From Geosiphon pyriformis (lineage: Eukaryota; Glomeromycota; Glomeromycetes; Archaeosporales; Geosiphonaceae): a stretch of DNA of 64,000 bases. Each line of letters begins with the position of its first letter. The stretch's first letter is position 1. The stretch covers positions 36,940 to 100,939 of the forward strand of contig JAAOMT010000620.1 of assembly GCA_016748015.1 (NCBI GenBank), written 5' to 3'. Shown one piece after another: positions 1-64,000 of the stretch. The notes under the pieces are model-generated. The model was given only the letters and a program-made list of their open reading frames with translations, was not told where the DNA came from and searched no databases. A program made the translations under genes and the position numbers.

Positions 1-252
1 TGGAGTTGTTTTCTAATAAATTCGAAATGTCTAATTTTACTTCCTTCTTATTTTATTTCAAAATCGAAAAGCTTTTTTAATCGAAATTAAAATTCCTGAT
101 ATTCAAAAAAAAGCAATCAAACTATATTTTAAATATTATATTTTTTTTGTTTCCTCAAGATTTTCAGTTCGCATTTTAAAAAATTAAATATTTTCATCCA
201 ATTTAAATGATAAAAGTTCTCAAAACCTGGAGATTGTTTAATTAAAACAATC
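1..252 (+). repeat. Dispersed repeat R1, copy 1 (cut by window start)
   Basis: This stretch aligns over its whole length, with small indels and many transitions, to 38780-39006. Shared landmarks in the same order are TTCTAATAAA.TCGAAAT, AAATTAAAATTCCT.ATATTC, AGTTCTCAAAAC and a closing TTAATTAAAACAAT. The two right flanks differ completely, so about 252 marks an element boundary. The 38.8 kb copy keeps an 82-codon open frame in the same sense, while this copy has several stops. The family is not recognised. Confidence 0.6.
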
Positions 253-3200
253 AGTTTTATCATTTATTGCAAATTGCACTCAAAAAAAAGAAAACCTTTA
301 TTTTAATGACCAAGTTAAAATTATAAATACAATAACTGTTAGAATAATTTGTAACTTTGAATAAAATTGAAATACACTTAAGAGTTAGAGCAATAGTTTA
401 TATTTTAGCCAAAATTAAAGACAACAATTCATTAATTTCTATATCTGTATACAAACTCAGATCAGAAAAGTAGGTAGTTATATTATTTATAACACCAAAA
501 AGCCAAAGTTTTTAACTAAACTATCAGTGTAAATTGAGATTTCAAGCAAAGATACATTTCTTAAATTAGAATAAACAATACCAAAGTTATATGTATTAAT
601 CACACTTATCTTGAAAAAGTGTTCAAAAACAGATAAAAGATCTTAAACTAAATCAAATCTGTATAAACCAAGAAGAAATTAAACTTTAAAATCCAATTAT
701 TTTTATTGACAAAAATTTTTCAAACAAAATATTCTCTATAACTATTCAAAAATTGGCTAGTAAAAATAATGTCAAGGCATTTTAAAAATTTATAAATTCG
801 AAAATAATCTATCTAATTCAGAATATTCAAAATAGAAATGTTATGTTTAAGATAAAAAGCATGAAGTAAATTAATAAATAAAAATATATTATTGTGCAAA
901 AAAATCTTAGTAATATTAGCCAAAAAATTGTTTATAGAATTGATTTTTAACTTGATAGAAAACCGAAAAAATTTTTGAGAAATTCAATTTATGATCTGCA
1001 AATTTAATAATTTGTATTTAAAAAGCCAGCCAAAAATATTTTTAATTATTAATGCTATTTTTTTTTTGTTTAAACTTGATTAAAAGACTTTAAATTATAT
1101 AAAAATAAATAATATTTAGCTTTATTAAAAAAGTCTTTAGAGAAACTGGCTTTAGACTTTAATATCTTTTTAGTTAAACAATCTTACTTATTACACATAC
1201 TTTTACTAATAAAACTAAACTGTATTTTGTATTCAAAAATAGACTGTAAAACAGCTAAAACCAAATAAAAAAATTGTTTGTCTAATATAGCTTTGTGTAA
1301 AATCATGAATAAAAAATACTTTATATCTAAATTTGCTTTTTTCAAATTTAAGCCAAAAAAACTTTTAGTTAATAAAAAAATACTTAAATACTAATAAGCT
1401 TTGCCAGTTTTTGCAATTGAAATAAAAGACTTACTTATACTTAAAAAAACATTATTGGTTCTTAAATTGATTAAAATAAACACTGTTTTGTTTATATTTA
1501 TTGAAATATTCATAATATCAAAGAATTTACTAGCAATATTTAAGATATTTTGTATTGTTGTTTTACAACTACCAATTTAAATTGTATTATTTATAAAAGC
1601 ACCAGTTACCAAATAAAAAATTAAACTAGCATTAAATTTAATTTTGCTAGTTCTAGTAACAAATCTAAATTTTATTTAATATCTAACAAAAATTCATTTT
1701 TTTTTATTTTGCATGAGAAAAAATTGTAAAAAATTCTCTGAAAAAGAGACAAAAAAACTTTATTCTAATCAAGTTTATCATAAATTTTATAATTCTTAAA
1801 CAAACTAAAATTTGTTATAACTTTATTTATATAATTATTGTGAATATGACCAAAAAATTTCATAAATTTGTTACATATTTTTATTTAATTGAAACTGTTT
1901 TTCAGATGTAATTAACTTATTGAATTATAAGCTTTGCTCATGTTTTAAAGCACCAACCAGATTTTTCTACTTTTTTTCAAAGTATTTTTAATAACAAATC
2001 TAATAGCAAAAATAAAAAACTGAATTGAAATGCTCTTTAAAACTAAAAAATTGTTTTTATATAAAATTTTGTATTTGTTATAAATTTTAAAAATACAATT
2101 AAACAAAATTTTTGAAAAAATTTTTCTTGTAATTTTAATAAAAACAATAAGTCTGTTATTTATTAAAATGTTTTTTTATTTATATGATTTTGGAATCATA
2201 AATATCCAGATTTTTTTAAAATATCAAAAATTAATTTAAATACTAAACACAAATTAAGTAAATATAATAAACAATTCAAAACAAATTTGTAACTATGTTT
2301 TTACATTTTATTAGAAACACCAGACAATTTAGTAACTTTACTATTAAAAAATTTTTTGATTATTAATAAAAACTTATTAAAACTAATTTACAATATTATA
2401 CTAAAAAATATATTATTATCAATATACTTAAAAAGTGCAAATTATTTCTGCTAATAAAAAAAATAGTAGCTTTAACTATATATTTTTTGGTTTAATTTTT
2501 TATAATTAAATCAATTTTATACTTGACCAAATTGGATTTTAAACTAGTCTATTATTATCAACTAAATAATTTAATATAATTTTTTTGAAAATTTTTTTTA
2601 ATACATTTCTTATTATTTAATTTTTATTATTAGCAAAAGCTTTTATGTATTAAGTAATAACAATTTTAATATAAAAATTCTTAGTAGTTTTAGATTTTAA
2701 TATCTTATAAGACTTATAAATTTTTTTAGAACAAGTCAATAATTATTTAATTAAAACTTTACCATAATTATTATTCAAAATTTTTTTGAATTTTACTGTT
2801 TAATTAGAATCTAAAAAAATTCACTTGTTGACTAAAACTTAAAGTTTTTTTAAATTTTTCAACCAGTATAGTTTTAAGATTCTTAATACCAGTAATTCTA
2901 GTCTGTAAAACTTAGAAAATACAGCACTTTTGGCCACTTTATTATTTTAATACTATGTTTTTAAAAAAGCAGTATTAACTATAAAGCACACTATTCTACT
3001 AAGCAGCTGCTATATTCTATTAAAGTTAGCTTTTTTTTTGTAATTATCAAAGTTTTTAGCAATAGTCAAAGCAACAGCCAACAACAAATTTTTAAACTTC
3101 TTCTAAATTTTGTTATTAATCTTACAGATTTTGTATTTCTATCTATTTTTAGTGAGTTGTTTATGTATTAAATTAAATTAAGAACTAAAAAATTTTTCTA

Positions 3201-5870
3201 AACTAATGTTTATTAATATAATATAATAATTAATATTAAAAATTTATTTGAATAGTAAACTTGTTAATTAAAAAACAAACTTTAAATACTATTATTAATT
3301 AAAACAAAGTTTATGTACTTTTTAATTTTTTTAAAATAAACTATATAAAAAGCCTATACAATGAAAAACTATTAAGAAAATCAAATAAATTTATATTTAA
3401 AAATTTTCTAAAACTTATATTGTAACCAGAATTATTTTTATTAAAATTACTACTAAAAACTATATATATACTACTATTTAAAGCTTTAACTATTATAGAA
3501 TTAATATTGCTAATCTTGTAGAGTATATTAGTCAGCTAGCTAAAAAGTTAAATATATTTATGTCAATAGTTTTTTAGTTTAACTCTGAATGTTAGTTGTT
3601 AATAATTTCTTTATTACAAAATTAAAGAATGAATATAGTGATGAATAAAAGTTCAAATATAGTTATTAACAATAAAACTATTATTAAAGCAGTGTTTTTA
3701 AATTTATTAAGTTTTTTGAAATTGAAAAATAATATAAAAAAATTGTTGGATATAATTTTAAGACTTTTGGCCAAAGTAAACAATTTTGATTTGGTTTTAG
3801 GCTTTTGCTTTTTTCAATAACCAGTTTTATTTGAAAAATTACTATATATAATATTAAAAAGATGAACAATTCTATTGAATAAAAGAATATTATTTGCTAA
3901 CATAAAAATAAGAGCAATTTTATATCTATTATTATAAAAACAAAACTTAAATATAAGATTTGTCCTTAAATTATAAGTAAATTTAAAGAGATTAAAGTTT
4001 TTACTTTAAAAGTCAACTTTAATTATTTAAGTTTTGGTGTTGTAGTAATAATTAACAATAATATTGCTAAATATATATGCAAAATATTAAAGATTATTGG
4101 TTGATTTTTGTCAATATATTTGTTATTTAAGAATTGTTTTTTGATTTTTATTTTGGGTTTATATATTAGTGCTACTTTAAAAAAAATTAATTCAGTTTTA
4201 TAAAACTGTGTTCAAAAATAGTAAACTTATTATTTATTTTTAATATAATTAGTAAAAAAGACTTTATTCTATAGAAAAACCAATTTTTGAAGACTTATTA
4301 TACAGAAAAAAAGAGAGAAATAAGAAACTACCAACAACTTTTGCTTAGAAAACTCTACTAAAAGATATTAGATAAACAATAGAAGCTAAATATTTAGTGT
4401 AAATAATAGCAAGCCTGTTTTTATTTGTTTTTTAAAAGAATTTTATAAGAAAATTTACCTAAAAAGACTTTTTTATCATTAGCATAATTAATTAATATAT
4501 GATCTAATTTTTTATACTTAGCATATTTGGTTATATTCAAATAAAACCAGTACAAATTACACTACTTAGAACTGGTATGATATTTATGATAGCATTTAAT
4601 GAATTAGCAAAATTAAAACAAACTATTATATACTTGGCTTAAATATATATAACAGAATAATAATTAATTACACATGTTTTCTTATCCATAAATTTAATAA
4701 AGTCTTAAATATTATGTGTATTTGTTTTTATTAACAATATATAAAGCAGTATTCTATTATAATTCTTTGTAGTTTATGTTTTTTTGTTCATATTAGTTTT
4801 AATAATTCTTATAAAATCTTTTCTAATTAGGATAGATTATTTTGTTATAGTCAAATTAACATAATTAGATTGCTTAAATTCAATTATAGTCTTCTATTAT
4901 ATTCTTATCAATTATATTTTAATTGACACAATTATTCTAAATTTAGATTGCATAGTTTTAACTAATATTCTAATTAATATTTTCTTAATTATTATAGTTT
5001 AATTTAAATACTTAGCAAATTTTCTGAGATTGGTATTTATTAAGATGTTTATAGTTCTTGTCTTTTTTATTGCTTATGCTAAGTTTAATTTAGAAGTAAA
5101 TAATATATAAATAATTTTAGCAAATTTTAAGAAAATAGAAATTTTTTCAAAATCATTGATTTAAAAAACAAATTTCTAATTATTTTTAACTTTTTTTAAG
5201 AAGACTTTCTTATTATAGCATCTAAACTAATATTTAAAATAAAAATTTCTCTAACAGACACATTAATTAGATTTTTAAAAAAAAACAAAATTACAGAAAT
5301 ATTCAAAAAAATATTATTTTTATTTTTACTTATAAACTTGATTTTTTTTAAAAATGTGTTTAATGCTTTTTTGATTACTAATTTAAGTTTTTTAGATGTC
5401 AGATTTAGGTTGTTTTTATTTAAAATATTTTTTTGTTGTAATTTATACTGGTTTTTTTCATTAAAAATTCTTTTTTTATATTAATACTATTAAATTTAAT
5501 AGTATTATTGGTCTTAAAATCCTAAAAACAATCAATTATTTTCTTGGCAAACAACTTTTTATTAATAATATTAATTTCTAAAACATTATATTTTTTCTTT
5601 TTTCTAGAAAAAACATTCTTGTTAACAATATTAAAACCAGAGTTTTTGGCAAATTTTTTTATAATAGCAATATTAAAACCAATAATAGTCTTGTAATTAA
5701 ATAGTATATAATAACAACTAAAAACTTTTTTATTAAAATTAAAACTTTTTGATAATTATTGAAATAAATAAAAGAAAAAATTAATAAATTTAAATAAAAA
5801 AATATATTATAAACAGTATAAATATTAATTAAATACTTATTTAAAAACAAATTAAACAAAAAAACAAAAA
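253..5870 (-). mobile_element. Heavily decayed, near full-length LINE (copy A)
   Basis: No usable frame survives, but on the minus strand the stretch runs collinear with the younger LINE at 52029-58821. Around 1,870-2,170 it aligns with the reverse-transcriptase region of that element and with the second old copy near 11.5-11.8 kb, at a constant offset of about 9,660 bp between the two old copies. Around 4,710-4,800 it aligns with the younger ORF1 near 57,690-57,770, and around 5,570-5,640 with ORF1 near 58,330-58,390. Most differences are transitions that raised A+T, with small deletions. The 3' end of the element is missing at the boundary with repeat R1. Ends are approximate by about 100 bp. 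Short A+T-rich open frames inside are chance. Confidence 0.7.
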
Positions 5871-6886
5871 ATTAAATTCAATAAAATTTAAATTATTTTT
5901 GTTGTGTTTTAAACAATATTTTTTTGATTATGTATTAAATATAAATAATTATTTATATAATAAAAAAAATTTTTGACTATTTTATAAAAAAAACTACTTT
6001 TTTATTATAAATTTAAGTAAATAAATAACAAAAAAAATTATTAAAAATAATTAAAATAATAATAAAATAATATTGTTATTATTATTTTTTTACTGATTAT
6101 TAAAAATAAATACCAAAATTTTTTTAAATTAAAAGTATTATTATTATTATTTTGTTGTTTAAAAATTCACAAAACTATAATATATATTTTTTATAATAAA
6201 AATAATAAATTAATAATTTTGTAAAAAATATAAAATATTAATATAAAAGTTATTAAACTTAAATATATAGATATGCTTAAAATAAAAAATTAAATAAGCA
6301 TTTAAATAAAAACTTGTTAAATACTTAAATAAAATAAAAACAAATAGTTTTTTTAATTTATATTGCTTAATATAAGTTTAAATTATTAGTTATATATAAA
6401 AAATATGTAAGTAATATTTTTGTTACATATTTTAAGTTTTAATTAAATTATATTTAATTAAAAATAACATTATTAAATTTGTTTTATTTTTAAATTAAAT
6501 ATATAAACTTATTTAACAAGTTTAAAATTAATATAAAGTTACATAGATATATGCAAAAAAATATATTTAATACTGGTTTAATTTTTTCTAATTTTAAAAC
6601 TTACAGTTATTTTTTTTTTAAAATAATAAAACGAATTTTATTCAATATTAAAATATAATAATCTTAATTTAACAAAACAAAAATAATTTAATGAATATTG
6701 CATAATACAATAATTATTAAAAAAACAAATATATTATAGAGTAAAAACTCTTGTAATTTAACAAAGATGGATTTGTTACCTAAATAGTAAATTTATACTG
6801 ATAAATCAAAGATCTGAAACATCATTGACATGAACTAAACATATATTAGGCCATATCTTCCCAAACTATAACAAACACAAAACATC
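5871..6886. other. A+T-rich spacer, no gene seen
   Basis: Extremely A+T-rich sequence with homopolymer runs and simple AT repeats. Nothing codes on either strand. The last 150 bases become more balanced and lead into the CRN-type pseudogene. Confidence 0.6.
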
Positions 6887-8819
6887 ATGTCTGAAAATAT
6901 TAAATGTGAATTAAAATACGTTAAAACCCATATGGGAGATGTATAGAAAAGCTATATAGATTAGAAAAGTTGAAGAAGAATCTGAGAGAAAAGGAGAATA
7001 TAGACGAAAAGCAAAAAAAAAAGTGGATAGAAGAAAAGGAAGAGTTGCAAGAAGAAGTGAAAGAGCTAAAAAAGAGTAAAGATAGATAGAAGTTACAGAT
7101 TGAAAAATTACAAGATCACTTTATAAAAACTAATAAGACAAGTAACAACTTCGTAACTTGAGATATAGATTAGAGCTTAACAAATTTGTAAATCAGTTTT
7201 CCATCCATAACTATTCATTTATTTTGTAATTACATGCGTTTTATGGAAGGAATGTCCATTTTTAAGAGAATATTTGGTGTATAATGCCTATTTTTTTCTA
7301 TTTTCTATGATTATTCTAAAACACTTTGTGAAGTGTGTTAGACTTGACATCCCTGACAACACCTTATCATTTTTACAACTTTTCTGTTCTTCCTTCAATA
7401 AACCAATCACATGCAGCAATCTTGAACACTGTTTTACCTCAGTGTTACTTCAAAAATTGCCAGCTATATCCCATCTTTGCCGGAACTATGGGAATTATCT
7501 TGTATCTATAGATTCAGATCCTCTCTACAATGTTCCTAGATTGTTAGCAATTGTTACTATTATTTTCAGTAAGTCCTTTACCGAAAGTTCTTGACAAGAA
7601 CAACGAACTGCAGATGGTATCAATAATCACATTTTGGACATGATTACACTGTTAAAACAATGTTTCACAACTCCATCACTAAACTGGAAATGTAATGAAA
7701 AAATAAATGATACAAGTACTATTACAGATAAAAGCATTTAGCCAGATATCACAGTTTATTGCAACGACTTGCTTGTAATAATTAGTGAAGAAAAAGATAT
7801 TAAGAAAAACATATTAAATGCAGCAGAACAACTGAATGGTTATTTTAAATTTTGGAATCCACTTGCCTTTGGTAACTTACCATTTGTTCTAGCCCTTGTA
7901 GTGAAAGGTACACATTTGCAATTTTACTATTACTATGTGGATAATACAACGGGCTTGACACTAAGACATGAGACAATTGGCAAATCTCTAATCCTTGATG
8001 GTCTAAACCAAGTATACAATTATCAAGTGCTTCAATACACAATCAATTTTTTTTGGATTCTTCGAACCTTGTGTCAAAATCAGTATATCACAGCTCCAAT
8101 ATTGAGGTTATACAATAATATCCAATGGTCACATTGTGTTGTTACAATATTCCCCCACAAGAATGTAAAAAAATAGATAGATCAAATATTGTTGATTTAG
8201 ATTTCCATAAAGAATTTTACCAAAATATACTTCCAGACTTAAGGCCAATCAGAGTTCTTGACTATTACCTTACAAATCACTCAGTAGTAGTATATTTGGC
8301 TCTAGTTGGCTTTAAGACATTTCTTGAATGTGAACCCGAGCTGCGAGATGCTATACGGCATGTACTTGTAATGCTAGAAAAACTTCATAAGATGAACGTT
8401 ATTCATTAGAATATTTGCTGGGATAATGTTTTAAAACTCTTGGATGATAGTTGGATGTTAATTGATTTTGAAGAAGCTGCTCCCTTAGGAGCTTCAAGAT
8501 ACAATGATAAAAAAATTTCGACTTATGGTTAGACATGTTTGCTAATTGTTGCTATTTACTTTACAAAGAGATTCATTGGCTATTGGAGCTCCAGAATATG
8601 GGGGAAAACTTTTGTAGTACTGCAGGCAATATATAGATGGTTGGAAATCTTTTCAAACATACCAGAATTTACAACCATATTTTACTTTCTTCATCTGCTC
8701 AACAGTTTAGGGAAAAATTGATGAACAAAAATTCTAATAGTCGACTGACTGCAAATGATGCTCTAAAAGATGAATGGTTTAATTTGCCAGAGGAGCAATT
8801 ATCTATAATACAAGCTTAG
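6887..8819 (+). pseudogene. Broken Crinkler (CRN)-type protein kinase gene
   Basis: The pieces lie in the order expected of the CRN-type kinase family common in Rhizophagus. A possible start ATG is at 6887. A highly charged coiled coil rich in Glu and Lys occupies 6950-7165. A helical segment covers 7274-7594. A PD...EEK motif at about 7740-7800 is followed by FWNPLAFGNLPF at 7850-7885, a nuclease-like N-terminal domain. The kinase C-lobe starts at 8125 with the HRD-loop region at 8395-8420, an IDFEEAA activation motif at 8461-8480, and a C-terminal SRLTANDALKDEWF at 8735-8780. Breaks include a stop inside the catalytic loop (VIH-stop-NICWDN; the family has HRD), frameshifts between 7594 and 7769, near 8125-8176 and around 8530-8640, and stops in the coiled coil. 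The catalytic Asp of the loop reads Asn. Family assignment is fairly secure from motif order; the exact original start is not. Confidence 0.72.
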
Positions 8820-9423
8820 ATTTTTAAACACATATTAAATGTACTGATGTACAATTATATTATACAAGTTTTATTATTTGTCTTAATTTTTAAATTTGTC
8901 TTTGTTTTTTTATATTTTCAGAATTAAAAAAGTATTTTATTTTTTTAGCTGTTAATAACTGTATTTTTTATTTTAGATTTTTTAAATAATACATTATTTT
9001 TTGTATAAAAAATATGTGATGCTTATTTTAATTTGTAATAATTTTAAGTTTAAAATATTAATATTAACAATTTTATAAAAAAACCAAATTTGATTATGTT
9101 TTGTTTGTATGTAACCAGTTATCTAAATTAGTTAAAACAATATTATATTTTAAATAAAATATATTCTGGCTAATTTATTATATATATTACTAATTAAAAA
9201 TGGAAAAAAAAATTTATATTATTAATTAAACTTAAATAATTAAAAAATTGCAATTTTCTTTTTTAATTTAATATTATTAAACTTGTTATTTTTGGTATAA
9301 TTAAATTTATTTTTTAAATTATATTAACTTTAAAAACTTTTTTTTGTATATAATATTATTTAAATAAAAAAATAACAAAATAACAAAATTAATTAATTTT
9401 TTATTTTTATGTTTAATAAATAC
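8820..9423. other. A+T-rich spacer, no gene seen
   Basis: Very A+T-rich sequence between the CRN-type pseudogene and the 3' end of the old LINE. No coding frame, RNA gene or clear repeat is seen. Confidence 0.6.
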
Positions 9424-12400
9424 AGTTCAACCATTACTTAATATACAAAAACAAACTAAGTAAATCTAACTAAATATGATTCACATGTTTACTATATGTG
9501 ATCAGTTACTTGAACCAATTATAACTTTTATTATAAAGTTTTGTTCTAATTTTAACTAATAGTCTTTTATAGATTGCTTTTATTAAATATATGCCAAAAA
9601 CAGCTGCAGTTTTGTTAGTAAACTTTGAAAATATGTAAAAGTTTAAATATCAAACTACAGTCATACTAGTTTAGTTTATAGTTTAATAGATATTATTAAC
9701 AAAGTAATAAGTATTTTTTAATATAACTTAACTATTAATTACAATAAACTTCTTGTAAATTTCAGCAAAAAAAATAAGACAAAACTGTATTATATACAAA
9801 AACATTAGCTTTATTATTATTTATATCTTTTAAATAACTTTTAATTTTTACTTATTTAATAAAAATATTTTTTAATTTAACTAAATTAGCCATATAATAT
9901 TTTTTTATTTAATACTTGTTCCAAAAATTAAACAAATAAAATCTAAACTCTAAAACACATATATTTATAATAGCTTAACTATTTATATACAAAATTATTA
10001 AGCAGAAAAAAAAATATTTTATTACTAAGACAATTATTTGTAATTTCAATATTATTAAAAATAACAATTCATGTACTTTTATATCTATATCTATTTTACT
10101 ATTAGAAAAATAAGTTATTACTTTACTAACCACCTTTACAATACTTAAATACTTTAAAAAATTATTAGTATAAACATTAAAAATATCTGTTTATAATCTA
10201 TATAAATATTTTCAAATATCCAAAAAAAATTTTAAACACAAAAAATTTAACCAACCAAAAATAAGAGCAATCTTATTAAGTTTAGTAAAAAATTATTTAT
10301 AAAAACTGAAGTTTTTTTAAATTACAATAGTACTAAGTCTTTAAGACTTAATTTTTTTTAATATAAAAAGTCTTTTAATTTATAACTAATTTGTATTTAT
10401 CTAATAACTTGTCTCTAAAAATAATATTAAAATGTTTTAAAGAGTAAATTATCTTAAAATAATAAAAATATTCTAAAATTCTAGACATTAAAAAGTAGTA
10501 AAAACCACAAAATATGCTGGGCAAGTTGTTGATAAAAGAAATCTGATTATTCAAAAAATTTTCATAATGTTCATTAAATAATTATTTATAAGACTAACTT
10601 TTAGCTTAACTAAATACTATAATAAGTTTATAAGTATTTATTCTAAAACTTACAAATTCAAAAAATAGTGTTTAAATAATTGGACAAAGATTTTAATTGT
10701 ATTAGAGAATTAAATTACTAAAGCTATTTTGCTTTTTGTTTGTATCTGTTTAAAAAACTTTAATTTATATAAAAATAAATAGTATAAAGTTTGATTAGAA
10801 AAATTTCTAAGCAAATTGGTTTTAAATTTAAACTTTTTTTTAATCATAATATTTTATTTTTAACATATACTTTTAAATATATAATTAAATTGTATTATAT
10901 AATTTACTATAAGTTAAAAAATTGCTAAGACCAAATAAAAAACTGTTTATTTAACAATACTTTTTTAAAAATTAAATTCAAAAAAAAACTTAATATTTAA
11001 ATATGCCTTAACAAAACTTAACTTAGACATATTTTCTGTTGACAAAAAAATTCCAAGTACCTATAAGATTTTCTATACTTAACAATAAAAATTGGTTAAT
11101 TATTAATGTACAAAAAATATTTACAATTTTTTAATTAATGAAAATTACTATTGTCTTATTATTATTAATAGAAATATTATTAATCCTAAAAAACTTATTA
11201 ATAATATCCAAAATATGCTGTCTTAAAGCTTATCTAAATTGTATTATCAATAAAAACACTAATTGCAAAAAAAGAAAATTTTTCTATTGATCTTTACTTT
11301 ATTTATTTTTGCTACAAAATTAGTGTTAATTTTATATTTACATAAATGTTTATATCTTTTTATTTTACATAATAATAGGTCATAAAAAATCTTTTAAAAA
11401 AACAGAGAAAATATTTTACTTTAGTTAAACCTATCTTATACTTTGTAATTATCTAAAAGACCTAAATTAGTCATTAATTTGTTGATTTTATTTATATATA
11501 TATATTTTTAAAAAACTTAATAAACTTATTGTATATCTTAATATACTTTAAACTAGCTTCTAAATAATATTAATTAACTAAATTATATGTTTTGCACATA
11601 TTTTGCAGAACTAATAAAAACTTTTGGCTTTTTTTCAAAATATTTTCTACTATTAAACCAATAGCAAACCCAAGAGATTGGATTAAAATATCTTTCAAAA
11701 CCAAGAAATTGGTATTTTAAAAAACATTATATTTATTATGACAAAAAAATACAATTCAAAAAAATTTTGTTAAAAATTTTTTTAGTCATCTTAATAAATA
11801 CAATAGATTATATATTTATAAAAATACTATTCTAATAATAAAGCTTGAAAATTATTAAAACTTATACTCTTTTTTAAAAAACTAAAACATTGTCAAAAAT
11901 TAAACAAAACTTTAATAGATTTAAAAAACATCTTATTATCATGTTATTATAATGTTTTTAAAGTTTATTTAATATTTTAAACAAACTGACAACTTTGTTA
12001 TCAAACAGACTATTTATAACTAAAACTAATTTATTTATTCAGATCTTATTTATTATACCAAAAAATATTTTTTTTTTTAGTATATACTAGTAAAATCACA
12101 AATTAGACAGCACTATAAGTACTTTTTACTTTTTTATCTAGCTTATTATAATTTTATTAACTTTAAGTTTTATTTTATTTGGTTTTAGAACCAATTTTTT
12201 CTTAACTACCAAATAGTTTAAAATTATTTTTTAAAAGATTATTTTAAAATACTTTTTATTATGTTCTCTTTATTAAAACTAAAACTTTTTATTTGTTTCT
12301 TAATTATTTTTTAACAGCTATATTTTTGGTTATTTTTAATTCATAATATTTAGATTTCTTATATTTATTCTTGATTATTGACAAGTAGCTAATAGTATTT

Positions 12401-12640
12401 ATTAATTTTGCACTATTTCAAAACATATTTCTAACTTTGAAAGATTTTTTATCATTAATAGTAGACTATTTTTTAATAAAATAATTACATTTAAGTCTGC
12501 TGTTTAAGCTTAATTTTTTTATAATCTTAGCAATTAGCAATTTTAACCTAATATAATTAATTTATATTTCATGAAATTGCTTCATTAAAATAAAGATTTT
12601 TTCATGATAAAATTCATTAAACAGTTTCTAAACAATATTT
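9424..12640 (-). mobile_element. Decayed 5'-truncated LINE (copy B)
   Basis: The 3' end is recognisable: 9424-9545 aligns almost without gaps to the 3' end of the younger LINE at 52061-52185, including the GATCACAT..stem-loop. On the minus strand near 11,560-11,690 one frame can still be read as reverse transcriptase, with GFAIGLIVE, LLVLQNM and KTYNLV matching FAIGSVVED, LVLQNM and KAYNSV of the younger copy. Near 12,205 it matches the younger copy at 55,515. Homology then fades at about 12.6 kb, so the 5' half (endonuclease and ORF1) is absent, the usual outcome of incomplete target-primed reverse transcription. About 0.6 kb has also been lost between the 3' end and the RT motif. It is collinear with copy A but far more A+T-rich than the young element. 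Confidence 0.72.
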
Positions 12641-13065
12641 AATTAAATTGGTGTATTAATACACCAAAATTTAAGATAAAATTTATATCAATAGGAGCCA
12701 AAAAAATTACTTTAAGCTTGTTATTAAAGCCTATCAATAATAAAATAGAGTGATATATCTTTTTTTAATATTAAGAATTTTTTTTGGAAGCTGTATTTCG
12801 ATTGTTACATGAAAAAATCTTATTTAAATTAAAATAACAATAAAACAATAACATTTGAATTTTCAGATGATTTTTACCCATTTAATCAATCTGGCTAAGA
12901 GGTTGTGTGTTTTCAAAACTTTCTAATGTTTCTAATTTCTTCAAGGCTTAGTCTTTTTAGAAATGTAATTAGGGATTAAAATCTTTATTTATTAGTAAAA
13001 CAAACTCTTTTTTTACCCATACAAAATATTCAAGACTTAATAATCTACTTGTTTTAGTTAAAATT
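12641..13065. other. Spacer upstream of Sel1/kinase pseudogene
   Basis: Non-coding, somewhat less A+T-extreme than its left neighbour. It would hold the promoter and leader of the following Sel1/kinase gene, but no convincing TATA box or other signal was picked out. Confidence 0.4.
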
Positions 13066-15387
13066 ATGTCTTCAAATTCATTTACTAAAAATGCAACTTC
13101 AACTTTTGACTGGCTTAAAGAAACATTGATTGTTATTAAAGAAAATTTGGCCATTTTTTCAGCTATTGAATATTCAAAAGTTGCTGAATTAGTGAAAAAA
13201 TATCTTGTATGCAATCAGAAAACACCTGAAAATTTGTTTGATTGCTTAAATAAGAAAAATCTAAAGCATTTAATAGACAATATTTTATTTGGCTTTTTTT
13301 TAGAACATGAGATTGAAACTATTTCTAATTTAACAAAAACATTTTTAAAATATCAGAAAGCAGCAAATACAAAAAATTTTCTTGAACAATTTTTTTTAAA
13401 ACATTGTTATAATACTGAAACTAGTAGTTCTTAAGATTAAGAAAAAGCATATAAATTCTATTTAAAAGCTACAGAAGTGAAAAATTTAAATACATAATAC
13501 AATCTTGCATTTTTTTATACTAATGGAGAAAAAATGACAAGAAATTCAGAAAAAGCATTTGAACTTTATTTAAAAGCAGCAGAGGTGGGACATTTAAATG
13601 CACAATACAATCTTGCACTTTATTATAATAATAGAGAAAAACAACAAAAAATTCAGAAAAAGCATTTGAACTTTATTCAAAAGCAGCAAAAGTAGGACAT
13701 TTACTTGGACAAATTACTCTTAAAACATATTATCAAAATTGATTAGAAACAATAGAAAATTCAGAAAAAGTAATAAATTCAAATTTACAAACCAGTATTG
13801 GAATATATTATCAAAAGAAATGGGAAATAGTAAAAAATTTAGAAGAAACATTTCAATTCTATTTAAAAACAACAAAAGTAGAAAATTAAAATACACAATA
13901 TAACCTTGAATAGTGTTATCAAAATAGATAAAAAACTACAAAAAACTTCCAAAAAGCATTTAAACTCTATTTAAAAGCAGCAAAAGCAAATAGCTTATGT
14001 TATCAAAGTGATTTTCTTGATTTGAATGTTTATGATCTTTTTTTAAAGAACCAAGACAATCTGAAATATATTATTTTATGATTTCAAAATTGAGACTTTA
14101 AATACTGCAATAATTTGAAAGAAGAATTTTTAAATTTTGAAGTTTTCTTTGACTAGTTTTCAAATAAATTCAAGTGTTTTAAATGTGACAACTTGGATAT
14201 AATTATTAATAAATCTTCTATATGTCCATTTTGTAATATTAATAAAAAGAATAATATTTTTAAAGTCGAATTGCCAAAATGTTGGTGTAAATTTTGTGAA
14301 AATTCACAATTTTACAAAATTTGAAGAACATAGAATAGTGAAAATGATAATATTAATTATTATATCACATATATACAATGCTTTTCTGAAAATTGCAGAG
14401 GTCATCTAAAATAGATTTCTCCTAATGAGATCAAGTTATTAGATAAGATAAAAGAGGAAAAATTTGGTATTATTAAAAAAAGTAGTTGAAAGAAAGGCAA
14501 AATTCTATTTTGGAAAAAAAAAATTAAATGTATGAACAAACTGAAGTTACAAAAATTGCTTTAAAGTATTTTAAAAATAGCCAGAATATAAAATATATTA
14601 ATGCAGATATGGTATTTTATTTTAAGAATCTATGTTATTTTTATTATTTTTTTCTAAATATAAAACTATATTTGTGTAGTTTATTGCACATCATTAAAGT
14701 GCTACTTGCAAATATATTTTTGAATGTTATGAAATCACAAAAAACATTACAACCAATGAATATGTTATGGTTTTACTATTTGTAAAACATAAAGATCTTG
14801 GAGTTTTTCTCAAGTTAAATAAAAATATTTTTATTTGAAACATATTTTTTTGTATTCTTTTTTAAATTGCTGGTAGTCTATAATTTATTTATAAATTAAA
14901 ACTAGTGCATGAGAATTTGCATCCTGGAAATATCTTTGTTTTAAAAACAAACTTCTTAAAAGTTGTTATTTTTGATCTTGAACTCTGTTGTTCTACAGAT
15001 TACATTCCACAGTCTAGAAAAATTTATGGTGTTCTTAAGTATTTTGCATCTGAAATTTGCAAGGAGAGTTATCATATTAAGTATAGTAATATATACAGCT
15101 TTGCTATTATTTCATGTAAAATTATATTGAGAGAAAAATCTTTGAATAATACACATCCTATTCATGTATGCTTTGACATAATTGATGAAAAACATTCTAT
15201 AATCAAACAATATACACTTCAATGTATTTGGGAAATAATTGAAAAAAATTGGGAATATGATCTGTATTGTTGTGATAATGCAGAACAGTTTCAACAAAGT
15301 GTTATTGCTGCTTATAATTATTGTAACTTAAATCAACTTATATGTGAAAAAATACTTCAATTTAAAGAGACACAAGATGTTATTTAA
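13066..15387 (+). pseudogene. Sel1-repeat / zinc-ribbon / kinase fusion pseudogene
   Basis: Starts with an open 122-codon segment at 13066-13434 that looks like the helical N-terminus of Rhizophagus Sel1 proteins. Past a stop the same sense continues as degenerate Sel1 units of about 36 residues: EKAFELYLKAAEVGHLNA with following YNLALYYNN at about 13545-13630, and weaker units to 13990. A Cys-rich segment at 14170-14410 holds several CxxC pairs (CFKCDN, CPFCN, CWCKFC) like tandem zinc ribbons. A kinase C-lobe lies at 14905-15387: HENLHPGNI for the HRD loop, FDLELC for DFG, FASEI for APE, and IYSFAII. The catalytic Asp is Asn and the DFG Gly is Glu, so even this last open 160-codon piece would be catalytically dead. 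Stops and frameshifts occur between all pieces. The N-lobe is not recognisable. It is an inferred single gene; independent fragments remain possible. Confidence 0.68.
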
Positions 15388-17469
15388 GATAATACAAAAT
15401 ATAGAAGCTTGTTAATTTCAAAACCTAAATTTTCTACAAATAGTAAGTGTTTTATTTATTATATTTATTATTTAAAAACTTGAGTCTAAACATCTTTTTT
15501 TAAAGTTGGATTTGGATTTGGAAATTGATTAAATTAGCAATGATAAATTAATACGTTTGTGTTTTTATTAAACCAATAAAATCAGTAAGTATTTTAATAA
15601 TGAAACAAATAAAAATTTTGAAGGAGAATTGGTTCTTTATTTATATTTAGCTTTATATATAGTATAGACTATCGTATATAGTTTTATTTTTAAAAAAAGT
15701 TTTACTTTTATTTTCAAATGTGAGGATTATTAATTATAAAGCATTTTTTTTAAAATATTTTATGTATAAACATGTTTAATAGAAAATTTAATATTTCGGA
15801 TAAACTAATAGATTTTGTTTCTGTAAATTTCAATCTATAAATTTTATTTTTCAAAATATTTGTAAACTTATAACATTATGCTTTTACTCATAAAGTTGGG
15901 AATATTTTTATTATTGATTAAATAAATAAGAATGAATGTGAACTTTATCATATTTTTATGGTTAAATCTTTTACTTTTTAGCTTTTTATTATTTACTTAA
16001 CTATAGTTAGTCATATGTATTAGCCACTAATGTTCTTAATTAGCCACCTTATTTTTAGAAATAGTCATTAACTTAATTATTGACTTGATTATTGACCAAA
16101 TTATTGATGTGATTATTGATATAAGCAAGACTTTACAAAGTTATAGAAAAGACATTTATACTCGAATCTACACTTTCAGATTAATACAACAATATCAATT
16201 CTTTATTTCTTTTTTACTATTTTTTTTCCTTTTTTTTTTCTTGATTTGTATAATTATTAGTTTCTGTGAAGTATATTGAATAAAACATTTACTAAAAAGT
16301 ACAATTAATATCTAATATTGAATTCCAAAAGTGCTGATATAAAACATAGAATTATATCAGTGTGTTATCTTTTGTTAACAGTACAAACTATTCAAATTTT
16401 TTTGTTACTTTTGGAAAGAATAGCAACTGAGATATTTATAAGACTAATCTCATATATTGAATTCTTACTAATTTAATTCACTTATTAAAGTTGAATTACA
16501 CTTTTATTAATTTCATTTCCATACAATATTGTTCTTCCTTACTATCTGTTAGTGTATTAAATCTAATCATAACAATATGATGATTAAGGATTGGTCTAGT
16601 CTAACTAACAAACCAAATTATTTTGAAATAAGACATAAAATAATTAATATTTTATTCTGATATCATTTTAAAATCTTAAGATTTAATAAATTTCTTAAAA
16701 ACAACACAAATTACATAATATTTATAATATAATTGAATTAATTGATTGATTAATGGCCACTTTCATATTAAAGTATTGTCATGTTAAATATTAAAATGTT
16801 AAAATTAAATAGAAAAAAAAAATGAATATGTTTTTGTTATATTTTTATAATTTATTAAATTTTATTAATTTTATTTAAATAGATACTAAGTAGGATATTT
16901 TATTTTTTAAAATTAATTTTTTTCTTTGTAACAGTCAGATTCAATCGGAATTAAAACACAAAGATAATTGATTCATAAATATTTTTTTAATCCATATTAT
17001 TTTTTTAGTGACCAAATTACTTTAACTGTTATAATTCTTGTCTTTTCATTAAAATATCTTATTTGTTATTTAAAATATCTTATTTGTTACTGAAAACTAT
17101 TTGCTTCTTATTCAAAATATTTGTGGCTTTATATTTTAAAACATCTTTCTGTAGATTCAATGAGCACTCAACCAAATTTGATTAGATAAATTTTGGAATT
17201 AATTAAGTTAAAGTATTTTTTTACATAGAGTTAATTGTCTTTAATCATAAACAAAAAAATTATTTTGTTGTGAATTTCAGAAAAAATAACTTAAAATTTC
17301 TAAATTTAATCTTGGTTATATTTTAATTTAATTTGGAAAGATCTAAAAATTTGAATAATATTAAATTTTAAATGCAGTAACAAATAATATTGAAGCTATT
17401 TAAATAAGAAAGTCTCATTTAATATTTACACTAAAAATGTTTTGATAGTTTAGAGCACTTCATTAGATT
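15388..17469. other. Gene-poor A+T-rich stretch
   Basis: No coding region supported. It holds a short 12-bp tandem repeat at 16076-16123 and long T runs near 16,200-16,250. The open frame over that repeat is produced by the repeat plus T-rich sequence and is not credible as a gene. Confidence 0.5.
16076..16123. repeat. 12-bp tandem repeat, four units
   Basis: Four consecutive units of ATTATTGAnnnn, differing only in the last four bases. The phase is a multiple of three, so any frame through it gives a repeated four-residue pattern, but no gene is supported here. Confidence 0.7.
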
Positions 17470-17880
17470 AAAGGTGGGAAAAAACAAAAGACTTTAGGGA
17501 TTAACCAAAATCTGGCTGAAATCAAATCATGACTCTGAAACAAGATGCCAAAATTGTATAGTTAACAAAAAAAAAATTCATCTAACTGCCACTAATATAC
17601 AATGGGAAATGAAAAAATAGTGTAAACACAATTCAATGATGTTTACTTAAAGGTATAATACTACACTTTCCAAACTTTTTACTCATTGACAAACATAAAA
17701 AAACGTTTGGAGTGGGCTAAAAAATCATAGAAATTTTGACTAAAATTGAGTTGATTAGTATTAGAGTATATTTTATGCTTTCAAATAAAATTTATTTATT
17801 TATTTATCATGTACTAAGGTATAAAGTGTCATTTACTTTTGTGGCAAACTGTAAATGTTATTTCCCAAAAAATAAACTTT
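17470..17880 (+). pseudogene. Remnant of a Tc1/mariner-like transposase
   Basis: Broken frames carry the landmark that follows the DNA-binding half of Tc1/mariner transposases: a Lys-rich segment followed by KKRLEWAKK at 17695-17735, encoded by the unusually preserved string CGTTTGGAGTGGGCTAA. Upstream, 17560-17620 resembles the helix-turn-helix region (LTATNIQWEMKK). The catalytic DDE residues cannot be read and stops are frequent in every frame. No terminal inverted repeats were identified. The assignment rests mainly on the RLEWA block and its position, so it is moderate. Confidence 0.45.
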
Positions 17881-20800
17881 TTTAATTTTAACTAATGTTA
17901 AAACTCCTTTTTAAGAAAAATTGTATACTTTTTAGAGTAATATTATATAATTATTCTTTTAAGATCTTTGATTGAAAGGAAACTTAAAAATACATTTTCC
18001 AAAAAATTATAGCTAATAAATTTAGAAATAGCTTTAAATGGCATTTTATTCGAAACACATATATATTAAAAACTTATACATAATTTGAAAAATATTAAAT
18101 TAATAAATTTCATTATCTGTAAGAAGTGAGCTAATCTTTGAAATTAATAAGCATGAATAGCAAAAATATCAAAATATTAATACATTTCATGAAAACAAAA
18201 ATTTAATGCAAAAACAATTTAACACAAACAATTAAAATAAATGAATATATGCATATGTTATACCATTGCCATTGCCTTGAATTTTTCAAAATTAAAAAGT
18301 CACAAGAAATAATAATTTGGGCTTTAAAAAATTTATTCTGAGGTTTATGTAAAAACTAATTTTGTTAAAGAAAAAAAATGGCTTAATATGTTTAATAACC
18401 TTGAATATATTAGAATTGTTCTAAATATCTATGAAATTTTAATCCAAGAATATAATAATCGAAAAACAATATAATTTTGAAGAAAAAAGAATAAAAAATA
18501 TTGATATTAAATTATTCATTTATATTTCATACAACAGAGTAAAAGAATTTAGAAAATACAAAAATAATTTTTTATTACTATAGCTTAAAAATTTAAATGT
18601 ATGAACATAGCATATATAAAATTGCAAACTTCTAAATATATGGATGATATAGTTATTAAAAAGCATTATATTATTAAAATTTATTTCTAAATTTAGTAAA
18701 AAAAAAAAAAAAGTTTTTATGATTATTTGTGATATTTTTTACACATAAGTATAAATTATGAAAATTTTTTTAAATTAAGATAAACACATTGAAAATTCTT
18801 TTTTAATGTGTAAAAATAAGAACTTATTGACTTTAGGCTTTATATGTTTTCTAATAATTAAAAAAAGAAAGGAAATAATTGATTGGAGGATGTAAAATAG
18901 TTTTTGGATAATAACACCACCAAAGAAATGTGTGGTGTTGACAATAATATATCTGGTTTATTAGTAATTAATTGAATTGTCATTAAATTTTTTGGAGAAT
19001 CTAAAATGATTCTTGATAAGTTGTGAATTTGTAGAGATAAAAAACATTGTGGATGTTGATAGTTTTCAATATCTATGATAATAATTTAGACTGCTTTTTA
19101 TGTTAGCTGATAATTTTTATTTGATAATACAACTGTTGAATAATAGAGATTTTATTAATTTTTTAAACATGAGTCATTCGAAACAATTTTGTTTGATACT
19201 TATTACTGTTTTTGAATTCATTGCACTTTTTTAAAGCAAATGCCAAGGTTTTTATTTAGGTAACTTTTTCGCAATTGATAAGAGTTGAAAGCCATAGAAA
19301 TGACATTGGAGGTTCAAACTATTTAATCATAATTTTTCAATGAATTCTAAAATAATAGTTCATTAACTTTTGAAAAATTAACATAATAAAAAGCACATAT
19401 TTGAGTTATCAAGCACAAAGTTTTATTTCCAAATCATTAAAAATGTTTATAAACATGAGATATCAGAGCATTTTCACTGGATTAATTTCGTATGTATGCT
19501 TTTTTTCCACAGAGCATGACACAAATGATTTCAAGAGAATTTTTAGAATTTACTAGCTGATTACTAAAATTGAAAATTCTATAAATATTATACTAATGAT
19601 GAAATTTGGAGTTGAAATAATCATTATTAAATAATTGAATATAACAATTTACAATCAAGAAAATATTTTGTCTTTTATGACTAAAAAATAGTTATAAATG
19701 ATAAAGAATTCTGAAACAGTTCAAGAATTTTGATTAATCATAACAATGATATGAAAATTACAAAAGATTGATCAAAAGCTTGTTTCACAATGAATAAATT
19801 AACTTGCGACTGTTGGCAAATTATGTTTAGAATAAATTAAAAGTAAAATATGTGTGTAAAATTTGAAAGATTGAAAACCAAATTAAAATATAAGCTTTAT
19901 TTTATTAATTTTAACTATTGAAAATCAAAAAAGATAAGACCTTAATACTTTTTGTTTGAGATATTTTTTTTTAAAAAGTTTCAACAGAATTTAAAAGCAA
20001 AGTTCATGAAAAAACTAAAGTTTTTGTATATTGGAAACCAAAAGAGATTATGGTGAAGACCTATAATTTACATTTTCAGAATTTCTGAATATTTTAAATT
20101 AAGCAAGTATTTAAAACTTTTTGACTCACTATTCTCATTGTTCTTCCAATAAATTTTTGTAATCTAAATACTGCTTATAAACAATTTTATATTGGGTATT
20201 TATTTACTTTAAAATACTAAGATGGTTATTTAAATGCCTAATATCAAACAATTTTTAGTTTAATGTATATTTATATATTAAAGACAAGTTTAATTTTTGT
20301 TGTTAAAATAAACTTTTAGGTTTCATTCAATTGAAAATATGAAGCAATTGAATTTTGAATTTGGACTTTGTCAAAAGTTGAAAATATTTGACAACAATAT
20401 GAGAATATGTTTTGTAGTCTAATACAGATATACTAGAAATACAATAATTTTTGAATTAAAAGAATTCCAAAATTTTATGATAAAACTCAAAGTATTCAAA
20501 AAATAGAAGCTGTTAGATTTACTTTTAATTGAACTTTATTCTTTATTAAGAATGTGATAATTACAATAAAAGCATTATGAAATTTTTTTCTACAATAAAA
20601 ATTTAACAATTAAAAAACTTAAATTGAATTAATTGGTTTTCTTTTGAGATAATTTCTCAAATTGATAAAAAATAAACATTATCTATTTATGTCAGATATT
20701 TGATTTTCTTTAATTTTGTTTATGTTATCTATAATTTCATTAGATATAAAATATTAATTTTTAAAGAATTTGAATTAACACTTTAAATACATTCTTGATC

Positions 20801-21891
20801 TCATTAAAAAAAAAAAAAATTTTTTTGGTGTTCAAATTAAACAAAGTTTTCAAATGAATTCAAATGACAATTAAAATATAAATCTTTATATATGTTTGAT
20901 TGTTTATTAACTAAAAATAGAAAACAAAGAACATAAAATAAATTGTAATAAGTGATACAATATTTTAAACAACAATTTTGTTTGTACTTTACCTAGAACA
21001 ATTAATGTTAAAACAAATTTTCCCAAAAGAATTAAGAATAAGAAACGTTTTTTGGTATATTTTGCATGATTGCATCTCATTATTATGAGACAGAAATTTT
21101 GATTGGGGCTATAATTAATCTAATTCTATTGAATTCTGTAGGAACTGGACAAAGTGTAATTTATTAATTTTCAAAAATGACATAATGGAACAATCTATTT
21201 TTTAGAGCTCTTGGGCCACTATTATTTGTAAATAAACTTAAATCTTATTTTTACTAACTTTAAAAATTCAAAGCAACTCATTTAAATTTATAACATAATG
21301 AAATAAAACATTGATTAAGTTGCTATTGTAATATGCACAAGCAATTAAAAAATATAATAATAAATTGAATTTAAGTTCACACATTCAAGAAAACCATAAA
21401 AATGTTTTTATATAAATGAAAATAACTTCATAAATTTGATTTGATTTTTGATAAACAAATATGAAAACCCAAATATAAATAAAATATTTTCTTTTTCAAT
21501 ATCTTAATGAGAGTAATTGTCTTAATAAAAATTTTTTATTTTGGAATTTCTGATTTTTCATTCTTGAAATCATTTAAATCATATAAATTAAAATTAAATA
21601 AAAAAATATTAAAAAAAACAATACATAGTATTTGATTAAAATTATATCATAATAACCAGTAATAATAATATAAACATCCAAATTAAAACACAATTATTAA
21701 TAATAATATTAAATTAAATTTTAATTAAATATTATTTAATAGATAAATAATCTTAGATTACAATAAAAACGATTTTACAAATATAAAAATTTATGTAAAA
21801 AAATTCAAAACAGTAATCAAAAATTAAAATAATAATGCATATTTTAAAAAACATCAATAATATAATTCAACAATTAATTTAAAGTTTATAA
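17881..21891. other. Long gene-poor A+T-rich stretch
   Basis: Four kilobases without a supportable gene. Slightly higher G+C near 18,880-19,320 hints at further gene relics, but no family could be recognised. A short palindromic pair (ACACCAC..GTGGTGT) lies near 18,920-18,950. Long A and T runs occur at 18,700 and 20,805-20,825. Confidence 0.5.
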
Positions 21892-22377
21892 CAATTAAAT
21901 TTAAAAATAATAATTAATAGTTTCAAAATAATAATATATATAAAAAAAGCAGTAAAAAGCCCAAAAGTAAAAAAACATAATATTAAATCTTATATTATTA
22001 CTTTTAAATATAGCAATAAGTATATTAACAAAATTACTAAAAAATTAGAAGTAATATTAGACAATACATTAATAATAAAAGAAGTAAAATTAATAAAATT
22101 AATATTAAAAATATTTGAAAACTTAAAAGCAAAATTTTCAATTAATTATTGTTATTATTAGCTTGAAAAACATTTGAGTATACAAATATTATACTCAAAA
22201 GACTTAATTAAAGTATTTAACAAAACAACAATATAACAATTAAAAAGTTTTTTTGAAAAAACCAATAGTATATTTTATTTAGAAACAGCTTATAGAATTT
22301 TTAAAGCAGTTGAAAACTGTTATAAAGTATTATTAAATACAATAATAAACATAATAAATGTTAATAATATTAGATAA
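21892..22377 (+). pseudogene. Decayed coding frame of unknown family
   Basis: A single frame runs 162 codons with only two internal stops (one TAG, one TAA) in sequence so A+T-rich that stops should occur every few codons. The translation is Lys/Ile/Asn-rich but amphipathic, with residues such as FFEKTNSIFYLETAYRIF near the 3' end. Both internal stops could come from Gln or Trp codons by one transition, matching the drift seen in the LINE copies. I do not recognise the family. It may be a relic of a host gene or a transposon protein. Confidence 0.35.
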
Positions 22378-22832
22378 TTTACCAATTTATAATTTTAAAA
22401 ATTATAATAACAAATTAATAACATAGTATAAAACTATTATAGTAATATAAAATTTAATAATAAATTAACTTTGCTTTCAATAAAGCTCAATCTTAAAAAG
22501 AGAAAATAATATTATGATTCAAAAATCTAATAAAAAATTACAAAAATAATATATATTATTTTATTATAATATAGCATAATAATAATTTTAAAAAAATAAT
22601 AATTAACATAATAATAAGTACTAACTTATAATGATAGCAATAAAGTTTCAAATGAATTAAATTAACTCTTTTTAATTTGGTACTTAACTTATAAAAATTG
22701 AGTTTAAGTTATAAATATTTTGACTTGAAATAATATAAGTCAAAATCTAATAATTTAACTTAATTAGTCAAATTTTTTATATAAGTAGATTAAACAAATA
22801 ATTAGCATAATATATTTGTTTCTAAAAATAAT

Positions 22833-22964
22833 ATGTTTAATAATAATATTGAAGTAAATAATATAGTTATTATAACTAAAAAAAAAAGCAAACATGAGTT
22901 TGAAATTTTTATAAGTAACTTAGCAATAAAAAAGCTAAATATAGCTTTTATAAGTAAGTATTTT
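22833..22964 (+). other. Short coding-like segment ending at a GTAAGT site
   Basis: An ATG opens a 43-codon frame with a Lys-rich patch (TKKKSKHEFEIF) and an amphipathic tail. Just before its stop lies a perfect 5' splice motif GTAAGTAT at about 22,952-22,959, so the piece looks like a decayed first exon. It lies downstream of the unknown frame at 21.9-22.4 kb and may belong to the same element. The family is unknown and the call is weak. Confidence 0.25.
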
Positions 22965-23218
22965 TAATTATAAAAATAACTTTTTATTAATTAATTGTTA
23001 CTTTGCTAAAAATTGTAAATAAACAATATTTATATAAAATATCAATAAATTTGATTTTTTATTTAAAAAAAATAATATTTAATATAAAATTTGATAATTA
23101 AAACATAAAATAATGTTTATATTATTTGTAATATTTAATGTTTACCGAATTATTTCTCAATTTTCAAAATATTAAAACACAATTTACATGAAATTTAATG
23201 ATATTTTTAATTATTTTA

Positions 23219-23250
23219 ATTAATAATAATAATAATAATAATAATAATTA
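23219..23250. repeat. (TAA)n microsatellite
   Basis: About ten TAA units immediately upstream of a LINE 3' end. Similar AAT arrays occur at 27450-27509 and 32478-32511. Confidence 0.85.
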
Positions 23251-23252
23251 AT

Positions 23253-23335
23253 GGGTGGCTGGTTATGTGTAATAAGTGCATATTTATTCCTATAATAATA
23301 CTTATGTATTATGTAGATAGGTAATAATTGGATTA
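23253..23335 (+). mobile_element. LINE 3'-end fragment
   Basis: GGGTGGCTGGTTATGTGTAA and the following 60 bases align to the sense 3' end of the LINE at 52029-58821 (GAGTGGTTGATCACATGTAA onward), down to the stretch just before its poly(A). Differences are mostly transitions. The fragment is only about 85 bp, either a severely truncated insertion or the last readable part of a decayed copy. Confidence 0.55.
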
Positions 23336-23915
23336 AATTTTAATTATATTTTTTTCAAATATTAAAAAATTTAGGATAATTAAATAAAAGTTAAAGCACT
23401 TTACTTAAAGTATATTTGAAATGTATTATTTTTATTTGGAGAATAATACTTTTTCGTTATTGTTTGAATATAAATGTGGATTTTAAATATTATAAATTAT
23501 ATTATTAACAAAAATTTAAGTTCAAGTTGTTTTTTAAGTAAAACTTTAAATATAAAACTAAGAATAATATTAATAAGCTTAATAAATATTGTTATTGAAT
23601 TATGTTAAAAATACTATCTTATAATAAACGATGTTAAATCAAAAAATTCTAGTGTATTAACCTTTTTATTATTAGATCAATTTTATTAAAAAGAAACTTA
23701 AATAATCAAAATATCATGTCCACCGATCATTTTTTAGAGTCATCTAAATAAAACACCGGGAAAAAAGCGTTAACAAGAGCGCATAATCATATTAAACCTT
23801 TCTTTAGCTTCTTACCTTCAGGGATATAAATAGGTTCTTGTTAATTAGAATTCATAGGTGAAAATAAAACAAGTTAAAAATATAATCTAAACCAAAATTG
23901 AATTAAATAAATTAA
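23336..23915. other. Spacer with a promoter-like patch
   Basis: Mostly A+T-rich. At 23,715-23,860 the G+C content rises and a TATA-like GGATATAAATAGG sits at 23,821-23,833 on the plus strand. No plus-strand gene follows, since the next coding sequence is on the minus strand, so the patch may be chance or part of the 3' flank of the kinase relic. Confidence 0.3.
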
Positions 23916-24161
23916 TCAATCAATGAACAAACCATTTGATCCTTCAATCATTTGCAAAGTTAAAAGGCGACTTGTATAAACTGCGTTTGTTTGAATTTTC
24001 ATTAAAGTCTTTTTTGTTTCATCGCTTTCTGCAGTTTCTTTTATGTTCTTTTCTGATGATTGTTTAAAATTAATTCTATCAAGTCCTTTAATAATATTTT
24101 TTGTTGTCGATTTTAAAATATCGATTAAAAGACTTTGAAAAATTGATTTGATGATTAAATG
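23916..24161 (-). pseudogene. C-terminal tail of a TKL-type kinase
   Basis: An open frame of 81 codons with no start, ending in a natural stop. It carries ETKKTLMKIQTNAVYTSRLL, the tail motif (x-AVYTSRLL) that ends many expanded Rhizophagus TKL-like kinases, followed by about 16 residues. Upstream, beyond a TAG, the kinase domain itself cannot be recognised between 24.2 and 24.7 kb. It is therefore a relic or an isolated last exon. The motif is remembered from the family and no alignment was run. Confidence 0.55.
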
Positions 24162-24521
24162 CTATTTTAGTAACGAATCTTTAATTTTTTGTGTTTTTAA
24201 AAACTCCCGAATTAGTAAACTTGAGAGGTTCTAAAATTTAGAAGTTTAAAGAATTTCTTAACAACAAAAAAAATTATTTATAATCTAATTGAATTGCTTA
24301 GTTAATAAAATAAATGCAGCATAAAAGATTGATCTATACTTGGCTAACAAGCTATTTTTAATTGTTATTGTTGTGAGGGGAAGGTTTTGAAAAAAGATAT
24401 TCATTCTGCTATTAGATGCTGCGACCCAGCTAAATCAAAAAATTATTATTTTTTAGAAAAAATTATTTAAAAAATATATAGAACATGAAAAGTATGTATT
24501 ATAACCCTTGCATTAAAATAA

Positions 24522-24671
24522 TTCAAGTATATTAATTTCTTCTTTATTGTAAGGCTCCAATGGGGTTCGATTTTTCGGGCCCATAGAAGAGTAAAGCAAC
24601 AGTTTTCAAACGGAAAATTTAATGTCGACAACCAATATATACCGAATGAGTTTTTCGCCATCAGCGATTAA
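24522..24671 (+). other. Candidate terminal exon, family unknown
   Basis: A 49-codon frame with balanced composition, including FRAHRRVKQQFSNGKF and DNQYIPNEFF, ends in TAA. A possible 3' splice site (ATTGTAAG) lies at about 24,554 in front of the best part, and the region stands out by G+C from its surroundings. I do not recognise it. It may be one exon of a decayed gene. A minus-strand open frame over the same bases (24467-24661) looks like its shadow. Confidence 0.3.
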
Positions 24672-25924
24672 TTTACCTTTGTTTAAATTTTGAAATTATT
24701 GAATAAAAAAAATGGAAAAAGTGCAGTTTGAAACGTGAGGAATAGTCGAGAGAAATAGTCATAATAAACAGTATAATGTATTTAAACAATTCCAACTCAG
24801 GATACACAGGTATTCTTCTCTATAATTATTAATTACCAGAAAAAATACTACTTTGTTGTTTATTATCAGAATTTTTATGTTTTGAAATGACCCCAAGAAG
24901 CTTATAAATATAGGTACGGTACAATTTTTTCAAATTCAAAAATGGTACTAAAAATCAATCGAGTAATCTGGTATAATACTAGCTATCATTTGACCAAATA
25001 TTATACAGTATCCAATTTCAGTATGAATACATTCTTGAAGAAGACTCAGAGACATCAATACTTTTGGGAAGGTGTTTACTTGAGTAATGGCAATGGCAAT
25101 GACATTGATTTCAATTGGATCCAGTTATATTGTAATTTTAATTTGAGAATCATGGTTAATTGAATTTTCATTTACCTTATTATACAACGTGGTCAATACG
25201 ATGATGATGAATAGAAAGAGAATATGTTTGAAAATCTTTATTAAAAACATTTATTGCATAAACACAATAAATTATTTTTATTAATATTTATGCTTTCTCT
25301 AGATAGAAAGTTATTTAACGCTTAATTTGGAGTGATATAACTATTGAAAACAACAAAAAACTCAGTATATATTATAATGCCTATAAACGGTTCACCAAAT
25401 AATCTCGTATGTGTATAAGCATCATGATCGGCGAATTCACATTGCCCCCCCCCCCCTCGAATACAGATTTATAGGATCTTTTAATGCAACTCTACTAAAA
25501 TGCTAAATATTCATGTAAAATATTCAAAATAAGATATCCAATTATTTGCATTAATTATGGTAGGACAAATTGCATATTTGGCGATTTGAATGAAAGCGCG
25601 AACCAGTAGGAGCTGTTCAAATTAACCACAAATGCTATTTTTGGAAATTTCTACAAACCTGCCTGGGGGAGTCATGAAGATGTAAAAGGTAGGAAGAATT
25701 TTTGTTTGAAAAAAATTTGCGAAAAAGGATATGTATATGTATACATTATTTAGTGAAATAAATCTGTGACCAATACATATATCACTTTTACATGATGTAA
25801 ATAAAAAATTTAAGGGAATATGAGAAAAATAAAACAAGAGAAATGAAATTATCAGAATCAATAAAACAACTTTGAATGAAGAAAAAAACTCAAGCTAAGC
25901 TTATTCTAAACCATTTAAAAATTC
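24672..25924. other. Intergenic, with a C12 run
   Basis: No gene supported. A run of 12 cytosines lies at 25,445-25,456, striking in such A+T-rich DNA. A 73-codon plus-strand open frame at 24,942 and a 79-codon minus-strand frame at 25,861 show no recognisable features; the latter would lie in the 3' flank of the ML-domain gene. Confidence 0.4.
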
Positions 25925-26392
25925 TTATGGTAACAAACGAGCCACTGAACAGAATAATGGAGCATTGGTGGATTTTTCTACAATTCTAACACTAAGAGCG
26001 GTACCAATGATAGAGTGTGGCGCCTTTACATGGGTTGTTATTGTGAATTTTATTCCTGATCCAACCGGACAACTTTGTCCTCCTCGCAAATGACTGCAAA
26101 AACTTTTACTAACAGAACCTATATCATCATTTCGAGCATTAGAAAATCCAGCAAAAATCGTGGCTGAGTCGATAGTTTTAGCTGCTATTCCAGTAGCAGT
26201 AATTTTTATTATTTCTCCAGCGGCAAAAGCTGCAGGTTCGATTGTTACAGCGATAAAATCGGGCTGAGGAACAGCATTGCATGGTACAAATAAAGGAGTA
26301 AAAGATTTTGAGGTAGAAGAATTTTGTGGAATAGCATTGATCATTGAGATCGTAACTAATAAAACAACAACAAAATAAAAATTTCGTTTCAT
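25925..26392 (-). CDS. Secreted ML-domain (MD-2-related lipid-recognition) protein
   Basis: Intact single-exon gene for 155 residues. Residues 1-20 form a signal peptide (Lys-Arg, hydrophobic VVVLLVTISM, cleavage after SMINA). The mature part has four cysteines at 38, 99, 108 and 148, enough for two disulfides, and an all-beta pattern of alternating hydrophobics. The arrangement and the IPQ..TPLF.PC N-terminus resemble the phosphatidylglycerol/phosphatidylinositol transfer protein-like (ML) proteins that are multicopy in Rhizophagus. Such proteins bind lipids or sterols outside the cell or in the endomembrane lumen; the ligand here is unknown. The ATG follows a short leader and a TATA-like box about 65 bp upstream. 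G+C is clearly above that of the flanks and there are no breaks, unlike every neighbouring gene. It is the best protein-coding gene of the window. Confidence 0.82.
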   Translation of the reverse strand: MKRNFYFVVVLLVTISMINAIPQNSSTSKSFTPLFVPCNAVPQPDFIAVTIEPAAFAAGEIIKITATGIAAKTIDSATIFAGFSNARNDDIGSVSKSFCSHLRGGQSCPVGSGIKFTITTHVKAPHSIIGTALSVRIVEKSTNAPLFCSVARLLP

Positions 26393-26451
26393 GGTTTCTT
26401 TTATCCTTTGAAGTTAACGATAATTTGAAATTTATCAGAGTAAAACATGAC

Positions 26452-26464
26452 CTCTTTTTATGAG
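26452..26464 (-). promoter_or_regulatory. TATA-like box of the ML-domain gene
   Basis: CTCATAAAAAGAG on the minus strand, 60-72 bp before the start codon of the ML-domain gene and followed by a leader without ATG apart from one out-of-frame. Position and sequence fit a fungal TATA box. Confidence 0.4.
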
Positions 26465-26701
26465 AAAAAAAATGTGGCTGCAGTCCTCCAAAAAAAATTT
26501 AGGCCGGCGTTCATATTATAATTTCTTTTTGAATGAATTCACAGCCACATCTGATGATCCCGGAAAACTTGTTGCTGAAACGTGTATATCAGCCTTGAGC
26601 TCAGCATCTCAACCTCAATCCCTTAAATTTATCAACTTCTTCTTGTTAAGTTCAGGAATTTTGGCATTCTCGGCTTCAAATAATTCAAGCCCCGATTTCA
26701 T
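26465..26701 (-). pseudogene. Coiled-coil gene fragment
   Basis: Starts ATG AAA TCG and reads SGLELFEAENAKIPEL, the N-terminal coiled-coil signature of a large Rhizophagus protein family that continues as heptads of Glu/Lys/Leu. After about 28 residues there are two close stops, then DAELKADI resumes in the same frame and a low-complexity Ser-rich part follows. The normal family coiled coil is much longer. It is a truncated relic 70 bp upstream of the ML-gene start, on the same strand. An opposite-strand open frame at 26460-26711 is its antisense. Confidence 0.5.
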
Positions 26702-26796
26702 GATTGAATAACACTAAATATTCGAAAAAGAAATCACAATTTGTAAAGCCCGAAAACTTTTTTCAAGAAATTTTTTTATCAATACAATGCTCCCAC

Positions 26797-27080
26797 CTAG
26801 CTGTTTCGATACCTGTTACTTTTTGATAACCCAAAAATTACCCTTTTCACGTTACTTAAAGGTAATTCAGGATTTTCTTTGACTGCGGATTTCGTGAGAT
26901 TAATTTGGTACTCGCTACCACTTGTAGAGTTATACCATCTGGCGTTTACATGATAAAATACCACTTCGTACCTGTGGATACAATACCATAAATGTAGTCG
27001 AAATAATCGTTTCCAAATTCTTGATCTGCAGTTCATTTTTTCTTATTCGCTTGGTATGTACTTCCAAGTTGCGCCAGATT
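26797..27080 (-). pseudogene. CRN-type C-terminal domain fragment
   Basis: Behind a possible 3' splice site (TTATTTCTTAG at 27,096-27,081) the frame reads LGSTYQANKKK, a stop, then EFGNDYFDYIYGIVSTGTKW, the hallmark (FDYLYGIVTT..W) of a domain in Rhizophagus Crinkler-like proteins. A frameshift follows, and the next part of the domain, YQINLTKSAVKENPEL, is read in another frame. The usual C-terminal valine-rich helix (NVKRVI..GL) is present. At least one stop and one frameshift make it a relic. Whether it was joined to the kinase fragment upstream cannot be told. Confidence 0.55.
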
Positions 27081-27148
27081 CTAAGAAATAAAATCCGTTA
27101 ATAATTTTAGTTATTTTAAAAAAGCACGAACGTGAGTAGTAGATTTAC

Positions 27149-27448
27149 CTGTGCATAATAGAGCTGTCGGAAAAAGGGTTTCGTCATTGGTAAAAGGGTT
27201 TTCCATAATTTATTATTCTGAGGATTAGAATGAGAATTTTTTGACAGAAATTTTCGCATATCTCCACATTCAGCAAACTCCATCACAACCCCATACTCGA
27301 GTGTTTCACTATTTTGAGTAATCACTATTATTAGAGGCATATGAAGAATTTCCCAACCTCAATAAACATAACTCTTTGTATATTTATATGTTAAAAGTGA
27401 AAAAATAGTTAATTAAATAATATATATAATAGCTAATAATAATAGCTA

Positions 27449-27510
<62 letters not shown>

Positions 27511-27714
27511 CTCTTTAAAGAGTTCTTCATTCTTCTGTAAAGATGTGTTTATAAACTTTATTGATACCTCCTTCTCTTTTGTAAATTTATAATCCATTTC
27601 GCCATGATGTTTAATACTATTTAAATGGATTAATCCATCAATCCATTTTGCTTTATAAATAACACGAAATTCTCCCTTTGCAATTTTATTGATATCCTTT
27701 TTTAAAATACTATT
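27149..27714 (-). pseudogene. TKL-type kinase fragment, two exons
   Basis: Exon 27714-27511 encodes the N-lobe: IAKGEFRVIYKAKW is the glycine-rich loop and VSIKFI the VAIK lysine strand. It begins after a 3' splice AG (ATTGAG) and ends at GAG|GTATTA. The intron 27510-27358 contains an AAT microsatellite. Exon 27357-27149 resumes with ITQNSETLEYGVVMEFAECG, the hinge region typical of Rhizophagus kinases (ITQ.PET.EY.MVMEFA..GDLR.FL), and ends at a GT donor. The two exons do not join in frame with the splice sites seen, and the HRD and DFG parts are missing, so it is a broken fragment. The hinge spacing and FLSK are otherwise normal. Confidence 0.65.
27450..27509. repeat. (AAT)n microsatellite inside a kinase intron
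   Basis: About 20 AAT units directly at the 5' splice site of the kinase intron on the minus strand. The donor GTATTATT is itself the first unit, so expansion of the array would lengthen the intron without moving the site. Confidence 0.85.
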
Positions 27715-27811
27715 CTCAATTTAACAAAGAATTTAAAAATGAAAATATAGTTAGGGAATATCAAAATTCTAATTTTTAGTTCTAGTCGATGTTAGATTTA
27801 ATTTTTTTATT

Positions 27812-27904
27812 TACCGTAAAGTCCCTGAAAATAAGCGACCCTCCAAAATTCGGTGCAAGATTAATGAAATAGAGGGTTGCTTATTTTTAAAAACTTTACG
27901 GTAG
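27812..27904. mobile_element. 93-bp foldback element (MITE-like)
   Basis: Near-perfect inverted repeat. The left arm begins TA CCGTAAAGTCC and continues GAAAATAAGCGACCCTC; the right arm GAGGGTTGCTTATTTTTAA ends in ACTTTACGG TA. The arms are about 32 bp with few mismatches around a 28-base loop, and a TA dinucleotide sits at both outer ends as in TA-target-site elements (Tc1/mariner type). No coding capacity. It lies between the kinase exon at 27.5-27.7 kb and the basic frame at 28.3 kb, possibly in an intron. Confidence 0.72.
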
Positions 27905-28280
27905 CTGTTTTCTCTATTAGATGGACAATATCTTCCTTTAATTTGACAAGTTTGTGGTCTTGGTTTTTGATTTTCTATGGCTTTATTTATACTAATTTCT
28001 GCCTTGGTTCGTCGCCCTCGACTATTTCTTCCCTTATTAAATAATTGCTAAAAAAAAATAGCTTGCGTATTTGTATTTATTTGACTGTTTCTTTTGTGTC
28101 GTTGGCTTTTCGATTTAGAATTGCGTACTTTTAGTAATTTCGGTGGTTGGTATAAGAAAACTTGGCTAATTAGGAAGTATTTAAAGCCTTTGCAATAACA
28201 GTGTTTTTTCTAATAAAAAAAAATAAAAAAAAAGTTAATTTCTTTTCAGCTTTTCTGCGTTGTTAAATATGACTGATTTG

Positions 28281-28448
28281 TTATATTGCATTGTTCATTC
28301 CTTTTCTAACTTTAACGCTTGTTAAGGCTATTTTTAATCGTCTAATGGCGGCTTTGATGGTCCTAATACTTGATATTCTGTAGAATATTGGTAATTGCCG
28401 AACTTGTTTAGCTCGGTTTTTTCTCCTGTATGGCTTTATAGTTTTTAA
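28281..28448 (-). other. Basic coding-like frame, family unknown
   Basis: A 55-codon frame with no start codon, very rich in Arg and Lys (YRRKNRAKQVRQL, AAIRRLKIA, VRKGMNN), in a patch of higher G+C. Weaker coding-like sequence in other frames (GRNSRGRRTKAE near 28,010) continues toward the MITE on the same strand, so this may be the remains of a multi-exon gene. No family recognised. Confidence 0.25.
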
Positions 28449-29219
28449 TCATGATTTTATTTATTACCTTCCTTTTCTTTTTTTGCCTTCTTTAATAATA
28501 AAGAATATATCAACTAAAAGGCATATGCTTATAGTAATCAACTTCTCACAGCTTCTATTCACTAAATAATAAATGATTGCTAATAATAAAACGTTTCGAT
28601 CATGACTAAAATATCAAAACTATTATTTTTTATTGTTGTGATAAATTTATATTTTAATCTTTGCTGCGTTTTTATATTAATCAAGAATATTTAAAACATT
28701 TAATATTGATTATTTTGATTTAGGCAGAGATCTCTAAAAAAATAAGAAAATAATTGATTTAGGTTTTTAAAATTGTGAAGCAGTTTTTATTATGCTATAT
28801 TTACTTTATCATAACTCAATTAAATAGAAAAAACAACAATAAGACAAAATCAATATCAAAAGAAATTGATTTAAGAATTACACTAAATTTTTAATTAACT
28901 GAATTCGATAAAAAATTAATTATTTAATTTTATATCTTAACTAACAAAGTTTACAGTTATAAAATATTAAATTATTTAATTAATAATAATTTCTGAGAAA
29001 GTGAATTAGAAAAATATCTCTCAATAATTTTAACTATTTATTTTTTGTAAATATATGAAAGTATGTGTAAATGAGTTAATAATAGATATTAAAAAGTAAT
29101 TTCATGATAATTTTTGGTTTCAATTTCAATTAATAACATCACCAAAAATTTTTATTAATTGATTAATTCAAGAATTTTATCAATTTTAATAGCTAATAAG
29201 TTATAAAATGTTTATGACA
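28449..29219. other. A+T-rich spacer, no gene seen
   Basis: Non-coding on both strands as far as can be read, with no clear repeats. Confidence 0.5.
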
Positions 29220-29392
29220 TGGGTTTGGAATTTGATCCGACCCGATTTCAACCCGTTCTGACCTGACCTTAGAGAAAGACAAGCTTCGTAAGTATTTTTA
29301 CTTGAAGTCAAAAAAAAATTAGTATATTTTCGAATCCGTATCTGACCCGAGTATATTAATTGGATTGTAGGTCGTGTCGGGTTGGCAATTTG
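29220..29392. repeat. GACCCG-rich repeat element, probably inverted
   Basis: The left part holds GATCCGACCCGATTTCAACC and GACCTGACC, the middle CTGACCCGAG, and the right end GTGTCGGGTTGGCAATTTG, which partly pairs with the left CAAATTCC..CGACCCG in inverted sense. The G+C content is far above the flanks. It may be a decayed short non-autonomous element with GACCCG-rich ends; the boundaries are guesses. Confidence 0.4.
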
Positions 29393-29964
29393 AAAAAATT
29401 AAACAATTAAAATTAAATTCAGTTAATATGGTCACATAATTGGTATGCGTATAGAATTCTTTATTCAATTTCTGGTCTAGAATGAGTCAATTTTTTGGTT
29501 TGTTCTGTTAAATTTTAAGTAATGGTGAAAGATTTTCTTTACTAACGAAACCGGTAGTTGTAAGAAAATCTGATAGAAAGATTTTGAGAAAAAAGAATTT
29601 GTGGTTCTTGACAAGTTTTAATTTAATAACAACAAATTTATCAGATCTTTGGTAAAATTAATTACATTATGTAAAACAAGTCGAAATTTAAAAATTTTAG
29701 ATGAATAATTAAATACAAGATTATTATCTATATAATTTGGTTGCGAATAGTCACGATAGGTTTAACTTTGAGTTCATTATTAATGGCTAGTTAATGATTT
29801 AAAGAGTTCAATTTGGATGTCAACTAATTTGAATAAAGTCCTGACGTTTTCCTGAGATTTTGATCAGAAACTTTCACGAATTTCGATTCGGTGAAAAGTT
29901 TACGCACAAAGAATAATGGCGGTGTCAAGAAAAGTGACTTCTCAATAACAATACTCTACAAATT

Positions 29965-30096
29965 TTACATAATAGAGCATTGTCCGGTACCGCTACCATC
30001 GTCTGGGTCACCGGTTGGTCCTTTAATAGAGCCGTTTCCAGGAGCAATTATTGATAAAGGATTGAATGAAGATTGATTGTTGGTTGTTGGTTGCAT
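29965..30096 (-). CDS. 43-residue peptide with C-terminal CaaX box (prenylated peptide candidate)
   Basis: A complete small gene. ATG at 30096 is the first ATG after an in-frame TAA near 30,166, and the frame stops at 29965-29967. The protein starts MQPTTNNQSSF, is rich in Gly, Pro, Asn, Ser and Asp, has no hydrophobic segment, and ends GTGQCSIM: Cys-Ser-Ile-Met is a textbook CaaX box for farnesylation, proteolysis and carboxymethylation. Short precursors with a CaaX end are the form of fungal a-factor-type mating pheromones; other small prenylated peptides are possible. G+C is about twice that of its surroundings, and the A-rich leader before the ATG (..AACTTAAAGAAA) is typical of expressed fungal genes. 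A TATA box lies about 120 bp upstream. There are no breaks. The pheromone role is only an inference from form, and no receptor or exporter gene is in the window. Confidence 0.6.
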   Translation of the reverse strand: MQPTTNNQSSFNPLSIIAPGNGSIKGPTGDPDDGSGTGQCSIM

Positions 30097-30216
30097 TTTC
30101 TTTAAGTTTTTTGATTGATTTACTTTGAATGTTGTTATAGTTTTTTTCTTTTCTTTTCTTTTCTTTTAGTTGTTTTAGTTTGATTGAATGAAAAGAAATT
30201 GGGAGAGCACAACCAA

Positions 30217-30223
30217 TTTTATA
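30217..30223 (-). promoter_or_regulatory. TATA box of the CaaX-peptide gene
   Basis: TATAAAA on the minus strand, about 120 bp before the start codon. It is followed by a pyrimidine-rich stretch (TCTCCCAATTTCTTTTC), a likely start of transcription, then an A/G tract (AAAAG repeated) and an A-rich leader. Confidence 0.5.
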
Positions 30224-30310
30224 GAAAAAATTCATAGCCTTCATATTAACACCTGTCATTAAACACAATGTAAATTGAAACAGAATGTTAAAAACCAAGA
30301 TTTTTGACAA

Positions 30311-31459
30311 TAACCGATATAATTTATTGTTCTATTTTAATTAATAATTCGGCAGACCCCCATTGTTAAGCTATCCAAACAATGTCTAAAATGCAAATAA
30401 TATTCAAAATTTAATTTAATTTAATCATTATCAGTGGAATAGAGCAGACGGAGCATTGTTTTTTGATATCATCTTAACTAGTACATTCATTTTCAAATTC
30501 AGCCATTAAGGAGATTTATTAAGTGTTTATGGGGTATCTGTGAATTAATTAACAATGCTAAAAACAGGTTTTTTTTAAGCATGTGGGACATTGTTGTACG
30601 AAGAATATATATACGAACAATGCTAAAAAGTATTACTCTAAAGTTACGATTATCCAATTTCTGTTAATAATTGTGCTATGGACAAATATTTCATGATTCA
30701 TGATTCATGATTCATGTTCCAAGGTTTATAATAGGGTATTGTTTTGAAGCAATACCTTTTATGCAAACTCATCGATTTTTGAGCTAGCCAATAAAATATT
30801 TCTAAGAAAATTTTTAAAAAATTAAATGAGGTTTGAAATTTCGATCTAATGAAAAACCTTAATAAATCACTCTATTGATTCAAGAAAAATTTTCTACATA
30901 ATTATTTTCCACTACTATGGGTAATTTTTTAAGTATGTTTGTAATAGTATTTTATTTTATATTTGACTACCACTTTGTGCTTGAATATCTGTTTTAGTTT
31001 GAAATAATTATTGGTAATTCTTAGCTATTTTTGGTTGCAAATGAGAATTGACTATAGTAAATAGAGCAAGCTCGGGAATATCCAAAGTTCAATTTACAGT
31101 TTATCAATTCCAAAGATATGTTTGCCTTGTTTATCCCTTAGAGGTTGCATAAAAATTACCAAGTTTTGAAACGTAATTTTGGTACACCCCATAAAGACCA
31201 AGGGCTTTTTTTGAATTATTTTGGTAAATCAAAGATTTTATTTATAAGATATTTTAATTAATCTGTTTCAAGTTTGCTACATTTGAAAATTAAAGAAACA
31301 ACTGAATATCTTTCTACATTAGTATTAAAAGATTTAAATATTGTGTCACTATTTTTATATACAATTAATTACTATTGAATAGTTTGAAGTTATGTCAACT
31401 TGAATTACAACTTAATTCCAGTTTGTCTGACTAAATAAATAATAAATTTTTAACTTTAC
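30311..31459. other. Spacer with small repeats
   Basis: No gene seen. It contains a 7-bp tandem repeat at 30691-30716, a 14-bp direct repeat AACAATGCTAAAAA at 30,551 and 30,616 with a hairpin (CATTGTT..AACAATG) between, and a 7-bp hairpin at about 30,733-30,756. Confidence 0.45.
30691..30716. repeat. 7-bp tandem repeat
   Basis: TCATGAT repeated 3.7 times without error. Confidence 0.85.
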
Positions 31460-31571
31460 AATTTTTATCTCACTCTGGTTTTAGGACCAGGTAAACACCT
31501 TTACTGAACGTCGTAATTTTTATCCCACTTTAGTTTTAGAACCAAGGTAAACCACCTTCACTGAACGTCGA
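31460..31571. repeat. Two-unit tandem repeat of ~56 bp
   Basis: Units 31460-31514 and 31515-31571 share AATTTTTATC.CACT, GGTTTTAG.ACCA, GGTAAAC and CTGAACGTCG. They differ by several substitutions and 2 bp of length. The sequence is richer in G+C than the flanks; no coding role is seen. Confidence 0.75.
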
Positions 31572-32476
31572 TAATTGGCTTTGGTTCGTTTCATTTGGAG
31601 TATTCATTTGATAAGTTTGCGAAGGTTTTAATGGCTTCCTAGTATTTTCTCTTCCTTCAAACGTTTTGAAGATCAAAGCGGTTTGATTTCTTAAAGTGGT
31701 ATTGATTTGATGCATTTTGATTCTTAGTTTTTCGATAAAGTGAACTCAGATTGCGATTTTTGTCTTTGAGAGATGAGAGGTGTTGAAATTTAAAAAAGTG
31801 GCAAAGACCTCAGGTGAGTTTTATAAAGAAAATAACAATTGTAAAATATTTTTCTATTTTCCAGAAATAAAAAGTAAAGCTTTCATTGTTCTTCTATAGA
31901 TATAATGGTAAACTAAATACAGTGTTACAAATTGTATTATAGCTTTCAATTTAATCTTGATATTTGTAAATTTCATTTTTTAGTGTGACAATTTTCGATT
32001 TTGAATGGCTCATCATGTCCAACTGAAAAAAAAATGGTTTCTACAATTTTTACATTTTATTTTTAATGAAAACCTTATTTTAAACAATGATTCCACTTTT
32101 AATCTTGATTTGAATTTAAAAGCTTGTTAAAAACAAAAAAAACTTTCAGAAATCTAAAGTAGAATGTGCAACATAGATTTCAAACTAGGCATTGTTCTTC
32201 AGGGACCTTAATATTATATCATGTTCTTGTGACGCTATGTCTAACGTGCCACTTGTATACTAAAGAAATTTTCAAAGGATATGAGAGTTCGATAAATTTT
32301 TAAATGTAGTTTTAAGGCATGCAATTGAAAACCCATTAAACGTATTGTGTTATCTAGTAGTCAGCTTTATTTCCTATTGTGTCTATTCATTAGAAGCTTC
32401 AAAATATTTGCCTTTATTATTTTAATTAACAATGTGTCCCACTCTGAAATTTAAGAATGGCATATTTTTAATTGGC

Positions 32477-32477
<1 letters not shown>

Positions 32478-32511
<34 letters not shown>
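32478..32511. repeat. (AAT)n microsatellite
   Basis: About eleven AAT units, directly followed by a hairpin-forming sequence. Confidence 0.85.
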
Positions 32512-32513
<2 letters not shown>

Positions 32514-32547
32514 TTTAGGCCTTTGTCACAAAATAAAGACCTAAAAT
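32512..32547. repeat. Inverted repeat beside the microsatellite
   Basis: ATTTTAGGCCTTTGT and its complement AAAGACCTAAAAT form a stem of about 13 bp with one mismatch around a short loop. It abuts the AAT array. There is no sign that it is a terminator of any gene. Confidence 0.5.
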
Positions 32548-35500
32548 GCTTGCAAGCGAGATTCGAGAAGGGGATTTTGAAATCTTTATAGTCAGACCTT
32601 AATGACTAGCCTCGTATTAAAATTGCTTTTTAATCTTTAAAGTTTGATTATTGCAAAAATATTTTTGTAGTTACTGTGTGTGTGAAAAAAATTAACGAAC
32701 AACAGGCAAAAATTACCACACATAAAGCTTTTTCCTTTTTATCCAATCTAGATACATGTAAAAGCCCTATGTCATAGACTTCATTTTCATTATTTCAAGA
32801 TAGAAAAGCTTAATTTGAATGAAGATTTGGTAAGCTTTCAAAATTTTGCTCGTGCATCCATATATTTTTTAATTCAAATCTAAATTTCAATTCTGCTATT
32901 ACTTTCTGTATTTTACAATCATTGATGGAGTGGCGACAATGAAATAGATAACCCTTTATTGTAGAGTATATTTGCAGCAGTTAATAGACTACATTTAAAC
33001 CTAAATTGTTGACAATTTTTTGCTTTACATACCAGCAAATATTTTTGTGGTTGCTAAAAATCTGTGGTCTTTAGAACATGATAATTTTTCATTTCTCTAT
33101 TTTTTTGATACTTGTTAATTAAGCAGCATGTTGTTGTGAAATTACATCCAAGCATTTTTGCGATTTAGCAGGATTTATGGTTTTCAAGTATGTCAAAATC
33201 TTCCCTTTTTTAAGTAGGTGTCATTTTTTTACACAAAAATATTATTATGTTGAAGAGTCATAGAAAGTAACCCAAATTTCAAGTTTATTTCTCAAAAAAG
33301 TGAGAAAACTTGATATCTTAAAAGTGATTACACATGCAAATTACATTTTAGTTTTTGTGAGTACTGTAGATAAAACTTTTTAGATTTTCCGAGAAATGAA
33401 AGATTAATTTTATTAGTAGGTTTGTAAAATTTAACATATTTCACTATGTATATAATTTCATAATGGATAAATAGCATAATGTTTTTCTAAAATAAATTTT
33501 GTCAAATATTTTATTTTATACATTAAAATGCTGTAAAAAATTTAAAAAAAGGTATTTAATTTGGAAATTGTAAAAATATTTAGTTACCTTTTCTTTAATT
33601 ATTCAATTAGTTTGACCAAATGTTGAGACGAATCATCCCATCAAATGTTAGGCGGTTTAATTGAAAAAAGATAATCTAACATGGGTTTGAAGCGATTACT
33701 CTAATTTCGAAGATTGTTCTAGACTAAATTTTTAATTTATCCCTTTTTGAGTTAGACACAATAAATTTGTTTATTTTTTATCCCAGATTTAAAGAATTAA
33801 TGAAAATAATAATAAAATAGTATAAAATTCTAATATTTTTAAGAAAATTGATACATTGGCTAATGTAAATATATAAATTAAAGTCATAAAGTTTTCGAAT
33901 AGACTTGGAATTATGGTTTACCAAAGCGGTTTGAACAGATATTATTTCATTGAATAAGATTTTCAGTATAATTAATTTACAAAACTAGAATTAATACTTT
34001 TTATAGCCTCATGATTAATATGTTTTGTTTTGAATTCTACTAACTTTTGCTTCGTATCAACTAGTTTTTTTGTAAATAATTAATTTTATCATTCCGAGTT
34101 TGACTAAGAAAGATCAATTTATTTCTAGACCTGAAGAACTTTTTATTTAAAATGCTTCGACTTAAATGTTCTATACCTTTTCATATAAAGAGATAGCAGA
34201 ATTTATTGTTTCAAAATGAATTATAACAGAAATTGTGCATAACGTTATGGCATTTTTAAATGAAAAGAAATTTTCAAACTTCAAGATCAAAATCAAAAAT
34301 TTTGAACCAAGCTCCTCTCATATTTCAGAACTTGAATGTTAATAAACTTGGTGGAAATTATATTCTACGCTTCGATATACTTAATTCTTTGTTCGAGTAA
34401 ATTTTACTGGTTGTTTTATTAACTGTTTTAAATATATAAAAAATAAATGTAATTCAATAAAAATTAATAAAATATATTTTTTAAATAAAAAACAAGACTT
34501 TTGTATTTATATCACCTTTATAAATTATTTAAAAGATTTAAAGTTTAGAATCTCTCCTTAAACAATAAAAAAAATAAATTCAACAGTGAAAATATTTAGT
34601 TATAATTATTAAAAAACTTATTTATAAATATATTAAGCTTCATTTATAACATAGTATATTTTTTTTATATAAATATAAAAAACTATTTTAGCTTTACAAA
34701 TTTACAAAATTTATTTAAGCTCTTTAATTTAGCTTTTTGGAGTTTTTTAATAAAGTTATAATATATTTAAGCCACTTTAACATTAAAATAAATTAATACG
34801 AAGAATAATAAAAATACATATAAGAATTATACTGTGATTTAGTTTATATAAAATTTGTAATATATGCAATATAAACCCTTAAAATTTTTAACAGCTTGGC
34901 TTTTTTTAATTATTAAGTAAAAAAAGTTGTAAGATTTTTAATGTTTTTTGTAAAAATATACAGCATTTAATGCATGATTATTACAAACAGGCTGCTATAA
35001 TGTTTGGATATTAAGAAACATTAGAAATATAAATTGAAATAAGTATGGTGTTGATTAAAATTCCAGAAATATAGATTAATTCTTTTAACACTAAATTTTC
35101 TAAAAAAAAGAATTCATAATTTTTAAAAATGTTGGTAAATTTAATAAAAAAGTTAATTAAAATTCAGAAAATATGAACAGTTAGAATAATTTATAACAGT
35201 AAGTACTAATTATTGTATAATAAATGCTAAAATTTTTTTAAGCTTCAATACTGATAGACTACTTAAATAGCTTTGTTTATAGAATTATAAATAGAAAATT
35301 AATAGAACTTTATAACTATAAGAAAAGATTTTCTAATACTTTTGCTATTATATTGAAAATTAAGATAATTTTGGCTATAATTTCATAATAACAACAATTT
35401 ATTAATTTATGTTTTTAATAAATAATAAAAGATTATAAAGATTGTGAATACACTATTTTCTAACCATTACACAAGTCTTTAAAAAAATGTGTTTTGCCAA

Positions 35501-35927
35501 AAAACTCAAAACCTAAAAAGATATATCTTAGTGTTTAATGTGTTCTAATAACTATAATTATATAAAAATAGAAAAATAACACAGATAATATGATTTTATT
35601 GTTATTAAATTTGTTATCTTAACTATAGTTTATTATAACCAAACTGTAAATTAAAATTTATTTCATATAACAGACTTTCTTTCTTAGTCTTTGAATTTTT
35701 TCAAATAAAAAATTTTTAAGTTTTTATAAATATATGTTCGAAACTTTTATATATAAGATGAAAAAAACTTTATTTATATCTAACAATTTTTATATATCTA
35801 TTTACTATTGATTTTAATATTTGAAAAGTTATATAGTATTATATCTAATATAAATCAATTTTTTATTATTGTTGTTTTATTTTTTTCATATTATTTTTTA
35901 TTATTCAAATATTTTAAAAAGGATAAA

Positions 35928-37503
35928 ACTTTTTGGTTTAAAAAATACTCCTTAGTATCTAATAAAACTTTAAGTGTTTAGTGTATTCTATGCTAATATG
36001 TTTTTTAACAAAATAACTTAATATTATTTTACTTTCATATAAGTTTTTATTCTATAAACACTTATAGTCAATACTTGAAAAAAGACTTCTTAACATTTAA
36101 TAATACTTGCTGTATTTTATGCTAAAATGTTTTTTATTAGAATAACTCAATATTATTTTATCTCTATATAAGTTTCTATTCTATGAATATTTATAACAGA
36201 TGCTTACAAAAAGATTTGTTAATACTTAATAAGATATTTTAATACTTGAGAAAAGACTTCTTAGCATCTAATAATACTTGCTGTATTTCATGTTAAACAT
36301 TTTTTATTAGAATAATTTGATGTTATTTTATTTTTATATAAGTTTCTATTTTATAAATACCTATAGCTGATGTTTAAAAAAATTTGTTAATACTTAATAG
36401 AACGTGTTAATGTTTGTTGTATTTTATGCTGAAGCGTTTTTTACCAAAATAACTCAATATTATCCTACTTTCATATAAGTCTCTATTTTATAGATATTTA
36501 TAATTAATACTTGAAAAAAAATTTTTTAGCACTTAATAAAATTTTTAATGCTTTTTATATTCTATGCTAATACATATTTTACTAAAATAACTCGATGTTA
36601 TTTTATCTCTATATAAGTTTTTATTTTATGAATATCTATAATCAATGCTTAGAAAAAAACTTTTTAGCACTTAATTACATTTGCTGTATTTTATACTAAG
36701 ACGCTTTTTACCAAAATAAATTGATATTATCTTATTTTTATATAAGTTTCTATTCTATAAATACCTATAATTAATGCTTAAAAAGAGATTTGTTAGCATT
36801 TAACAGAATATTTTAATGTTTGCTATGTTCTAATTAAGGTGTTTTTTATTAAAATAACTTAATGTTATTCTATAAATACTAATAGCCAATGCTTAAAAAG
36901 AGACTTTTTAGCATTTAACAACATTTGCTGTATTTAATACTAGCATGTTTTTTATCAAAACAACTTGATATTATATTATTTTTATATAAGTTTCTATTCT
37001 ATAGATATTTATAACCAATGTTTAGAAAAAAACTGATAGTAATTACTGTATTTAAGCTAAAACACTTTTTATTTATTCTTATACAAGTTTCTATTTTATA
37101 GATATTTATGGCCAATACTTAGAAAAAGATTTGTTAATATCTAACAAAACGGTTTAAAGCACTTTTTAATAGAATAACTTAATGTTATTCTACTCTTATA
37201 TAAGTTTCTATTCAATAAATACCTATGACTAATGCTTAAAAAGAGATTTATTAACACTTAACAAGAAGTTTTAGCATTTGTTGTATTTTATGTTAAAATG
37301 TTCTTTACTAGAATAATTTAATGTTATTTACTTTCATATAAGTCTTTATTCTATAAATACTTATGATCAATGCTTAAAAAAAGACTTATTAGTACTTTAT
37401 AAGATATTCTAACACTTACTATATTTTTAAGTTAGTATGTTTAATATTAAAATGACTCAATATTATTCTATAATCATATAAACTTTTATATTCTATTTAT
37501 TAT
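35928..37503. repeat. Satellite-like tandem array, ~135-bp unit, about 12 copies
   Basis: A recurring series of blocks: ATAAGTTTCTATTCTATAAA, then ACTTATAACCAATGCTTAAA, AGACTTNTTAGCATTTAA, TTTGCTGTATTTTATGCTAA and a TTTTTTATTAAAATAACTCA block. The first block recurs near 36,038, 36,169, 36,337, 36,473, 36,610, 36,738, 36,981, 37,081, 37,199, 37,338 and 37,478, so spacing is 100-170 bp with most near 130-140, and one unit near 36,855 lacks the block. Units differ by many transitions and small indels, so the array is old. No coding frame persists. Confidence 0.8.
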
Positions 37504-37830
37504 CTATAATTGATGCTTAGAAAGTATTTTTAATAATTTTGTTTTTTAATTTTTATCAATTATAAATGAAGTCTCACTAACTTGAAAAACAAAATATACA
37601 ATACTTCTATAAAAACTGCTCTTGGAAATTGATCATATAAATCTTCTTTTTGACCACTTATAGTAAATGCTTGGAAAATAATTCTAATAATTTGGTCGTT
37701 AATTTTTTATCAATTACAATTTATGTTTCACTAACTTTAAATCTTGCATAATTTTTGATTGATTAAAAAACCAAATATACAATACTTTTATGAGAACTGC
37801 TTTTGGAAATTTACCACAAACACTATATAA
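37504..37830. repeat. Two diverged copies of a ~160-180 bp repeat
   Basis: TGATGCTTAGAAAGTATTTT at about 37,513 matches TAAATGCTTGGAAAATAATT at 37,667, and ATATACAATACTTCTATAAA..ACTGCTCTTGGAAATT at about 37,592 matches a copy at 37,772. The first block resembles a piece of the adjacent satellite, so this may be its degenerate edge. Confidence 0.6.
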
Positions 37831-38034
37831 AAGTTTTTTTTTCTAATACAAACTATAAGATTGTAAAAAAGTGTGAGAATCTTACCTGAAACTCTATATG
37901 AAGATTTTTAATATTATTATTTTGTATTGAGTAGTCATCAAAAGTTTGTAGACATTCAGCCATTATAATTAAATATTGATTCAAAGCCTCTTTAATTGCA
38001 TAATATAAACAGCTAAATAATTAGATTCAAGAAA

Positions 38035-38514
38035 AAGCCGAAAATACTTCTTTTGGACATCAACTTGAAAATAAGTTTAAATTATTACTTCAATGCAGTT
38101 GAGACAGATTCACTCCAGATGATTTTCATTGATTATATGATAATAAAGAAGCTACAATAAAAGGAATTAAAGTAGAAAAAGCCTGCTAGCTTATTGGCAG
38201 ATATAACCCACAATTGTGAGACTTTAAAGATAATTGGTTGGATAAAAAAAGAAGTTTTATTTTTTCTCTTAGAAATGGCAAAACCAAAAATGCTAGACTT
38301 AGCAATTTTGTTGGTGAAAATGGACTTTAGAATAAACAAAATTGTAAACTCTCTTTTGGAAGAATATCTTATTGTCTGGCAGATTTAAATTTCTTCCAGG
38401 GTGCTGTTGTTTAAGAGAAAAGATTATAAGCCTGCCATATTGCTTGGCCCAGAATATCAGCAGGTGAATTTCTTTGCCAAGAAGTATGAAGTTTTTTATA
38501 TCAAAAATAGATAA
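38035..38514 (+). pseudogene. TLDc-domain pseudogene
   Basis: Broken frames follow the whole TLDc fold in order: LENKFKLLLQCS..DRFTP, DFH.LYDNKEATI, LIGRYNP, then KKRSFIFSLRNGK, LSNFVGENG, LSFG, DLNFFQG, and after a frameshift GPEYQQVNFFAKKYEVFYI, the normal C-terminal (Y-EVF) end of the domain. There are at least four stops (including CS-stop-DRF, FH-stop-LYD, QL-stop-DFK) and one frameshift. In this fungal group TLDc usually follows a BTB domain; upstream sequence at 37.9-38.03 kb is too decayed to show it. TLDc proteins act in oxidation resistance or as adaptor domains; this copy cannot be functional. Confidence 0.68.
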
Positions 38515-38779
38515 ATTTAATTTTATTTAATTCAATCATACATTTCTCAAAAAGTAATACCCTATTCTGGAAATTTTCATTGGCAGAATATTCTATAGCC
38601 TACTTTATGCCAGATAATAAAGTTGCAATATATGATCGTGTTTCACCTCGCTAATTAAAATGAAAATTTTAGAAAATGTTTGGTTTTTTACAGGCAGTGA
38701 AATAAAAATACACTAAAATCAATATTCAATAAGGTAACTTTGAATAAAATAGATGTTTTCTATGCAGTATTTTTTAAAA

Positions 38780-39006
38780 TGGAGTTTTTTTTCTAATAAA
38801 CTCGAAATACCTAATTTTGTTCCTTTATTTTTATTGAAAATTAAAATTCCTAATATTCAAAAAAATGCAATTAAAAATTCTTTTATAACTATCTGTTTTC
38901 TCAAAACTTCAGTTTGCATTTCAAAAAATGAATTTTGTAATTCAAATTTAACTGATAAATGTTCTCAAAACTTGAAGGTTATTGAATATATTGTTAATTA
39001 AAACAA
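38780..39006 (+). repeat. Dispersed repeat R1, copy 2
   Basis: Matches 1-252 of the window. This copy keeps an open frame (38753-39001, 82 codons) containing LKIKIPNIQKNAIKN and a Cys/Ser-rich stretch, so the repeat may derive from a protein-coding element or duplicated gene. It ends exactly where a LINE 3' fragment begins. Confidence 0.6.
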
Positions 39007-39357
39007 TTTATTTGCGGATTGGTTTCCTGAATCTGTTTATAAGTTTGGTCAGGTTGACGTTGCTGCTCTACATATCATTGATCTTGTTCGAGGTTAGGTC
39101 GTGGCCCACAGGGATCTGATCTGGCGAAGTGTAAGAAGAGGGGTCTAATTTATGATGCTGGTTTTGTAATTTCTGATGTTAGAGGTTTGGCTTTTTTGCT
39201 CAATGATGTAGCATTTCATAAGATTAATTTTGAATTTTGGTTTTGTTAAGGGCTTATTCTTAATCTCGGATTTGTGTCGGTCCCCAGAGTATGGCTGGCT
39301 TGGGTGGCTGATCACATGTGATTAAGCATGAGCCTTCGTTATTACATAATAAAAAAA
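39007..39357 (+). mobile_element. 5'-truncated LINE insertion (diverged subfamily)
   Basis: A G+C-richer block. The first frame, FADWFPESVYKF..AALHIIDLVRG, matches the C-terminal part of the LINE ORF2 (FNEWFCKAVSVF..), then after a stop and frameshift RRGLIYDAGFVISDVRGLAF and LILNLGFVSV continue the ORF2 end. The 3' end has GGGTGGCTGATCACATGTGA with the conserved stem-loop at 39302-39334, and a tail ATAATAAAAAAA. About 350 bp remain. It is younger-looking than the old copies at 0-12 kb but of another subfamily than the 52-58 kb element. Confidence 0.68.
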
Positions 39358-41530
39358 GATATATTATAAAATTTGAATTTTTTAATAAAAAGTTAGCGTA
39401 ATATTAAACAAATTTTTAACAAATTTAAATTAATAACAGAAAATAATTTAAATTTTAAAAATATAATATTTAATATTTAAAATAACAAAATAATGTATAA
39501 ACAAAAATTATTTAATAAACATAGTAAACTTATATTATATTTCAAAAAATATTTATTTAAATAAAGTTTGTAACCTTTATTGAAAAATATGTTTTATTCA
39601 AACTGTTAGAAAAGGCATAAACAATTTATTATTACATTTTTTCTAGTTAAATAAATGATTTATGCATTTTATATTACATAAAAAAATTTATATTGGGAAA
39701 AATACTTGGATTCTCAAATTTCTACTGCAAAACGTGGGAATTAATTAAATAAAAAAAAAAGTGGTGACAAATCTTTTTGCAATTAAATTATATTAATTTT
39801 ATTTATATTAATATCTGATTAGTCATAGTTTATATATAATAAGAAATATAAATTAATAAGTATTTATTAATATTTTGTAAAGACCAGTTTTAAAAAATGA
39901 AAATAAACAGTTTTAAATTTAAATTTTTCTATATATTTATTACTCTATTTATTAAAAAGTAATTTCTTAACTATGCTGAAGATAAACATAATTTTACTTA
40001 TCATTACAAAAAAATAAAATTGAACTATAATCAAATATTTCCAGCTAAAATGGGCTAATACTGAAAACTTATTTTTATGTTTTGTCTAACATAACCAAAA
40101 ATTAATGATAATCTCAATTGGAATATTTTTATTCTGAAGGGATAGAAAAAACAAGAGGAACATTAATTAGAAAAATTATTTATTAAAAAAAATGTCAAAA
40201 TTTACTAATAACTATTCGTTTTAGAAAGATAAATTTATGAATTAACTTGATCCTCTTAGCACCTATGCATTGTGGTTTTAATTTTTCTCTACTTGTAATA
40301 TTCAAAATTAAAGAATAAGATCCAACTTTCATGATCGAAAAAGTTATAAGCTCTATTATTTGATACTTCCTAAATAAAAATATAAATAAAACTTGGTTCC
40401 CTTTCAATTTTATAAATTAAGATCCAATAAATTATGACGTAAAATTTTAGGGATTATAAATTTATTAAAAATTATATGGTTATTTTGTTTTATTTATAAA
40501 TTAATTAGAAAGCTATAATATCATTTCATTCTTCAAACTTTGCTTAGCCTGATTTGGAGAAAAGATCTAGCGTATGTTAAAAAAAATAAAACTCTTGATT
40601 ACCTTACCAGTAAGCAATCAAAGGCATTTTTATCAAATGTAGTGGAGTTGAGAAAAGGAATTAGAATCTTTTAGGTTAACTTGATTATTTAAACAAATTA
40701 ATTTACCTTGTTAATTATTTAAGCTTTTCAAAAAGTTAGATGAATACCACAATAGAAGAAAATAAAAAATAATTAAAAACAAAATTAATTAGCAATTATT
40801 TTTTTCAAGTAATTGTTTTTTCGAAAATGTATTAATGATTTATTTGTGTAATATTAAAATCCAGTTTTTTAATTGGTTATTACAATTAGAGTTCAATATT
40901 ATAAATCGATTTATAATAATAATTTATTATAGTAACAAATTTTAATATTCCAGAATATTATAAATAAAAATTTGTTAGCTAAAAAAATTTTCATATATAA
41001 AATTTTTATTACTTAAAATAATATTTATTAATATTTATATAAATTAAAAATTTGTTTATATAATTCATATATATATAATATTATTGAAAAATTAATTAAA
41101 AATAAAAGTAGAATTATTGTAATACATACATAAATCATCTATATTAATATTAATTTGATGTGTTTTTTAAAATGTACCCATTGATAAAATGTAAAATATA
41201 ACATTTGATGTATTAAACCAAAAGAAAAAAAATTATTTTAAGTTTAAGTAAGCTTGGTCAATTGAAATGTTAATTTAGGTAGATATTACAAATATGTATA
41301 AATAATGTTTCAAAAGAATAAGGTTTTCAAAACGTGTTTGTGCATAAATAAAATTGATAAGCAAACGCCTTATATTTAATAACTTTTGTTCAAAAAGTTT
41401 CTCTTAAAAGAGATATGAAAGTATATATATGCTAATAAATTATATTTTGAAGAACCGATTCCTCTCTCAATTCTTGATTTTCATATCATCAATAAAGGTC
41501 TTTAGATTAAAAGCTTTTTGAATATAATAA
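39358..41530. other. A+T-rich spacer, no gene seen
   Basis: More than 2 kb without recognisable features. A 70-codon minus-strand open frame at 40,195-40,407 lies in a slightly less A+T-rich patch but shows no family signature. Confidence 0.45.
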
Positions 41531-41890
41531 ATGAAAGGCTTACCATTTGTAGAAAATCCAGGTTTTGAGATTATTGAATTTTATATCTTGCCATATTATG
41601 ACATGCTAGCATCTTGTATCTTTTCTTTTTTCATAAACAAATTCATTCACTTTGCATCTGATAATTTTTTTTGAGATGCATACTTTTCTATTATAGAAAA
41701 CTTTCCATCGATCACATCTGAAATAGTTTTCTAGTAAATGATGACAAAACCATAGATATCCTTATTCTTAGTATTAGAGGCCCCGTTACAAATCTTAGGT
41801 GCTAAATATTCAATAACTACATAAATTTTGGCTGACTGTGGATAATAATTTACCGAATAAAAGAGTTCAAGATCAGAAATACAACTTTTA
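41531..41890 (-). pseudogene. Kinase C-lobe pseudogene
   Basis: The minus strand reads ISDLELFYSVNYYPQSAKIY (DFG segment with Glu for Gly), VVIEYLAPKI (activation-segment end, APE as APK) and KDIYGFVII (the SDIYSFG helix F). It then runs into a Lys-rich tail ending near 41,531. The layout matches the 3' part of the kinase at 14905-15387 (FDLELC..YIPQSRKIYGVLKYFASEI), so both derive from the same kinase subfamily. It has stops and no catalytic loop; sequence upstream (41.9-42.3 kb) is too broken to call. Confidence 0.58.
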
Positions 41891-43680
41891 AGGATTATCC
41901 ATAATTATTAAGAATTTTATGTTGTGCCTAATTTTTTTGACTAACTTATCTAAGCGGACTTAGTTTAAAGCCAATAAATGTTCAAGAGTCTCATAAAAAT
42001 TTACTATTATGTCCACTTTTGGTGAATATCGAGGTTCAAATGCAAAAGCCCAGTAATGGTAGCTTAAAATCAACAAAAACATTTATTATGTATTTTATTT
42101 AGCTGGTAATTGTTTAAAAAATTTCTAATAGAATAAACAATTAATGTTCTTGCCTGCATTAATTTTTTCTCATAGGATATTATTTGGTTTAGGCTTAGTG
42201 ATTTAATAAATAGAAATATTAGTATAGTTATTTTTAGATTATGAGACTTTATTGGAATAAGTTCTATTTATTTCATGCAATCTTAATGAAATTATTGTGT
42301 TATAATGAGGGGAAGTAATATAGAAAATCACTATTAAGTCTAATTACCTTTAATAATCTCTTGTAAAGTTAACCAAGAACTTTTTGAAAAACTAGTCTGT
42401 TTAAGTGTATTAAATCAATCACCCAGTAAGCCTGTTTAAGTAGATTAAATCAAGTGAATTAAATCAATTGCCTATCTAAAAATGTAAATATTTACTGACA
42501 TTCGAACTTTCTGTTATGTGGGTTGAGGCAGGAATTCATTTAAAATAATACGCTCAATTTTATTCAGGTCTTTAAATTAGATAGTTAATTATTTATTAAT
42601 TGTTAATACTTTTCCAATTCTTTGTTATTTGTTGCCCATTGCCAAATCTCTATTTTTTTTAGTATCTCATGTTGAAACTAGACTGAAAATGTAATCTTGA
42701 TCGAGATATGATAATGATGAACACTAAACTTGTTTTGAAATCTTTTGAATGTTTGGAGGCTGTGTTTTAAGTAAAGAGTCATGTTTTCAGATCTCGTGTT
42801 ACAACAGGGAGTACGCGTATTGACAACACCCGGTGGTTTTCCATTTTTTTTACATTATTCAGTCTAGTATATTAATTTTTTTTTCGGATACGAGATATGG
42901 ATGTCATTGTTCTTAATGACTAATCCATCTGTAACCATTTATATTGTTTTCTTAGACAAAGAAAAGAGTTAAATTAAATCCCACGGTTTTAAGGAAGATG
43001 TAAATTTAATTTTCATACTGATTGTAATTAGTCATTTTAGGATAAAAGAGTCAAAAAAAATGAGTCATGAGGATCTGCTTAATATTAAATTAATCATGAG
43101 GATCTGCGTAATAAAAAATTTTCAGAAAGTACCAAGGTTTCAAAAAGTGACGCTTTGTTTTTAATCACTACATATTAGTTAACCCAACCCTTGTATTCTT
43201 GTTTTTGCATTTTTGTGTGAAAAACAAACACATAATTTTTGATCTCAAAATCAACAACTTAGAGGCAGTAACATATATAAAGAGGTGTTCAGCAAAATTT
43301 TATCCTATATGAGATTACTCTTATCTTTATCAGTGACAAATTACTGGTGTCTACCAACTCACGAACCCAACAGCTATAACCAGTATGACTAATAACTCAT
43401 CATTCACAACTCACGAATTCAAAGAACACTAAAAAAATTTAAGAAGTTCATTCTCATCCCCAGTCATACCAATAACAGCAACAGGTCTCAAAGGTTAAAA
43501 GCCTCTAGTTGATGAAACAATTCAGATAAGGGTGTTGATGTATCTCTTCTAGCTCTAAGTGTTGGGTGAGGAAGGGGGGCATCCTTTACCAGAAAGAACC
43601 CCAACCTTAACTGAAGAAACTCAACCAAGCATGGGGTTTTCAACTTCTTTATATCGCCAAATATGGTGTTCTCTAACCAC
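41891..43680. other. Non-coding stretch
   Basis: Upstream relics of the kinase may persist to about 42.2 kb. A 19-bp direct repeat TCATGAGGATCTGC.TAAT occurs at 43,065 and 43,094. A TATATAAA motif at 43274-43281 is followed by a somewhat G+C-richer, Ser/Thr/Asn-like sequence, but no intact frame follows. Confidence 0.4.
43274..43281 (+). promoter_or_regulatory. TATA-box-like motif
   Basis: TATATAAA followed by AGAGGTG and, about 30 bp on, a shift to a more balanced composition, as at fungal promoters. No intact gene follows; minisatellites begin 400 bp downstream. Confidence 0.25.
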
Positions 43681-43945
43681 TGTGCATGCACCCATTCTGC
43701 CGAATGTCTGTTTTTACTTATGGTCTATGACATGAATTGTTATACCTCTGTGCATGTACCCATTCTGTCGAATGTCTGCTTCCACTGATGGTCAATAACA
43801 TGAATTGTTATACCTCTGTGCATGTATCCATTCTGCTGAATGTCTGCTTCCACTTACGGTCAATGACATAAATTGTTATTTAACCTCTGTGCTTACCGCA
43901 TTCTAGCTAAATGTCTGTTTCCACTTATGGTTATTGATGTGCATC
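43681..43945. repeat. Minisatellite, 68-bp unit, four copies
   Basis: Copies start with TGTGCATG at 43,681, 43,749 and 43,817 and a diverged one at 43,888, a period of 68, 68 and 71 bp. Each has CCATTCTG, GAATGTCTG, CACTTATGGTC and TGACATGAATTGTTAT. The first three are close to identical. Confidence 0.85.
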
Positions 43946-44011
43946 ATGAGTTAAACTATTCCTATCTACTATCTAGTGAAACCACAGCCAACAGAATGGG
44001 CTTGACATTGA

Positions 44012-44421
44012 CGGATAACCACTGTCCACCAATAATTCGCGAATTCAAAATTTGAATAACCACCACCCACCAATAGTTCACAACTCAAAATTTGAATAAC
44101 CACCAGCCATCAAAAATGCGCAAATTCAACATTCAAATAACCATCACCCACCAATAATTTGCAATTCAACATTTGAATATAACCACCCACCAATATTTTG
44201 CGACTCAACATTCGAATAACTACCAGCCATCAAAAATGCACAAATTCAACATTCAAATATAACCACTACCCACCAATAATTTAACTCAACATTCAAATAA
44301 CCATCACCCACCAATAATTCACAACTCAACATTCGAATAACCATCATCCACCAATAATTCACATCTCAACATTTAAATTACCATGCTTACCAGTAATTCG
44401 CAATTCAACATTCGAATAGCC
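44012..44421. repeat. Minisatellite, ~45-50 bp unit, about nine copies
   Basis: Unit AACCACCACCCACCAATAAT followed by TCGCAACTCAACATTCGAAT. Some units instead have ACCAGCCATCAAAAATGC, recurring at about 44,101 and 44,222, which suggests higher-order duplication of two or three units. Strongly strand-asymmetric (C-rich, G-poor). Confidence 0.85.
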
Positions 44422-44531
44422 AATGAATACGAAATAGAAATTCATGAACAATTGATCATCAAATAACTGAATTAAATTTTAGGATTAGGTGGTGAGGAAT
44501 TGATAATTGTTAGTCTGTTATTTATGCCTTG

Positions 44532-44645
44532 CAAGAATAAAGAGTGGGAGGGGGGTAGTTTAAGATTTCTTACAAGAGTGAAAAGCGGGAGGGGGTAGTT
44601 TTAGTTTAAGATTTCTTACAAGAGTAAAGAGCGGGAGGAGGTAAC
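44532..44645. repeat. Minisatellite, ~41-47 bp unit, 2.5 copies
   Basis: CAAGAGTAAAGAGCGGGAGG starts at 44,532, 44,573 and 44,620 (with variants), each followed by GGGGTAGTTTAAGATTTCTT except the last partial one. The strand is G-rich, opposite in skew to the neighbouring array. Confidence 0.8.
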
Positions 44646-46239
44646 CACATTTGTCAATTATCTTTTCTATATCCATCTAGTCTATAGAAAAATTGTTCAT
44701 CCGTTGCCAATTTTGATAAACTCTTGTTATTTACTGTTTATTGTTTAAGCCTATTGAAATTTAATTCAGAAATTTGAAATGATCGATATAAAATATTTAA
44801 GAAACCTAATGTATAATATACTATTGTAATTAATATATGTATTTTTAAATGATAATAGTTTGGTAATAACTTTAAGAATTGCTAATATTGGCTTAAGTCC
44901 AAGCAATAATAACTTTATTTTTAAACCACTGGTTAAATATCCTTGAAACCTTTTTTATGCAAGTTCGGATTTAAATATTAAAATTTAGGCAATATTGAGC
45001 ATACTTAATATACTTTTTCACCGTGTAAAATGAAAACCCTTTACCCTTGCTATCAAAATGTATTAATTTGACCAACTATGAATGAAAAATTTAGCATTTT
45101 CAAAAAAAAACGATGAGTAAATGTACTTGCTAAAAATCATGTTCAGTCTGGTCATTCAATACATTCTTATCGTAAATATGTGAAAATCTTGATTTATTAC
45201 TTGGGAGTTATCGATGCTCAAAATGACTTTGATATATCTTATGATATATTTTCAAAACTGATCACACGCAATAATTCTTGGGTCAAATAGACGAGAGTTT
45301 TATTATTATATAAAATCTAATATCTAAATCTTTTAAATTAAGTTTCGTTTCAATTAATTATGGATTTTATTTATTTATGCAAAAGTGATTTTTTTAATGC
45401 TCAAATTATTTTTGGTACTTTCTAAATTTGATGAAAGAAATATATTCAAAATTTCGGGGGGTATAATAATTCTGAGATTAATATTATAAACTCGTGATAT
45501 AGTAATTTTTTGCATAAAAGTTTTATATTTAAAACAGTTTTGAAAACAAATAATTTTTATTATCATTTAGTATTTAGTATTTAAAAATTTGATCATTGGT
45601 TCATATTAGTTTAATGCATTTATTTTATTAATTTTTTAGTAGAAATTAATAAAAACAAACTTAATATATATATTTTATTTATCTTTTTTATTCTATAATA
45701 AGCTTTTTTAGTAAACGGTTAAAAGCAACCACCAGGCTTTTGTACTATTATTTAAATATTAAATTCTATTATATTCAAAAAACAATTATTATTTTAAAAG
45801 TGATTTGTGGTTTTCATTCTTTAATCACTTTTGGTTGCAAAAGATGGCTTCATTCATAACTGTCTAAAGTAGCTTTTAAATTCGTTTCAATGATAGAGAT
45901 ATAAAAGAATATTAAAGTGAGAGCATTTATAAGTTTTTCAAATGAGCTTTGTATTAGAAAACAGGAAAAACTCATGTTTCAAATATCTCATGCAACCTTG
46001 GCATTAAGTTTTGCATCAAAATTATTCAATATTCAGCTTTGGATTATTTTTCAGAAATGGTAATTTATAGATTAAATATTGATTTACAAATGATTCTGAA
46101 TTTTTCATTACATTTACATATTACAAACAGTCATGAAATGACCAAAATAAGAACCCAAATGAAACATCATAGCTGTGTCCATATCTCCATGAGCATCTGC
46201 ATTACAACTCTTCAAATTAGAATTTTTTTTTAATATACA
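44646..46239. other. A+T-rich spacer, no gene seen
   Basis: No supportable coding region, RNA gene or repeat. Confidence 0.5.
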
Positions 46240-47345
46240 ATTCAACTTCTCGGACAAAAATGATTTTCAAATTCTACCGGTGATTCTAGCCTATATCCTT
46301 CTGTCATCAAAGGTTCTGGATATTCATATACATTTGGTTGTGGTTCACTTCAACGACCTGGACAATCACATGGCGCTCTATCGCCCGGGCATGATGTAAA
46401 AACTCATTGCCGAAATGCAATTTTTAATATTTTGGAACAAAGTCATTGTAGTTTGTCATACAAAATATTTTTCCTTTGGAGTTTTATGTTGACATAGTGA
46501 GAAAACATCAAATTTTCAATCCGTGGTTGCTTGTATGTATAAACATCGATATCTAGCCTCCATTGTTTGCCCCATATAAATCGAGATTGAAAATATAATC
46601 CAGCAAAAACTGCATAGACTTTATAAAAAATTCTAATGAGTTTTTTCAGAAAACTCAAACGTTCCATCATGCAAAATGTTAATGTCAATTCCATTATCCC
46701 CACCAAAACTCCATGCCTAGTAAATACAAGCCTCTTATATTTTCAACGTTTGAGAACCTTATCAATCCTTTTTTCCAATTACGAACGTCCAGCAGAGAAC
46801 TCTTGGTAAAATTCTTCATCAACCATTGAACCTTTAATCTTTTCGTCATATGGAATTTGTGATCTTTCATTTTGAGCAAACTCAATTGTTAAAAATCTTC
46901 TTTTAAAGGAAACTTGAAACTCTTTGTTTAGCCTAACTTTTTCGATTTTCACTGATATTCAAAAATTGTTTCAATTTAAGTTTGATTAGGATGCTTTAGA
47001 AACTTACCATATATGTTTGGGGTTAATTTGTAATTTTCTTCAAAGCAAGAAGCTCTTTGTGAAACAAAAGCATATAATTCAAATTTTGTATTATGATGAT
47101 TAGTTTTGGATAACCATATTTTGTCATTAAGAGATCCTAAACGAACAATATTTGTTGGTGGTGATGAGGAATATCATTGCAAATCATTGCTTATTGTCTT
47201 AAATTTAAAAATCCCTAAAAAAGGAATAAACTTTAAAAACATCCAGACCCATTTTGGAATAAAAAATTTTTCCTTCTAATCGCTCTTCAAATGTTCTGTG
47301 CTTCCACCTTTAGCATAGCAATCTATGTTTTAAATTATTCGATTT
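46240..47345 (-). pseudogene. Spliced but broken gene, family not recognised
   Basis: A continuous coding-like trail on the minus strand. It reads TNIVRLGSLNDKIWLSK and FELYAFVSQRASCFEENYKL at about 47,170-47,020, then a canonical intron (GTAAGTTTCT at 47,010 to AATATCAG at about 46,957). It continues in frame with RLNKEFQVSFKRRFLTIEF and QIPYDEKIKGSMVDEEFYQ to about 46,790, where a second GT..AG intron (GTAATTGG to TTACTAG) can be placed. Beyond it GMEFWWG.NGIDINILHDG and WRLDIDVYTYKQP appear in different frames, and the end has a Cys/Pro-rich CPGDRAPCDCPGR before a stop, then YEYPEPLMTEGYRLESPVEF. There are several stops and at least two frameshifts. The introns and conserved-looking coding suggest a real gene that has decayed recently. 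Confidence 0.45.
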
Positions 47346-48294
47346 TTACTCTTATATTAGCTGTAAAGAAAATTAAAGATTAGTAATCACATCTTTTGTC
47401 ATAGCACATTTCTATCCGGTCTTTTGTTTTGGAAGTAGAGCAATTTATTAAATTTACATGACTTTTTTGATGTCTTTGTCTGGTTGTAAATAAAATAAAG
47501 GTAAGTTTTGTATCATATTTGTATTAATTCAAATTATTAATTTTCCTTTTATTGTTGATTTTTGTTTGTTCTATGACGATTCATTCCGTGCTCTATCTCA
47601 CAATTATTTGCGATGGAAAATGGTGAAATTTGTATTTTAATTCCCATTTTAAAATTTTGCGTCGCATTCCAAAATGGTCTAAATCCTAACTTGCTCTAGA
47701 ACATATATTTCCAACCAGGCAAATGAAAATCGAAATTTAGAAGATCGAGAAAAATAGTTAAAAACCATAAATTTATTGCAAATCTGCATTACCCTCCAAA
47801 AAGTAACTCCTAATTCGAAATTAAACACAAAAATTCAGTATTTTTCCGATTTACTTTCTTTTTAACAAATAAAGTCTCATATAAAAATATCTAATTGCAA
47901 CACAAACTAAATAATCTGGGATTAGAAAAAGAGCAAAGTCTTAAGAAATACAGATAAAACATAATAACAAAATATTATTATAATATTTTAAACTCATGGC
48001 TTAATTCTAAAAGAAATTAGAACTTAAAAATATATATAATTATTCTAATTCCTTTTAGTGAAAATGTTCTATAATATCTAAAAAATACTTTGTCTTACCC
48101 AACAACTTTTCACACTTCTTGTTTTCTTAACAAACATGGTCTTGGTTTTTTTACCCGTTTTTTTGATTCCAATTTCCACAGTAAGTAGGGAATTCGCAAA
48201 AAAAACTTGTGTTATTTGCTTCCTAAATTTTAGACCGTGCAAAAGGATTAAAAATATTTAAACTTTTAAATGGTTTCAATTAATAGCATTTAAA
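47346..48294. other. Spacer, no gene seen
   Basis: Moderately A+T-rich, without a supportable gene. The 5' end of the broken gene on the minus strand may extend a little into it. Confidence 0.4.
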
Positions 48295-48495
48295 AAAGAG
48301 AAGTTAACAATGTTCCTCAAGATATGGATGGTTCTCAAACTGGTAATAATTTGTCTGCAAAGATTCTTCACTTCTACCTCAACCTCAATCTTCAACTCGA
48401 AACAATGGAGATTCCATTATAAAAATTAATAGTTCACCTTTAAATTCTAATAGCATTACACGTGTAAATGATTATAGTGCAAATTTACGCTAAAG
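48295..48495 (+). pseudogene. Ser/Asn/Gln-rich coding fragment
   Basis: Reads EVNNVPQDMDGSQTGNNLSA, then after a one-base frameshift DSSLLPQPQSSTRNNGD and SSPLNSNSITRVNDYSANLR before TAA. The composition is that of a disordered low-complexity region of a fungal regulatory protein. No domain is seen and nothing upstream or downstream can be attached. Confidence 0.35.
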
Positions 48496-49084
48496 AAACG
48501 GTATTAAAAATCATTTAAATAAAACTTATATCTTTTATCACAATCAAAAACATTTCTTATATTATATTTTCTATTAATTTTTGTAATTAAGTGTGCCTTT
48601 TATATGATGTTAACTCGTTTTCATTTATTGCTAAATATAATGTTGTCTTTGACAATTAACAAACTCAATTATCAGAACCATTAAGTTTTTTGATATCTAA
48701 GAAATATACAAAAATAAATATTTATACATTATTATATTTTTATTAATTGTTTAACTTAAAAATAAATAAATTTAAATTTTTACATAAAACATAATTTTTT
48801 TAAATTATAAAAGAATAGCCAAAATTGGTTGCAACTCTTCAAAATATGGCTTTAATACGAAAATCAAAAATATATTTTTTTATTGTAAAGAAATACAGTA
48901 TAGCCTATATATACATATACATACAAAAAATAATTTATAAACAAAAGATTTTTGTAAAAAGTTTAAAGACATGTTGAAATCAAAGTAATAAAATAACAAC
49001 TACTATCTAATACTTCTTTTATATTGCTTATTTCCCTTTCCCAATTCCTTATCTTCAAGTATCTGAACATCTGTAGATAAAAGA

Positions 49085-49354
49085 TTATTTATTGGCATTC
49101 ATATATCTTATCTTTTCCTCTTCTTGATTTGTATTGTTAATTAGCCTAAAAAGTGATTGCTTGCTTTTGTGATTCATTGAATAAAAAAAATGATTGAAAA
49201 GCACAGCAATACCTGTTATTGATTCTAAGAATTGTTGAGTGAGGCATAGAATAATAACAGCAGTGTTATTTTGTTGACAATTACGAACTATTTTTTTACC
49301 TTCAGATTTCTCAGAAAAGATTAAACGACTGTGATTTTGAGACTCATCATGCAC
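49085..49354 (-). other. Possible small ORF, 89 codons
   Basis: Starts with an ATG and has a charged N-terminus (SEKSEGKKIVRNCQQ), a hydrophobic middle (AVIILCLTQQFL, ITGIAVLFNHFF) and a charged C-terminus. The composition is slightly better than the flanks. No family recognised; it could be chance or a fragment. Confidence 0.22.
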
Positions 49355-50197
49355 ATTGAATCCTTACAAATTCAATTTGTTTCTTTGATTGAATTTCCCC
49401 TTTGATCATTTCTATCACTTTCAATAGTCTTTTTATTTGCTATTTATTAGCTTGTTACTCCAACCCGTAACAATATCATCAAAATGAATACACTTTTTCA
49501 AGAATATTCAATCTATTATTGCGAGAATATTGATTGTTTAAATAGTCAATTAACATTATAAAAAAGATTTTATATCTTTCTATTAACTTCTTTGAATATT
49601 TAGCTCTTTTAATAATATTTTTAATCGATTGAATAGAGAATCAACTTTTTAATTGATTAGGAAAATACCAACCCAATCTCCTATTTCAGATTAGGTTTAA
49701 TTATTGTGCTTTTAAATATCTAACAATAAAAAACTTTTTACTCCAGAAAATTATTGATTACAAAAACATCACTTAGAAATATAAAATTTATTTAACTACT
49801 CAAGATTATTTTAAATAGGTCAAAATTTAAGTATTATAAAAAATAGAAATCAATCTGAAATAAATTTTTAAAATTAACGAGAGAATTTTGGTAGCTAGTT
49901 GAATTACAAATCTTTTTTTGACATTTAATAAGATATTATTTTAGATTTATTAAGCTAGCTTGATTGCTTATGTTAATAAATTAAGGGCTTCTGTTTTATC
50001 ATATCTCTAAAAGTTAAGGATTTAATGGTAAATACATGTAACGAGGATGGTATGATTGATTTTGTTGGAAAAAATAATATTCCATTTTTTTATTAATAAA
50101 AAAATAATAAAAATAGTGATAGATTTCCTTTAGCTAAAAATAAGATAATTCCTTTGACACTTTAAGCATTATTTCTACAATTCATGAAAAATAAAGA

Positions 50198-50473
50198 TTG
50201 AAATTTAGAGAAAACAGAAATAATAAGATTTTATTTATAAAATCATTAAAACTGAGGCAAAGTATCTCTGCAAAGAATTCTTATGTAGAGCTAAATAATA
50301 GAACTATTAAAGTGGATGTTTTTGAAAGCATATTTAATCAAAAATATAAAAATTATTTTGTTGTCATCGATAATAATTTTGTGAAAGATCCACAATATAA
50401 TGAAGTCATCAAGGAAATTCGTAGAAATTTAAAACAGGTAGGTCTTTCATTCATTCAATTAAAAAAATGCTAA
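50198..50473 (+). other. Possible coding fragment, 91 codons, no ATG
   Basis: The open frame begins at a TTG and holds KVDVFESIFNQKY and FVVIDNNFVKDPQYNEVIKE, followed by a Lys-rich end. Length and amphipathic pattern are unusual for such A+T-rich DNA, so it may be an exon or a relic. Unrecognised. Confidence 0.22.
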
Positions 50474-52028
50474 AGTAATAAGTAGTTTTAGTTTTGGCAA
50501 GTCAGTAATTCAAACCATAAAATTTAAATCGCTAAAAATATTTTGCAAAACATAATTTTTAATATTATAAGTTTGGTTTTAAATCTTATTAAAGAGCAAT
50601 GTAGAAAAAAAAATGTCCAAATATTTGAATAATTCATATAATTTATGAAAAAAGAGTGACAAAGTATCTTAATGAAAAGATAGCGCAAATTTGTGATAAA
50701 AATTAATCTAAAGAAAATATCTTATTAAAAATATTCAAATAAAAACTTTAATTTTCATTTAATTTATGTTTACACTATTAAAATGTAAATTAATTGTTTT
50801 TGTACTTATTAAAAATTCTAAAGTAAAACTCTCAACTTTATAGATGTTGATTAAAATTGGAATAACAATTTTTAAATAAAGAATATATTTTTATCAACAG
50901 ATTTAATATTCCCAATTTTTTGGTTGAAATAGTCGTGTTTAAAAAATTGTTTCAATTTAATTTTGGTTTCAGTCTTAATTTTTTATGATCCACAAAACAA
51001 AAAAAAGACTTCAAATAATTTTTTATTCATAAAATGCTTTTAAAATAGATATTATATGTTTTTTAATTATAGAATTATTTATTAAACAAACAGTTTAAGA
51101 TGTTAGAATATGTTTACCATATAAAGAATTTAAAAATTTTAAAGCTGAATCTGGATTTAAGATGATAATTCAGAATGTTTTTATCGGATTTTCTTAGGAC
51201 AAGTTTTTATGATCAACATCCTATATAAGAGTGACTTGCACTATTTGATTTTATTTAAATTTTTTGGGAATGCAATACTTGTAAACAAATAAATCAATTC
51301 AAAAAGCATCTTCTTGGTTTTAAGAATATTATTGCGTTCATTATAGTTTATAGTTTGGAAAAAAACATGAAATTGCAAAAGTTCATAAACGAATAATATT
51401 TAGGAAAAAAAGTCAAGCCAAAATTTGCACAAAACTCTTAAAATAATTTAAACATGTGATTAGACAGAACATTGCTTCAGAAAATATTTTTTCTTAGGCA
51501 TTTTTAAATCTTTAAATTTAAACTTAAAATAAAATATTAATAAAATATTTTATTTACAAAACTTTTAATAACTTTTCTTGCCTAAATTTGGTAAACTTTA
51601 AATTTTAAAATTATTTTTAACACTCTAAAAATTCCAAAAAAAGGAATATAATTTAAGTTTACAAAGTTTTTTACTAAATTTTTTAACAATTAACATTAAG
51701 AAATTGAGAATATACTTTCAAAGAACTTTTGATAAAAAATATATTAAATTTTATGATTTCTATAAATCAATATTCAATACCAAGTAAAAGTAAGAACTTT
51801 TTAAATTAATATCAATTATAAAAAGATTATTATTCTTAATTATATTGTTAATACTGTATTTTAATCTTATTAAAAAATTTAATACATCTAAGATTACAAA
51901 TTAGCTTATATAATACAATATTTCTGTAAATTTTTTCATATCTTAAAAAATCTGTTGAATATAAAATTATTTTGAAATAATTTGAATTAGTTCAGACAAA
52001 AATAGTCATTTTTGCTATAAGTAGATTC
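50474..52028. other. A+T-rich spacer, no gene seen
   Basis: No coding or repeat feature up to the LINE insertion. Confidence 0.5.
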
Positions 52029-52043
52029 TTTTTTTTTTTTTTT

Positions 52044-52164
52044 ATTGCTTAACGAGTGAGGTCCAAACACTACCTAGTATTATACATCAAGGAATTGATC
52101 TAAACTAGGCATGAATCATGCACTTTTTACATGTGATCAACCACTCGGGCCAATCAGAACAATA
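52044..52164 (-). promoter_or_regulatory. LINE 3' UTR with conserved stem-loop
   Basis: After the ORF2 stop the sense strand reads GAGTGGTTGATCACATGTAA AAAGTGCATGATTCATGC, with a CATG..CATG stem around a short A-rich loop, then about 60 bases to the poly(A). The same block is found at the ends of four other insertions in the window (9.4, 23.3, 39.3 and 61.6 kb). It is probably the structure bound by the reverse transcriptase for priming; that role is inference from other LINEs. Confidence 0.6.
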
Positions 52165-55100
52165 CTATGCAGCTATATAAACTAACACCGATTCATTTAT
52201 ACCTAAAAAGAACAAGCAAGACTTACGAAAACCAAAATGAACACCTAAAGCATTAGTAATGCCAAGTAATCTAACCACCCCTGCAGAGAACCTTGAAGCC
52301 AAACCATGAACCAAGATGATGGCTGAACCATCTAACAAGATCAGTCTATTCTTCTCCATATACGCATGATACTTAGCACGAACTGACCAGACATCCTCCC
52401 TGAAAGCAAGACCAAGAGAGTGCACAAACTTGACAATCTCCAAAACAGCAATCTTGGGGTTGTGAAAGACGGAAACAGCTTTGCAAAACCACTCATTGAA
52501 AACAAAGTCCTTAAAAAGAGCCATGAACACAGAGAAATCAGAAACACTGAATGATAACAGTTGCAATATACCCAAAGAAGAATGAAAGGAACCAGAAAGT
52601 GCCTTCCAGAACTCTACATAAGAATCCAACAGCTGACGTTAAACAGACTCATCAACCTTGCAAGAGAACATATGATTTGACACCTCCACCTCACCACAAT
52701 ACAAGCACAACACACTAGGATAACGTCTATTATAGAGGCACTTTTGAACCACAACTGGCAGCTGATGGTGTAAAGACTTTATAAAGTAAGTATGCATACT
52801 GGACAAAGACCTGCTGGTAAAATCTGCAGCCATGTGTAAATCAGGATGCCATATCAATAATAAGCAGAGCCAATCAACCTCAGAAGACAAGCTGTCCACC
52901 AAAACTCCAGAACCAGAACCAACCTCCCATTGTACATGACAAATAGAATGATAAATATTATGAACAAAATGTCTCAAATTTCCAGAAACAATACCACCAT
53001 CAGCTGACAAGAAGTGCTCACTCAAGTAAGGGGGAAGATACCAATTGGAGAAAGAAACGGCATCAGCGATCATGTCAGCATGCTTGTTTCCTGAAACACC
53101 AGAATGACCTTTCACCTTGTGAAAGCTAACCCTCAACTTCTTATTGCAAATCATGTTGACAATATGACAACGTTCGACCCAACACTGATTATGATAATTG
53201 GGATACACTAGATCCAACTCCGACCTGCAAGCATTCAAAGCCAATTGACTATCTAAGAACAAACAAACAAAGCTTGATGAGGGAACACACTCTAGAGCCA
53301 AGGCAACAGCCTGCAATTCCACCAAAGTAAACAACATCAAACCCAATATACTAACCCCCAAACCCAAACCAATGTCCTCAAAAAAAACAGCAGTGCCAGC
53401 TTTACAGCCAACCATGCCAAGATTACTAAGAGACCCATCCGTATATACTGACAGGCTGCTAGCACCAGTTGCCAAGAGATGATCACAAACAAACACAAAT
53501 TCACCAGACTTAAGAATGTTTGAAGGACCACCATCACCCAAAACTAAAGACTGAGTGTGAGAAAATCCCACACTATTGAGAAACAAAACAGAATGTTTGA
53601 ACCACTCAGGAACTGGGCCACGGGGGTCCAATTTCTTCCACTGCTTGAAAATGTACCAATCATAGACAGCACTATGACAGTCACGAAGTTGATCCACAAA
53701 GGCAATACTATACTGCCAAAGAGAAGGGAGAAACCTGAGAAACCTTGACTCGCCCAGAATCTTAAACATAGGCACTTCACCATGAGACCAAAAAGAACTA
53801 ACTAAAGAGCCACCCAGAGACACATTGCAATCAAGAAAAACACAAACCATGTCTGTCAGAAAATTATTAGATGCACTGACATGAATACAAACAGGAGAAC
53901 TCAATAGATGAACAGGGCACCAACACAGAACTTGCAAGTCATGAGACCTGTAGAAAAACAAACGACTCAAGATACCACCAGAGTTTGCAAAACTGACAAA
54001 GGAAGCAATCTTGTTCTCAGATTGAACTTGAAAAAATGACTTTAAACCATAAAACGAAGGGTAATAAATTGCATCATTAGGGAAATCAAGCAGCAAACCA
54101 GACTTGAGCTTCAAACCTTTATGAATCAAAGCATCCCACTTGTTGTACATGCCAACAGAAATAAAACTGAACTGAGTTCTATAGCTGACTATTGGATGCA
54201 GAACTGCTAATACCAAATACAAGAACTGCTTATCTGTGACTGTCTTCTTCAACACCAGATTGGTGAAAAAGCGAATGTCCGAATGTGCCTTAACCAAGCT
54301 AGACTTCGAAAAATTTTTAGTCAATAGAAAGATGCCCAGATATCGGTGAGATTCCTCCTTTTTGGCAATAGAAATGGGTAAATCACTGATAGAAAGAAAG
54401 GGATTGCTAACTCTGCTATTGATAGGAATGACTACCGTTTTGTCATTATTAATAGAGATGTCATTGACACAAAAAAATTTACTAGTGACATTGAGAATAT
54501 GTTGAGTAGCCGTCTGACTGCTGCCAACCCAAATCGTATCATCAACAAAAACACCAGTGGCAAAAAAAGAAGAAAACCCAGCCTGGGATTTGGAACAATC
54601 ATTCTTGGAAACAAAGTGAGAATTCAATCTATACCTACATACACTCTCCTGTCTTTTGACTTCACACAAAAGAGAGTCATAAAATATGCGTCAGAGAAGA
54701 GAAGAGAAGACCTCTTCCTGGTCCAAACTATCATGCACATGATAACCACTTGTCAATCCAAAATCAGTCATGACTTGATTGGTACAATCCCTATAAATAC
54801 TGCCAAAAAACCGAATAAATTTGCTACATATCTTAATCCTGACCAAATTCTTTTCGAGATGCTCCCAGCCAACCGAGTTATACGCCTTTTACATGTTCTG
54901 TAGAACCAGCCAGAGCTTCTTGTTTTTTTCCAAAGCATCTTCGACTACCGAACCAATTGCAAAAATAGGAGACTGGATTGTTGTACTTTTCAGAACCAAA
55001 AAATTGGCCCCCCGAAGCACATCAAAAGTACTGCATGCCAAAGAAATCCTGTCAGAAAGGATCTTAGAAAGAATCTTGTGAGCCGTTTTGATTAAAGCAA

Positions 55101-56853
55101 TAGGACGTGTGTTCGTCAAAACACCTTCCCACTTATAAGGTTTGGGAATCATTGAGACCTATGCTTCCTTCCAAGAGCTGGGCACTAATTCACTAAACAA
55201 ACAAGAGTTCAAGAGCACCAACAACATATCTAAAACTGACCTATCACAATGTTTCCAAAGCTCATTTGAAATACCTGACAAACCAGCCGCTTTACCATCC
55301 GGAAGATCAGAAACCACTTCAAAGAACTTATCATACTCAATCAAACACATGACACCAGAAAAAGCTTCATCAAAAACATACTCTAGCAGCCAATATTGAA
55401 GGCGCCAATCATCCGAGACATTATCAATTACCCAACGTTTCCTAGTCCAACTTTTTATGATCGCATCCACTTTGGACTTGACCTGCTCAGGTTCTAAAAT
55501 CAAATTATCATCAACTACCAAATAATCCAGCACAACCTTACAAAATGGGTGCTCCAACACACTTCTTATTGTATGATCTTTATCTACTTCAAAGCTTTCC
55601 ATTCTCTTGTCTATTGCAGACTTGATGTTAGCATCTTTAGTACTCTGAAATTCAATGAGCTTGAATGCCCGATAAGATTTTCTGACACCAAAAAGAGCAG
55701 AACAAACATAATCAGATTCTACACCAGAGTCCACCAGATCCTGAATGACCAAAGCACTGACACTGTCCAGAGAAGCCCAACACTTCATGAAAGAAGCAAA
55801 ATCTACAGCACACCTTACACGAAATGCCTTAATAATTTTTGAAACCAGAAGCTCCAACTTGTGAAACCTTGAAAACTCTTTGGTAAAGACATCATTAAAT
55901 TTCTTGAACCACTTTTTCTTGAACACTTTATTAGCCGAAAGAACCATTATCTTGCAAACAACATCCCACATTACATCCAAATCCGAAAACCCCACAGAAA
56001 CAGTAAACTCATCTGAGAACATTGTTGCATTAGCCAACGTGGCACACTTAAAATTGATCCATATACTCTCATCTGTACTCTTGAAATTGAACTTCCATCT
56101 GTCTCTGTTTGCTTGTTTGCGAAAAAAGTTCAATTGCATATCCAAAAGTCTACCTAGACTCAAAGACACCAAAACAGCTTGATGATCTGTGTCAAAATGC
56201 TCACTAACACCCGAAACATTATGATGTACCATCACATTGACCAGATTTGGAGAGACAAACACGTAATCAATCATCCTCTTGACATCTCTAGAATTCTCCC
56301 AAGTGGGCATTTTCACAGCCAGGCTTCCAACCAAAGAATTAATCAATCTCAAATCAAGGCACTTCTTGAAACTCGCACACTTACGAGAGCCGTTTTTATT
56401 AAAATCGCCGCTGAGGATAACAAAGGAAGACTCGTTAACAGCTTTTGCAATGATAGAGTTGATTTTGCCTGCCTGAAAGAACCAGACTGCTGAAGAAGCA
56501 CCAGCGTAAAGTTCCAAAATTGACACAGATAGCTTATTCTTAAAAAGTAACTTGATAGACATGAGCCAACCTGGCACCTCAGACACCTTGCACATATGTT
56601 TCGCCAAAAAAAAGTTCATAACTACCACCACACCAGCACCCAGATACCCAGAATCCAAGCCAGTAGTAAACACCCAAACTCCATCAAACTTGTTAATAAT
56701 TCAGGGTCAAACCTTATCCTTTAACTTAATTTCAGTAAAAATAGAGATTGAATTGTCTATGTTCTTATGCCAATGAATGACATCACTCTGCTTCACAGGG
56801 TTGTTTATTCTCCTAACATTGCATATAGCAACTTTCCATATTAATTCACTCAT
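52165..56853 (-). pseudogene. LINE ORF2: endonuclease, reverse transcriptase, RNase H, six stops
   Basis: 1562 codons in a single frame from ATG 56853. The AP-type endonuclease has FTEIKL (catalytic Glu), LSGDFN at about 148-152 and DTDHQA at about 221-226. The reverse transcriptase spans about 480-900, with motif A LVLQNM-stop-KAYNSV near 650 (the catalytic Asp reads Asn) and FVDD at 769-771. RNase H has YTDGS at about 1139, ELQAVALALE, FLDSQLAL and HKVKGHSG..HADMIAD, so all four acidic residues and the His are present. The C-terminal zinc knuckle is CLYCx7Hx3C near 1383, and the ORF ends in YIAA. Stops: TGA at 56707 and 56701, a stop at 55159, TAA at 54889, TGA at 54691 and TAA at 52639. 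At least three probably replace Trp. No frameshifts. The element cannot encode an active RT. Confidence 0.88.
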
Positions 56854-58655
56854 TGGGAGAGGGATTGGAAGTTCGCACTACTAGCCAAAACCAGACTATT
56901 GAAACAAGTGGACAAGCTCAACACAGATTTGGAGAGGCCTTCCAACATATTTTCTAACTTGACAACATGGGGGGATGTAGACAAGTCCACAATTGTGGCA
57001 GACTTATGGCCATTGGCCATACTCAAGTCCATTTTCACTGTCACATTACTTTCCAAATTCTGTGGTGGGAAAGTCACTGGCAGCTGGCATCCATGACCAG
57101 GCTGGGGAACCACCAGCACGAGCAACTTTAATCTCTTAGTCAACTTATCAATTTGTCCTGCAAGACTGACAAGACCATTCTCAATATTAACCAATCTCTT
57201 TTTTAGATCTTTTGCAACAGGAGGGGTAGATTTACCATCAATGACGAAACCAAAATGTGTCTTACTACCAGAAAGGGAGAGAGCAGAGGAAGCACCAATC
57301 ACTGACACCCAAATTTTACCACCAAAAGCCAAAGGACGAGAAATAGGCACAGATTTCTTTGCATAAATTTTCGCCAATCTGGATTGGTCCTGAACCGAAA
57401 AGGAAGCCTTTCTGCCTCCTGCAATCCCAGCATCTTTGACTGATCTACAACTAAGTGAAGTATGACCAAAATTCTTACAAACCACACATGAAGCCAAAAA
57501 AAGATAAGACCAACAGAGACCAAAGCCTTTTATAACTGGGGTTGTTGCCATTGTATTAACTAATTCCACTTCTGAGCTAAAACACACAGTGGCACAGCAG
57601 GTGCGAGAATAACTGATGGGATTGCAATCAATGAAGCAGGTTTTTCCACCAATAGAACCAATAAAATCTCACAAATCATAAGCAGTGGTTCCCATAGGGA
57701 GAGTATATAACAAAGCTCTAAAATTATCCCTGGCATCCCATGATTGTTTGTTGATGTTAGTCCTGACTACCCGAACCATGTCTTTTCCAATAAGGATAGA
57801 CTACTTAGAGGCTAAAAAATCAGCCTGGTCTTGATCTTCTAATTCAATGATCACTTTTTGCCATAAACCCACCAACTGCATTTTGATCGACTTAATGATG
57901 CCAAATTCAGCCACAGTTGCACACACAGCCTCCAAAGATGTTTCCACAGGAATTTCTTTTAGCACAATTGCTCGATTTGTACAATTGTTGACAGGGCGCT
58001 TAAGATTGGTGTTTACTACAATACCATGGTCATTAGCCAGATTCACCACAGTCATCATCACCTCTTCAGAAGTGAACATAGTCCAAATAATTCCACCAAA
58101 TTTTGAGGGAGTAGAAACCCCCCCAAAACCATTCACACCAGAGAAAAGTTTTCTGACAAAATGTAGTTTTTCCTGTGATGATTTTCCAGAAACAGCCACA
58201 AGATCAATATCCAAAGCAAAGGATTTACGAACAGAAATTTGAACAGAAGATTTAAGCAGGAGAGGTGGTAGAAGGAGGATAGAATCATCTAAAACATCAT
58301 TATCATCATTGCTTTTTCTGCCGAAATTAATAGTATCTAGAGGCTTTCCAAGAACACGCTTGGTAACAATTCTCTTGGGACCTTTGGGTGTTGCCTCAGT
58401 GTTATCACCTCCAGACTCTCCTTTACTTTCAAGCTGAAAACTTGTTTTTTCAATCAGATATTCTTCCTCCATATCAACACTTTCTGACTCAGTAGTATTT
58501 CCACTCTCATGCCCAACCAAATTGCCAAAGATGCCACCTGTAGAGACACCAACCATCTTGACAGGTTTTTTCAACAACCCACTCTTGCGTTTCTTCTTGG
58601 AAGAGGAATCGACTACAGCTGTACCAAAAAGCAATTTTTTCTTGGACCCCTTCAT
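56850..58655 (-). pseudogene. LINE ORF1 (nucleic-acid-binding, CCHC), two stops
   Basis: From ATG at 58655 (frame open further up to about 58,748) to TGA at 56850: 601 codons in one frame. The N-terminal third is Lys/Ser-rich and acidic (MKGSKKKLLFG, KKKRKSGLLKKP). The middle contains a fold typical of LINE ORF1 proteins (VVNTNLKRP, RAIVLKEIPVETSLEAVCA, like an RRM). A zinc knuckle CVVCKNFGHTSLSC (Cx2Cx4Hx4C) lies at about residue 390-403. A Leu-rich C-terminal helix follows (LVNIENGLVSLAGQIDKL). Two stops interrupt it: TAG at 57801-57803 and TGA near 57,627. Its own TGA overlaps the ATG of ORF2 (ATGA). The protein would coat the element RNA. Confidence 0.82.
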
Positions 58656-58821
58656 AACAGAAATGCCACCGCTGACAGCAGCTTTGTATTCAAACAAAAA
58701 CAGTTTTGAAGTATCTAACTGAATAGTGACAAAAAATACGAGAAACAAAAAACTTCTTTCAAAATATGCACTTTTTCAGGACTTTGGGAAATAGGAGAAA
58801 AAGAAGTTTTTTTTTTTTTTT

Positions 58822-59767
58822 GTAATTTTGATTCTTAATAAATGTGTATTTTGAAAAATGGCTTAAAAAAATATAAAATCCATAAGACAAGAATCGAAAA
58901 TTTATTTGTCAGATTTATGAGTATAATTTTTGGTAATTTAAAAAGATATATTTAGTTATAAAGAATACTTGTTTTAGGAATACAATTTTTGTAAATAAAA
59001 AAATAATACCAAGATACTTTTAATTCTTGACTAATATTTTGTTCAATAGCTAGATGGCTTTTAGTTAAATTAATAGAATAAAACAATTAGTATTTTGTTA
59101 AGATATTTTTTACAATAGAAATTATATTTATCAAGAAGATATTGACACCTTTTTTTGAAACTTATTAAAAAAATCTGATAAAATTTATCAATTAAATGTT
59201 CCAGAAAGTATTTTTTATTTAAAATTACAAATAAGCACCTTTTTTCTTAATAAGATGCCAAAAATTTAGCATTTCATAAATAATGCATTAAAATAAATGC
59301 TATTATCCAAATAATGTCTTTTAAATATAAGAATTAATAGGTTTATTGCATTGAATTAGAAATTTAATGGTCTAATTACTTATTTTTATAATCTTAAAAT
59401 CTATCATTTCTCAGAATTCAATTAATTTGAAGTCTCTCATTTTCTATCTTGTTCAACAATTCAAGAAAACTATCTATTTCGAATTTACATTAATCTTAAT
59501 ATTCAAAGTCTTTGATTATTGCTATCTTTATTCTTTTACATATTAATAGCATTTAATCTTGATGAATATTATTCAGTATCTGAAAAATATCTATACCAAA
59601 AAGCCTAATTAAAAATTATTGTCTCTTTCAAGAGAAAGTAGTAGGTAAAAGTATAATATTTATGAATTTAAATAATTTTCTTATGATAGTTAATGCATTT
59701 TTAAAAACTGCAAATCTTAATAATTAATAAGCAACAACCTAATAAAATAAACAAAGAGTTTTCTAAG
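58822..59767. other. A+T-rich spacer, no gene seen
   Basis: No supportable feature; it would contain the promoter and 5' end of the F-box gene, but neither is clear. Confidence 0.45.
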
Positions 59768-61297
59768 CATATTCCATTTGAAATCCTTGAAAAAAATTTT
59801 AAATTAATTGACATTCCCATCTTATTTTCATGCCTACTCATAAATTATTAATGGTTTTGTGAGATTTTTAAAAATTTTTGGGCATCATCTTTTCTTGAGA
59901 GTCTTGCATAAGCTAATTTTCTAAACTCTCTTAAAAAACTCTATTAAATAAAGAAATTTTCATATTGTTCAACATTAAAAAAACCATTTTTGTATATTCT
60001 TCTTTCCTCTAATATTTATACTTTGGAGCTGTACAATTGTTAATTAATGTCTTTTTATTCTCAACAAAACTGTGTTGACAAAAGACCAAAGAGTTAAAGT
60101 TTCAATTGTTTTGTGTGAAATTATTAGCCTGATTTTTCAAACTTCTAAGACACTGAATGAATTGCTTTTTAAAGTCTTTACAACACAAGTGTGAGAATTT
60201 CCAGGATCACAAAATGCTTTAGAAAATATTATGAAATTTCATTTCTGAGAAGACTATTATAATTCTAGTTCTGGTTATCATTAAAAAGAAAATGCCAGCA
60301 AATTATTCATTTTATTTTTGATAAAGCTTCCATATTAGGACATGAAAAAAAACAAAAAGATATCGCTAATTTTATCCAGGGCTCAGAAATGACTCATGCA
60401 TCTTCAACTTCACAATTGTAACAAATTACTTAACACTATGATGGTTGCTCTGTCATCTTGGTTCCATTTTCTTAGGACTCTGAGCTTTAACAAAATGGAT
60501 TTTACATCAATGAATGCAGATGGCATAAAAGGATTAAAAGCTTGTGTTAACTCAGAAGCCTTAGATCTGGTTTATTGTAGAAACTGTGATACTGTTCCTC
60601 TGTTTGAGACTGCTAAATTATTCCATCAACTTCGATATTTCTTTTATCTGTTCACACAAAGAACCATTCCAGTAGAATTAGTAAAAACTGTTTTAATTGT
60701 GAGCAATAATCATCTCGAGTTTTTTTCATTGAATTCGTTATTCTGTACAATGTTTCTTCACCCTTCAATTAGTGAAACTTTTCTTTATAACACCCAAAAA
60801 GGCAAGTTCTTTGAATTACCTAGATTAAGCTATAGACAAGTGTCTCAGATTCTCACTGTGTGCTCAAATTTGAAAGACTTTATATTTTTGGTAATGTTGT
60901 ACCTCCCTTTTTTGGAGAATATTGAACAAGCCGCACCAGACAGCTTTCGACATCTGAATATCAATGTTAATGGAGCTCAAAGATTTACTGTACTGGCTCC
61001 ACAATTATTTTTCGAAAGTGAAAAAATTAGTCTGAAATCTTTTCATATTGGTCCACTTTTTAATGACCGAATTCTAGATTGTGTAAAAGAACATGGGATT
61101 GCTGATGTTTATCCTAGGAAAAAAGTTGAATGTAAGTGAAGCTTTACAAATAATTTATGACTTCTATAAATGGGAATTTTAAAACAAATCTTTTTGATAT
61201 TTTGGTCTTTTTAGATTACCATAGAAGTTACATTCCAGATTTTGGTATCAGAGACTTGAGATATACGCCCATTTTTGAAGAATTTTTTGAGACATAA
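59768..61297 (+). pseudogene. F-box / leucine-rich-repeat protein pseudogene, 3' half intact
   Basis: The F-box is readable at 59768-59930: IPFEILEKNFKLIDIPILFS and, after a stop, FCEIFKNFWASSFLESL. Sequence to 60,395 has stops in all frames. IANFIQGSEMTHAS at 60,360-60,400 leads by a frameshift into an open 247-codon segment at 60396-61139 with LRR-like lines (LRTLSFNKMDF, LEFFSLNSL, LKDFIFLVM, FRHLNINVNG). The frame reads into a canonical intron, GTAAGTGAAG at 61132 to CTTTTTAG at 61214, and the last exon 61215-61297 encodes YHRSYIPDFGI..FEEFFET and a stop, joining in phase (codon T|AT). F-box/LRR proteins select targets for SCF ubiquitin ligases and are greatly expanded in this group. Without the F-box end this copy should not work, though the 3' part could still be expressed. 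Confidence 0.7.
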
Positions 61298-63859
61298 TAT
61301 TGAAAATGTTTTACATTTGGAACCACAAATTATTATTGTTTGAAGATTATAGATTTTTTTCTTCAATTAATCCGACTTTCCAGCTAAAAATTAAAGAAAA
61401 TTTTATTGTTTCATTTATCCATTTTTGAAATCATAAATGGTAAAATCATTATAAATCATAAATTCAAATAATAATATACTTTATCTGTTTATAAACTTCT
61501 CTTTTGCTCTATTAATTTTTGTATTTTTATATCACAAATTAAATGAGTTTTAACATAAAATTATTGGTTTATGGATAGCTACAAGCTATTTCTTGACGAG
61601 ATCTGGGTGGCTGATCACGTGTAGAAAGCACGTCTCATTTTTTTTCAAAGATTTTCAATTTAATTTAAATCTGAAATTACAAATAATTTGTTTAAAGTTG
61701 AGAAATGTTTTTTTTTAATATATTCTATAGCAATAAATTGTATTAATATAAATTAAATTTGCTGTATTTTGATCAAAATATAGCCTATTTTCTTACAAAA
61801 GATTCCTAATTTCCACCTATCATTTTTTGTTTTAAACATATTCATTAATTTATTAATATCAGAAAAACTAAATTAAGTCCACAAAATTATTCTGCATCCA
61901 ACCTGTCAAAACATACTGAAATCAACTATTTGTTGTAATTAATCCTAAATTTTATTTTGAATTGGAAAAAATTTTATTTGCTAACCATAAATCAAAAACT
62001 TAAAATAAACATAGTGTTCAATCATAATTTGATTCAAGTTTTAATTTTTTATATTTTTTAATTATATATTTTTATATAATACAAATCTATAAAGTTATAT
62101 AAAAATTCAAAAAATTTTGTTCAAATTCATAAAAATTTTTTTTTTGATGTTTTTGACAAATATAATAAAAATTAAATTTAATATAATTTATAATGATAAA
62201 ATCGGCAAGAAAATTAATAACTGTATATATCAGATCAAATTTTTCAGAATTTTATTTTTTGATAAAATATTTTTAATATATATTTTTTTAATATATATTA
62301 TAAATTTAGTTTTTAATCAAGTATTACTTTGGTATACATTATTTTATTGATGAATAAAGCTCAAGTAGCTAAATAATTTTTCAATATTATCCTAAACATT
62401 TTTTAATACCAAGAAAAAAATAAAGCAAGTTTAAAAGTTTTTTGAAAATAAGTAATTTGAAATTCAACTCATAATAATTAACAGAAAAAACTTTTAACAG
62501 AAAAACTCTTAACAAAAAAATAAAAATAAAAATACAATCTATTTATTAAAAAATCAATTCAATTATATGAATAAAAGTAAAACAAATATTATAATATTAA
62601 TTTATAATAATAAATAAGTATATATTTACTTGCTTTTTTTAAATTAGTCTTAATTATTATATTTGTTTTGAAACAAATCTAAATTTTATAATTCGAAGTT
62701 TTCTAAATTTATTTTACTTTAAACAAAATTTATGCTTTTTAAAAACAATCAACCAAAAAATAATTAATATTATAACAAAATAATAATAAATCTTGACAAA
62801 AGTAGTTAAAAATAAAAATAATTTAATTTAAAACATAAATTAAAGCAAAATTTTAAAAAATAAAAGAAAAACTTGTGGTTTTACTGTTTCAACAAAATGA
62901 AAAACCTTTAACTACAAATGCTTTTTTTAATTGAACTTAGATATGAAATTAGATGACATATATAAAACTTTACATTTATTATAAGAGTAATTAAAAATAT
63001 TTATATTTATATATGCAAAATAAATAAAAAAGAGTATTATTTTAAAATATAATAATTTTATTTAATTTAAATCTAGTTTAATTTTTATTTATATGATATT
63101 ATTATTGAAACTCTAAATTTCTGTCACAATAATAAAAAGATTTTATAATATCATTTTTTAGAACATACTCATAAGCGCTAAACTCTTGAAAATCAAACAT
63201 TAAGTGCGAATCATTTTCAATTTTCAATTTAATAAAGAAAATTGGTTTAGAATCAATTTAATTCTTGACTAAATTCCAATTTTTCCAAAGGTTAAACTAC
63301 ATTAAATAAACACTTAAAATATTACAGCTTATTTGACAAGTGCCAGTTTTTTATTTTAACATTAATAATGCTATTTACAGTTGCTTGTAATATTTAATTT
63401 TAAAAATCAAATGATTTTTAAGACATATTTCCACTTCGTTAAGAACTTCATCTTTTATAAAAAAGATTTATTTTGGCCATGCCTTTCTAATTTTTCTGGG
63501 TAAACACAATAACTCTGAAGTTTGGATATATGCAGACACGACTAACTCGCTTTTTAGAAAAGATTTAATGCAATTTATCTCCTCTTCATTTGAAATTCCA
63601 CTTAAATGATTTTGAAGAATTTTATTGTGAATTAATTACAGTTTTAAGCAAGAATGTAAATCATTATCTGAGGTTACAAACAATAAGATAGATGTTCTCA
63701 CACTAAAAATTGACTATTTATATTGATTAAATTTAAATTGAGAAATTCTTTTCCCGATGACTGAAAGATTGGTATCAATTATCTATGTGTAAACGAGATA
63801 ATTATAATTTCTATTTCCATTAAATAAATAGACTCCACGGAATAATATTCTTGAAAAGT
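61298..63859. other. A+T-rich stretch with a LINE remnant
   Basis: Apart from the LINE 3' end at 61.6 kb no feature is supported. A 77-codon frame at 62,117 is made of A+T-rich hydrophobic codons and is not credible. At 63,440-63,620 the minus strand has short coding-like runs (ELVVSAYIQTSELL, PRKIRKAWPK) that may belong to the partial gene at the window end. Confidence 0.4.
61604..61640 (+). mobile_element. LINE 3'-end fragment with stem-loop
   Basis: GGGTGGCTGATCACGTGTAG AAAGCACGTCTCA corresponds to the conserved 3' end of the LINE family. The stem here is ACGTG..CACGT, five perfect pairs around AGAAAG-like loop sequence. It is followed by T8, not A, so only the core is left or the fragment has been rearranged. 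Confidence 0.5.
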
Positions 63860-64000
63860 TCAATAAATATATTTGTAGTGTCTCTTTACATTGAAACCAC
63901 CATTAATTATACCAGTGGAAAATTCACCATTTTGCTGGTTACCAATTGCATCCGAATTATACCCGTTCCTACCACTATTATCGTTAAAGCCTCCGTTAAT
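63860..64000 (-). pseudogene. C-terminal end of a Gly/Asn-rich frame, runs off the window
   Basis: A 46-codon frame enters from the right edge and stops with TGA. It is rich in Gly and Asn with a repeated INGGFN separated by about 30 residues, and includes NSGRNGYNSDAIGNQQNGEF. The G+C content is well above the adjacent DNA. After the stop, coding-like sequence goes on in other frames to about 63,440, which suggests a broken gene. It could be a repeat-rich surface or RNA-binding protein; not recognised. Confidence 0.35.

Follow-up and report, generated by a model that had tools for sequence, protein, structure and literature searches.

The window, a stretch of 64,000 nt of the Geosiphon pyriformis genome (contig C394, positions 36940-100939), carries on its minus strand a mini-gene whose features are collected in Table 1. 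The frame runs without interruption from ATG to TAA and its product is the 43-aa peptide MQPTTNNQSSFNPLSIIAPGNGSIKGPTGDPDDGSGTGQCSIM, so that the preliminary description was correct both in claiming an intact 43-residue frame ending in Cys-Ser-Ile-Met and in placing a TATA box before it. The same description held the G+C content to be twice that of the surroundings; the enrichment is present but the factor is not, as the ORF has 42.4% G+C compared to 27.2% in the 300 nt on each side and 26.5% in the 5 kb on each side, a 1.6-fold difference. Its reference to a gene desert holds locally, since between positions 27720 and 38133 the sole other stop-to-stop frame of at least 80 aa (30023-30331, minus strand) overlaps the mini-gene. 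Elsewhere in the window, the long minus-strand frames at 52165-58775 (683, 513, 324 and 272 aa; G+C 34-42%) look like a LINE-type retroelement by eye, and a 162-aa frame at 25925-26413, also on the minus strand, has a signal-like N-terminus and encodes what we take to be a relative in appearance of ML/MD-2 lipid-recognition proteins.

Table 1. Features of the mini-gene and its promoter, numbered from the first nucleotide of the window
Feature	Position	Strand	Remarks
Mini-gene, one open frame	29965..30096	-	43-aa peptide, identical in 24 of 33 intact copies including the window copy
CaaX box codons (Cys-Ser-Ile-Met)	29968..29979	-	followed by TAA (29965-29967); in 33 of 33 intact copies
Putative mature region, residues 22-40, GSIKGPTGDPDDGSGTGQC	29977..30033	-	residues 19-43 constant in 31 of 33 copies
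TATA box (TATAAAA)	30217..30223	-	127 nt upstream of the ATG, no ATG in between
Inverted pair CATTGTT-N10-AACAATG	30361..30384	-	promoter; candidate HMG-box-type element (hypothetical)

In size (43 aa, below 100 aa) and in its CaaX end the product has the form of an a-factor-type precursor. The N-terminus, MQPTTNNQSSFNP, is hydrophilic, with a mean Kyte-Doolittle value of -1.07 over residues 1-15, and the most hydrophobic 11-mer of the whole peptide reaches 1.05 on the same scale, so that judged by hydropathy there is no evident signal peptide in the precursor. The N-terminal cut before residue 22 that delimits the putative mature region is a guess, placed after the model of yeast a-factor. 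A Pfam search with the 43-aa peptide gave no match, and no relatives of it were found in the viral and prokaryote collections.

A six-frame search over the assembly to which the window belongs (124.7 Mb in 406 contigs) returned 37 places including the window, and the DNA of all 36 others was examined. An intact 43-codon ORF was present in 33 of these places, the exceptions being L033-L036; a one-off chance ORF is ruled out by this number, and multicopy relatives, which the preliminary description had named as something to look for, are present. Every intact copy encodes 43 aa and ends in CSIM, despite synonymous changes in the codons for C, S and I. The 33 ORFs correspond to 29 DNA sequences and 8 peptides, with the exact same peptide encoded in 24 copies by 21 distinct DNA sequences. 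They are spread over 12 contigs: C380 carries eleven copies on the same strand in two groups (889-901 kb and 949-964 kb), C241 five copies on both strands and C216 another five, with single copies or small groups on the others. On C380 and C241 the exact peptide is encoded in 16 of 16 copies. Between copies that share this peptide the mean difference is 11.1 of 132 nt and the largest 22, and 3 of 276 pairs have identical ORF DNA. The window copy differs by 13-18 nt from 22 of the other 23 such copies and by 1 nt from the remaining one; its nearest relative is L013 on C160, and the flanks of the two are 98% identical over 396 columns. In the C380 stretches, where frames of at least 75 aa were inspected by eye, the mini-gene was the only recurring ORF noticed. 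Kinase fragments occur in the window and in the C380 stretches, presumably of a type known from Rhizophagus.

Pairwise comparison of the 33 copies gave mean differences of 0.387 at synonymous sites (maximum 0.73) and 0.017 at non-synonymous sites, a pN/pS of 0.044. As pairwise comparison counts shared ancestry repeatedly, a quick tree was built from the flanks alone (300 nt upstream plus 220 nt downstream; 519 of 852 columns retained) and the changes in codons 2-43 were mapped onto it by parsimony. This yielded 144 synonymous versus 24 non-synonymous changes over 30 synonymous and 96 non-synonymous sites (binomial P ~2e-64), an omega of ~0.05 with a slight lean to low values due to the resolution of parsimony ties as no change and then as synonymous. 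Fourteen amino-acid differences are concentrated in two copies, L031 (6) and L032 (8), which are also the exceptions to the constancy of residues 19-43; the seven other variant copies are changed solely at residues 7, 10, 15, 16 and 18. Within the ORF, 20-nt bins have column identities of 0.85-0.95; from -170 to -71 the values are 0.71-0.79, and downstream of the ORF they stay at or below 0.66 with one bin at 0.70.

Because a protein search may favour intact copies, we also searched the assembly with promoter DNA, independently of the peptide. The query was the L001 promoter, a single copy, so nearer kin were reached best and six of the 33 intact copies were missed. Matched against the places of the peptide search, the 32 places found comprise 27 with an intact ORF and five decayed ones (C353:140034, C394:182215, C216:39605, C318:992948 and C83:322584); two promoter matches that had no counterpart in the peptide search turned out to be a remnant and a pseudogene and added no new peptides. 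Copies of the mini-gene do decay, and the intact ones were retained. The 43-aa peptide is under strong purifying selection within this genome. The preliminary description had read selection from the preservation of the frame, a weak inference on a single window; the family data bear on it directly, through the omega value and the universal CSIM end.

The promoter is conserved too. In 31 of the 33 copies a TATAAAA stands 103-147 nt before the ATG, and 29 of these have no other ATG between the two. With this arrangement, and with no second recurring gene noticed in the C380 stretches, the option of an exon of a longer gene was discarded. The exact inverted pair CATTGTT-N10/11-AACAATG is present in 18 of the 33 copies, starting at varying positions from -193 to -308. 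AACAATG or its complement is found 77 times in the 500-nt upstream regions of the 33 copies and twice in their 500-nt downstream regions; as the copies share ancestry, the 77 are not independent events. The density in the whole window is 0.16 per 500 nt. Genome-wide there are 34 exact pairs, 19 of them at mini-gene copies (one decayed) and 15 elsewhere, compared to 5 for a reversed-pattern control, and on account of those 15 other places a regulatory role for the pair is hypothetical. AACAATG is, we assume, the core site of HMG-box proteins, and the HMG_box profile gave 118 matches in the genome (150 of 153 candidates scored). PMC7490403 cites a paper on the MATA-HMG genes of an arbuscular mycorrhizal (AM) fungus whose title calls their diversification extreme.

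Two further observations concern these elements. Most of the 15 pairs outside the family (e.g. C75:217980, C301:311190 and C406:158493) share another spacer, like CATTGTTCAGCAATATAGAACAATG, and this second set is probably an unrelated repeat element. Just upstream of the promoter in the window, positions 30452-30624 hold imperfect inverted repeats with the ends AGCATTGTT and AACAATGCT, possibly a small mobile element or further HMG-type sites.

A Ste3-like receptor, likewise suggested for search in the preliminary description, is present in the genome. The STE3 profile (PF02076) gave two exon matches belonging to one gene, C303:334886-335808, and matched none of 14 prokaryote controls; a three-exon model joined by hand (L037, 526 aa) covers the whole profile (1-292 of 292, E 3.1e-70). 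This is the one intact STE3 gene detected in the assembly. In a PDB search the model had weak matches to animal GPCRs (five sequences, best E 0.088). The STE2 profile had no match on the assembly, and its control likewise matched nowhere, which makes that search uninformative on absence.

Candidates for the enzymes of CaaX processing were found as well. The Prenyltrans (beta) profile gave 11 matches at three places, with a model that also matches 3 of the 14 prokaryote controls; the pieces on C320 have farnesyltransferase beta as their nearest PDB entry (best E 9e-54), compared to E 6e-17 for the best PDB sequence named geranylgeranyltransferase I alone. A peptidase on C306 is a relative of Ste24/ZMPSTE24 (best PDB E 7e-54; Ste24p 5e-47), its M48 model also matching 10 of the 14 controls. 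The ICMT family is matched on C80 (E 3e-26), on C282 and weakly on C300, where the match contains stops, and as the model matches 6 of the 14 controls as well, the ICMT assignment is loose. By sequence likeness, the genome holds a farnesyltransferase beta subunit, a Ste24-type CAAX protease and matches to the ICMT family.

The receptor stands apart from the family. None of the 37 places of the peptide search or the 32 of the promoter search is on the STE3 contig, by which a receptor-linked pheromone locus is ruled out, and in the 3.9 kb upstream of STE3 there is a single AACAATG, at -3.4 kb, and no CATTGTT/AACAATG pair. Within C303:331000-350400, STE3 is accompanied by three HMG-box matches (341623, 345623 and 348791), the first of them at a distance of 5.8 kb, and a fourth HMG-like frame, seen by eye, lies among these at 343680-344283. 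A figure computed after this linkage had been noticed puts 1.1% of the genome within 6.5 kb of a listed HMG match. The neighbourhood may be a mating-type-like region. Separately, the copy L013 on C160 (in L053, C160:32000-46544) is 12.7 kb from an HMG-box gene and is the only one of the 33 within 70 kb of an HMG match, among the matches listed.

We consider it likely that the mini-gene belongs to a set of about 33 genes encoding the precursor of a CaaX (a-factor-type) lipopeptide pheromone that is sensed by STE3. This explanation is preferred because the family is multicopy, strongly constrained and CaaX-ended, in a genome that also has the receptor and in which processing enzymes of three kinds are matched. 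The suggestion of a pheromone-like or otherwise prenylated signalling peptide, made on the window alone, is strengthened by the 33-copy family, the purifying selection and STE3. The copies, if transcribed, would yield a precursor farnesylated on Cys40 of its CSIM end; the SIM tripeptide would then be cut off by the CAAX protease and the Cys carboxymethylated, and the pro-region would be trimmed from the N-terminal side, perhaps near residue 21. The product would be a Gly/Asp-rich lipopeptide of ~19 residues, exported by a Ste6-type ABC transporter and sensed by the genome's STE3 receptor, possibly in mating. A high copy number would raise the peptide dose, and control of the copies may lie with HMG-box transcription factors acting on their AACAATG/CATTGTT sites. 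Against the pheromone reading stand the hydrophilic N-terminus, a putative mature part as long as ~19 residues, the 6 and 8 changes carried by L031 and L032, and the lack of linkage to STE3. Moreover, with one receptor detected and a single type of peptide, mating-type specificity is not evident.

The closest known parallel is yeast a-factor, the STE3 ligand encoded by MFA1 and MFA2, which likewise derives from a short precursor with a CaaX end and no signal peptide; its mature form is described as YIIKGVFWDPAC(S-farnesyl)OCH3 (PMC7035247). In a register from Met1 with the MFA1 precursor sequence assumed here, our peptide has 11 matches (M1, Q2, P3, T5, S15, N21, I24, K25, G26, D30 and P31), the matched stretches including MQP-T, N21 and IKGxxxDP (residues 24-31). 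That level was reached by 4 of 200,000 shuffles in register and by 5 of 40,000 at any offset, with M1 and CSIM preserved in the shuffles, for a likeness that had been noticed before the test and with S. cerevisiae as the sole comparison species. For MFA2, likewise with an assumed precursor sequence, there were 5 matches in register (45,235 of 200,000 shuffles) and 9 at the best offset (483 of 40,000), and for mature yeast a-factor alone 5 matches (416 of 100,000). Many other ascomycete a-factors are not known to carry this motif. Unlike yeast a-factor, the Geosiphon peptide is longer past this motif and its putative mature part has no aromatic residue. The likeness to MFA1 is suggestive, a lead that may reflect descent, convergence or luck. 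A fuller proposal, in which the peptide shares an ancestral precursor with yeast a-factor and is, once farnesylated, the missing ligand of the AM-fungal STE3, driven by mating-type-like HMG regulators with some of their genes beside STE3, appears improbable to us; common ancestry would mean that the a-factor/STE3 pair predates Dikarya.

Other fungi offer looser parallels. According to PMC10569646, ascomycete a-factors strictly share a single trait, a CAAX/CPAX end on a very short protein; the criteria used there for Leotiomycetes were a length of at most 100 aa, such an end and conservation among relatives, CSIM is among the a-factor ends in a few species, and the CaaX end is not confined to pheromones. 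The Leotiomycetes a-factors of that study have 45-64 aa, compared to 43 aa here, are CaaX-ended as well and resemble our peptide in the Ser/Thr of their N-terminal part, which make up 5 of the first 15 residues in Geosiphon (PMC10569646). Our peptide differs from the a-factors of filamentous ascomycetes (Leotiomycetes, Sordariomycetes) in having no Gly-Tyr motif near the CaaX box and in its 33 copies, and we do not claim homology to them. For Ceratocystidaceae a-pheromones, PMC13037118 used a hydrophobic N-terminus without signal peptide as a criterion, whereas residues 1-15 average -1.07 here; mature peptides were taken there to have 7-12 residues, and the a-pheromone genes are described as varying in number and location. 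Basidiomycete genomes likewise have more than one precursor gene together with STE3-type receptors, and in the red-yeast pheromone genes RHA2.A1 only synonymous changes are described (PMC3236058). However, basidiomycete precursors lie in mating-type regions beside the receptor, whereas here one peptide is encoded on 12 contigs and the receptor gene lies on another. Mucoralean trisporoids are also mating pheromones of a basal lineage, called close to Rhizophagus in PMC3834313; they are small apocarotenoids, whereas the candidate here is a peptide.

Among the alternatives, a farnesylated secreted signal outside mating, serving self-recognition and hyphal fusion or communication with the plant or bacterial partner, would fit the same gene family and the same evidence of selection, and one detected receptor with one peptide type would suit self-signalling. 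A putative a-factor not expressed according to mating type, with a role called unclear, is described for three Leotiomycetes (PMC10569646). The genome nonetheless has STE3, and this receptor is best known for binding mating pheromone, so that a signal unconnected with mating seems unlikely. That the micropeptide is prenylated but remains inside, attached to the membranes of the cell and without any export, is very unlikely in our judgement: a CaaX box by itself predicts prenylation and membrane attachment and not secretion, which leaves export as an assumption of the pheromone reading, but some 33 copies would better suit a secreted, dose-limited signal, the restriction of the seven variants to residues 7-18 with 19-43 fixed has the look of a processed precursor, and an STE3 without a known ligand is present. 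That the copies are alike through recency or homogenisation, without selection on the peptide, has hardly any probability left, as the clusters on C380, C241 and C216, the recent pairs such as the window copy and L013 and the few identical-DNA pairs are outweighed by the nucleotide differences among identical-peptide copies, by the coexistence of decayed copies with stops and by the 144:24 ratio, given that conversion would homogenise synonymous and non-synonymous sites alike.

AM fungi have long been called ancient asexuals; whether and how they mate is a long-standing question, and their sexual cycle is unproven. Halary et al. (2013; PMC3834313) describe, for AM fungi, a single copy of STE3 and an orthologue of STE6 but found no peptide pheromone gene, with a method that also missed the pheromone genes of Ustilago maydis, and they urge new approaches. 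In a 2020 study, mating-related genes are described as rising when two R. irregularis isolates coexist, without upregulation of mating-pheromone genes (PMC7490403). PMC6339444 and PMC8778642, as far as examined, report no CaaX pheromone of AM fungi, nor did such a report appear in the literature covered by our search (titles, abstracts and some main text, mostly of open-access papers). Three stretches of the peptide, sought in the main text of the papers covered, did not occur there.

On sequence grounds, an AM fungus as the host is supported indirectly, by the large HMG-box set, the one STE3 gene, the AT-rich DNA and the kinase fragments. The AML2 small-subunit primer site had 0 exact matches in the assembly, which says little because ribosomal DNA may be missing from it, and an R. 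irregularis TEF primer had 0 matches within 2 mismatches, a sign that the genome is not R. irregularis itself unless this stretch is missing. The pheromone reading would be unaffected if the host were a non-AM fungus, with its novelty lower. The peptide family is a strong candidate for the pheromone that has been sought and not found in AM fungi. It supplies a candidate peptide that can be synthesized, marker genes for RNA-seq of co-cultures and a candidate promoter element; if the pheromone reading were confirmed, receptor assays and the induction of a mating response would become directly testable in AM fungi.
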